Source: Promethearchaeota archaeon (GTDB lineage Archaea > Asgardarchaeota > Lokiarchaeia > Sigyniarchaeales > SOKP01). From it: a stretch of 37,253 nt of DNA. The stretch lies in the NCBI GenBank assembly GCA_016839765.1, contig JAEOTP010000085.1, positions 1 to 37,253 of the forward strand, in the 5' to 3' direction. The translations under genes and the position numbers were made by a program. Positions 1 through 37,253 of this stretch are shown in pieces; within the stretch, counting starts at the first letter, position 1, and every line of letters begins with the position of its first letter. The notes under the pieces are model-generated. The model was not told the origin of the DNA, searched no databases, and saw only the letters and a program-made list of their open reading frames with translations.

Positions 1-438
1 GCAGAAGCAGGAACTCAAGGTTTTGGTGATTATGTTGATTTGATATTAAGATTGGATAATGTAATTAATTATCCTCTTGAATTTGTTGACATGCTCAATA
101 AAATTGATTTATCTGCTAAGAAGTTCAAGAATATTAAAACAAGATATGAAAAATTAATAAATCAAATCATGGAAATGGCAAATGTACTAAAGCAAACCTT
201 AAAAAATCTGAGAGATAATACGGATAAAGTTTATGAAAACACGGTTAAAATTCATGAGTTCGAGAATGATATTGATACAATTTACAGGCAATTTCTTGAC
301 TATCTTTATTCCACTTCAAATGAAGAATTAGACGTTAGACTATTATTAAGAATAAGAGATAGTATTGTATTACTAGAACAGTTAGCCGATCGTATACATG
401 ATATTGCGGATGTTATTCGCGTTTTACTTTATCAATAA
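1..438 (+). CDS. PhoU/DUF47-like protein, 3' part only
   Basis: The reading frame is open from the first base of the window, so the gene begins upstream; about 145 C-terminal residues are seen. An in-frame TTG at 40 is unlikely to be the start because the helical sequence before it (GFGDYVDLILRL) continues smoothly. The sequence is all helical and lacks membrane segments. It ends in a segment rich in the pattern LADRIHDIADVIRVLL, which resembles the last helix of DUF47/PhoU-domain proteins. In that family, members regulate or accompany phosphate uptake, often beside a PiT-type transporter; no transporter is visible here because the window starts inside the gene. The family call rests on the general helical pattern and the C-terminal motif, so the assignment is moderate and the phosphate role is inferred. 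Confidence 0.6.
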   Translation, partial: AEAGTQGFGDYVDLILRLDNVINYPLEFVDMLNKIDLSAKKFKNIKTRYEKLINQIMEMANVLKQTLKNLRDNTDKVYENTVKIHEFENDIDTIYRQFLDYLYSTSNEELDVRLLLRIRDSIVLLEQLADRIHDIADVIRVLLYQ

Positions 439-554
439 ATTCTTCTTATCCCATAAAATTGACAAGAAAGTCTTTTTGATTTTAAAAGTTATGTTAATTG
501 TTTTTCAGAAATATTATAGATCTTAAATTTAGAAAGATTTTTACGCTCTAATTT

Positions 555-570
555 ATTTCTTTATATTATT
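555..570 (+). promoter_or_regulatory. Probable TATA element for the ATP synthase operon
   Basis: A TTTATATTA-type element is centred near 565, about 37 bases before the ATG of the c-subunit gene. Initiation about 26 bases downstream (near 591) would leave a leader of about ten bases containing the purine-rich TAGGGAA. The 163-base gap before the operon (439-601) holds no gene that I can see. The site is inferred from position and composition only, and such elements arise easily in A+T-rich DNA. Confidence 0.35.
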
Positions 571-601
571 AGTTTTTAAATTAAAAATTTTAGGGAATTG
601 T

Positions 602-967
602 ATGAATGGTAAAAGGAAATTTTATCTACTGCTTGGATTATTTCAAATAATTTTAGTACTTATTGTATTTTTTTCTGTAAATGGATTAGTAACATTTGTG
701 GCCGCTCAAACCACTTCTTTTGATTACTATAATTCAGCAACTTCAGCTGTGTTGGCAGTCTCAGCAGCAGTATCTGTTGGAGCTTCTGTATTAGGGAGTG
801 CATTGGCAATAAAAACTGTAGGTACTGCAGCAATTTCATCACTTGCGGAACGAGAAGAATCTTTCTTTAAAGCATTCTTAGTAGTAGCGTTAGCGGAAGC
901 TTTAGCCGTTTATGGTTTAATCGTTGGTATCCTCTTATGGACAAAAATACCAACTCCACCAGCTTAA
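602..967 (+). CDS. atpK: A-type ATP synthase subunit K (proteolipid c-ring subunit)
   Basis: This 121-residue protein is the membrane rotor subunit that carries the coupling ion. After an N-terminal hydrophobic stretch (about residues 6-35) come the two helices of the proteolipid hairpin. The first is small-residue-rich (about 46-72). The second (about 89-113) carries the ion-binding carboxylate Glu99 in the motif LAEALAVYG. The polar loop between them contains SLAERE. The extra N-terminal segment ends near AAQT and could be a cleaved signal peptide or a third helix. No Gln is seen at the first-helix position used by many Na+-binding rings (Ala69 by my hand alignment) and Glu99 is followed by Ala, so proton coupling is somewhat more likely; this is inference. 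It is the first gene of the operon, 61 bases ahead of subunit C. Confidence 0.9.
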   Translation: MNGKRKFYLLLGLFQIILVLIVFFSVNGLVTFVAAQTTSFDYYNSATSAVLAVSAAVSVGASVLGSALAIKTVGTAAISSLAEREESFFKAFLVVALAEALAVYGLIVGILLWTKIPTPPA

Positions 968-1028
968 TATAAAAATTTAGTTATTTTATAAATTAATATT
1001 ATCGAAATTTCATCCTTTGGTGTAGTTT

Positions 1029-2096
1029 ATGAGCACATTAATTCCATCTTATGTTTATACTTATATAAAAATAGATTTTTTAAAAAAATTGATTATAAAA
1101 GAAGAAAATTTATCAAGATTAAGAGAATTTAATAATATTCAAGATCTTTTTGATTTTATTCTTCCTTATTATCCAGAAATTAATGTTTCAGGATATACTA
1201 TAATAGAAATTGAGCAAGCTCTTTTTCATATTTATATAAAACTAATTGGAAAAATTATTCATTTCTCTCCGGAGAATATGAAATTCTTTTTAAGAGCTTT
1301 ACTTTTAAAGTTTGAAATTTCCAATATTAAACAGATCATTCTTGGGTCTATTATCGGGATGTCTAAATTAGAAAAGTCTAAGAGAATTAACTTTTTAGTA
1401 GAGGAATATTTAGAACATTCAAATTTTATCAACGATTTATTAGAAATCTCTAGTTTAGAGGAAATTCAATTATATATGAAGAGAACAAGATATAATAAGG
1501 CAATTCGAGAAGGCATACTTTATTTTAAAAATACGAATGAGATTTTTGTTTTAGAGGCGTTTTTAGATAAGTTATATTATGAAAATCTGATTTTAACTAA
1601 AAAAATATATAATAAAAAAGAAAGTGCCATGATATCACTGTTTATCGATTATTCCACTGAAGTATATAATTTAAGAATGATTTCACGTGCAATTATTAAT
1701 AATTTTGATAAAAATTTAATTTCTCAACTTTTAATTAACGAATACGTATTTTTGAATCAGAATAAACTTAAAACTTTATTAAACACTAAAAATATTGATG
1801 ATTTTTCTTCAAATTTAGAAAATTTTTTAAGGTATTCAAAAGGGTTAAAGGAATTATATATACCAATTATTTTAAATAAAAAACATTTAAGATGGTCTTT
1901 TGAAGGGCTTTACCAAAATTATTATTTTAAAAAATTTCAATTAATAATTGATGATTTTGATTATGCAACAATATATAAGATTTTAGAATTGATAATTAAA
2001 AAAGAAAAAGAAATTAAATTTAATATAATGCCAAATGTAATTAGAATAATTCATAAAAAATATGAGGGGTTAAAGCTTAACGATGAAAATTTTTGA
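1029..2096 (+). CDS. atpC: A-type ATP synthase subunit C (AC39/d family)
   Basis: Subunit C is the funnel-shaped connector that sits on the c-ring and links it to the central stalk. The 355-residue length, all-helical composition and absence of membrane segments fit the vATP-synt_AC39 family. The opening YVYTYIKI corresponds to the family's N-terminal 'Y..aR.ra' region. The central segment with LEAFLDKLYYENL matches the recurrent 'LE..LD..Y...L' helix of this fold. The ATG has a GGTG Shine-Dalgarno six bases upstream (1019-1022). The gene overlaps the next one by 14 bases, indicating co-translation. Its place between K and the peripheral-stalk subunits, inside a complete ATP synthase operon, makes the call firm even though the sequence is divergent. 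Confidence 0.88.
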   Translation: MSTLIPSYVYTYIKIDFLKKLIIKEENLSRLREFNNIQDLFDFILPYYPEINVSGYTIIEIEQALFHIYIKLIGKIIHFSPENMKFFLRALLLKFEISNIKQIILGSIIGMSKLEKSKRINFLVEEYLEHSNFINDLLEISSLEEIQLYMKRTRYNKAIREGILYFKNTNEIFVLEAFLDKLYYENLILTKKIYNKKESAMISLFIDYSTEVYNLRMISRAIINNFDKNLISQLLINEYVFLNQNKLKTLLNTKNIDDFSSNLENFLRYSKGLKELYIPIILNKKHLRWSFEGLYQNYYFKKFQLIIDDFDYATIYKILELIIKKEKEIKFNIMPNVIRIIHKKYEGLKLNDENF

Positions 2097-2400
2097 ATGG
2101 GCAAAAGAGGTAGAAAATATATATAAAGAACTAATAGAAAAATCGAAAAATCAAAATTTAAAAGAAATTGAAGAATTAAAAGTTGAAAATGAAAAACTAT
2201 TAGATGAATTCTTACTAAAAAAACAAAATTTAGTTAATATTGCATTAAACTCTATTAATAAAGAAGTTAACAAGGAAATTTCACAATTTGAAGAGAATTT
2301 GAAAAGCATTCTTAAAAAATTTGAACAGGATTATAATCAAAATAAAAAAAAAATAATAAATGAAATCATTAAAAGGTTAGGTTTGGATTTTAATGCCTGA
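2083..2400 (+). CDS. atpH: A-type ATP synthase peripheral stalk subunit H (G-like)
   Basis: This 105-residue protein is almost entirely charged coiled coil (Lys, Glu, Asn, Leu and Ile heptads from about residue 5 to 98) with no membrane segment. That is the expected form of subunit H/G, which pairs with subunit E to make the peripheral stalks holding the catalytic head against subunit I. Its ATG lies inside the end of the subunit C gene (14-base overlap) and its end overlaps subunit F by 8 bases. In many archaea this gene is first in the operon, before subunit I, so its position between C and F is unusual. The identity rests on size, coiled-coil character and context, because short coiled coils carry little diagnostic sequence. 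Confidence 0.72.
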   Translation: MKIFEWAKEVENIYKELIEKSKNQNLKEIEELKVENEKLLDEFLLKKQNLVNIALNSINKEVNKEISQFEENLKSILKKFEQDYNQNKKKIINEIIKRLGLDFNA

Positions 2401-2713
2401 ACAAAAGATTTATGCGATTGGAGAAGAAGAAATTATACTGATGATGGGTTTATTGGGAATAGAGGGAACAGTACTTAATAAACCAGAAGAATTTTCAAAC
2501 GAATTTAATAGTTTAAAAAAAGATACTTCTATAGGAATGATAATTATAGCAATGGATTTATTAAATAATGATATTCAAAATCTAATAGAACATAAATTAA
2601 GTAAAGAAAAGCCGTTTATTTTTTATCTTCCCGATATTTTCAAATCAAAACTTGAAGATAGGACTGTTTTTCTTGAAGAAATTTTTAAATCTATAGGAAA
2701 AATTATAAAATAG
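2393..2713 (+). CDS. atpF: A-type ATP synthase subunit F
   Basis: Subunit F is a small Rossmann-like central-stalk protein that binds subunit D. The 106 residues show the family layout. An N-terminal strand IYAIGEEEIILMMGLLGIEG corresponds to the 'vigd.d.v.gfrLaGi' region. The middle strand SIGMIIIAMDLL is followed by a helix and then by PFIFYLPDIF, matching the conserved proline-flanked strand near the C-terminus. The ATG overlaps the end of the H gene by 8 bases. Length is typical (about 100 residues). The gene is followed after 14 bases by the probable ATT start of subunit E. Confidence 0.88.
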   Translation: MPEQKIYAIGEEEIILMMGLLGIEGTVLNKPEEFSNEFNSLKKDTSIGMIIIAMDLLNNDIQNLIEHKLSKEKPFIFYLPDIFKSKLEDRTVFLEEIFKSIGKIIK

Positions 2714-2727
2714 GCTGTTGGGGTAAG

Positions 2728-3450
2728 ATTTCAGAAGAGAAAAATATTAAAGAACAATTTGGTCAATTAGGACTCTATTTAGTTGATAGGGCAGAAGAAA
2801 AGATAAAAGAATTTAACCAACAAATGCTTTATCAAAAAACAGAAATTAAAAAAAATTATTTAAAAAGAGTAAATGAAAATTTTATTCGAATAAAAAACCA
2901 ATTTATAGAAGCTTATAATAACTTTTTAAATGAATCATTAACTTCTAACCTTATTCAAGCTAAAGAATCTATTTTAAATCTAAAAAATAACTTTTTAGAT
3001 GATTTAAAACATGAATTAATAAACCAATTAGAAGAAATTATTGCAAGAAATTACTCCAATTATTTAAATTTTTTAATTGAGAAAATAAAAAGCTCATTAG
3101 AAATTATTGATAAACCTCCAAAAGTAATTATTCTATTAAATCAAAAAGATTTTAGTGCAATTAATAGAGATCTCTCTAAAATTGAAAATCTTTTCAAAAA
3201 TAAAATAGAAATTATTTCTTCTAAAGAAGATTTTATTGGTGGGTTTAAAGTAATCTTGGAAGATGCTAAAATAAGTTATAACTATTCTATTGATAATTTA
3301 TTATTGAAGAACGTTATTGTTATCGAAGAACACCTTTCACAAATTTTTTCTGAAACTGAAATGGAAAAATTACAAATCGATTTTGAAAGATATATTAAAA
3401 ATAAAAAACAAGAAATAAAGGAGTATTTAAAAGAGTATGATCAAATCTAA
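2728..3450 (+). CDS. atpE: A-type ATP synthase subunit E, possible ATT start
   Basis: Subunit E forms the peripheral stalk with subunit H. The N-terminal half is a long charged coiled coil and the C-terminal half is a mixed globular domain (including VIILLNQKDFSAI, GGFKVILEDAKISYNYSIDNLL), where GGf.v...d..i..d.t.d matches the E family. The first ATG is at 2824 (208 residues), but it has no ribosome site and lies inside the coiled coil. The frame is open back to a stop at 2686-2688, and the extra sequence (LVDRAEEKIKEF) looks like genuine E N-terminus. It contains no ATG, GTG or TTG. ATT at 2728 follows GGGGT at 2720-2724, with short spacing, and would give 240 residues. The exact start is uncertain; ATG 2824 is the fallback. 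The gene overlaps subunit A by 14 bases. Confidence 0.82.
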   Translation: MSEEKNIKEQFGQLGLYLVDRAEEKIKEFNQQMLYQKTEIKKNYLKRVNENFIRIKNQFIEAYNNFLNESLTSNLIQAKESILNLKNNFLDDLKHELINQLEEIIARNYSNYLNFLIEKIKSSLEIIDKPPKVIILLNQKDFSAINRDLSKIENLFKNKIEIISSKEDFIGGFKVILEDAKISYNYSIDNLLLKNVIVIEEHLSQIFSETEMEKLQIDFERYIKNKKQEIKEYLKEYDQI

Positions 3451-5275
3451 TGAATCCTCTCAAATTGGATATATTACAGCAATTAATGGATCTTTAATCA
3501 TAGTGAAGGGTATAGAAAAGCAGGTCAAATTACATGATTTAATTATAGTTTCAGAACAAAATATTTTAGGAGAAATAATTCAGATTTATAATAGCTATGC
3601 AGTGGCACAATGCTATGAAAGTACTAATAATTTAAAATTAAATCAAGAGATTATTAGTCTTCAAGAACCTTTATCAATGGAATTAGCACCAGGACTCCTT
3701 ACAAGTGTATTTGATGGGATTCAGAGACCTTTAAATGTACTTGATAAAATATTAAATAGTGCTTTTTTACAACGTGGTATTGAAATACCATCTCTTTCTA
3801 GAACTAATAAATGGCATTTTATCCCCCATAAGAACGAAGGAGAAAAAGTTGAACCAGGAGATATAATTGGTTCAATTCAAGAAACACCTCTAATAGAACA
3901 TAGAATATTAGTTCCAATTAATTATTCAGGAGTTTTATCGTTTATTGTTGAAGAGGGGGATTATACTATAGAGAAGGAAATCTATCGATTGAAAAAAAAT
4001 GGGAAAGAATATTCTTTAACCATGTTACAAAAGTGGCCGATAACGAATAGTAGACCTTACAAAGAGAGAATTACATCGGAAGAACCTTTAATTACGGGAA
4101 TAAGGATAATTGATTTGCTCTTTCCTATAGTAAAAGGAGGAACAGTTGCAGTACCAGGAGGTTTTGGTACAGGTAAAACAGTTATTCAGCAATCTCTAGC
4201 AAAATGGTGTGATGCTGATATAATTATTTTTGTAGGATGTGGAGAACGTGGGAATGAAATTGCTGATGTTTTAAAAGAATTTTCAAAAATAATAGATCCT
4301 AAAAGTGGACGTCCCCTAATAGAAAGAATAGTAATTATAGCTAACACTTCAAATATGCCTGTTTCAGCTCGTGAGGCAAGTATCTTCTCAGGAGTTACTA
4401 TAGCCGAATATTATAGAGATATGGGTTACGATGTAGCAGTTCTAGCTGATAGTACTTCTAGATGGGCAGAATCTTTAAGAGAAATTTCAGGATTATTGGA
4501 AGAAATGCCTGCAGAGGAAGGTTATCCTGCATACTTACCTTCTAAGCTTTCAAGTTTTTATGAAAGGGCTGGAAAAGTAGAAATATTAGGAAATAATGAT
4601 TCAAAAAGAAAAAATTTAGGCTCATTAACAATAATTGGCTCAGTTTCTCCTCCTGCAGGTGATTTTAGTGAACCAGTAACAGCTACTACTAAAAGATTTG
4701 TTCAAGCATTCTGGGCATTAGATGCTAGTCTTGCTTATTCAAAACATTATCCTGCAATAAATTGGTTGAGTTCTTATTCAAATTATTTAGAATACGTAGC
4801 TCAATGGTGGTATGAAAGGGATATTCATTGGCCTGAAATTGATATTGACTGGTATCAATCTAGAGCTGAAATTAATGTAATTTTATCAAGGGAAAATGAA
4901 TTAAAAAATATTGTCCAATTAATTGGAGAAGAAAATTTACCTGATGACCAACAATTTGTAATTTTTATTGGAAAATTAATACGAGAAAGTTTTCTTATTC
5001 AAAATGCTTTTGATAATATTGATAACTTTACCAATGTTAATAAATTGTTAGGACACACAAAACTAATTCTACTTTTATATCATCAAGGACAAGAACTTCT
5101 AACTCAAGGATATTTGCTCGAAGATATTAAATCTCTTGAAGTTTTGAATGATATTCGAAGAATTAGCCATACAATCCCTAATGATCAATTTAATAAAATA
5201 GAAAAAATAAAAAATAAATTGCTTAAAGATATTCAATCCATAAAATTAATGTATAGTGGACGTAAAAAATTATGA
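3437..5275 (+). CDS. atpA: A-type ATP synthase catalytic subunit A
   Basis: This is the catalytic nucleotide-binding subunit. The 612 residues contain an N-terminal beta barrel, the A/V-type 'non-homologous' insertion (about 110-190, including [16 protein letters not shown]) and the Walker A loop G241-G-F-G-T-G-K247-T248. The catalytic glutamate lies in GERGNE (Glu270). Downstream come [10 protein letters not shown] (Walker B region and adenine pocket), the [12 protein letters not shown] segment and a helical C-terminal domain. The archaeal Walker loop is commonly GPFGSGKT; here it is GGFGTGKT, a mild variant. The gene overlaps subunit E by 14 bases and subunit B by the four bases ATGA. All key catalytic residues visible to me are present, so the enzyme should be active. 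Confidence 0.98.
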
Positions 5276-6660
5276 GTGTCATTTATAGAAATATACAAGA
5301 AATAGTCGGACCATTAATTTTTTTGACAAATGAACATGATGTACAATATGGGGAGATAGTTAAAATTGAATCTGAAGACGGTAAAACTAGATCGGGTCAA
5401 GTGGTAAAAATGAACGAGAAGGTAATAGTTATTGAGGTTTTTGAAACAACCAAAGGTTTATCCCGTGAAAATTCAAAAATTTTCTTTACTGAAGATACTT
5501 TTAAAGTGAGAATATCAGAAAATGATATGTTCGGAAGAACATTTAATTCTTTGGGAAGACCGTTTAACATTTATACAAAAAAGATTTTATCCACAGATGT
5601 AATTAGTGATCTCGAATTAGATATTTATGGAGCACCAATTAATCCCTATTCAAGAGAATATCCTTCAGAAGTTATCCAGACGGGGATCTCTGTGATAGAT
5701 GGACTTTTTACTTTGATTAGAGGCCAAAAATTACCCATATTTAGTGCGCAAGGACTACCACACAATAAATTGGCAGCACAAATAGTAACCCAAGCTAAAG
5801 TATTAACTGAAGAATCGTTTTTAATTATTTTTTGTGGCATTGGTATAATAGAAGATGAGGCAATAAATTTTTTAAAAGCTTTTAGAGAGAGTGGAAATAT
5901 TCAAAATATTATTTCATTTATAAATTTTGCATCTGATCCTATAATGGAAAGATTAATTATCCCTCGAGTAGCTTTAACAACAGCAGAATATTTTGCATTT
6001 GAAAAAGAAATGCATGTACTCGTAGTATTGATCGATATGACAAACTATGCTGAAGCATTAAGAGAATTAAGTTCTGCAAAAGAAGAGATTCCTAGTAGGA
6101 AGGGATATCCAGGATATCTATATTCTGATTTAGCCTCGATTTATGAAAGAACTGGTAAATTGAAAGGAAAAAAAGGATCAATTACTCAAATTCCTATTTT
6201 AACTATGCCTAATGATGATATTTCACATCCCATTCCCGATACAACTGGATATATAACCGAAGGACAGTTAGTTTTAAACCGCGATTTAAATAATAAAGGT
6301 ATTTATCCTCCATTTGAAGTATTAGCATCAATTTCAAGGCTCATGAAAGATGCGATTGGAAAAAACACAACTAGAGAAGACCATGCTGATCTTAGTTCTC
6401 AAATATTAGCATCTTATTCTGATGCTCTTGAGGCTAGAGACATACTCTCTGTTGTCGGAGAGGATGGTTTGAACTATGATCAAAAGGCATTATTGGATTT
6501 TGGTGACGATTTTGAAAAGAAGTTTTTAAATCAAGGAACCTCAGAAAACCGGAATTTTAATGACACATTTTCTATCGCATGGGAAGTTCTTTCAAATTTG
6601 TCAAGAAATCAATTATTTAGAATTCATCAGGAATTTATTGAAAATTATTATATTCCCTAG
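5272..6660 (+). CDS. atpB: A-type ATP synthase regulatory subunit B
   Basis: Subunit B alternates with A in the A3B3 head and carries the non-catalytic nucleotide sites. The 462-residue length is normal. Features in order are an N-terminal barrel beginning [13 protein letters not shown], then FNSLGRPF, the segment [22 protein letters not shown], and the degenerate P-loop S158-A-Q-G-L-P-H-N-K166 in place of a Walker A motif, which is diagnostic of B rather than A. These are followed by [35 protein letters not shown] and the conserved QLVLNRDL. The start codon overlaps the stop of subunit A (ATGA), and the gene ends directly against the GTG start of subunit D. Confidence 0.98.
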
Positions 6661-7335
6661 GTGTTGATATTAAGTTTCAGAGAAATAAAACCTACAAAAA
6701 CAAATTTAATCAACTTAAAGAAAAAGTTAATTTTTGCTAGAAAAGGAGAAAAATTTTTAGAATTTAAACGTGAACAATTAATTGGTTTAATTAAAACTAA
6801 TTGGATAGTTTACCAAAAGAAATTGGATGAATTTTTGAAATTATTTGGAAAAGCTTTAATTTATCTGAACGAAGCTTATAAAGAAATGGGTAAGAGAGAT
6901 TTGGTTTTGATTAGTAATTTAAGTAAAATCCAATATCGACCAACAGTTAATATCAAATATACTAAAAATATTGGGATCACTTTCCATAACATAGATTTCG
7001 ATTTAAATCGAACAGGAAGACTTCCTGCTTATTCGTTTGAAAATACCAGCCACTTCATTGATGAATTGATGCCTTTATTAGAAGAATTTTTTAAAAATAT
7101 GATTAATTTTGCGGAATTTGAAGATTTATTTTTCTTACTGGCTTTAAATTTTAAAAAAGTAAGCAGAAGGATCAATGGACTAAAAAATATGATTATTCCT
7201 ACTCTAATATTAGATATTAGAAAAATTAAGGGAATCTTAGAAGAATTGGATAGAGAAAATTTTGTTAGGCTAAAAAAAACAAAAGATTTAATAAAAAAAA
7301 AGGAAAATAAGCAATCTGGAGGAGTTATTCAGTGA
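6661..7335 (+). CDS. atpD: A-type ATP synthase central-stalk subunit D
   Basis: Subunit D is the rotating axle inside the A3B3 head. The 224 residues form two long helices at the ends of the protein. The N-terminal motif IKPTKTNLINLKKKL followed by FLEFKREQL matches the family pattern 'PT...L..Lk..L..A..g..lLk.KRe.L'. The C-terminal motif VSRRINGLKNMIIPTL matches the conserved 'RRvNaLE.v.iP.l' helix. The start is GTG, immediately after the TAG of subunit B with no intervening base; TTG at 6664 is an alternative. The end overlaps the GTG start of subunit I (GTGA). Length is slightly above the usual 200-210 residues because of a Lys-rich tail. Confidence 0.95.
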   Translation: MLILSFREIKPTKTNLINLKKKLIFARKGEKFLEFKREQLIGLIKTNWIVYQKKLDEFLKLFGKALIYLNEAYKEMGKRDLVLISNLSKIQYRPTVNIKYTKNIGITFHNIDFDLNRTGRLPAYSFENTSHFIDELMPLLEEFFKNMINFAEFEDLFFLLALNFKKVSRRINGLKNMIIPTLILDIRKIKGILEELDRENFVRLKKTKDLIKKKENKQSGGVIQ

Positions 7336-9653
7336 CAAAGAAAACTCAGATGAGTTTACTCAAAATAGGAATTAATAATTATTATAAGGACCGACTTTTA
7401 AATATCCTTTCATCAATAAATAATGTTCATATAAAAACAAAAGAAAAGGTTCTTTCAGGAAAAAAAATAGAAGAAAAAGATCCCTTCTTTGGTGTAATTA
7501 AAAATCTAAGGCAAGGTTTAGATTCATTATTTAATAAACTCAATATCAATGAAAATGAATTCCAAGAATTAAAAAAGATTGAATCTGATGAAAAAATTGA
7601 ATTTGTGGTAAAAGATATACCCGAATTGGTTAATAAGTCATTAGAAGAAATTAATTTTTATACAAATCGAATTAATGAATTGGATAGGTATGTCGCAAAT
7701 GCAAAAATTGAATTAGAAAATATGCAAATAATAAAATCTAGTTATACATTTTTGGAGCAATTTAATTTAACAAGAGAAAGTTTATCAGAATTCAAAAACT
7801 TAAATTTTAGAGTATTTATAACTTTTAAAAAGAACATTGAAAATTTCAAAACTCTTTTTGCATTTGATGCGTTTCCAAATGTCCACCAAACTGATGAGTT
7901 ATTCCCAAACGTATACAAATTAGAAGACCGTAATACTTTTTATGTAATTTATCCGAAAGATCTAGAAGAAAACTTAAGGGAAAGAATAAATCTTATTCAC
8001 GCAGAAGAGGTTCCAATTTTAAAAAAGTATTTAACTCCAGATACGATCAATTTTACACGAATAAATAATGAAATTGATATGATTAATACCACTTTATCGA
8101 AATATGAGAAAGAAAGAGCCCAACTAAGAGATTCAAATCTACACAAATTTGCTGCAATAAATGAAGTTGTGCAAAATATCGAAGAGTATCACTGGGCAGA
8201 ACAACAATTTGAGAAAATTTCTCCAGATCGCCTAATCTTAAAATTTTTTTTACCTTCATGGAAAAAGAAAGAAGTAGAACAACTCTTATTGAAAACTTTT
8301 AAAAATAAGATTATTATAAATATTCTTGATATTCCTAGATTTCATGAAATAAAAGAAATAGATCGAATAGAACCTAAATCTCTAGAGGAAGTAAAAAAAA
8401 CAGAGTATAGTTTAGCAGTAAATGAAGATGTAAAGCAAGAAGATTTAAGATCTAATACTCCTACAATTATGAAAAATTCTTGGTTTATCAGACCTTTCGA
8501 ATTGATTACAAAAATGTATGGTATACCATCCTATTCTGAAATTGATCCCACACCATTTATAGCGTTTACATTTCCCTTTATTTTTGGATTAATGTTTGGA
8601 GATATTGGTCATGGATTTTGTTTAATTATTGCAGGTATTTTTGGAGGTATTATTTTTAGAAAGAAAAATGTAGGTAAATTCAGCTGGATTATTTTGTATT
8701 GCGGAATAGGAGCAGCTTTAGGTGGATTATTTTATGGTGAATTTTTTGGATATGAAGAGTTTTTTGGCATTCCATTGCAGCCAATTATTATTCCTATTCC
8801 ATTGTTAGGTCCTGTAAATTTGTATAATCCCATTGAAAATATACAAAGCGTTTTTAAATTTGCTCTTTTCATCGGTGTGGTCCACATTAATCTGGGTTGG
8901 TTCCTTGAGCTTATTAATTACATAAGGCAATCAAAGAAATATTTAGCATTTTCGAATTCCTTTATGAAAATATGTTTGTTAACTGGAGGTACATACTTAA
9001 TATTTGAATATGGCATAAATCTTACAACTTGGTTATCGCCAACAACTTTTTTCTCACCTTATGGTCCTATTCCTTTACCACCTCCTATTTTATTAGTAAT
9101 TGTCCCAGGCATTCTATTAATAATATTAAAACCATTAGGTAAATTATTCCGGGTCTCTTATTTAAAAAGAGAATCATATGGCGCCTTAATGGGAGAAGGT
9201 ACTCTTGATACGTTTGAAACTGCTTTATCAGTCTTAAGCAATGTAGCTTCATATATCCGGTTGCTAGCTCTAGCTCTAGCTCATATAGCGTTAATGATAT
9301 CTATACAAGCACTATCAGGGTTAATTCAAGGTGAAGGAGTCTTATTTGAAATATTGACATTCTTAGGATTAATTTTAGGAAATGTTATTGTAATTTTATT
9401 GGAAGGGATATTAGTTTTTATCAACACAATTCGACTTCACTTCTATGAATTTTTCTTTAAATTTTACAAAGGTACAGGAACGGAATTTTTTCCTTTTTAT
9501 TTAGACAATAATTATTCAGCAATCACCTTTAGAGTTGATTTTGAAAAAGATTTGATTTCTGAGGAAATAGAAAAAGAATTCGAAACTAAAAAGGCAAAAG
9601 AAGAAGTAGATAAAGCAATAAGTTATATTAAAAGCAAATATTTTAAAAGTTAA
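7332..9653 (+). CDS. atpI: A-type ATP synthase membrane subunit I (a-subunit)
   Basis: Subunit I forms the ion half-channels against the c-ring and anchors the peripheral stalks. The 773 residues have a cytoplasmic N-terminal half (about 1-400, coiled coil plus alpha/beta parts) and a C-terminal half with about eight membrane helices. FPFIFGLMFGDIGHGF is the conserved first-helix motif. The essential arginine is Arg643 in YIRLLALALAH, followed by the HLRLHWVEF-like motif, here IRLHFYEFFFKFY. The GTG start overlaps the stop of subunit D and has a GGAGG ribosome site at 7318-7322. In most archaeal operons this gene is near the front; here it is last among the synthase genes. Confidence 0.96.
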   Translation: MTKKTQMSLLKIGINNYYKDRLLNILSSINNVHIKTKEKVLSGKKIEEKDPFFGVIKNLRQGLDSLFNKLNINENEFQELKKIESDEKIEFVVKDIPELVNKSLEEINFYTNRINELDRYVANAKIELENMQIIKSSYTFLEQFNLTRESLSEFKNLNFRVFITFKKNIENFKTLFAFDAFPNVHQTDELFPNVYKLEDRNTFYVIYPKDLEENLRERINLIHAEEVPILKKYLTPDTINFTRINNEIDMINTTLSKYEKERAQLRDSNLHKFAAINEVVQNIEEYHWAEQQFEKISPDRLILKFFLPSWKKKEVEQLLLKTFKNKIIINILDIPRFHEIKEIDRIEPKSLEEVKKTEYSLAVNEDVKQEDLRSNTPTIMKNSWFIRPFELITKMYGIPSYSEIDPTPFIAFTFPFIFGLMFGDIGHGFCLIIAGIFGGIIFRKKNVGKFSWIILYCGIGAALGGLFYGEFFGYEEFFGIPLQPIIIPIPLLGPVNLYNPIENIQSVFKFALFIGVVHINLGWFLELINYIRQSKKYLAFSNSFMKICLLTGGTYLIFEYGINLTTWLSPTTFFSPYGPIPLPPPILLVIVPGILLIILKPLGKLFRVSYLKRESYGALMGEGTLDTFETALSVLSNVASYIRLLALALAHIALMISIQALSGLIQGEGVLFEILTFLGLILGNVIVILLEGILVFINTIRLHFYEFFFKFYKGTGTEFFPFYLDNNYSAITFRVDFEKDLISEEIEKEFETKKAKEEVDKAISYIKSKYFKS

Positions 9654-9674
9654 CACGATTGGGAGAATTTTTGA

Positions 9675-10121
9675 ATGGGAAGTAAACCTGATGAAAAGAA
9701 ACCATTAAGGAAAAAATCAATAATTATTCGCCTTATTTTTATTATAGTATATTCAATATTTCTCTATTATCTATATCTCTTTTTAATTAACTTAAGGATT
9801 CAACATTTAATTATTATCTTAATTCTAATTTTCTTAATCTTGATTGTTATTGGTCCCCTTATCACGGGAATATCTAAAGCTATGTATAATCGCTTGTTTC
9901 AACGAAAGAAAAAAAGAATTGAAAAATCAGATTATCAGTTTTATAAAGAACAACTTAAAAGTACACGTCAAGATACTCAAATACAACCTTTAGATACTAA
10001 AGATATAAATTTGGACTTTAAATATAGAAAGCCTATCATCCGAAGATGTAATAATTGTAAAATTATCGTACCGAATTTTGTAAAAACGTGTCCAAATTGC
10101 AGAAAACCTATAATAGATTAA
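9675..10121 (+). CDS. Small membrane protein with C-terminal zinc ribbon
   Basis: The 148-residue protein has a basic N-terminus, two closely spaced hydrophobic helices (about 18-38 and 44-66), a positively charged linker and a C-terminal zinc ribbon with Cys125, Cys128, Cys139 and Cys142 (pattern CxxC-x10-CxxC). The ribbon would face the cytoplasm if the positive-inside rule holds. It starts 21 bases after subunit I with GGGAG just upstream, so it is likely the last gene of the ATP synthase transcript. I do not recognise a named family, and a role in the ATP synthase is only suggested by position. It ends convergently with the tRNA endonuclease gene, the two coding regions sharing four bases (10118-10121). 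Confidence 0.75.
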   Translation: MGSKPDEKKPLRKKSIIIRLIFIIVYSIFLYYLYLFLINLRIQHLIIILILIFLILIVIGPLITGISKAMYNRLFQRKKKRIEKSDYQFYKEQLKSTRQDTQIQPLDTKDINLDFKYRKPIIRRCNNCKIIVPNFVKTCPNCRKPIID

Positions 10122-10723
10122 GGTTTAAACCATTCAAAAAAATAATACGATTTAGTCAATGGATTTGCGATAACAAACTTTTTCCTCACTGAGGTTGCCA
10201 ACCTTCCTGCTCTTACCATATCAATAGCAGTTATTTTGGTATCATGAGGTAACACATGTACTATAAAAGGAGAGTGCTCAAGTCCAGGACCTTTTCGATA
10301 TACGACAAAATCAGCCCCAAATTTTAATCCTGGGCGTGGAATATATCCTTTTTCACGTAGATCTTGATATACAATGAATTTTTCCTGAAATTTATAATGT
10401 ATTCGTTTTGCGATATCAAAAAATTCTTCTGTTGTTAAATTTTTCTCCTTTTCTGGGTCAAAAATAGTAATTTTTCCTTTTTGTAATAAATAATATGCTT
10501 CTTCAATAGATAGTTCCGAAGGTTTAGAAAAATATTCCAATCTTGGTTTATTAATTCCAAGGGGAGAACCAAAAAATTTTTGCTTTATATATAGATATGA
10601 TGCATGTAATGGATCAAAAACAATAACTCTTGAATTTATAAACTTGGTAGGTATTTTTTCTGGTAAGCTTTCTTCATTAATATCTTCTAGGGAAATTTGG
10701 TTTTTCTGTTCTTCATTCATCAA
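10118..10723 (-). CDS. endA: tRNA-splicing endonuclease
   Basis: This enzyme cuts introns from precursor tRNAs at bulge-helix-bulge structures. The 201 residues comprise an N-terminal domain (about 1-105) and the catalytic domain. The latter begins FIVYQDLREKGYIPRPGLKFG and contains the probable triad Tyr142 (DFVVY), His150 (EHSPF) and a lysine at 181/182 (SVRKKF), plus the conserved IDMVRAGRLA helix. The length fits the short homotetrameric archaeal type, or a subunit of a heterotetramer if a paralogue exists elsewhere. Two adjacent ATGs (10723 and 10720) are equally possible starts. The upstream 119-base gap is shared with the divergent MEMO-family gene. Confidence 0.95.
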   Translation of the reverse strand: MMNEEQKNQISLEDINEESLPEKIPTKFINSRVIVFDPLHASYLYIKQKFFGSPLGINKPRLEYFSKPSELSIEEAYYLLQKGKITIFDPEKEKNLTTEEFFDIAKRIHYKFQEKFIVYQDLREKGYIPRPGLKFGADFVVYRKGPGLEHSPFIVHVLPHDTKITAIDMVRAGRLATSVRKKFVIANPLTKSYYFFEWFKP

Positions 10724-10842
10724 TCTATAATCATTAATTATAGTTTAATAAATCTTTTAATTTTCCAATGAGCAGATGGAATTATATAATTTTCAATATT
10801 AATAATTTTGATAATATAATAAAAAATACTCGTGTTTAAAAA

Positions 10843-11727
10843 ATGGTTATTCGTAAAGCTATTGTGGCCGGTAGTTTTTATCCTCGTTATAAACCGGATT
10901 TACTTAGTATCTTAAAAGAATCTTTTACTGATAATGAGTTTGGTCCTGATGAAGAGCCAAAAACATTAAATCAGGAAAAAAGATCTATTATAGGTGGTGT
11001 TTCTCCGCATGCAGGATATGTTTACTCTGGTTGTTGTGCTGCATTTACATTTTTAAATTTGTTTAAAGAGAAGGTTCCTGATACAGTTATTATTCTCGGT
11101 ACTGATCATGTAGGCTATAATGGTGTTGCTTTAATGGACGAGGGTGAATGGGAAACACCTCTAGGTAATTTAACTATAGATAATGAATTATCAAATAGAA
11201 TATTAGATATTAGTAAGACTATAGTAAAGGATGAATCTGCATTCATTGGTTTTCCATTTGGAAGAGAACATAATATTGAAGTACAATTACCCTTCATAAA
11301 ATATTGTTCTCATGATAAAGATATTAAAATTATTCCAATAAAAGTATCCACCAAAAAATATAGTGTTTTAGAAAATTTAGCAGGAGATATTTCACAAGCA
11401 ATTAAATCATGTGATAAAGATGTTGTAGTTGTTGCTTCATCTGATATGACACACAGAGAAATACATGGTACTGATGAATTAAAAAAATTCAAGGAGGGAG
11501 ATCAAAAAGTTATTGATGCTTTCGTGGAATTAAATCCTTCCAAGACACTTGATGCTGCCTTAAAAACTACCGTATGTGGACCCCAAACAATTACGTCCTT
11601 AATGCTTATTTGTAAAAATTTAAATGCTACTGAGGGTAAATTATTAAAATATTATACAAGTTCTGAAAAAACTGGGAATTACGATGGATATTGCGTTGGA
11701 TATTTTTCTGGGATAATTATTAAATGA
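10843..11727 (+). CDS. MEMO-family protein (AmmeMemoRadiSam system protein B type)
   Basis: The 294-residue protein is a full-length member of the MEMO family, which shares its fold with class III (LigB-type) dioxygenases. Visible motifs are RKAIVAGSFYP at the N-terminus, SPHAGYVYSG, LGTDHVG, PFGREHNIEVQLPF, SSDMTH and TVCGPQTI near the C-terminus. The His and Cys residues in SPHAG, GTDH and VCG correspond to the metal or active-site cleft residues described for human MEMO1. Archaeal homologues often occur beside AmmeCR1 and radical SAM genes, but neither is adjacent here. The exact biochemical role is unsettled in the family. It is divergent from the tRNA endonuclease gene and followed 43 bases later by a coiled-coil gene on the same strand. 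Confidence 0.93.
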   Translation: MVIRKAIVAGSFYPRYKPDLLSILKESFTDNEFGPDEEPKTLNQEKRSIIGGVSPHAGYVYSGCCAAFTFLNLFKEKVPDTVIILGTDHVGYNGVALMDEGEWETPLGNLTIDNELSNRILDISKTIVKDESAFIGFPFGREHNIEVQLPFIKYCSHDKDIKIIPIKVSTKKYSVLENLAGDISQAIKSCDKDVVVVASSDMTHREIHGTDELKKFKEGDQKVIDAFVELNPSKTLDAALKTTVCGPQTITSLMLICKNLNATEGKLLKYYTSSEKTGNYDGYCVGYFSGIIIK

Positions 11728-11770
11728 ATCGAATATTTAATTATAATGATTAAAATACGTATTGAATGTT

Positions 11771-12847
11771 ATGCCCGAAGATAATGAGAAAGTAGATGAT
11801 TTTATTAGTCTCTGGAAGAAAAAAATGACTTCTGAAGATAAAAGTCCATCTGTTATTAGAGATACTTTAAACAAAATGAGTTCATTACAACAAGAAAATG
11901 AAGAACTTAGGAAAAAAATAACTCAAAACATTGATTTAATCAGTAGATCTGAAGAAATAATTAGAAAATCCGTTGAAGAGAAAGAAAAATTTAAATTAGA
12001 AAAAGAAGAAGCTTTATCAGAAGTTAATATCCGTTTAAAAGATCTAGAGCAAGAAAACCTAGAATTAAGCAATAAAGTAAAGAGTATGGTTAAATTATTG
12101 CTCGAAAAAGATGAGGAAATTAAAAATAAAGAAGGCCAACTTTCACGTGTAAAGGGACCTGGTGTCAGTTCAGACTCTATTATTAACCAATCCTTAATTG
12201 ATGATTTAAAATCTGAGATGTCAAGAAAAACCTCTCAGATTTCAGAATTAGAATTAAAAATCTCAGAATTGACTGATGAAAATGAAGTATTACATCAGCA
12301 ATTAGTGGAGAAAATTAAAAATCTTCCTATTGATTATGTTGTACCTGTAGAAGAAATTGAAGTAATAAAACCACAACCACCTGAAACCTCTTCACTACCA
12401 CTTGAACAGCTATGCCAAGATTTGCAAGCAGATTTAAACAAATATAAGAGAGTAATCGAGAAATTAACTAATGATAAATCTCAGCTCAAGCAAGCTTTAG
12501 AAAATAAAGGATATAAATTTGACGCGGAAGATATTGTTTCTTTGAGGACTGAAAATGAGGCTTTGAAAAAAGATTTGGAAGATTTGCAAAAAGCCTTAAA
12601 TAAAGAGATTATAGCAGCTTCACCGGAAAGTAATTTAGGTTTTGAATCTAAGATTAAAGAACTTGAAATTAAATTAAACGAAAAGGAAGATTTGATTACT
12701 CAATTAAAATTATCACAAGCACCGCAAACTATCACAGGTTCTGGACCTATGACTCAATTAGTAGAAGATTTACAAAAAAATATAAATAAATTGAAAGCTT
12801 CACTTAGGGAAAAGGATCAGAAAATAGCAGAACTGCAAAATAAATAA
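11771..12847 (+). CDS. Long coiled-coil protein of unknown function
   Basis: The 358 residues are nearly all charged heptad-type helix rich in Glu, Lys, Leu and Ser (about 35-130, 145-180, 210-285 and 290-358), interrupted by short Pro/Ser/Gly linkers such as VKGPGVSSDS, VIKPQPPETSS and SQAPQTITGSG. There is no signal peptide, membrane segment or catalytic motif. It starts like a soluble protein (MPEDNEKVDDF). ATG 11771 is preferred over the in-frame TTG at 11762. It follows the MEMO-family gene closely and may be co-transcribed with it. A structural, scaffolding or cytoskeletal role would suit the architecture, but nothing in the sequence shows which. Confidence 0.7.
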   Translation: MPEDNEKVDDFISLWKKKMTSEDKSPSVIRDTLNKMSSLQQENEELRKKITQNIDLISRSEEIIRKSVEEKEKFKLEKEEALSEVNIRLKDLEQENLELSNKVKSMVKLLLEKDEEIKNKEGQLSRVKGPGVSSDSIINQSLIDDLKSEMSRKTSQISELELKISELTDENEVLHQQLVEKIKNLPIDYVVPVEEIEVIKPQPPETSSLPLEQLCQDLQADLNKYKRVIEKLTNDKSQLKQALENKGYKFDAEDIVSLRTENEALKKDLEDLQKALNKEIIAASPESNLGFESKIKELEIKLNEKEDLITQLKLSQAPQTITGSGPMTQLVEDLQKNINKLKASLREKDQKIAELQNK

Positions 12848-12968
12848 ATCCTCAGAGAACTTTTTTTAACGAAAATTTTATTCTCCTATTTTTAGATTTT
12901 ATATTAGGAATATTTTATGATTTCTTTTCAAAAATTTTTTCAATAATAAGAAATTAAAATTAGAAAAG

Positions 12969-13949
12969 ATGAGTAGTCAAAAAAACAAGGATTTATCATT
13001 CCTTTTTATTGGACATTTGGCCATTGATTCAATAATTAGGTTTAAAAAATTAAGAAAGCCAACTTTAGGCGGAAGTGTTTCTTTTGGTTCTTTAGCGCTA
13101 AGAAAATATTGTCAAAATGAGAATATTAGTATTGTATCTAATTTAGGTAAATTGAATTTTAATATGTCCTTGTTGAGATCACTCGAAAAATATAATATAG
13201 ATTTAAGAGGAATAAAATGGTTTGACAGTAATAATACGAATTTTGTATTGGACTACATTAATCATTCTAGAACTTTAACTCTTAAAGCAAAAAGTCCTAA
13301 TCTTAGGTTTGATGACTTTCCTGAGGAATATATAAATAATCAACCTGATGTAATCGTTTTAGTTCCTTTATGCAATGAAATCTCATATTATTATGTTTCT
13401 GAAATTTTAAATACATTCCCAGATGTTTTTATCGGCATAGATTTACAAGGCTTTATCAGAAATATTAATAGTAATGGTATAGTCTCATATATCTGGGACG
13501 AAAATTTAATTAAAAATATGAATAAAATTATTAATTTAATTGGAGATCGGTTAATATTAAAAGGTTCGGAAATTGAGATGAAACTATTATCTGGTTATGA
13601 AGATTTAGATGCGGTTATGAATCATTTTAATATTTTTGATAATAATGGAATTTATATTATGACTCTTGGTGAAGCTGGCTCAATGATTATAAGAAAAGGG
13701 CAAGAAATGTTAAGAATTCCAGCATTTAAAGCTAAAAAAGTTATCGATGAAACTGGGGCTGGAGATGTATATTTAGCAATTTTTTTATACGAATTTCTTA
13801 ATTCGGATATGTCATGGATGGATATAAAAAATTCTGCTTATTTAGCATCTGCTGCCGCCTCTTTTTTAGTCGAAAGAAAAGGGCCCGATGGATTTAAATG
13901 CAAAACAAAAGTACTACAAAGAGTAAAACAAAAGAATTATATCAATTAA
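12969..13949 (+). CDS. PfkB-family (ribokinase-like) carbohydrate kinase
   Basis: PfkB kinases phosphorylate sugars, nucleosides or related small molecules with ATP. The 326 residues show the N-terminal region with GGSVSFGSLAL (the family's 'GG...N.A' substrate-lid region) and the C-terminal signature ETGAGDVYLA. The catalytic base is Asp266 at the end of E261-T-G-A-G-D266; the first position is Glu instead of the usual Asp. The segment LKGSEIEMKLLSG matches the 'N..E...L' motif, with Ser in place of Asn. Substrate cannot be told from sequence. The next gene begins 11 bases downstream at a probable non-standard start, so the two are probably co-transcribed. U-tracts in 12848-12968 suggest that this gene has its own promoter. 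Confidence 0.88.
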   Translation: MSSQKNKDLSFLFIGHLAIDSIIRFKKLRKPTLGGSVSFGSLALRKYCQNENISIVSNLGKLNFNMSLLRSLEKYNIDLRGIKWFDSNNTNFVLDYINHSRTLTLKAKSPNLRFDDFPEEYINNQPDVIVLVPLCNEISYYYVSEILNTFPDVFIGIDLQGFIRNINSNGIVSYIWDENLIKNMNKIINLIGDRLILKGSEIEMKLLSGYEDLDAVMNHFNIFDNNGIYIMTLGEAGSMIIRKGQEMLRIPAFKAKKVIDETGAGDVYLAIFLYEFLNSDMSWMDIKNSAYLASAAASFLVERKGPDGFKCKTKVLQRVKQKNYIN

Positions 13950-13955
13950 GGTGAT
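13950..13955 (+). promoter_or_regulatory. Strong ribosome binding site (GGTGAT) before a non-ATG start
   Basis: GGTGAT lies directly after the stop of the PfkB-family gene and matches the archaeal anti-Shine-Dalgarno sequence. Seven bases after GGTG comes ATA (13961) and thirteen after it ATT (13967), both in frame with the YdjM-like protein. The same 11-base sequence GGTGATTTTCA recurs at 13990-14000, where its GTG (13991) is the first standard start codon. The first copy is favoured because conserved N-terminal residues lie between the two. Confidence 0.55.
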
Positions 13956-13960
13956 TTTCA

Positions 13961-14551
13961 ATACATATTAATTCTCATTTTGCCACAGGGGTGATTTTCA
14001 CTTCAATATTACACTACTTTTTTAATTTTAATTTATTTGAATTCTTATTAATAGTAATTTCCTCTTTCATTAGTGATTTTGATGTATTTTTCTCTAAGTA
14101 TGCTAAAGATCATAACCATCGAATGTTGATTTCTCATTCAATTATCCCTAGCATTCTTATAGTTTTACTAGGTATTATTTTTAATTGGTTAGCATTAATT
14201 TTCAGTGGAGTAGCATATTTTATCCACATAATAATAGATACTTTAGACTGGGGTACAAATTTTTTTTATTTTTCAAAAAAACAAATTGGTTTTAAATTTC
14301 TAATTACAAAAGAAGAATTTAATAATATCTCTAAGTATTTAGAGAATTATAGGAAACCTGAGTCATTTTTTGATAGAAAATATTACAATAATAAAATTTG
14401 TTTGAGCATTGAAATTTTATTATTTATACTTATGCTAATTTTTATTATTCTTTTCGCTTTTCAATACGTTTTGGTTACTTTGATTTATTTTCCATTTTTA
14501 TTCTTTCATTTACAACGTCATTATTATTTAAAAAAATTTGAATTAAAATAA
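13961..14551 (+). CDS. YdjM/DUF457-like membrane metal-dependent hydrolase, ATA or ATT start
   Basis: The protein has the DUF457/YdjM pattern: an N-terminal HFATG, then SDFDVFF, a His-rich DHNHRMLISHS and a later HIIIDTLDWG, each between hydrophobic helices. In this family the His and Asp residues bind metal in a membrane-embedded hydrolase of uncertain substrate. The first standard start is GTG 13991 (186 residues), but that would delete the SHFATG segment, where the family usually carries a conserved His-containing N-terminus. The frame is open back to 13955. GGTGAT at 13950-13955 sits at good distance from ATA 13961 (196 residues; 194 from ATT 13967). Four or five membrane helices are visible. 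It follows the PfkB gene closely. Confidence 0.7.
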   Translation: MHINSHFATGVIFTSILHYFFNFNLFEFLLIVISSFISDFDVFFSKYAKDHNHRMLISHSIIPSILIVLLGIIFNWLALIFSGVAYFIHIIIDTLDWGTNFFYFSKKQIGFKFLITKEEFNNISKYLENYRKPESFFDRKYYNNKICLSIEILLFILMLIFIILFAFQYVLVTLIYFPFLFFHLQRHYYLKKFELK

Positions 14552-14680
14552 TTATAGGCTTTAATTTCTTGTTAAAAGAATTATATAATCCAAACTAATA
14601 ACCTAAATGGAAAAACTTTAAGAATCCCCCACTGAAATTAAGATTATAGTCAAAAGTGCTAAATAAAATGAGTGAAAAAT

Positions 14681-15118
14681 ATGTCCGAAGTCATAAAAAC
14701 TAAAGTGGGACTCTCTTTAGAGGAGAAAATGGTATTTAAATGTGAACTTGGAGAAATGAAAGTAAAGGATTGCTATATTGATGAAACTCATAAAGAAGAA
14801 GTAGACATGCTGGGGCCTAATCCATCTAGGATGTTGGCAATGGCAGTTTTGGGATGTTTAAGCGCAAGTTTTATTTTCTGTCTTAAAAAAAGGGAATTTA
14901 ATCTAGAAGATTTAAAAGCAGAAGCAGAAGTAACCATCGCACGGAACGAAAAGGGATTTTGGAGAGTAAAAAAAATAGATGTAGATATTAATGCAAAAAT
15001 AGATGATCCTAATGTTAAAAAAAGAGCTGATCAATGTAAGAAAATGTTTGAACAATATTGCATCGTTACTCAAGCTGTTAGAGAAGGCATTGACGTAGAA
15101 GTAAACCTTAATTATTAA
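14681..15118 (+). CDS. OsmC-like peroxiredoxin family protein
   Basis: OsmC-type proteins reduce organic hydroperoxides with two conserved cysteines, though some relatives act on other substrates. The 145 residues carry the motif GPNPSRMLAMAVLGCLSASF, containing Cys59, and the C-terminal YCIVTQAVREGI, containing Cys127. These are the positions of the peroxidatic and resolving cysteines. The size and small alpha/beta composition fit a single-domain OsmC protein, which acts as a dimer in the cytoplasm. ATG 14681 is preferred to the in-frame GTG at 14672. The gene stands alone: 129 bases after the YdjM-like gene and convergent with the MBL-fold gene, from which a T-run separates it. Confidence 0.88.
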   Translation: MSEVIKTKVGLSLEEKMVFKCELGEMKVKDCYIDETHKEEVDMLGPNPSRMLAMAVLGCLSASFIFCLKKREFNLEDLKAEAEVTIARNEKGFWRVKKIDVDINAKIDDPNVKKRADQCKKMFEQYCIVTQAVREGIDVEVNLNY

Positions 15119-15136
15119 TTTTTTTCAATTTATTTC
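15119..15136 (+). terminator. Probable U-tract terminator after the OsmC-like gene
   Basis: A run of seven T residues directly follows the TAA stop and is succeeded by further T-rich sequence. Archaeal RNA polymerase commonly terminates at such U-tracts without a hairpin. It lies between convergent genes, which is where a terminator is expected. Composition is A+T-rich throughout, so specificity is low. Confidence 0.3.
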
Positions 15137-15147
15137 TATTCTTTATT

Positions 15148-15873
15148 CTAAAAGTCCATTGTTTTTCCAACAATGCCTATTTGACATTTCTTTTTGAATT
15201 GTTCTTGAAATAATTTAATATTTTCAGTACAATGAAATAATGTAATGGTTTTTATTATTGGGTTTAAATCATTCGCCTTTTGAGGTGAAAACTTAAAAGA
15301 ATGCATACCTCCAATAATATGTAATGGTTTATCTAATGGAATTTTAAGGATCTGACGGTCATTTAGAAATTTATTTAACCCAGGATGGCAACAACCACAA
15401 ATTAGTATAACTGAGTTATCTGATTGAATATAACTGGCATGTTCATGAATACCTCCATAATCTGAGGAGAGATAGGAATTAGTTAAAAACAAGCCATCTA
15501 TGAACTCCACACATTCCCGGGCATTTTGAATTCTTACGATGTTTTTTTGAGGAATTGGAATCCCCTTATAATTAACAGGAACATTCCAGTATCTATGAAC
15601 ATATACAGGAACATCATTGTTTTCTTGTAAAATACCTGGCAAACCATCGGTGTGATCAAAATGGTTATGACTTAGAATAACTAAATCAATAGATGAGGGT
15701 TTTACCCCGTATTTTTCAAGGTTGAATATAAGAGGAGCTATATTACTACCTGAATCAAATAATATTATCTTATTATTGATCTCTATTAACGCAGCAAAAC
15801 CATATGATAAGATATACCCCTCTTTTGCTCCGTTTAAATCATCAATTATAACAGTTATTTTAACTCTGCCCAT
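15148..15873 (-). CDS. MBL-fold metallo-hydrolase (COG1237-like)
   Basis: The 241-residue protein has the metallo-beta-lactamase fold. The metal motif is HNHFDHTDG (HxHxDH), preceded by the strand IILFDSGS. Downstream come ICGCCHPGL and IGGMHSF, a combination typical of the COG1237 subgroup. That subgroup includes archaeal enzymes of tetrahydromethanopterin synthesis (dihydropteroate-like, 7,8-dihydropterin ring transfer), but many members are unassigned. Nothing nearby belongs to pterin synthesis, so I leave the substrate open. The protein is cytoplasmic, with no signal peptide. It is separated by 27 bases from RadA upstream on the same strand, so the two may be co-transcribed. Confidence 0.85.
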   Translation of the reverse strand: MGRVKITVIIDDLNGAKEGYILSYGFAALIEINNKIILFDSGSNIAPLIFNLEKYGVKPSSIDLVILSHNHFDHTDGLPGILQENNDVPVYVHRYWNVPVNYKGIPIPQKNIVRIQNARECVEFIDGLFLTNSYLSSDYGGIHEHASYIQSDNSVILICGCCHPGLNKFLNDRQILKIPLDKPLHIIGGMHSFKFSPQKANDLNPIIKTITLFHCTENIKLFQEQFKKKCQIGIVGKTMDF

Positions 15874-15900
15874 TTTGAAAGATGGATTTTTTAATTAGAT

Positions 15901-16899
15901 TCAATCTTGGATACCATCTTCAGTAATAGAAAATACAGCATCTTCTTCTGGTAAATGTGGGGCATCAACAACTTTAGCAACTCTTTGTTCCCCCTTTCCT
16001 TTTCTTAACCGTATTCTAATTGTTGCCCCATGAGCTATTATATTCCCTCCAGTTGCTCGAAGTGGATCACCGTAAAATACATCAGGTCTTGCAGAAACTT
16101 GATTTGTAAATAATATAGCTAACTCATCAAATGTTTCTGTTAATCTTAAAAGATCATGAATATGAGTGTTTAAAATTTGTTGTCGGGTAGCTAGAGTACC
16201 TCTCCCAACATATTCGCTCCGAAAGTGTCCTATTATTGAATCAACAATAAGTAGTTTTATATTTTTTTCTTCTATTATTTTTGCAGATTCTTTGACTAAG
16301 AGTACTTGATGATCACTGTTATAAGCCCTTCCATAGGTTATATTACGTAGGATTTTATTATAATCTAGATCCCTTGAAGATGCCATTTGTATAATTCTTT
16401 CTGGTCTAAAAGTCCCCTCAGAGTCAATATATAAAGCTCCTCCCTCAAGACCTCCCTCTTCATAAGCCAATTGGACATTAACACACAATTGATGCGCTAT
16501 CTGCGTTTTTCCTGTTCGATACTCACCATAAAGCTCAGTAACAGATCCAGTTTCTATACCTCCACCTAATAGATCATCTAAATTTGGACTACCTGTTGTC
16601 AACTTTTTTAAAATCTTCCTTTTTTCCCAAATAATATCTGCAGATTTAAATCCCATTTTTTCAATTTCTTGAGCAGATTTAATAATTTTTTGAGCTGTTT
16701 TTTCTCCAATTCCTGCTTCTTCAACTAGTTTTGAAAGGGGATATATTGCTAAAGTTCTAATAGATATAATTCCCGCTTCTTTAAGTTTCTTTAACGTAGC
16801 ATCTCCAACTCCAGGTAAATCAGTTAGATCGTACTTTACTTTAGGTTGACTAGCATCATCCTGGGATTCGTCATTTGGCTGAACTTCTTTTTTAGCCAT
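15901..16899 (-). CDS. radA: DNA repair and recombination protein RadA
   Basis: RadA is the archaeal RecA/Rad51 recombinase that forms filaments on single-stranded DNA and drives strand exchange. The 332 residues contain an N-terminal helix-hairpin-helix domain (LPGVGDATLKKLKEAG and AGIGEKTAQKI, about 28-75), a linker, and the ATPase core. The Walker A loop is G125-E-Y-R-T-G-K131-T132, with Arg where a Gly is common. Walker B is LLIVDSII. Further core motifs are GRGTLATRQQ, FTNQVSARPD (loop L2 region) and ATGGNIIAHGAT. The length is close to other archaeal RadA proteins (about 320-350). An acidic Ser/Gln/Asp tail of about 20 residues precedes the first domain. A short 27-base gap leads to the MBL-fold gene. 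Confidence 0.97.
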   Translation of the reverse strand: MAKKEVQPNDESQDDASQPKVKYDLTDLPGVGDATLKKLKEAGIISIRTLAIYPLSKLVEEAGIGEKTAQKIIKSAQEIEKMGFKSADIIWEKRKILKKLTTGSPNLDDLLGGGIETGSVTELYGEYRTGKTQIAHQLCVNVQLAYEEGGLEGGALYIDSEGTFRPERIIQMASSRDLDYNKILRNITYGRAYNSDHQVLLVKESAKIIEEKNIKLLIVDSIIGHFRSEYVGRGTLATRQQILNTHIHDLLRLTETFDELAILFTNQVSARPDVFYGDPLRATGGNIIAHGATIRIRLRKGKGEQRVAKVVDAPHLPEEDAVFSITEDGIQD

Positions 16900-17012
16900 G
16901 ATTGAAACTTCCTCTAATAATTTTTACAAATTAATTGCAATTTCGTTAATTTATTATGAATAATATATAAAAATAATAATAAAATATTAATTAAAGAATA
17001 AAAAATTAAGAG

Positions 17013-17720
17013 TTATTTTTTCTTTTGTGGAGTTGTTTTTAGTTGAACTTCCTTACCACTTCTAGTTATTAATAATAAAACAATAAATAAGATAACTGAA
17101 AATAAGAATGTTAAGACAGCCATTGCATCCGGTAGCCATATATAGCTTAAATACAGAAATGGCATAATAAATAAAGCTATAATTATAATAAAAACGGGTA
17201 TAGGAACTTCTTCTCCCTTCAAATCTATTAAAAGTGGAAGGATTATTAAGCCAACACTTATAGTTGCTGCCATTCTAAAACCCATTAAAATTCCTAAGTC
17301 AACCCATAATTCAAGTGTAAAAGTATCTGTGTATATATCTGGCATAAAGGCAAACCAATAAGTTCTAGTATTTTCTTGCATTGTAGGAATTGAAGATGGT
17401 AAAATGCCTGCGAGAATAATTTGGACAATAATGGCTAACACAAAATAGAGGATAATCTCGTTAATCTCTTTCTTTTCAGAAGCCACTCCATATAAATCAC
17501 GAGCCAAACAGATATCCCATAGAATAAATAATACTAAATATACCCCAAGAACATCAAATCCATAACCCCAGAGAACATTTGTAGGCAGAAGAGCCATAAC
17601 ATAAGCTAAATATCCGTATTTCTCATTTCTTTTAAATATATCAAATACTAAAAACACTCCAAATATTACAAAAAATGTTACTAAAAATACTATAGCCTCA
17701 GTAGTAGGTGTAAATGCCAT
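17013..17720 (-). CDS. Polytopic membrane protein of unknown function
   Basis: The 235 residues contain about six or seven hydrophobic helices (near 8-27, 36-55, 58-76, 88-110, 135-165, 172-195 and 200-222) and a short basic, Thr/Lys-rich C-terminus. Acidic residues in or beside helices include the repeated 'FD' and 'WD' motifs (LVFDIF, GFDVLG, LWDICLARDLYG). I find no transporter signature, binding motif or named family. It stands between the phosphohexomutase homologue and RadA on the same strand, with gaps of 85 and 113 bases, so it probably has its own promoter. The ATG at 17720 is preceded by the purine-rich AAAGGGAA, which supports this start. Confidence 0.65.
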   Translation of the reverse strand: MAFTPTTEAIVFLVTFFVIFGVFLVFDIFKRNEKYGYLAYVMALLPTNVLWGYGFDVLGVYLVLFILWDICLARDLYGVASEKKEINEIILYFVLAIIVQIILAGILPSSIPTMQENTRTYWFAFMPDIYTDTFTLELWVDLGILMGFRMAATISVGLIILPLLIDLKGEEVPIPVFIIIIALFIMPFLYLSYIWLPDAMAVLTFLFSVILFIVLLLITRSGKEVQLKTTPQKKK

Positions 17721-17805
17721 GTTGAATATTCCCTTTTATGTTAAATTTTAATTCTATTATTATTAATATAAAATCCTATATTTTAAATCTTTAATAGGTT
17801 GGTTT

Positions 17806-19200
17806 TTATTTTTCATATAATAATTCTAATTCTGAAATAATTTTTGATAATTCTTCTACCATTTTTTTAGAATTTTTTATATTCTCTGATTCTGCTGAAA
17901 GAAGGATAGCATTTCTGTTTAAAGCTACTTTAATATTAGTATAAACGCCATCTCCAATAATTTTCAATTCATTTATTATATCTTGGTAAGTAAAACCATG
18001 TTCCTCGGCAAATTCAATTAATTTATTATGGATATTTTCAATCACTTCTGCAGAAGCAGGTAATGTCTTATTTACTTTTATACCTTTTGGAAAGCCTCTA
18101 GTTAATGAACTAACAAGGTCTTTTTGTGCTGTCATTATTTCAAGAATCTTCAATAGGATGAAATTTCCATCACTGAAGGGACTATATTGGGGGAAGTAAA
18201 ATTTGAAGGTATCAGCAGCTGCAAAACATGCTCGTTCTTCCCTTATTTGCCTTGAAATCTCGCCAGGATAGTTTTCAACCAATTTTATCGGAAATCCAGA
18301 TTCTTGGATAAAATCTTTTACAACTAGAGAAATCGAAGGAGTTGTAATTATTGTACTAGATTTAGATTTTTGAATCCGCTCATCATAAGAAACAAATAGC
18401 ATTAATAAATCCTCATAGCTTATTTCCAAACCATTCTCATCTAAAATCAATATTCGTGAGCCATCAACATCAAATAAAACCCCCAAATGACTATTTGAAG
18501 CTTTTACAATATTTGCTGTATTTCTAATGGTGTTTATACTAGGGACAGGAGTTTGTGATCTCTGTCGGTAGTGCGTATTTAAAGCAATAACTTCAACGCC
18601 TATATCATTTACTAGAATAGGAGTAATTTTTCCAGTCGGTCCATATGAACAATCCATTACAATTTTAAGATTTGCTTCAGTAATTGTTTTTTTATCTACA
18701 AATTGTTCTAAAGACTTTATATATACATCCTGGGTTTGAGGTATAGCGTTTATTAGTCCAATCTTACTAGGTTCGACGCGTCTAACTTTTTCGGGGTAAA
18801 TATTATAGGATTGTATTATTTTTTCAATTTCAGCTGGTGCAAACTCTATTCCTCCTGCATCAACAAATCTAATACCTACATCTTCACTATACAAATGTCC
18901 ACCAGAGAAATAGGTGCCTCCACTGGCTCCAAATCTTCTTATTGTAAATTGCAATAGAGGATAAGTACAGTCAGATAAGTTTAATATATTAACTCCAGTG
19001 CTCATAAGACCAGAAGTGTAAGCCCTCTTCAGCATACGACTATCGTTATGATAATCCCTCCCAATTACAACAGTTTCATTTTCATTGAATATACTTCCAT
19101 GAATGGAACCAATTGAGCTTGAAACCTCTGGAGTAAAGATATAATTAGCGCGTCCGACTATTCGACCGCCTTTATTCAATGTTTCTAAGTTTTGAACCAT
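17806..19200 (-). CDS. Phosphohexomutase homologue lacking catalytic residues
   Basis: The 464 residues follow the alpha-D-phosphohexomutase layout (phosphoglucomutase, phosphomannomutase, GlmM). An opening 'fGt.GirG'-like segment is followed by VVIGRDYHNDS, the active-site loop region near 93-107, the metal-loop region near 240-250 and a C-terminal SDGNFILLKILEIM. However, the active-site loop usually TASHNP reads S99-G-G-H102-L-Y, so the phosphorylated Ser is Gly. The metal loop usually DGDxDR reads D244-V-D-G-S-R249, so one metal Asp is Ser. The sugar loop GGE.SGH reads FAAADTFKF, and the C-terminal phosphate loop is not recognisable. Normal mutase chemistry therefore looks impossible. A regulatory or binding role is an inference. 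The reading frame is intact, with no sign of decay. Confidence 0.82.
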   Translation of the reverse strand: MVQNLETLNKGGRIVGRANYIFTPEVSSSIGSIHGSIFNENETVVIGRDYHNDSRMLKRAYTSGLMSTGVNILNLSDCTYPLLQFTIRRFGASGGTYFSGGHLYSEDVGIRFVDAGGIEFAPAEIEKIIQSYNIYPEKVRRVEPSKIGLINAIPQTQDVYIKSLEQFVDKKTITEANLKIVMDCSYGPTGKITPILVNDIGVEVIALNTHYRQRSQTPVPSINTIRNTANIVKASNSHLGVLFDVDGSRILILDENGLEISYEDLLMLFVSYDERIQKSKSSTIITTPSISLVVKDFIQESGFPIKLVENYPGEISRQIREERACFAAADTFKFYFPQYSPFSDGNFILLKILEIMTAQKDLVSSLTRGFPKGIKVNKTLPASAEVIENIHNKLIEFAEEHGFTYQDIINELKIIGDGVYTNIKVALNRNAILLSAESENIKNSKKMVEELSKIISELELLYEK

Positions 19201-19392
19201 TTAAATCATTTAGAATCTGAATTATTTAAAAAAATGCAGTTGGAAATTATAAGTAATATAGCTAAATTTGAATTTATAATCTTAACTGTTTTAAAAAATT
19301 GAAAAGAATTATTTGCGATAAAATATTAAAAAAGTTATCAATCTATTGTTCTAAACTGTTAGATTTTAATTATTATTCGAAAGTAAGTAATC

Positions 19393-21105
19393 ATGACTGA
19401 AAAATTAGGTTCTTTTGTGTTAGTCTTACATTCTCACCTTCCATGGGTACTTAACCATGGAATATGGCCCCATGGTATGAGTTGGGTAAACGAGGCCGCA
19501 GCAGAAACATATATCCCTTTGTTGCAAGAATTATATAAGCTTATTGATGATGATTATCATCCAAAGTTGACAATTGGTATTACACCAGTATTATGTGAAA
19601 TGCTTAGGCATCCTGCTTTTATCGATGGATTTTTAGGTTATTTAGATGAAAGAGTTACGGGAGCTTTAAATGATTATGATGATTTTACAGAAAACAAATA
19701 CGAAGATGGTAGAATCAAATTAGCTAAATGGTGGGAGGAATTTTATGAACGTGTAAGAGATGATTTTCTTCATAAATTTAATAGAGATGTTATTGGAGGA
19801 TTTAAAAAACTTCAAGATGATGGATTGCTTGATATTATAACCTGTGGTGCAACACATGGATATGCTCCCTTACTTTCAAAAGATACATCTATAAACGCTC
19901 AATTTAAAACTGCTGTTGACAATTACGAAATGCATTTTGGGAGAAAACCAACAGGAGCATGGTTGCCAGAATGTGCCTATCGCCCAGGTTACCGATGGAG
20001 AAATCCTATTACTGATGAAGAGTATGACCGCCCTGGTATCGAATATTTTCTTGCCAAAAATGGTTTAAAATACTTTTTTGTGGATACTGCCCTTTTGTTA
20101 GGAGGAAAATCACAAGGTGTATATGCTGCAAGATTTCCACTTTTAAAAGAATTATGGAAACAATTTGCTGACCAATATGAAGAAATTCCTACTTCATTCG
20201 AAAAATCGCAATATGAAGCGTATTTAGTATCAACAGATCCATCAACTAAATCACCTGTAGCTTTTTTTACACGAGATGAAAAAACCGGAATTGTGGTATG
20301 GAGCGGCGAACATGGATATCCAGGTTGTGCTGAATATCTTGACTTCCATAAAAAACATTGGCCATCAGGAAACAAATATTGGAAGGTTACCAACGCAAAG
20401 CTTGACCTTGGAGCGAAGATGCTATATTGGCCCGATGATATTCCAAGAAAATTAGATGAAAATGCAGGCCATTATGTACAACTCATAAAAGATATTCTTC
20501 GGGATTATAGGGAAAAAAATGGTACTAACGGAATTGTAGTGGCACCTTATGACTGCGAACTCTTTGGACACTGGTGGTTTGAAGGAAATTGGTGGTTAGC
20601 AAGAGTTTTAAGGTGGGTTGAGGATGATCCAGCGGTTGAATTGACCAATACTAGATTATTTTTAGAAGAAAATCCACCTAATAAGGTTGTCCAAATCATC
20701 GAAGGGAGTTGGGGTCAAGCTTCAAGTCATTGGGTTTGGTTAAATGAGTGGACAACGTGGACATGGGAAAAAGTTTATGAATGTGAAGCTAAAAGTGAAG
20801 AAATCATGGCTAAATATAAGGATTCTTCAGATGAGCATTTGATTAAAATTTTAAAGCAAATGGCTAGAGAGTTACTACTGTTAGAAAGTTCAGATTGGCA
20901 ATTTTTAATAACAACTTGGTCAGCACGAGATTATGCTGAAAATCGAATTGCTCTACATTATGAAAATTTTAACAGATTATATGATATGGCTTCGAAATAT
21001 GGAAGTGGACAACATGTTGATGAAGGAGAATGGCATTTTCTTGGAACTCTTGAGGTTAATGATGGTATATTTAAAGATATAGATCTTAATCCATTTGCTA
21101 AATAA
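19393..21105 (+). CDS. GH57 glycosidase, 1,4-alpha-glucan branching enzyme type
   Basis: This 570-residue protein matches GH57 branching enzymes, which form alpha-1,6 branches in glycogen-like glucans. Motifs in order are HSHLPWV (HxHxP, start of the barrel), CGATHGYAPLL, WLPECAYRPG with the nucleophile Glu193, and YDCELFGHWWFEG with the acid Asp387. A helical region follows (SSHWVWLNEWTTWTW). The C-terminal DUF1957-type domain has ARELLLLESSDWQFLITT and YAENRIALHYENF. The order and spacing of the two catalytic residues fit Thermococcus and Thermus branching enzymes, and both are present. There is no signal peptide, so it is cytoplasmic. It is transcribed alone, divergent from the phosphohexomutase homologue across 192 bases. 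An alpha-amylase or 4-alpha-glucanotransferase activity is the main alternative. Confidence 0.9.
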   Translation: MTEKLGSFVLVLHSHLPWVLNHGIWPHGMSWVNEAAAETYIPLLQELYKLIDDDYHPKLTIGITPVLCEMLRHPAFIDGFLGYLDERVTGALNDYDDFTENKYEDGRIKLAKWWEEFYERVRDDFLHKFNRDVIGGFKKLQDDGLLDIITCGATHGYAPLLSKDTSINAQFKTAVDNYEMHFGRKPTGAWLPECAYRPGYRWRNPITDEEYDRPGIEYFLAKNGLKYFFVDTALLLGGKSQGVYAARFPLLKELWKQFADQYEEIPTSFEKSQYEAYLVSTDPSTKSPVAFFTRDEKTGIVVWSGEHGYPGCAEYLDFHKKHWPSGNKYWKVTNAKLDLGAKMLYWPDDIPRKLDENAGHYVQLIKDILRDYREKNGTNGIVVAPYDCELFGHWWFEGNWWLARVLRWVEDDPAVELTNTRLFLEENPPNKVVQIIEGSWGQASSHWVWLNEWTTWTWEKVYECEAKSEEIMAKYKDSSDEHLIKILKQMARELLLLESSDWQFLITTWSARDYAENRIALHYENFNRLYDMASKYGSGQHVDEGEWHFLGTLEVNDGIFKDIDLNPFAK

Positions 21106-21113
21106 TTAAAAAA

Positions 21114-21323
21114 TTACAGGCTAAATTCATGAATAGGGTAATCATAATTTCTACCCATAACTAATTTTATATCTTTCTTTTGCATATTATAAACCACCGA
21201 CCATTGAGTGCTAATTTGAGAAACGATTTCCAAAAGATTTAAGGCTTCAATTGGATCTATATTTCCTTCACTGTCACTTAAAACTGATTCACATGTAGTA
21301 TATCTGCTACATCCTTGTTTCGT
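21114..21323 (-). pseudogene. C-terminal remnant of an acylase-like (linear amide C-N hydrolase) gene
   Basis: On the minus strand about 69 codons read from a stop at 21324-21326 to a TAA at 21114. The translation contains GCSRYTTCESVL, then IDPIEALNLLEIVSQIS, then TQWSVVYNMQKKDIKLVMG, and ends PIHEFSL. The order 'SR...', a helix, 'T.WSvVyd...k.i.l..g' and a terminal tail resembles the C-terminus of choloylglycine hydrolase / penicillin acylase-type (linear amide C-N hydrolase) proteins. No ATG, GTG or TTG stands at its beginning, and no N-terminal part with the nucleophilic Cys is present upstream, where the sequence is A+T-rich and non-coding. I read it as the leftover end of a deleted gene. 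It lies between the GH57 gene and the condensation-domain gene. Confidence 0.6.
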
Positions 21324-21424
21324 TTATCCTGAAAAATATTTTAGGAAACTAATATAATTTTGTAGAAGTTTAGAGTTTAATGAAAGTTATAAATTAAAAG
21401 AAAAAAGAAGTAAATATTATATTA

Positions 21425-22825
21425 TTATACTATACCTAAATATTCCAAAGCCTTATTCTTGATCTTTTCCATCGTGACTGTATCTGTAGTTTCTTCTAAA
21501 TAATTGATTGTAAATGTAAGCCTTTCTGAGACAGTTACAGCAGAAATAACAAGCTCCATAAGTGGTGAGGCTGAAGTACAAAAGATAAAACGATCTAATT
21601 CCAATGGACCATATTTTGAGGGGTAATCTAATAGACCTAGATTAGTAATTGCTAAACCGGGTACTTTATCTATTTTCTTTCTTGTCATTTTATTAGCAAT
21701 ATTTTTTTTATCCATACTAAAAGAATGAATTTTTTCGTATCTACTGAAATTCGGAGGAACGAACTTACCAAGGAAACTGAATGACTGAGTTTCTGAGAGA
21801 GACTTATCAATAAGGCCCATAAGTGCAACCATTTTAAATACTTTATTAATCTTGAGCTTTTCTCTTACTTTTTCATTGAAAATCTTAGCATTCTCCCAAA
21901 AGTCTTTTTTTGGATTATAAGATAGTTCAAATTGAAATCCTGCAGCGTAGAGTCCAAAGTTTTCACCTACTGGTTTTATGTATCGTTTACGTGTGTTGAC
22001 AGGAATCAAGATATTTCGCCTTCCTCCTTTAAAATGTCCTCGAATATCGTAGCGTGCTGCAAGAAAAGCTGTGTTAAGAGCAGAATTAATAGATACTTTG
22101 TGTTGTCGACACGTTTCAAAAAGAGAAGATGTTTCTTCTTTAGTTAATTCCACTGAGATGACTTTAAAGTTGAAATTGTTCCAATATGCTCTAAAAAGAT
22201 TATCTACATCTTCGTCGTCAAAGATAACTTTGTTTTTCTGCCACATTTTGTTCATCTTATTAATTGCTGCCATTATCATTTTTCCAGGAGTGGTATCTGT
22301 AGGAAAATTTTCAGGAGTTGCTAAGGGTGGCTCAGGCATATCTTGTACCTCTCGATCGGGATCTCCAAGATATAATAATAGATCTCGTGCTAGAATTGCC
22401 AAGGATGTTCCATCACATATTATATGATGACAGGTGATGATAATTTCAGAAATTTCAGATGATTGCAATAATATAAAGCGAGCTAATGGTCCTTTTTCTA
22501 CTTTAAAACGGATTTTATACTCATCTAAGAGCTCTTGATACCAATGTTTTTCTGATTTACGTTGTACTACCTTTAATGGATTTTCAGAAACATTTTCCGA
22601 TGTAAACCAGGCATCGTAATTTTCATCAAGGTAAATCCGGACTCCTACTAAAGGGTGTTGTTGTCTTACTTTATTGAGTGCTTTTCTTAAATCCTCTTCA
22701 GCGACAAAACCTTTTAGTCTAGCAACTATAGAAATATTACTAAGAGCGACTCTAAAGAATCTCTTCTCATGAGGGACTAACTTCCTTTCAAATTTTTTAT
22801 ATTGAATTGTTTGAAGTTGTGTAAT
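21425..22825 (-). CDS. Condensation-domain (HHxxxDG) acyltransferase, ATT start
   Basis: This is a stand-alone member of the CoA-dependent acyltransferase superfamily that includes NRPS condensation domains, PapA proteins and alcohol acyltransferases. The catalytic motif is HHIICDG; from ATT 22825 (466 residues) its histidines are at 133-134 and Asp at 138, the usual distance from an N-terminus. The C-terminal half has LIPVNTRKRY, ENFGLYAAGF and ITNLGLLDY, typical of the second lobe. A TTG at 22468 is the first standard start, but it would remove the whole N-terminal lobe (RVALSNISIVARL, LRKALNKVRQQHPLVGVRIY). There is no ATG, GTG or TTG in that part. GAGGTG at 22833-22838 is seven bases ahead of the ATT. 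Substrates are unknown; acylation of a lipid, peptide or alcohol is possible. Confidence 0.85.
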   Translation of the reverse strand: MTQLQTIQYKKFERKLVPHEKRFFRVALSNISIVARLKGFVAEEDLRKALNKVRQQHPLVGVRIYLDENYDAWFTSENVSENPLKVVQRKSEKHWYQELLDEYKIRFKVEKGPLARFILLQSSEISEIIITCHHIICDGTSLAILARDLLLYLGDPDREVQDMPEPPLATPENFPTDTTPGKMIMAAINKMNKMWQKNKVIFDDEDVDNLFRAYWNNFNFKVISVELTKEETSSLFETCRQHKVSINSALNTAFLAARYDIRGHFKGGRRNILIPVNTRKRYIKPVGENFGLYAAGFQFELSYNPKKDFWENAKIFNEKVREKLKINKVFKMVALMGLIDKSLSETQSFSFLGKFVPPNFSRYEKIHSFSMDKKNIANKMTRKKIDKVPGLAITNLGLLDYPSKYGPLELDRFIFCTSASPLMELVISAVTVSERLTFTINYLEETTDTVTMEKIKNKALEYLGIV

Positions 22826-22832
22826 TTTTTGA

Positions 22833-22838
22833 CACCTC
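22833..22838 (-). promoter_or_regulatory. Strong ribosome binding site (GAGGTG) that fixes an ATT start
   Basis: On the minus strand GAGGTG is followed by seven bases and then ATT (22825-22823), which opens the frame of the condensation-domain protein. The frame is closed by a TGA about 11 codons upstream of the site. The same GGTG-plus-six-or-seven spacing occurs before the ATG of ATP synthase subunit C, so the geometry is normal for this genome. Confidence 0.65.
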
Positions 22839-22850
22839 TTAAAAAATGTT

Positions 22851-22886
22851 CTTTCATTGATCGTGAATTTTCATAATCAATGAAAG
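22851..22886. repeat. Perfect 11-base inverted repeat, probable operator
   Basis: CTTTCATTGAT (22851-22861) and ATCAATGAAAG (22876-22886) are exact inverted complements separated by 14 bases. They lie just upstream of the condensation-domain gene and in front of the divergent winged-helix regulator. The spacing suits two half-sites bound by a dimer on one DNA face (about 25 bases centre to centre). A hairpin in the leader RNA is the alternative. Related TTTCA/TGAAA pentamers continue to 22945. Confidence 0.55.
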
Positions 22887-22929
22887 TCAATAAATAATAA
22901 ATGATTTAAGTATTTAAATATTTTCACCA

Positions 22930-22969
22930 TTCATGAAATTTCACATTCTGTAAAAAGATTTTTATATTA
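22930..22969 (+). promoter_or_regulatory. Promoter with palindrome in front of the winged-helix regulator gene
   Basis: TTCATGAA (22930-22937) overlaps the perfect palindrome TGAAATTTCA (22934-22943). A purine-rich AAAAAG (22952-22957) and a TATA element TTTTTATATTA (22959-22969) follow. Initiation about 26 bases after the TATA centre would fall next to the ATG at 22994, giving a leaderless or nearly leaderless mRNA. The palindrome sits directly upstream of the BRE/TATA position, a typical place for an archaeal activator or repressor, possibly the regulator itself. Confidence 0.45.
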
Positions 22970-22993
22970 GAAAAATGATAAGAACATTAAGAA

Positions 22994-24094
22994 ATGCCTA
23001 CAAAAAAAATTAATAATCATATCTACGACAAAAAGATTAGAGAATATGAGCAGCAAATCATAAATTTCATCGTAGAATCTGGAAAAAATAAAAGAAGATT
23101 TGACATAGAATCTCATGTGCTTGCTTACTTCTTATTGCGCGAAGGACAGTGGCTTACTCAAGATAATATTAGAGAATTATCACTAACATTTTATAAAAAG
23201 GAATCTAAAAAAGGTGTTTCAAAGGGTTCAATATCTAAAATTCTGAATATGTACGAACGATATCGAGTTTTAAAAAAAAGAAAAGTTGCAAATAAAAAGA
23301 ATGCTTTTGAATATTCGATGACAGAACCATACAATCAATTAATATTTTCTACCATAGAATATGGATTAGAGGAGATAGAGAAATATATTTCATTCTTTAG
23401 GATAAAATTGATTTCTTTAGAAGATATTAAACCCAAAATTAAAGAGGAAGAATTTCTAAAAGTTATTCTAATAGAAAGAGTGCAGGAATTGATAGATTTC
23501 TTTATTTTTCATAAGAATCTTTTTGAAAATAATCTAGGGACTACAAAAGAGAAAAAAGAAACCATAGTAAAATCAGTGGAAATAAACAAGATACAAACCA
23601 AAAAGTCAGTTAGCCATATTGAAAGTGATATTATTAAGTTTATATTAGATTGTCCACTATTCGTGATTGAAGAAACGAAATATGTCCCTATAATGGCTTA
23701 TTTCTTTACAAGGAAGAGATTAACTCAAGAAAAAATAAAAAAACTTACTGGTTTCTCTGCAGGAATGGTTTCTGAAGGAACAAATTATTTAATTAAAAAA
23801 CGATACATCAAGTTAGAAAAAGTTAGGGGAGTGAGAAAACGTTTTTATGAACTATCCTCAATTGCTTATTATAATTATCTAAGGTTTTATCGTCGTTTTA
23901 AATCAATATCCAAATTATATAGGAAATTGAATGAATTAAATAATGAATTAGAAAGAAAAAAGGAAGAATTAAAGAATATATATGGTTATACAAATATAAA
24001 AGAACGAGTTAAACAATTTTTAAATACTATGCCCTTGGTGGAAAAATTAATTGTATTATTTAGGGATGCAAAGGAAAAATTTAGAGAAGAATAG
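22994..24094 (+). CDS. Tandem winged helix-turn-helix transcriptional regulator
   Basis: The 366 residues contain two MarR/GbsR-like winged-helix domains. The first (about 25-105) has LAYFLLREGQWLTQDNIREL, a recognition helix around GSISKILNMYERY, and a wing YRVLKKRKVANKKNAFEYSMT. The second (about 220-300) has IMAYFFTRKRLTQEKIKKLTG, the recognition helix AGMVSEGTNYLIKKRY, and the wing KLEKVRGVRKRFYELS. Each is followed by a helical segment that could be a dimer arm. There is no sensor motif that I recognise. The protein is basic and cytoplasmic. It is divergent from the condensation-domain gene, and the region between them is full of palindromes, so control of that gene and of itself is likely, though inferred. 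Confidence 0.82.
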   Translation: MPTKKINNHIYDKKIREYEQQIINFIVESGKNKRRFDIESHVLAYFLLREGQWLTQDNIRELSLTFYKKESKKGVSKGSISKILNMYERYRVLKKRKVANKKNAFEYSMTEPYNQLIFSTIEYGLEEIEKYISFFRIKLISLEDIKPKIKEEEFLKVILIERVQELIDFFIFHKNLFENNLGTTKEKKETIVKSVEINKIQTKKSVSHIESDIIKFILDCPLFVIEETKYVPIMAYFFTRKRLTQEKIKKLTGFSAGMVSEGTNYLIKKRYIKLEKVRGVRKRFYELSSIAYYNYLRFYRRFKSISKLYRKLNELNNELERKKEELKNIYGYTNIKERVKQFLNTMPLVEKLIVLFRDAKEKFREE

Positions 24095-24101
24095 TATAAG
24101 T

Positions 24102-24548
24102 TTATCCATAACGTGGTAAATCTTTAGTTTCTTCAAAATATTTTTCAACTCCAATCTCTTTCATTCTAGTATTCATTTTTAACCATCTTTTTTTAAGATG
24201 CTGATCAAAATTCGTGTTTTCACAAGGAAATTCAGAGCATTGAAAACAAAAGTCGACACCTTTTTCTTTATAACAATTAATAACACCACAATTAGGATAC
24301 TTACAAATACCTTTTCGACAACCAAGGCAATCTCCTTGAGTAAGATAATGTAAAAGCTCTTTAAAATTTGGATAATTTTTAAAAACTGGAAGAAACTTAG
24401 AAAATCTTTCAGCATAAACATCAAAAGCTCCTAATAATCGTTGTAATTCCTTGCTATGTACTTTTATTTTCCCCTCTGTATATGCGAAACATTTTTTACA
24501 GCTTAGGCCACATGGCGCTAAAAAATTTAAGATTTCTTTATATTCCAT
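24102..24548 (-). CDS. DUF3795-like cysteine-rich protein
   Basis: The 148-residue protein has the DUF3795 pattern. It starts with LAPCGLSCKKC, has a helical middle, then a dense cysteine block GDCLGCRKGICKYPNCGVINC ending in FCFQCSEFPCE. A C-terminal helical tail follows (HLKKRWLKMNTRMKEIG), including the family's typical '...R....i.e.G.e.w..e'. At least ten cysteines are available and likely bind zinc or an iron-sulphur cluster. The biochemical function of the family is unknown. The gene is convergent with the winged-helix regulator (7 bases between stops) and is preceded by its own upstream gap, shared divergently with the VOC gene. The ATG start agrees with the start of the conserved domain. 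Confidence 0.8.
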   Translation of the reverse strand: MEYKEILNFLAPCGLSCKKCFAYTEGKIKVHSKELQRLLGAFDVYAERFSKFLPVFKNYPNFKELLHYLTQGDCLGCRKGICKYPNCGVINCYKEKGVDFCFQCSEFPCENTNFDQHLKKRWLKMNTRMKEIGVEKYFEETKDLPRYG

Positions 24549-24685
24549 ATTTCATCTCCAAAATTTCTAAATCAAAATTTAAATATAAAATTTTAGAACT
24601 TCAAATAAAAAAATCAAGAGATAGGTTTTTATGTTTTAAGAATTGAAATATATTTCAATAAATGAATATTTTGTATTGAGTGAAA

Positions 24686-25159
24686 ATGGAAAACAGTTTT
24701 AACTTAGTTTTTGGAAATCTGAAAATCCACCATATAAACTACATTTATCAGGATGCTGAAAAACATGCTAACATAATGGAATCGATATTTAAAATGCCTA
24801 AATTTGAATTTTCTGAAGATTTAGATCATCCTGCGATCTATCGCGGGAGAGATACGAAATTTTCAATTAAAATTGGAGTAAGTCGGTGTTTTAATACATC
24901 TGTAGAGATTTTTGAATGGATCAAGGGTGATTCTGTGTATAAAGAATTTGTAGATACCCAAAAAGAAGGGCTACATCATTTTGGAGTATTTGTTGAAAAT
25001 TTACAAGGATATATTGATTATTTACAAAAACAGGGAATAGAAGTAATCCAAACTGGTATGTTTCCACCTAGATTAAAGTATGCTTATATGGATACTGTAA
25101 AAATTTTTGGAGTGGTAATTGAGTTTATAGAAATAGTTAAACGGAAAAGTAGAAGTTAA
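24686..25159 (+). CDS. VOC superfamily (glyoxalase-like) protein
   Basis: The 157 residues form a typical pair of beta-alpha-beta-beta-beta units. Metal-ligand-type residues occur at the usual places: His in KIHHINYIY (start of module 1), Glu in SVEIFEWI, His in GLHHFGVFV (start of module 2) and Glu in VVIEFIEI near the C-terminus. VOC members include glyoxalase I, methylmalonyl-CoA epimerase and extradiol dioxygenases. Features such as KEGLHHFGV and the middle segment resemble the epimerase/dioxygenase-type halves, but substrate cannot be assigned. ATG 24686 is preferred to the in-frame GTG at 24680. It is transcribed alone, divergent from the DUF3795 gene. Confidence 0.85.
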   Translation: MENSFNLVFGNLKIHHINYIYQDAEKHANIMESIFKMPKFEFSEDLDHPAIYRGRDTKFSIKIGVSRCFNTSVEIFEWIKGDSVYKEFVDTQKEGLHHFGVFVENLQGYIDYLQKQGIEVIQTGMFPPRLKYAYMDTVKIFGVVIEFIEIVKRKSRS

Positions 25160-25182
25160 CAATTCTATATCAACACTTACTT

Positions 25183-25198
25183 GAAAAATTTATATATC
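25183..25198 (+). promoter_or_regulatory. BRE/TATA promoter of a leaderless gene
   Basis: The purine-rich GAAAAA (25183-25188) abuts the TATA element TTTATATATC. The TATA centre (about 25193) lies 26 bases before the ATG at 25219, which is where archaeal transcription normally begins. No Shine-Dalgarno is present, which agrees with a leaderless message. It is the clearest promoter in the window. Confidence 0.55.
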
Positions 25199-25218
25199 AT
25201 TAGATACAAAATTACAAT

Positions 25219-25926
25219 ATGGCGAATTACTGTGGGAAATGTGGTTCAGAAATTCAATCTAATTTAGAGATATGCCCTTATTGTGGTGATGAATTAAAGA
25301 ATCAATTACTCTCAAATGCATATGCTCAAGAACGCCCAATACCTCTAGAAATTTCCGATTTTGCCCCTGTTGAAATAACAGATTCAGGAAAAAAAACGTT
25401 TTACTGTATGATAGCAATTATTATTTGTCCAATTATAGTCATTAATGGGAGTGTTTTTTCTTTTGCATCAACAAGTGGTTATCCCGAACTGTCTTTAATG
25501 ATTTTTCTGTACGTTGATTTACCACTTATCGCGATATTTACACCGTTGTTATATTATTTTTACAAGCTGTATACCTCCACTTCAACAATTACTATTTCAA
25601 TAATTGGTATAGAATTTATACAATTTCCAAAGAGACACCCCTTCCAAGTAAATTGGTCGGATTTTGATACTGTAAATTTTAGAGTTAGCGGGACTAGAGC
25701 TATTCCTGATTCCACATTAACATCAACAAGACCCCTGATTAGAACTTTAAAAATTAAATTCTTGAGAGATCACCCTACACCCTATCGAGCAGGCATAAAG
25801 CATAAAATCTTTAGTGATGGAAAAGCTCAAGTAATACTTAATCAAATAATTTACTATGCGAAAAAGATGAATAAAACTATCATTACTAACCGAAGAACAA
25901 GAAGATATTACTCCCTACAAATTTAA
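25219..25926 (+). CDS. Zinc-ribbon protein with two membrane helices
   Basis: The 235 residues begin with a short zinc ribbon (Cys5, Cys8, Cys19, Cys22 in NYCGKCGSEI and ICPYCGDEL). A linker follows, then two membrane helices (about 58-82 and 92-115). The C-terminal cytoplasmic domain is beta-rich with a Trp-containing strand (GIEFIQFPKR, VNWSDFDTVNFRV), reminiscent of PH-like domains in bacterial membrane proteins. Such zinc-ribbon membrane proteins are frequent in archaea and mostly uncharacterised. The gene has its own strong TATA box, with the transcription start predicted at the ATG. It is convergent with the GH57 gene downstream. No function can be proposed. Confidence 0.75.
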   Translation: MANYCGKCGSEIQSNLEICPYCGDELKNQLLSNAYAQERPIPLEISDFAPVEITDSGKKTFYCMIAIIICPIIVINGSVFSFASTSGYPELSLMIFLYVDLPLIAIFTPLLYYFYKLYTSTSTITISIIGIEFIQFPKRHPFQVNWSDFDTVNFRVSGTRAIPDSTLTSTRPLIRTLKIKFLRDHPTPYRAGIKHKIFSDGKAQVILNQIIYYAKKMNKTIITNRRTRRYYSLQI

Positions 25927-25941
25927 GATTAGTCTAAAAAA

Positions 25942-27534
25942 TTAGTTAATCTTTCTAAAATAATCAATATTGATATCTTGGAAACACGAGTCTATAGACT
26001 CAATTTCTTCCAATTCATTTAGGTTTACTCTAGATTTATCACTAAAATCTTTTGCTGCCCAGATGAATTTATTAAATCTTTGATGGTGATGATGGAATCT
26101 TTGATTAGCATACTCTTTCGCTTGTTTTGTATAAAGAAGAAACGGCCAATCGCTGCCCTCTAATAATAGAAGTTCTCGAGCGATTTGTTGTAAAATTTTT
26201 TTTTCCCAATCATTGGGATTTGGATTCTGTTCCAGAACATTTTCAAACTCCTTGATTGATCCATTAATATATGGCCAGATCCAACCATGTTCGGGATTTT
26301 TCCACACCCTAAAATCACCACCCTCTCCCCAGCTACTTTTTCCCATTTCTATTATTGAAAATTGATCTCTAAATTTGGAAAGGTAATCTGAGATTGTAAT
26401 CAAACTAATATTATCATGTAAATTAAGTGATTCAAAAACTTTTTTTAACCAATTAACGCCTTCGCCCCACCAATGGCCATATAATTCAAAGTCTGTTGGT
26501 AAAACCACAATTCCCTTAAAGTTATATAATTTTGAAAAATCTTGTAATTCTTTTTCAATTAAAGAGATAAAATGATGAGCATGAGAGTCCAGAGTCTCAT
26601 TTGCTTTATCAATATAATAAAGCTGTTTTTCTTCCGTACTTATATTTTTACTAGTAATTCTCCAATAATGTAAACCTGATTCATGATCTTTCTTATGAAA
26701 TTCTCTATAGTATTCATTTCCAGGATATCCTATCTTAGCATCCCATACTTGGCTACTTGTTTCTTGATTACGCGCAAACACCGAAACGTCCGTTTTTAAA
26801 TTATATCCAAAGTTCACATTTAACCCAATTTCATTCTTTTGTTCTAAAATTTCAGCTTTCAAAATTCCATGGGAATCTATAAAGAAGTATTCAATTCCTG
26901 AATTATTTAACCAATAGTCAATACTTTCCCGCAATTTACCTTGGAAATATTGCTCTGGGCGATATGCACATTCTGGAAGCCAGATTCCTTTAGGATCTTG
27001 TTTGAAATACTTTTTATGAGTGTCTATTGCTACCTGAATTTGAGAAAAAATACCCGAATCACTCTCAATTAGCGGTAAAAACCCATGAGTGGCTGCACAT
27101 GTTATCAGTTCAATCATACCCTCATCTTGTAGCCATTTAAAACTCCCTAAAATATCTCTGTAATAGTTATGATAAAATGTCTCTAATACGTGATCAAAAT
27201 TTTTTAAATGAAATTCTGCTATTATCTTTCTTTTAGGGTGATTCTCAAACCGTTTAACATCATTTTTAGCTCTTGAAATTAAATTTTCCATATATTCTGT
27301 AAATTTTTGCTTCATGTATTCATCTGCAAGTTGTTCTGCTAAAATGGGGGTAACATTTATTGTAATGGCTGTTTTTATGCCATTTTCTTTTAGTTCTCTT
27401 AAAATATTTAACATAGGGATATATGTTTCATTCATGGCCTCCATGAGCCACTCCTCACCGGCAGGCCAAGTTCCAGATTTTTTACACCATGGTATATGCC
27501 CATGAAGGATTAAACCAAAATATCCAAGACTCAT
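25942..27534 (-). CDS. Second GH57 glycosidase, branching enzyme-like
   Basis: This 530-residue protein is a diverged paralogue of the GH57 enzyme at 19393-21105. It has HGHIPWC (HxHxP), CAATHGFLPLI, WLPECAYRP with the nucleophile Glu188, TDFELYGHWWGEG with the acid Asp348, and the C-terminal DUF1957-type ARELLLLEGSDWPFLLYT followed by YANQRFHHHHQRF. All catalytic positions are intact. It differs from the first copy in the central loops, suggesting a different glucan acceptor or chain-length preference. The gene is the last of a same-strand group with the sugar nucleotidyltransferase (67-base gap) and the GalT-like gene, linking it to polysaccharide metabolism. It has no signal peptide. Whether it branches, disproportionates or hydrolyses cannot be told from sequence alone. 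Confidence 0.88.
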   Translation of the reverse strand: MSLGYFGLILHGHIPWCKKSGTWPAGEEWLMEAMNETYIPMLNILRELKENGIKTAITINVTPILAEQLADEYMKQKFTEYMENLISRAKNDVKRFENHPKRKIIAEFHLKNFDHVLETFYHNYYRDILGSFKWLQDEGMIELITCAATHGFLPLIESDSGIFSQIQVAIDTHKKYFKQDPKGIWLPECAYRPEQYFQGKLRESIDYWLNNSGIEYFFIDSHGILKAEILEQKNEIGLNVNFGYNLKTDVSVFARNQETSSQVWDAKIGYPGNEYYREFHKKDHESGLHYWRITSKNISTEEKQLYYIDKANETLDSHAHHFISLIEKELQDFSKLYNFKGIVVLPTDFELYGHWWGEGVNWLKKVFESLNLHDNISLITISDYLSKFRDQFSIIEMGKSSWGEGGDFRVWKNPEHGWIWPYINGSIKEFENVLEQNPNPNDWEKKILQQIARELLLLEGSDWPFLLYTKQAKEYANQRFHHHHQRFNKFIWAAKDFSDKSRVNLNELEEIESIDSCFQDINIDYFRKIN

Positions 27535-27601
27535 TGCAAGTAAACAAATATTAAATATTTATTATTAATAACTTTTTCCAAATAAAAGAGTATAATATAA
27601 A

Positions 27602-28750
27602 TTAAATTTGTTCTCCAAGCTCTATAGTTTTATCTCTTAATTCTTTATCATCGCTTATTTTACAATTTGGAGCAACAATTGTATTAAATAAAACTACGTT
27701 ATTTCCTATCTCACAGTTATCACAAATTATTGATTCAATGATTTTACATCCTGCTCCAATATTTACGTTATCCCATATGACACTTTTTTCTATGACTGAA
27801 TCCTCCCCAATTTTCACTTGATGACCTATTGAGGTTAATTCTTTAATTTTAACTCTGTTATAAAGCTCTACAGATTCTCCGAAGCATGTAGGTTTTTCTA
27901 TGGTTACATTCTGTCCTGAGTTAATTATGCCCATAACAAAGACATGATCATATTCCTCTCCATTTGGAGTAATTGGCCAAGCATATTTCCGTAGTAAGTC
28001 CCAATTTGCCCACTTATACGTCTGAGCATTTCCACAATCAAGCCAATAATAATTCTTTACATATCCATATAATTCGTAATTATTTTCGAGTAAGTACGGA
28101 AAAACCTCGCCTCCGAAGTCCATTACATTAGTCTCATGAAGTATATTTGCAATATCCTTTTTAAAGCAATAAATTCCAGTGTTTATAATATTGGTATGCA
28201 AAAATAAATCTGTTCTTTGTGCCATACTACTCAAATACAATTCCATAGGAGCAGGTTTTTCTAAAAATAAGTATATTTTCCTATTTTTATCTAATAATAC
28301 TACACCGTATTGACTCGTGTGGCTTTCACTTGTTTTCATTGAAATCGTAGCAATACCTCCTTTCTCCGAATGAAAATTCATAAAATCTCTCATTGGAAGA
28401 TTTGTCACTATATCGGCCATACTTACTACTATTTTATCAGAATCTATCTCATCAATTAGTAATCTGTAGGCATCTGCAGTACCCCTACTTTCTTGAACCC
28501 AACATTCTAATTCAACATCGCCTAACCTATCAGAGGTCCATGTTTGTTCGATGTGTTCTTTTATTAATTCTCCTTGCCATGCTAAAGCTAAAATAATGTG
28601 TTTAATATCGGCATAAATTAGATGTGCAATCGAATAATCTACCATTGGTTTATTTGTAACTTTCACTAATGGTTTAGGTACTAATGAAGTCAAAGGCATC
28701 AATCTTTTACCTTTACCACCAGCAAGTATTATAGCAGACCATTCTCTCAA
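27602..28750 (-). CDS. Sugar-phosphate nucleotidyltransferase with C-terminal beta-helix
   Basis: The enzyme joins a sugar 1-phosphate to an NTP to give a nucleotide sugar and pyrophosphate. The 382 residues show LAGGKGKRLMPLT (nucleotide loop), PKPLVKVTNKPMVDY, the metal region VSMADIV (usual Asp in 'D.D' pattern partly altered) and FLEKP. The sugar-binding TGIYCFKKD and WLDCGNAQTYKWANW follow. The C-terminus (about 290-370) has the hexapeptide-repeat pattern of a left-handed beta helix (VIEKSVIWDNVNIGAGCKI). It resembles glucose-1-phosphate and mannose-1-phosphate (thymidylyl/guanylyl/uridylyl) transferases; the nucleotide cannot be fixed. The start is TTG at 28750, with GAGGAA nearby upstream and the conserved AIILAGG directly after. 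It lies between the GalT-like and GH57 genes. Confidence 0.9.
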   Translation of the reverse strand: MREWSAIILAGGKGKRLMPLTSLVPKPLVKVTNKPMVDYSIAHLIYADIKHIILALAWQGELIKEHIEQTWTSDRLGDVELECWVQESRGTADAYRLLIDEIDSDKIVVSMADIVTNLPMRDFMNFHSEKGGIATISMKTSESHTSQYGVVLLDKNRKIYLFLEKPAPMELYLSSMAQRTDLFLHTNIINTGIYCFKKDIANILHETNVMDFGGEVFPYLLENNYELYGYVKNYYWLDCGNAQTYKWANWDLLRKYAWPITPNGEEYDHVFVMGIINSGQNVTIEKPTCFGESVELYNRVKIKELTSIGHQVKIGEDSVIEKSVIWDNVNIGAGCKIIESIICDNCEIGNNVVLFNTIVAPNCKISDDKELRDKTIELGEQI

Positions 28751-28770
28751 ATTGAATTCCTCAAAAAATT

Positions 28771-28784
28771 ATCATAATTTATAT
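28771..28784 (-). promoter_or_regulatory. Possible TATA element before the nucleotidyltransferase gene
   Basis: On the minus strand CTATATAAATTATG lies 21-34 bases before the TTG start at 28750, about where a TATA element is expected. If used, the message would be nearly leaderless, yet a GAGGAA ribosome site lies between the box and the start. The 131-base gap to the GalT-like gene allows either a separate promoter or read-through. Confidence 0.3.
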
Positions 28785-28881
28785 AGGAACTAATAGATAT
28801 AAATCTAATTTTATTTGAAATTTAAAAGTTATTAAAATATTCTATTAAATTCTAGTTTAAAAGAATAAACAAGATCCAAAT

Positions 28882-30183
28882 TCAGAGATATTTTTCCAAC
28901 GCCTTTCTGACTTCCATAGCCGCAATATGAGGCAATTTACGCGCCACTCTCATATCATCACCCATCTCTGCACCACCAATTACTTCATGTGGAATAATAT
29001 CTCCAAACATATGAAAATCTGCATCATATCCATATGGACAACAATTGAATAAAATATTACGATTTTTGTCAATTTCAATATCATCTAAAGCTTGAAAAAG
29101 AAACTTTAAAGATTTTGCTAGATCTTTTATCTGATTAATTTTTAATTGAGAAAATCTTCTTATATGTTCATTTGGATGAAATCTGATGTGATAATTTCTC
29201 ACCGGACTCCCTGTAGTATAAAAAGTCCAAAATCTGGATTTTGATATAATTCGGTCGGTATCTCCATGTGAAGTTTCACAAAGATGACAATTATCACCCA
29301 TTTCTTTAAACGCTCGTAAATACCCTTCTAATCTTGATCCATGACCATCACCATTTAAATCAATAAATACTTGACTGTGTAAGCGGGGTTGTGATCCCCC
29401 TACTTTCATTCCTATATTAAAAAAAGGACTTACAGGAATATCGTAAAAATCTTTCTCAATTGCCTCCAAAATCGAGTATAATATCGCTTCTTTCATTGAT
29501 AAAAATATCCCTGCTAGAATTTCCTCTGGAATTAAATTAAAACATAAGGATGGGTAGAATTTTTTCGAAAGAGTCACTAAATTAATCCCTTTAGCAAGTT
29601 TCAAGTGGGATGGTAATAGTTCTGATATTTTTTTTTCAATTTCAGGATCAACTACTCTGGCCATTGAGGGATATCTATTTACCAAAGTTACGGCTTTTAC
29701 ATTATCCGGAATTCTTTCAATTCGATGTGGAATATCGGCAAAAGGATTATCTTGCTTTTTTTCATCTTCGGTAATTATAATAGTGTAACCATCTCCTAAC
29801 TGAGATCCCCAATGATCATAAGCGATCTTACCCTCTATAACAGACGTAAACACATCCTTATATTTAGCAACCATGTGTTTTTTGCAATCAAAAAATTGTT
29901 TTTCCTCTTCTATAGTTTTAAATCCCTTAGGTCTTTTACCACGAATTGGAGAAAGGTAAGAATAATGACCATAAAATCGTTTTTGTTTCTTATGAAGACC
30001 AAATTCGTTAGTGGTAATCATAGTTGTTGATAAAGGATCCCATCTTTTAATAGGAACATCATAACTAGTTTTACCCTTAAAATTCTCTTTATTTATTATT
30101 CCCCATTCCATAAAAGCTGGAAGCATTTTTTTTTCATTTTGATTCGTATATTTCACCATTTTTTTCATATCCAAAGAACCCAT
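28882..30183 (-). CDS. GalT-like (HIT superfamily) hexose-1-phosphate nucleotidyltransferase
   Basis: GalT-type enzymes exchange nucleotidyl groups between a sugar nucleotide and a sugar 1-phosphate through a histidine intermediate. The 433 residues include VVDPEIEKKISELL, the core motif GGSQP-R267-L-H269-S-Q271, a zinc-type CHLC (Cys299, Cys302) and a C-terminal domain with RNYHIRFHPNEHIRRF and ADFHMFGDIIPH. The usual motif is GGSxPHPHxQ. The nucleophile position (His269) and the Gln are kept, while the first His is Arg267. It is the first gene of the minus-strand sugar group with the nucleotidyltransferase and the second GH57 enzyme. ATG 30183 starts the longest frame; ATG 30168 is also possible. 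GalT or ADP-glucose phosphorylase-like activity is inferred. Confidence 0.75.
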   Translation of the reverse strand: MGSLDMKKMVKYTNQNEKKMLPAFMEWGIINKENFKGKTSYDVPIKRWDPLSTTMITTNEFGLHKKQKRFYGHYSYLSPIRGKRPKGFKTIEEEKQFFDCKKHMVAKYKDVFTSVIEGKIAYDHWGSQLGDGYTIIITEDEKKQDNPFADIPHRIERIPDNVKAVTLVNRYPSMARVVDPEIEKKISELLPSHLKLAKGINLVTLSKKFYPSLCFNLIPEEILAGIFLSMKEAILYSILEAIEKDFYDIPVSPFFNIGMKVGGSQPRLHSQVFIDLNGDGHGSRLEGYLRAFKEMGDNCHLCETSHGDTDRIISKSRFWTFYTTGSPVRNYHIRFHPNEHIRRFSQLKINQIKDLAKSLKFLFQALDDIEIDKNRNILFNCCPYGYDADFHMFGDIIPHEVIGGAEMGDDMRVARKLPHIAAMEVRKALEKYL

Positions 30184-30314
30184 TGGTTTTACATTTATTT
30201 CAATATAAATGACTTATTCAATTCTAATTAATTAATCTTTTTAGTCAAAAAAAGATCTATATAAATTACAAAAATGTTTAGTAAAACTTAAAAAAAAATC
30301 AAAAATTTTTATTT

Positions 30315-30349
30315 TACTTCACTTTTACATAAATGTACAAAAGTAAGTA
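30315..30349. repeat. Imperfect inverted repeat between the RHH and GalT-like genes
   Basis: TACTTCACTTTTACAT (30315-30330) and ATGTACAAAAGTAAGTA (30333-30349) form a dyad around two central bases with two small gaps. Inner arms ACTTTT and AAAAGT are exact. It lies about 130 bases upstream of the GalT-like start and just beyond the RHH gene's end. It could be a regulator site (for example for the RHH protein) or part of a terminator for the RHH gene. The rest of 30184-30455 is A- and T-run-rich and holds no gene that I can see. Confidence 0.3.
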
Positions 30350-30455
30350 TTTCTCTGATTTTTACCATCTATGAAATAAAAAAAAAAAGGAAAAAAGATA
30401 AAAAACTTATAAATTCACTCAAACTGATAAATAATTATATCTGAAAAGCGATTTT

Positions 30456-30746
30456 CTAATATTCTAACCTCTTAACGATTTTATATGTTTTAAATTCACG
30501 AACAGGTTCAGAATTCTCATCTAATTTCTCAATAGGTATGCGAACAAAATGTTCATCATCAAAATCTTCAATATTACTATCATTGAAATTAACAATATTA
30601 TTAGCAGCTTTAAGTTCTTTTAAAAGGAAGTCTCTAACTGCACATCTTATTAATTCAGATCGAGATGGATAAAGACCATTCTCTCCAATCAACTTATTGA
30701 TAGCATCAATATAACTTTCGGGTACATTAACTGTGACAATCTTCAT
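30456..30746 (-). CDS. Ribbon-helix-helix (CopG/NikR-type) regulator
   Basis: The 96-residue protein starts with the short beta strand IVTVNVPESYIDAINKL, followed by YPSRSELIRCAVRDFLLKEL. This is the standard ribbon-helix-helix dimer fold, in which paired N-terminal strands contact DNA bases. The pattern 'V.vp......ld.l....g.y.srse.ir.air.fl..el' is common in archaeal RHH regulators. About 50 further residues form an acidic and then basic tail of unknown role. There is no NikR metal-binding domain. It is flanked by gene-free A+T-rich stretches on both sides, is likely monocistronic and may regulate itself. Targets are not evident, though the GalT-like gene on the same strand downstream is near. 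Confidence 0.85.
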   Translation of the reverse strand: MKIVTVNVPESYIDAINKLIGENGLYPSRSELIRCAVRDFLLKELKAANNIVNFNDSNIEDFDDEHFVRIPIEKLDENSEPVREFKTYKIVKRLEY

Positions 30747-31249
30747 TTAAAAGTCGCCTTAACCTCTAATTTTTTTTAAATTTCTCTATATAATATTTTA
30801 TTGCAATATGGTATTTAAACCTTTTTTTTTAACCTATTAATATGTATTTAAAATTATAATTTTCCTTATTTGAAAAATTGAAATAATTCCTTAAAGAGTT
30901 AATAATAAAGTAAACATATTGAAGAAGATTGAGCCTTTTGCTTGAATTTAAAAAGATTATTGAAAATATTTTTGAAAATTTTTTAAGACTGATGAACGAA
31001 AGTGATTTTTTTTTTTAAATTTAAGAAAAAATTGAAATTCAATTTTTAAGAGTAGAGAAAAAAAATAATTTTCTATTTTTTTCCTAAGAATAACTGGAAA
31101 TTATCTATACATCAAGGATTATGATTAAATTTAGTATATCGTTGTAAAAATTAAGTATTTAGGTTTCCTTGCATTACTATAAGAGGAAATAACTATTTTT
31201 TAAATTATTTACACTGTTTTCTTCGATGCCAGTTTAAAAAAAACCTTAG
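30747..31249. other. Gene-free A+T-rich stretch of 503 bases
   Basis: No open frame of coding character and no RNA gene are seen. The stretch contains long homopolymer runs (eleven T at 31006-31016), a 21-base near-perfect palindrome at 31027-31047 (arms AAAAATTGAA / TTCAATTTTT), a small hairpin TTTCCT...AGGAAA (31164-31169 with 31184-31189) followed by six T, and TTAACCT repeats at 30759-30765 and 30829-30835 near the RHH promoter. It separates the RHH gene's 5' end from the 3' end of the dehydrogenase gene, both on the minus strand. It probably includes the RHH promoter. Confidence 0.5.
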
Positions 31250-32284
31250 TTAGTATTCATCATCTAAATTTACAACATTTATAAGATTCTGCCTTCCTTG
31301 AGCAACTCTTTTTATATTTTCAATAACTTCATTCCATCTTAATAAATCATTAAACGGAGAATAGCCTCGATGGGGAGAAAGTATAATATTTTTAAGTTCA
31401 TAAAAGGGAAAATTAAAGGGGTATTTCTTTCCTTTTTCGTCAGCTATAGTTGTGTTATTGTACCAAACATCAATTGCAGCTCCTAAAATAAGGTTATTTT
31501 TTAAAGCAATAAAAAGACTTTCTTCATTAACTATTTCCCCTCGAGAAACATTAACTAATATTCCATTAGATCCTAATAGCTTTAATTCTTCAATTTTTAT
31601 CATATCTCCAGTTAACGAAGTAGATGGAAGCGCAATTATTAAAATATCAATTTCTTCTAAGAATTCTTTAAGTTGGGAAGAAATATACTTTTTTGCTTCA
31701 GTTATTAAAGTTTCTTTCTGTTTCTCCCAATTTCTTCTTAAAATAGAAAAATTAATATCAAAACCAGAGAGCATTTTGTGAACTTTTTGATTTATAGCCC
31801 CATATCCGAGTAAACCCACTTTTCGAAATCTTAAGGGAATAGAGGCTCCTTCCTTATCTCCAGTTCTCCAAATGCCTTTTTTCATATAATCATGATGAAG
31901 TATTGTTTTATTCATTAAAGTTAATAGAAGTGCAACAGCATGTTGTGCTACAAAATAAGAGTTTCCATGGCCATTAACAAGTAATACTTCTCTCTCCTTA
32001 TTTAATTCCCGGAATAATTCTATTAAATGGCGAACACCTGCTCCTGGATTTACAAAAAACCGCATTTTCTTAGCAGACATCAATAAATTTCTTGTAGGGC
32101 GCCATCCAATTAAAATATCAGCATTTAAAACACTTTTTGATATGCTCATCTGATTTTTACCACTTGAAAAATTAAGTACTACATTCTTCACATCTGTTAA
32201 TTTGTTTTTTAAGTATTTTTGAACATTATCAGGAATGTTATCAATAAAACAAACATTTATTGAAGTTTCTTTTAATTTATTCAT
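31250..32284 (-). CDS. D-2-hydroxyacid dehydrogenase family protein
   Basis: The 344 residues fit NAD(P)-dependent D-isomer 2-hydroxyacid dehydrogenases (D-lactate, glycerate and phosphoglycerate dehydrogenase relatives). The nucleotide-binding strand is VGLLGYGAINQKV (G160-Y-G162 with Asn165 where the last Gly is usual). The catalytic Arg is Arg248 in NVSRGEIVNE, and His305 lies in SPHRG. The position of the catalytic Glu in classical members is Asn277 (in DVWYNN), so this belongs to a subgroup with DVWY-type sequences or has changed chemistry. An N-terminal substrate-domain half (1-100) has a poor match to named enzymes. The gene is isolated; its promoter is shared divergently with the zinc-ribbon repeat protein. 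The substrate is unknown. Confidence 0.8.
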   Translation of the reverse strand: MNKLKETSINVCFIDNIPDNVQKYLKNKLTDVKNVVLNFSSGKNQMSISKSVLNADILIGWRPTRNLLMSAKKMRFFVNPGAGVRHLIELFRELNKEREVLLVNGHGNSYFVAQHAVALLLTLMNKTILHHDYMKKGIWRTGDKEGASIPLRFRKVGLLGYGAINQKVHKMLSGFDINFSILRRNWEKQKETLITEAKKYISSQLKEFLEEIDILIIALPSTSLTGDMIKIEELKLLGSNGILVNVSRGEIVNEESLFIALKNNLILGAAIDVWYNNTTIADEKGKKYPFNFPFYELKNIILSPHRGYSPFNDLLRWNEVIENIKRVAQGRQNLINVVNLDDEY

Positions 32285-32365
32285 ACTTTATTTTTGTTTT
32301 TTTAAGTAATAATTATTACCTAAGTTCTATTAGGTATTAAATAAATTTTTATATGCAGTTCGTTG

Positions 32366-32378
32366 ATATATTTATAAA
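32366..32378 (+). promoter_or_regulatory. Possible TATA element of the Trp-repeat zinc-ribbon gene
   Basis: ATATATTTATAAA is centred about 40 bases before the TTG start at 32412. Initiation about 26 bases downstream would leave a short leader containing AAAGGT (32399-32404), a plausible ribosome site. Inferred from position only. Confidence 0.35.
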
Positions 32379-32411
32379 AAGAACGTAAACAATAAGATAA
32401 AGGTAGAAATT

Positions 32412-33809
32412 TTGTCAGAAGAAAAATTGTTTGAAATCTTTGTCAATAGTTTAGAATTCGATATCAATGATTATTTTGTTGAGGAACTTAGTGATCTTCA
32501 AAAAGAAATAATTGATGATGCAACTTTCATTTTGAAAGAAAATGTAGTAGGAGATATTAAATCACTCGGAGGTTCTATTAAACTAAATCAAGATAAATTT
32601 GATGAATTAATGAAAAAAGCTGAAACTGAACTGGAAAATGTAAAATATAAAGAAATAAAAAAGGTATTAAAAGATTATTTGAAAAAATTAAAGGAATTGA
32701 TCCTTAAAACATGTTTAGCAATAATACCTGTTAAGGAATTACCTTGGGTTGATTTAGTCTTTCGGACTATTCCTCGAATCATGTATGAAAATAATCAGCT
32801 GACCTTTTTAGATAATGCAATTGCTTATTATGGGGAAATTAAGTGTTTTATTGGAAGGACAACTGTATATGGGAAAATAAAAGATCAAAAACCATTATTC
32901 GCCCCTTTTACTGGTAATCTGGATTTACATGGGTATAACCTAGATGATTCTGAAAAGGGCCCGAAATCTAAAATTTTCCCATATGTAAATGCCATCATTA
33001 ATGCAATGGATTCTACTTTAACGACTAGTCAGTTGGCTAAATACCATGAAAATTTTCAAAGACACGGAGATCCAATATGCGATTTCTTAATGGGGGATGA
33101 AGAATTATTAGAATCAATGGAAAAAATTAATTCAGGATTAGATTCTACTAGAATTAAGTCAGATATAACTATTTGCAGTTTAGCATTACCCATTCCCTCA
33201 GATAGTACCACCTTAATTCTTGTTGCTGAAGAGGGTGAAGATCAAAACAAATATTCGAGGTGTTTTGAAGCTTTTTTAAAATTATCTGCTGCATGTTGCC
33301 AAGTACCTTCTATAAAACAAGAAACAGTATCTCAACCGCCAGGAGCTATTAGTACTCCAGGAGGTCAACAATTAAAAGCATGGACTGCAGAGGAATTAGC
33401 GCAAGAAGCCCAAAAAAGAATGGCTGCCCAACCTAACATTCCTGCATGGACAGAGGATGAACTAGCAAAATTTTCAAGTGAAAGAGGGTCTGGAATTCCA
33501 GAAGGAATGGAAGTATGGACTGAAGAAGATTTACAAGAATTAGCAGAGAAACGGCGTGGGGGAGGATTAAATATTCCAGAATGGGCACCTGATGAAAAAA
33601 TGACTGAATGCTCTAATTGTGGCTATAGTCTTAGACCAGGATGGACAAAATGTCCTATATGTGAAACTTCCGTAGGAGAAAAACCTCCAGAAAAGCCTGA
33701 AGAAGAACTTCCTAAAGAAGAACCCCCTGAAGAAGAACCCTCTGAAGAAAATGTAGAGCCATCAGATGAAGAATTAAACAAAGAGGAAGAAAATAACGGC
33801 GAAAATTGA
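32412..33809 (+). CDS. Unknown protein with Trp-motif repeats, zinc ribbon and acidic tail
   Basis: The 465 residues have three parts. Residues 1 to about 300 are a soluble alpha/beta domain that I do not recognise, with RTTVYGKI, FTGNLDLHGYNLDD and ICSLALPIPSDSTTLILVAEEG. Then four copies of a short repeat begin with Trp: AWTAEELAQEA (Trp324), AWTEDELAKF (Trp346), VWTEEDLQELA (Trp369) and the degenerate EWAPDEKM (Trp391), spaced 22-23 residues. Next is a zinc ribbon (Cys400, Cys403, Cys414, Cys417) and a Pro/Glu tail. The start is TTG, with ATT directly before it. The Trp repeats look like linear peptide-binding motifs or docking sites. It is the first gene of the GTPase neighbourhood. Its function is unknown. 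Confidence 0.75.
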   Translation: MSEEKLFEIFVNSLEFDINDYFVEELSDLQKEIIDDATFILKENVVGDIKSLGGSIKLNQDKFDELMKKAETELENVKYKEIKKVLKDYLKKLKELILKTCLAIIPVKELPWVDLVFRTIPRIMYENNQLTFLDNAIAYYGEIKCFIGRTTVYGKIKDQKPLFAPFTGNLDLHGYNLDDSEKGPKSKIFPYVNAIINAMDSTLTTSQLAKYHENFQRHGDPICDFLMGDEELLESMEKINSGLDSTRIKSDITICSLALPIPSDSTTLILVAEEGEDQNKYSRCFEAFLKLSAACCQVPSIKQETVSQPPGAISTPGGQQLKAWTAEELAQEAQKRMAAQPNIPAWTEDELAKFSSERGSGIPEGMEVWTEEDLQELAEKRRGGGLNIPEWAPDEKMTECSNCGYSLRPGWTKCPICETSVGEKPPEKPEEELPKEEPPEEEPSEENVEPSDEELNKEEENNGEN

Positions 33810-33980
33810 TTAATATAGAATATATTAAAAAGTTAAATTATCAATTTCATGAATAAATATGGTTGAATTTGTCAATAAAACCAAAAAATATAAAAGGAGC
33901 TTAATTGACTTAGATTCCAAACTTTTTTTAATAATTTTTTATTTACAACATTAAGGAAATTAATCTTTTAGGAAAAATTA

Positions 33981-35021
33981 TTGTTATCCACTATTTTTTT
34001 ATTAAAGGGTAAAAACTTTCATGACCTTAACCAGTTAGATATCTATAGTTATCCAGAAGATATCGTTAGAAATAATAACAAAGATTTCATTGAAAAGATT
34101 ATTTTTGGACATGATCAAGGTATGATAAGAGAAGGGTTTCGCAGTAGCCAAACTGTCCTTCGAAATCATGATATTAATAAAAAAAATCAGGATAATTTTA
34201 TAATAGGTATTCCCATTCCTCAAAAAATTGATGAGAATAATATATACACAATTAGTATTAACTCAAAAATGATTATTGGTTTAATCTTTGATGAAGAGGA
34301 TAACCCTTATGATTTTAAAGAGATCTTTGAAGATTTATCTTATGAGTTAATAAATAATGAAAAATGCTGCTCTTTTGAAGATGAGTTAGAAATCGAAAAC
34401 TTGTTAATAACATTATTTATAGATTTACGCAGATATGGTGATGAGATTTTAGCGAAATATCCAGAAGTGTCCTTTCAACCAGTAGGGATGTTTATAAAAG
34501 TATTTTTATTTGGAATTGATGAATCGGGAAAAACTTCTTTAGTGAGAAGGATTAAAACAGGTCAATTTGATGATAATTTCTTTGCTCCTACAAGAAAATT
34601 TGATATTAAATATGTCCAAAAAGAAAAAGATTTCCTTGCCTTTTGGGATATTCCCGGTCAAATTTCATTTCGTGAAAAGTGGTTAAAGGGTATCCAAGAT
34701 TCAAATATATTAGTCTATATGATTGATGTTGCTAATCAACTACGTTTTGAGGAATCTAAACAAGAATTTTGGAATGTTATAAACGAAGAAGTGACACCAG
34801 AAATCCCTCTCTTAATTTTAGGAAACAAAATAGATTTAATTAATCATTCTAAGGACAATAATCAAAAACAGTTAACAAGAATAGAAAATGAAATTATTGA
34901 CTATTTTGAATTTCATAAATTGAGAGATAGAGAATGGAATTTCTTATTTACCTCAGTTAAAACCAATTATAACATTGAAACTGTATTAAATACAATTTTT
35001 TCCTTAACATCTCATATATAA
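33981..35021 (+). CDS. Arf-like small GTPase with extra N-terminal (longin-like?) domain
   Basis: Residues about 170-346 form a Ras-superfamily GTPase: G1 G178-I-D-E-S-G-K184-T185, a switch Thr at 204, G3 D223-I-P-G-Q227, G4 NKID (282-285) and G5 near TSVK. The WDIPGQ motif and general layout are Arf/SRbeta-like. Residues 1 to about 165 are a separate domain with mixed strands and a helix after IYTISINSKMIIGLIFDEEDNP, which resembles a longin or roadblock fold; that part is inference. There is no myristoylation or prenylation signal. The TTG start has TAGGA upstream; no better start exists. The gene is followed 89 bases later by a V4R protein and then by a Rab-like GTPase. Confidence 0.83.
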   Translation: MLSTIFLLKGKNFHDLNQLDIYSYPEDIVRNNNKDFIEKIIFGHDQGMIREGFRSSQTVLRNHDINKKNQDNFIIGIPIPQKIDENNIYTISINSKMIIGLIFDEEDNPYDFKEIFEDLSYELINNEKCCSFEDELEIENLLITLFIDLRRYGDEILAKYPEVSFQPVGMFIKVFLFGIDESGKTSLVRRIKTGQFDDNFFAPTRKFDIKYVQKEKDFLAFWDIPGQISFREKWLKGIQDSNILVYMIDVANQLRFEESKQEFWNVINEEVTPEIPLLILGNKIDLINHSKDNNQKQLTRIENEIIDYFEFHKLRDREWNFLFTSVKTNYNIETVLNTIFSLTSHI

Positions 35022-35110
35022 TCATTAAATTTATAAATCTGGACAGTTAAATTTCTATTATATTAAACATTTTCTTGAAATCAAAATATTAAATTTCTTA
35101 AAGATAAACT

Positions 35111-35707
35111 ATGTATAAACGATTAAAAAAAGAATTACAAATTAATATAGAAGATAAAGATGGACACTTATTCTTAGGTGAAAAAAAGAAAGATATACGC
35201 CTTTTAATGTTACGTCCTAATGAAATTCTCGAATTTGCAGAATTCGCGGGCAGTAATGCGGACGATATTCTTATATGGGTGGGGAAGACTCTTGGAAAAT
35301 CTCTACTGGAAAAATTTTTCTATGAAAAAGACTGGAGCACTGAAAATATGGCAACCAAAAAAGAAGTGGTACTAGGTATCTTGGAATCTTTAATTCTTAT
35401 GGGGTATGGAGCTCTAACTGGCACATTCAAAAAAGACCACATTATAGTTAATGTATATGAGTCCTTAGCAAGTCAAGAAAAAGATAATATTATGGCTAAA
35501 AACCTTTGTCTTCTGTATTTAGGAATATTTAACGGAGTATTTGAAATCTTAGGAATAGATGTTGATGGAAAAGAAATTGAATGTATTCTCACAGGCGGAG
35601 ATAAATGTTCATATAAATTTGATTTTATTGGTGAAGAGATTGATGATAAACTGGTTGATGAAGAATTATCAGATCAAGCAGTCTCTGATTTTTTAGCCTC
35701 TCTCTAA
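35111..35707 (+). CDS. V4R/Bet3-like (TRAPP-fold) domain protein
   Basis: The 198 residues match the V4R domain, which shares its fold with the TRAPP subunit Bet3. The N-terminal helix-rich half is RLLMLRPNEILEFAEFAG, then DDILIWVGKTLGKSLLEKFF. The middle strand is DHIIVNVYESLASQ, followed by a helix ending LGIFNGVFEILGI. The signature is E157-C158-x3-G-G-D-K-C166-x-Y-x-F, with the two cysteines of the V4R motif. An acidic tail of about 25 residues follows. V4R domains bind hydrophobic ligands or serve as protein-interaction modules. The location between an Arf-like and a Rab-like GTPase suggests a GTPase partner. The gene has its own upstream gaps, so it may be transcribed separately. Confidence 0.8.
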   Translation: MYKRLKKELQINIEDKDGHLFLGEKKKDIRLLMLRPNEILEFAEFAGSNADDILIWVGKTLGKSLLEKFFYEKDWSTENMATKKEVVLGILESLILMGYGALTGTFKKDHIIVNVYESLASQEKDNIMAKNLCLLYLGIFNGVFEILGIDVDGKEIECILTGGDKCSYKFDFIGEEIDDKLVDEELSDQAVSDFLASL

Positions 35708-35857
35708 TTCATGTGTTCAAAAAAAGTTAAATTTTTTCCATTATCTTTAAAATTATCGTATGTTAAGAACTAGTTATAATCAAGCTAAGGTTAAGTGAAA
35801 AAATATAAAGCCTTATTAATATTAGAATTTAGGTAAGTCTAGATTTATTTAATAAGA

Positions 35858-36397
35858 ATGATTAACTACAAAAAGCATTTTTTTAAGACGATAATCGCTG
35901 GGGAGGGTGGTGTTGGAAAAACAACACTCTTACACCAATATATTAGAGGCGAATTTAGGCCAGAAGTTCAAAGTACGATTGGTTCTAATTTTTTTGTAAA
36001 ATATGTTAAAATTCCTCAAGCTAATAATATTTTAACCCTGCAGATCTGGGATCTTGCTGGTCAAGCTCGTTTTAAATGGGTTAGACAAGCTTTCTATAAA
36101 GGAACTAGAGGAATTGTATATATGTTTGATTTAACGCATTATGAATCATTTGAGAATTTGAATTTTTGGAAGGAGGAAATAGAGAGTACTGTTGGAGTTC
36201 AACCTAGTATATTGGTTGGAAACAAACTTGATTTATTAGAAACTGAAATTAGAGGTGTACCTTTAGAAGAATCAAACACTCTTAAGGCCAATCTTGCTTC
36301 CTGCGCTTATATTGAAACAAGTGCTAAATTTGGTACTGGAGTAGATGATTTATTTAGTAAACTTGCTATAGAGATGTATAAATCACAGGATTTTTAA
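35858..36397 (+). CDS. Ras/Rab-family small GTPase
   Basis: The 179-residue protein is a complete small GTPase: G1 G15-E-G-G-V-G-K21-T22, the switch I Thr40 in STIGSNF, G3 W64-D-L-A-G-Q69, G4 N122-K-L-D125 and G5 E-T-S155-A-K157. The WDLAGQ motif, the catalytic-type Gln69 and the ETSAK box are closest to Rab/Ras rather than Arf. There is no C-terminal cysteine for prenylation (it ends MYKSQDF), so membrane attachment, if any, must be through a partner. Asgard archaea encode many such GTPases. It is separated from the V4R gene by 150 bases, and no GAP is visible nearby; a GEF role for the V4R protein is only a hypothesis. Confidence 0.95.
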   Translation: MINYKKHFFKTIIAGEGGVGKTTLLHQYIRGEFRPEVQSTIGSNFFVKYVKIPQANNILTLQIWDLAGQARFKWVRQAFYKGTRGIVYMFDLTHYESFENLNFWKEEIESTVGVQPSILVGNKLDLLETEIRGVPLEESNTLKANLASCAYIETSAKFGTGVDDLFSKLAIEMYKSQDF

Positions 36398-36477
36398 TAC
36401 AAAATTAGACCCATCAATTTATTTCTAGAAATGAAATTTCACACTAATTTTTTGAAAATAATATTTTTCAATCAATT

Positions 36478-37253
36478 TTATTGTTTCTTGATATATGATG
36501 CTATCATCATACCATAGTACGTGGGAGTTTCTCGAATTAATACATTTGGTATAAAATTTTTATTATCAATCATACCCTGGAGAATAACAAATCCGATGAA
36601 TCCACAACACAACGCTTTTTCCAAAAGAGGGAGAACTTTTTTGGTGAGAATTTTACTATCCAAACTTACAGCCCACTCTTGAATCATCTTATCAAATTTT
36701 TCTGCTTCCTCTGCAAACCCAAATGGTCCTTTAGGGTTATGTGTATGACCAAGATCAGCACTTATAATTATTACTACCCGTTTCTCGATCGACTCGAAGA
36801 AAAGGTTCAAATCATTTCCTAAAGTTATTGTTTCGAGTATTAATTCTTTAGTTTGTTCAAGTCTTCTCAGAGTTTGTGAGAGGATAATATATTCTGGATT
36901 TGACGATAGATTCCTCAAAAACCAGAGAGGAACTGCTTCACCCCATCGAATAGGAACATTAACACTCATCGTGTAAGCTGAAATCCCGTGGATTGCGGTC
37001 TCTTTTTCATATAAATAATTTAAAAGTTGATTGGATATTTCCTGATTGATTTTTACATTTACAGAATATTCTTGGTATTCACCATTCCATTCTGCAGTCC
37101 CACTGGCACACTTATTTAAATAAATCCCATAATCATTTGATAAAGCAATACTATGAGGTGTTGTTAGGAAAATAATCTCTGGTTGCAAATTATCAATAAT
37201 TTTTACAACTTTTTTCATTTCATTGTGTAAATTAATTGCTTGCTTTGGTATCC
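36478..37253 (-). CDS. LigB-type (class III extradiol dioxygenase-like) protein, N-terminus cut off
   Basis: The frame runs open to the right edge, so the start lies outside. An in-frame ATG at 37218 is internal, because the residues before it (IPKQAINLHNE) belong to the domain. Visible family features are IIFLTTPHS (first metal His), MSVNVPIRWGEAVPLWF, VIISADLGHTHNP (second His region) and a C-terminal CGFIGFVILQGMI followed by PTYYGMMIASY. The LigB fold also occurs in MEMO-family proteins such as the one at 10843-11727, but this is a separate gene with clear dioxygenase-type spacing. Some archaeal members are extradiol dioxygenase relatives of unknown substrate. Metal use is inferred from the His positions. 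Confidence 0.8.
   Translation of the reverse strand, partial: IPKQAINLHNEMKKVVKIIDNLQPEIIFLTTPHSIALSNDYGIYLNKCASGTAEWNGEYQEYSVNVKINQEISNQLLNYLYEKETAIHGISAYTMSVNVPIRWGEAVPLWFLRNLSSNPEYIILSQTLRRLEQTKELILETITLGNDLNLFFESIEKRVVIIISADLGHTHNPKGPFGFAEEAEKFDKMIQEWAVSLDSKILTKKVLPLLEKALCCGFIGFVILQGMIDNKNFIPNVLIRETPTYYGMMIASYIKKQ

Follow-up and report, generated by a model that had tools for sequence, protein, structure and literature searches.

Probable AUU initiation of an acyltransferase gene in a Lokiarchaeal genome, and the likely use of AUN start codons across its family

The window analysed here, a 37,253-nucleotide stretch of contig JAEOTP010000085.1 from a Promethearchaeota archaeon (GCA_016839765.1), carries a gene for a predicted acyltransferase on its minus strand and, diverging from it, a gene for a winged-helix protein. 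The features concerned are listed below.

21425..22825, minus strand: acyltransferase read from the ATT, 466 amino acids, condensation/CAT-superfamily (PapA-like) by Pfam, sequence and fold matches
22409..22429, minus strand: HHxxxDG catalytic motif, here HHIICDG, residues 133-139, read in the translation
22466..22468, minus strand: TTG, the first standard start in frame, rejected as the start; it lacks a Shine-Dalgarno (SD) sequence and no homologue starts there
22823..22825, minus strand: ATT, the probable start codon (AUU), placed by alignment with the ATG, ATT or ATA of orthologues and by the coding pattern directly 3' of it
22833..22838, minus strand: SD, GAGGTG, which matches the 16S rRNA 3' end; GGTG is kept in most orthologues
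22851..22886, no strand assigned: inverted repeat between the TATA-like box and the SD; arms of 17 nt, 88% complementary, fold z = -4.0
22855..22857, minus strand: out-of-frame ATG, 26 codons to TAG, rejected as the start; orthologues keep neither its frame nor its spacing
22871..22873, minus strand: in-frame TGA, the upstream boundary of the frame, read in the sequence
22911..22918, minus strand: TATA-like TTTAAATA, likely an archaeal promoter, from reading of the sequence
22994..24094, plus strand: divergent winged-helix protein, candidate regulator of the acyltransferase promoter (HTH_34, E 4.6e-5, below the Pfam cut-off)

The inverted repeat at 22851..22886 is kept in L002-L006 and L008 and is probably an operator or a 5'-UTR hairpin. 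The same can be said of the repeated TTTCAT/ATGAAA inverted repeats that lie between the winged-helix gene and the acyltransferase at 22851-22938 and are kept in relatives: they are probably operators or a 5'-UTR hairpin (fold z -4.0). In two more distant homologues, L007 and L026, the promoter region differs and has ATCGATC / GATCGAT palindromes instead, which suggests a different regulator.

The acyltransferase frame, on the minus strand, runs open between the TGA at 22873-22871 and a stop ending at 21425. A preliminary description made from the letters alone had proposed that this gene starts at an ATT with a strong SD, and its reading of the sequence proved exact. TTG 22468 lies exactly 119 codons downstream of ATT 22825, and none of the codons in between is ATG, GTG or TTG; GAGGTG (22838-22833) stands before the in-frame ATT (22825-22823) at a spacing of 7 nt (TCAAAAA); and HHIICDG falls at residues 133-139 of the 466-residue form, as described. 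The 16S rRNA of the same genome ends in GGAUCACCUCCU-3' (L242:1-338), so that GAGGUG is a perfect 6-base match to the anti-SD. A start at TTG 22468 would remove 119 residues from the protein.

These residues appear to belong to the fold. Pfam Condensation scored 67.6 bits (cut-off 30.6), beginning at residue 27 as counted from the ATT (42 in the stop-to-stop frame), and PapA_C scored 37.5 (cut-off 30). With phmmer, residues 30-337 aligned to PDB 8s6l, and Foldseek matched 8s6l over the full length with an E-value of 6e-17, although the query model was poor (mean pLDDT 50); the full-length Foldseek matches obtained with this weak model were PapA and condensation domains. Because the Pfam, phmmer and Foldseek matches all reach into the 119-residue extension, we consider the extension necessary. 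The condensation match begins before residue 119, which bears out the expectation that a standard start call would truncate the protein and lose its N-lobe. The product is predicted to be a stand-alone condensation/CAT-superfamily (PapA-like) acyltransferase. It shares HHxxxDG, probably the two-lobe CAT-superfamily fold, the stand-alone arrangement and a length of about 450 residues with the PapA-type and condensation-domain acyltransferases (8s6l, 1q9j), but identity in the fold alignments is about 14-18% and the window enzyme is archaeal.

We aligned the window gene at the DNA level with seven close homologues, drawn from six further genomes of the genus, all of them multi-contig draft assemblies. 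At the ATT column the seven homologues have ATT (4), ATG (2; L002 and L003) or ATA (1; L026), so that ATT is found in five of eight genes when the window is included. Thus the extension does align to close homologues that start with ATG, and ATT recurs in five orthologues from five separate assemblies, so that an ATG lost to sequencing error is not the explanation. None of the seven homologues starts at the position of TTG 22468. A GGTG-like SD precedes the aligned start in all homologues, one of which reads GGCG. One-base indels occur between the SD and the start, and in L004-L006 an in-frame TAA lies two codons upstream of the aligned ATT; with such indels and stops directly upstream, the leader is evidently non-coding. 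Downstream of the column the pattern is that of a gene: the second codon is ACA, ACC or ACG (synonymous), or AAC in both ATG forms, the third codon CAA is kept, and the sole early gap is 15 bases long and in frame. The in-frame gap and the synonymous second codons show that coding begins at the ATT column. Some homologues could use a standard start, since L004-L006 have an in-frame TTG six codons 3' of the ATT, and L007 and L026 have an in-frame GTG inside the SD. Two further genomes (G005 and G012; L020, L021) hold only C-terminal pieces of the acyltransferase, probably decayed copies.

We then asked how common such starts are in the source genome, a 3.3-Mb draft whose nearest named relatives are Lokiarchaeia/Lokiarchaeota MAGs. 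In the 989 kb surveyed, 855 genes were called by hexamer coding potential, and 76 of them were without a standard start at their coding 5' end (no ATG, GTG or TTG within 15 codons of the coding 5' point). Among the in-frame codons located 5-8 nt after GGTG in those 76 genes, 16 of 22 were ATH (background 15.4%; p=1.8e-9). The 22 codons comprised ATT (7), ATA (5), ATC (4), CTG (1) and five others. The remaining two frames gave ATH in 1 of 29 and 0 of 19 cases by the same test, and phage G, an SD-rich control with the same 30% GC, had zero ATH after GGTG. The signal was also detected in G008 of the same genus (5 of 8, p=0.003); G042 from the same order (1 of 3) and G056 from the same phylum (1 of 2) gave no signal at such sample sizes. 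A tally of strong SDs in the source genome (ATH 19, ATG 14) and in phage G (ATH 4, ATG 24) is supportive only, as part of the ATH is expected by chance. An SD enrichment test of all codons across the whole gene set was powerless for ATH codons, owing to the scarcity of SDs and to dilution by genes with standard starts; the signal appeared once the test was restricted to genes without a standard start. Of the unambiguous ATG starts, only about one in five has an SD, which puts part of the starts in this genome beyond the reach of such a test. According to a previous study, SDs are not prevalent in a Lokiarchaeal genome (PMC7531240). The SD-supported cases amount to at least 16 of 855 genes (2%), and the 76 of 855 (9%), miscalled starts among them, set a loose upper limit. 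Since the arrangement recurs in orthologues and in-frame ATH is enriched genome-wide, the SD and ATT at 22825 are not a chance pairing.

In six of the genes concerned (SMC, MptA, TFIIB, NifU, FlpD and MutY) the conserved domain begins 5' of the first standard start. Central genes are thus among those affected. The genes and their apparent starts are as follows.

SMC, ATC: domain from residue 10, first standard codon 78
MptA, ATC: domain from residue 6, first standard codon 60
TFIIB, ATT: zinc ribbon 22-60, first standard codon 36
NifU, ATT: domain from residue 24, first standard codon 60
FlpD, ATC: domain from residue 21, first standard codon 38
MutY, ATA: domain from residue 23, first standard codon 54
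Ras-family GTPase, ATT: domain from residue 9, first standard codon 12
HxlR, ATC
ferredoxin, ATT

Within the window, homology of A-type ATPase subunit E (2728-3450, plus strand) begins about 13 codons before the first ATG (2824); ATT 2728, behind GGGGT with a short spacer, is a possible second AUU start. Separately, a 1225-residue WD40-repeat protein (L047:5836-9510, minus strand) appears to be CTG-started behind AGGTGAT.

Alignment across species gave the same picture for three of these genes. Aligned starts were ATT (9), ATA (3), ATG (5) and GTG (2) for the GTPase in 19 species; ATT (11), ATA (2), ATC (1) and ATG (1) for MutY in 15 species; and ATT (10), ATC (4) and zero ATG for MptA in 14 species of the genus. 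In-frame stops lie one to four codons 5' of the MptA start in the genus; in L249 the ATT comes immediately after a TGA, and a standard start is reached only 21 codons later. In nine more genomes of the family, MptA has ATT (6, two of these one codon further upstream), ATA (1) or ATG (2). Outside the family ATG is usual, but in G051 (L272), from the same class, AGGTGG is followed by ATT with no standard start for about 60 codons, and AUU starts may thus reach beyond the family. When the acyltransferase, GTPase, MutY and MptA were pooled, the 65 sequences had ATT 41, ATA 7 and ATC 5 (53 ATH), ATG 10 and GTG 2. Between species, the start codons of MutY and MptA are invariant at bases 1 and 2, and 47-49% of pairs have a different base 3, as is the case at ordinary third positions; no codon periodicity is seen in the 30 bases upstream. 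The GTPase tree shows at least four exchanges between standard and ATH starts. As far as sequence can, the orthologues settle ATH starts for GTPase, MutY and MptA. Internal ATA aligns mainly with ATA, ATT or ATC in orthologues, from which we conclude that the elongation code is unchanged and AUA is isoleucine inside genes; reassignment of AUA to Met in elongation was rejected on the same grounds.

The gene for the fidelity factor aIF1, the single SUI1 gene of the source genome (L167:1453-1791, minus strand), also appears to be AUU-started, in this one genome and with a weak SD. Its 5' sequence reads TGA AAA AAG AGT ATT AAA GAC GAC GAG ATT TGT CCT. Homology to Methanocaldococcus jannaschii aIF1 (4mo0) begins four codons after the ATT, and no other near-cognate ATN codon precedes the conserved domain; the frame lacks a standard start up to codon 43, the first one being a GTG 40 codons after the ATT, inside the domain. 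Bacterial IF3 is encoded by infC, which is AUU-started, and the likeness is that a fidelity-factor gene apparently starts with AUU here too.

We estimate a probability of about 0.9 that ATT 22825 is the translation start of the full-length acyltransferase and part of a lineage-wide AUN habit. Our best reading is a third-base-relaxed, SD-supported start in one Lokiarchaeal family, the one that holds the window. It is likely that this family of Lokiarchaeia reads the start as AUN in no fewer than 2% of genes and perhaps in as many as 9%, those for TFIIB, SMC and aIF1 among them. The preliminary description was right about the AUU start; beyond what it could see, this is no single rare infC-like case, as AUN starts are found across genome and family.

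Sequence comparison shows the position of the start, its SD, the limits of the frame, their conservation and the genome-wide enrichment, and initiation might proceed on this basis as follows. Archaeal pre-initiation complexes (aIF1, aIF1A and aIF2-Met-tRNAi) are positioned by the SD before they check codon-anticodon pairing, and aIF1 disfavours non-canonical starts (PMC6237735). Here GAGGUG would pair with the 3' end of 16S rRNA and set AUU in the P site, where Met-tRNAi (CAU) would pair with A and U only, the third-base mismatch being tolerated. Such tolerance could come from relaxed initiation proofreading, the task of aIF1 and aIF1A, in this lineage; the strong SD would compensate for the loose third-base check, and the protein would then begin with Met.

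The main rival to a loose third-base check is a modified initiator anticodon, with AUN as a cognate codon rather than a tolerated mismatch, read either by a C34-modified initiator (as with f5C34) or by an initiator-like tRNA with another anticodon. The use of AUU, AUA and AUC, swapping between species, fits this explanation, as does the fact that neither an archaeal consensus pattern nor ARAGORN found a canonical initiator tRNA gene in the source genome. However, the latter is probably a failure of the search, as intron-containing tRNAs hamper detection. f5C34 occurs in mitochondrial tRNA-Met and alone is known to account for AUA but not for AUU or AUC. Overall we hold this explanation to be unlikely. 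Many tRNA genes of the genome have introns and some appear oddly placed (L229, L230, L231, L233, L235, L236, L237).

A gene-specific regulatory AUU of the infC/pcnB type, that is, a weak start giving low output or a fidelity-responsive acyltransferase, would agree with ATT being kept in five of eight orthologues and with the apparent AUU start of aIF1. The same kind of start in SMC, TFIIB, MptA, MutY, the GTPase and others, and the ATG that stands for ATT in some orthologues, make it quite improbable. We give almost no credence to a start at TTG 22468 or another downstream codon, with the upstream frame as a leader or chance opening: TTG is indeed the first standard start in frame, but the match to the condensation/PapA N-lobe, in both sequence and fold, takes in residues 30-119, no SD precedes the TTG, and the orthologue alignment, in which ATG forms start at the ATT position, refutes it. 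Equally negligible is a start at ATG 22857 followed by a ribosomal frameshift, or with a base lost in assembly; its 26-codon frame does cross runs of T and A, but the alignment contradicts it, as orthologues have in-frame stops and variable length up to an ATT or ATG that stays aligned and an ATT that recurs in separate assemblies.

The loose third-base check that we favour has partial counterparts in known systems. Bacterial infC (IF3) and pcnB have natural AUU starts behind an SD, and the acyltransferase resembles infC-type genes in having ATT where orthologues (L002, L003) have ATG, a normally spaced SD and no other standard start for 119 codons. Those are isolated bacterial genes, infC being tied to IF3 feedback, whereas here many archaeal genes are concerned, with AUU, AUA, AUC and AUG swapping between species. 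In mitochondria (NCBI tables 2 and 5), AUA, AUU, AUC and AUG likewise all serve as starts; in contrast, the present case involves a cellular genome with SD-led mRNAs in which AUA stays isoleucine inside genes. For the Asgard (Kari) tubulin AtubA, an ATT start was inferred for cloning, at a plausible distance from the ribosome-binding site and with the N-terminus missing from the deposited protein; this was one gene from another Asgard lineage, with no claim of a wider pattern (PMC13394414). In the open-access literature searched, we found no prior report of a wider ATH-start pattern.

Such proteins are truncated or missed by gene finders restricted to ATG, GTG and TTG. Standard calls would lose the N-lobe of the acyltransferase, the N-terminal ATPase region of SMC, part of the zinc ribbon of TFIIB and the aIF1 N-terminus, and wrong N-termini matter because Asgard proteomes are used to trace where eukaryotic proteins came from. 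The findings suggest that these close relatives of eukaryotes read strictly only bases 1 and 2 of the start codon. If true, initiation fidelity would have been relaxed specifically in this lineage of archaea, which is close to eukaryotes. The finding makes two questions testable: how an archaeal machinery for initiation that is homologous to that of eukaryotes tolerates a third-base mismatch, and whether aIF1 may regulate itself through AUU as bacterial IF3 does.

Follow-up and report, generated by a model that had tools for sequence, protein, structure and literature searches.

Conserved pairing of genes for a longin-Arf fusion GTPase and a V4R-fold protein in a family of Lokiarchaeota

The stretch of DNA analysed here (the window, 37,253 nucleotides) is part of contig C72 in a Lokiarchaeota assembly of 3.3 Mb; the Lokiarchaeota are archaea related to eukaryotes. 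An earlier, sequence-only reading had described three genes in its last part, encoding an Arf-like GTPase with an extra longin-like domain, a Bet3/V4R-fold protein and a Rab-like GTPase, as a trafficking-like module that could form a minimal GTPase-regulator system. All three open reading frames were present, in the same direction on the forward strand, at positions 33981-35021, 35111-35707 and 35858-36397. Conservation of the longin-Arf and V4R proteins was assessed in orthologue alignments of 56 sequences; gene neighbourhoods were counted in Lokiarchaeota of the source genome's family, which provided 55 longin-Arf/V4R loci from nine genera. The named relatives of the V4R gene were all from Lokiarchaeota or Lokiarchaeia metagenome assemblies.

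The first gene (33981-35021, forward strand) has a TTG start and encodes a fusion GTPase of 346 residues. Residues 172-339 (34494-34997, forward strand) were matched by the Pfam Arf family (PF00025, E = 4e-28) and by structures of Arf-like G domains. The G1 (GxxxxGK), G3 (WDxPGQ) and G4 (NKxD) motifs and the G5 serine were invariant or nearly so in the 56 orthologues; judged by its sequence, the G domain is intact, with all of the GTPase motifs kept. In the AlphaFold2 model, which was built from the 56-sequence alignment and had a mean pLDDT of 80, residues 1-157 (33981-34451, forward strand) formed a separate domain with the order b-b-a-b-b-b-a-a, comprising strands at residues 2-9, 20-24, 79-83, 86-93 and 97-103 and helices at 35-58, 109-126 and 135-157; no helix precedes the first strand, and two helices follow the last. 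Longin domains have been told apart from roadblock domains by the lack of a leading helix and the presence of a second C-terminal helix (PMC10933270), and because the predicted order of helices and strands agrees with this distinction the N-terminal domain was assigned as a longin domain by predicted topology. No longin family match to this domain was obtained in Pfam or PDB profile searches, no Pfam family matched it consistently, and the Foldseek list for the full model was filled by G-domain matches, among which the N-terminal domain was not separable. The Pfam match and the predicted topology bear out the sequence-only reading of this gene as an Arf-like GTPase with an added longin-like domain.

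In the sequence and fold of its G domain the protein resembled members of the Arf family (Arl3, Arl8 and the Asgard ArfR1). It differed from them in the G3 motif, which is WDxGGQ in the Arf family, and at the N-terminus, where the amphipathic, myristoylatable helix of the Arf type is absent and a longin-topology domain is found in its place; residue 2 is leucine. Longin-fused Arf/Rag-like GTPases and V4R/TRAPPC3-fold proteins have already been published from Asgard archaea, and the longin/roadblock-fused Arf/Rag-like GTPases of MK-D1 likewise carry an Arf/Rag-like G domain joined to a longin-topology domain (PMC10933270). Unlike these MK-D1 proteins, the longin-Arf family described here has conserved V4R and zinc-ribbon neighbours.

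The second gene (35111-35707, forward strand) encodes a V4R/TRAPP-fold protein of 198 residues. It was matched by the Pfam V4R family (PF02830) with an E value of 3e-6 and a score of 27.5 bits, which is under the cut-off of 31, and 55 of the 56 orthologues matched the same family at an E value of 0.1 or better. The Pfam TRAPP family (PF04051), in contrast, matched four of the 56 orthologues, the window's own protein not being among them. In a Foldseek search with the AlphaFold2 model the DmpR/PoxR sensor domains ranked first, ahead of H-NOX and of Bet3/TRAPPC3; TM-scores were around 0.5. A PDB profile search gave weak matches to TRAPPC3 (E = 0.08-0.8). The earlier description of this protein as a Bet3/V4R-fold neighbour of the Arf-like gene therefore stood with regard to fold and position, whereas its sequence favours V4R over TRAPP.

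Four residues, C133, E155, C158 and C166, were kept in 53-55 of the 56 V4R orthologues and make up a putative metal or redox site. Their pattern, C-E-C-x7-C, is the set found in V4R domains of the DmpR type; the zinc ligands of DmpR are Cys151, Glu172, Cys177 and Cys185 (PMC7264223), and the redox-relevant cysteines of MsvR, a V4R redox regulator of methanogens, are residues 206, 232 and 240 (PMC3729527). The C-x7-C spacing is identical in the three proteins, and the distance from the first to the second cysteine is 25 residues in the window's protein compared with 26 in DmpR and MsvR, so that the three conserved cysteines are spaced 25/8 here and 26/8 in MsvR. This evidence points to a sensor-type V4R protein rather than a Bet3 orthologue.

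The V4R fold and the three cysteines and one glutamate at matching positions are held in common with the sensor domains of DmpR, PoxR and MopR (PMC7264223), although the window's protein stands alone, without the ATPase or DNA-binding domain of those regulators. The NCBIfam model for MsvR matched it with an E value of 4e-6, far under the model's cut-off. MsvR is an example of an archaeal V4R domain that can respond to redox (PMC3729527); unlike MsvR, the protein described here has no helix-turn-helix domain and is paired with a GTPase. TRAPPC3/Bet3 proteins, including Thorarchaeota TRAPPC3 (PDB 7yh2 and 7yh3), have the overall fold in common with it, with weak profile matches, and differ in that the V4R family mostly lacks a Pfam TRAPP match and has no conserved association with a Rab gene. 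For Asgard TRAPPC3/V4R proteins, a structural study proposed that ligands are bound and did not favour a role in exchange (PMC10933270). Elsewhere in the order, in other families (loci L200, L201, L202 and G003:C6:89596-90590), the V4R orthologue and another V4R gene formed a tandem pair, after which, at L202, came a Rab-like gene.

The third gene (35858-36397, forward strand) encodes a Rab-like GTPase of 179 residues (PF00071, E = 7e-41), for which the best solved structure was a Thorarchaeota Rab. The C-terminus reads EMYKSQDF and has no prenylatable cysteine. The gene itself is real; its place in a module was not sustained, as, among the genomes of the family that were examined, it directly followed the V4R gene in the source genome alone. 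With the threshold applied, 37 further genomes had orthologues with 53-65% identity, which lay on other contigs or approximately 40-60 kb away, and in genome G021 a more distant Rab-like gene lay two genes past the V4R gene. There were about 71 Ras-family matches in the 3.3 Mb of the source genome, and small GTPases make up approximately 2% of Asgard genes (PMC10307638); because of this abundance such an adjacency is expected by chance, at an estimated one immediate Ras-family neighbour of the V4R gene among some 52 genomes, if about 3,000 genes per genome are assumed. The Rab-like gene was therefore rejected as part of the module, and its position beside the V4R gene is probably a coincidence. 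It is followed by a LigB-like dioxygenase-family gene (PF02900; 36478-37218, reverse strand) that was found neither near the locus nor beside the Rab-like orthologues in the relatives' contexts examined, and the stretch after the V4R gene looks rearranged in the source genome.

Across the family, the longin-Arf and V4R genes were adjacent and on the same strand at 53 of 55 loci and in eight of nine genera. The gap between them was 89-178 bp where they were adjacent, and the pair persisted with protein identity to the window's copy down to about 40%. The exceptions were genomes G021 and G034, in which the V4R gene was on another contig. Directly upstream of the longin-Arf gene, at 48 of 49 loci, was a gene that the sequence-only reading had not included in its trio (32412-33809, forward strand). 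It encodes a zinc-ribbon protein of 465 residues with an N-terminal part of about 310 residues, for which there was no family match, W-T-x-E-E-L repeats, the ribbon and an acidic tail; the repeats, about three of which precede the ribbon (33375-33605), could be repeated binding motifs. The proposed three-gene neighbourhood was not seen in the other genomes of the family examined. The conserved unit is instead the longin-Arf gene with the V4R gene, usually after the zinc-ribbon gene.

The usual gene downstream of V4R in the family, absent from that position in the window, belongs to the CO dehydrogenase family (PF03063); it was co-directional at 29 loci and opposite at two, and an MtrH-family gene lay further downstream in relatives. 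In most relatives a second Arf/Rag-like GTPase gene, encoding 402 residues with N- and C-terminal extensions, was located on the opposite strand a few kb downstream (for example, L067:10699-11907), where its neighbours were genes for a vWA/RING-type protein, an MtrH-family protein and a TPR protein with a weak match to SNAP.

Each of the two paired genes was preceded by an element of its own. Upstream of the longin-Arf gene, the element at 33887-33931 on the forward strand contains AATATAAAAGG and, at 33915-33931, TTCCAAACTTTTTTTAA, which follows a TATA-like stretch; upstream of the V4R gene, at 35025-35065 on the forward strand, the box TTAAATTT occurs twice, at a distance of 22 bp, and its second copy is extended to TTAAATTTCTATTATATTA. 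Both elements were highly conserved; the conservation held within the genus and extended in part to other genera. They look like promoters, and the one before the V4R gene is possibly an operator. Because the longin-Arf and V4R genes are each preceded by such a conserved element, separate transcription appears more likely than a single operon, and an operon-like module is accordingly doubtful. The genes at 1029-9653 form a co-directional run in which several members abut or overlap and which resembles a true operon; the longin-Arf/V4R pair is more widely spaced. The idea that the elements mark a regulon was also considered and was unsupported: the 18-mer of the V4R element (35048-35065) occurred nowhere else in the genome when up to one mismatch was allowed, and the longin-Arf 17-mer had five further near-matches, compared with two for a reversed control.

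The preferred explanation, which is tentative and has slightly less than an even chance of being correct, is that a V4R dimer that senses a ligand or redox state modulates the longin-Arf switch. The analysis shows the domains, the motifs, the gene neighbourhood and the separate conserved promoter-like elements; from these we infer the interaction itself, which partner controls the other and the nature of the ligand. The longin domain would dimerise or dock and so position the Arf-like switch, a metal-stabilised V4R dimer would sense a small ligand or the redox state, and this sensing would alter the GTPase in its state or its location. It is also quite conceivable, though on the doubtful side, that only synteny is shared, with the genes acting independently within a part of the chromosome that is stable in a single Lokiarchaeota family. 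Control pairs of apparently unrelated genes in the same region were kept at 34 of 34, 36 of 36 and 32 of 33 loci. The longin-Arf/V4R adjacency is thus no stronger than that of other regional pairs, which weakens the case for a functional link, and since those pairs are equally conserved family-level synteny may explain this one. The separate promoter-like elements agree with independent action, as does the relocation of V4R in G034, and apparently also in G021, where the zinc-ribbon and longin-Arf genes have stayed together. Outside the family the distributions of the genes differ: longin-Arf occurred without a V4R orthologue (for example, in G004), V4R occurred without longin-Arf in G009, G075 and G078, and in G003 all three genes were on different contigs. 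Given these differences, the arrangement was probably assembled in the ancestor of the source genome's family. Synteny alone fits less well with the fact that other borders do break (V4R-CODH was kept at 31 of 45 loci, RHH-HAD at 23 of 41 and CODH-p70 at 22 of 36) whereas the zinc-ribbon, longin-Arf and V4R genes stay together almost without a break, and with the absence of these three genes as a block from G038, G070 and G073, in which at least one flank was kept. Of the eight genomes with apparent co-absence, only these three showed a flank without the block; co-absence as proof of co-loss was mostly dropped, as contigs end near the locus in G065, G018 and G029, and G025 and G054 were left out. 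The correlation of V4R distances with longin distances (partial r = 0.15) was below that of some controls, and with the G domain there was likewise no clear signal.

Two further explanations were considered. A minimal TRAPP-like assembly along the lines of the sequence-only reading, in which V4R would flank the longin domain as Bet3 flanks the longin subunits of TRAPP and which as a whole would serve as an exchange factor for a Rab-like GTPase, is consistent with the encoding of the two folds side by side, with the inclusion of TRAPPC3 structures in the best matches of both the profile and the fold searches and with the resemblance of Asgard TRAPPC3 dimers to TRAPPC3/C6 (PMC10933270). It is nevertheless very unlikely: a Rab gene is not a conserved neighbour, a longin domain covalently joined to its own GTPase makes a Rab partner unneeded, the sequences match V4R far more often than TRAPP, and the sensor-type Cys/Glu set is kept here, whereas in mouse TRAPPC3 a hydrogen bond has replaced the zinc site (PMC10933270). 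Alternatively, V4R could sense a redox or C1-related signal that the GTPase relays to metabolic rather than membrane targets. The redox response of MsvR and the CO dehydrogenase-family and MtrH-family genes downstream agree with such one-carbon regulation, which is nonetheless quite improbable, given that the V4R-CODH border was broken at 14 of 45 loci and is absent from the window, and that the argument comes from neighbour genes alone. A bolder form of the preferred sensor explanation, in which a metal- or redox-sensing V4R dimer directly binds and controls the longin-Arf GTPase, is unlikely; it would be a two-component arrangement with the longin domain as the platform for a Bet3-fold sensor, of a kind that could predate TRAPP-type exchange complexes.

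For MK-D1 it was reported that, in general, the genes for small GTPases do not share operons with those for roadblock, longin or TRAPPC3 proteins (PMC10933270). No published report of the longin-Arf/V4R pairing was found in the open-access literature that was searched. The component domains are of known kinds, and their conserved pairing is a variant. To our knowledge, the Lokiarchaea have dozens of small GTPases without known regulators. Published work on MK-D1 found gene layout to be of no use in matching them. A neighbourhood kept in eight genera or more singles out one particular GTPase and its candidate regulator. It also raises the question of whether Bet3-fold proteins, before they joined eukaryotic exchange factors, may have sensed ligands or redox states on longin-GTPases.
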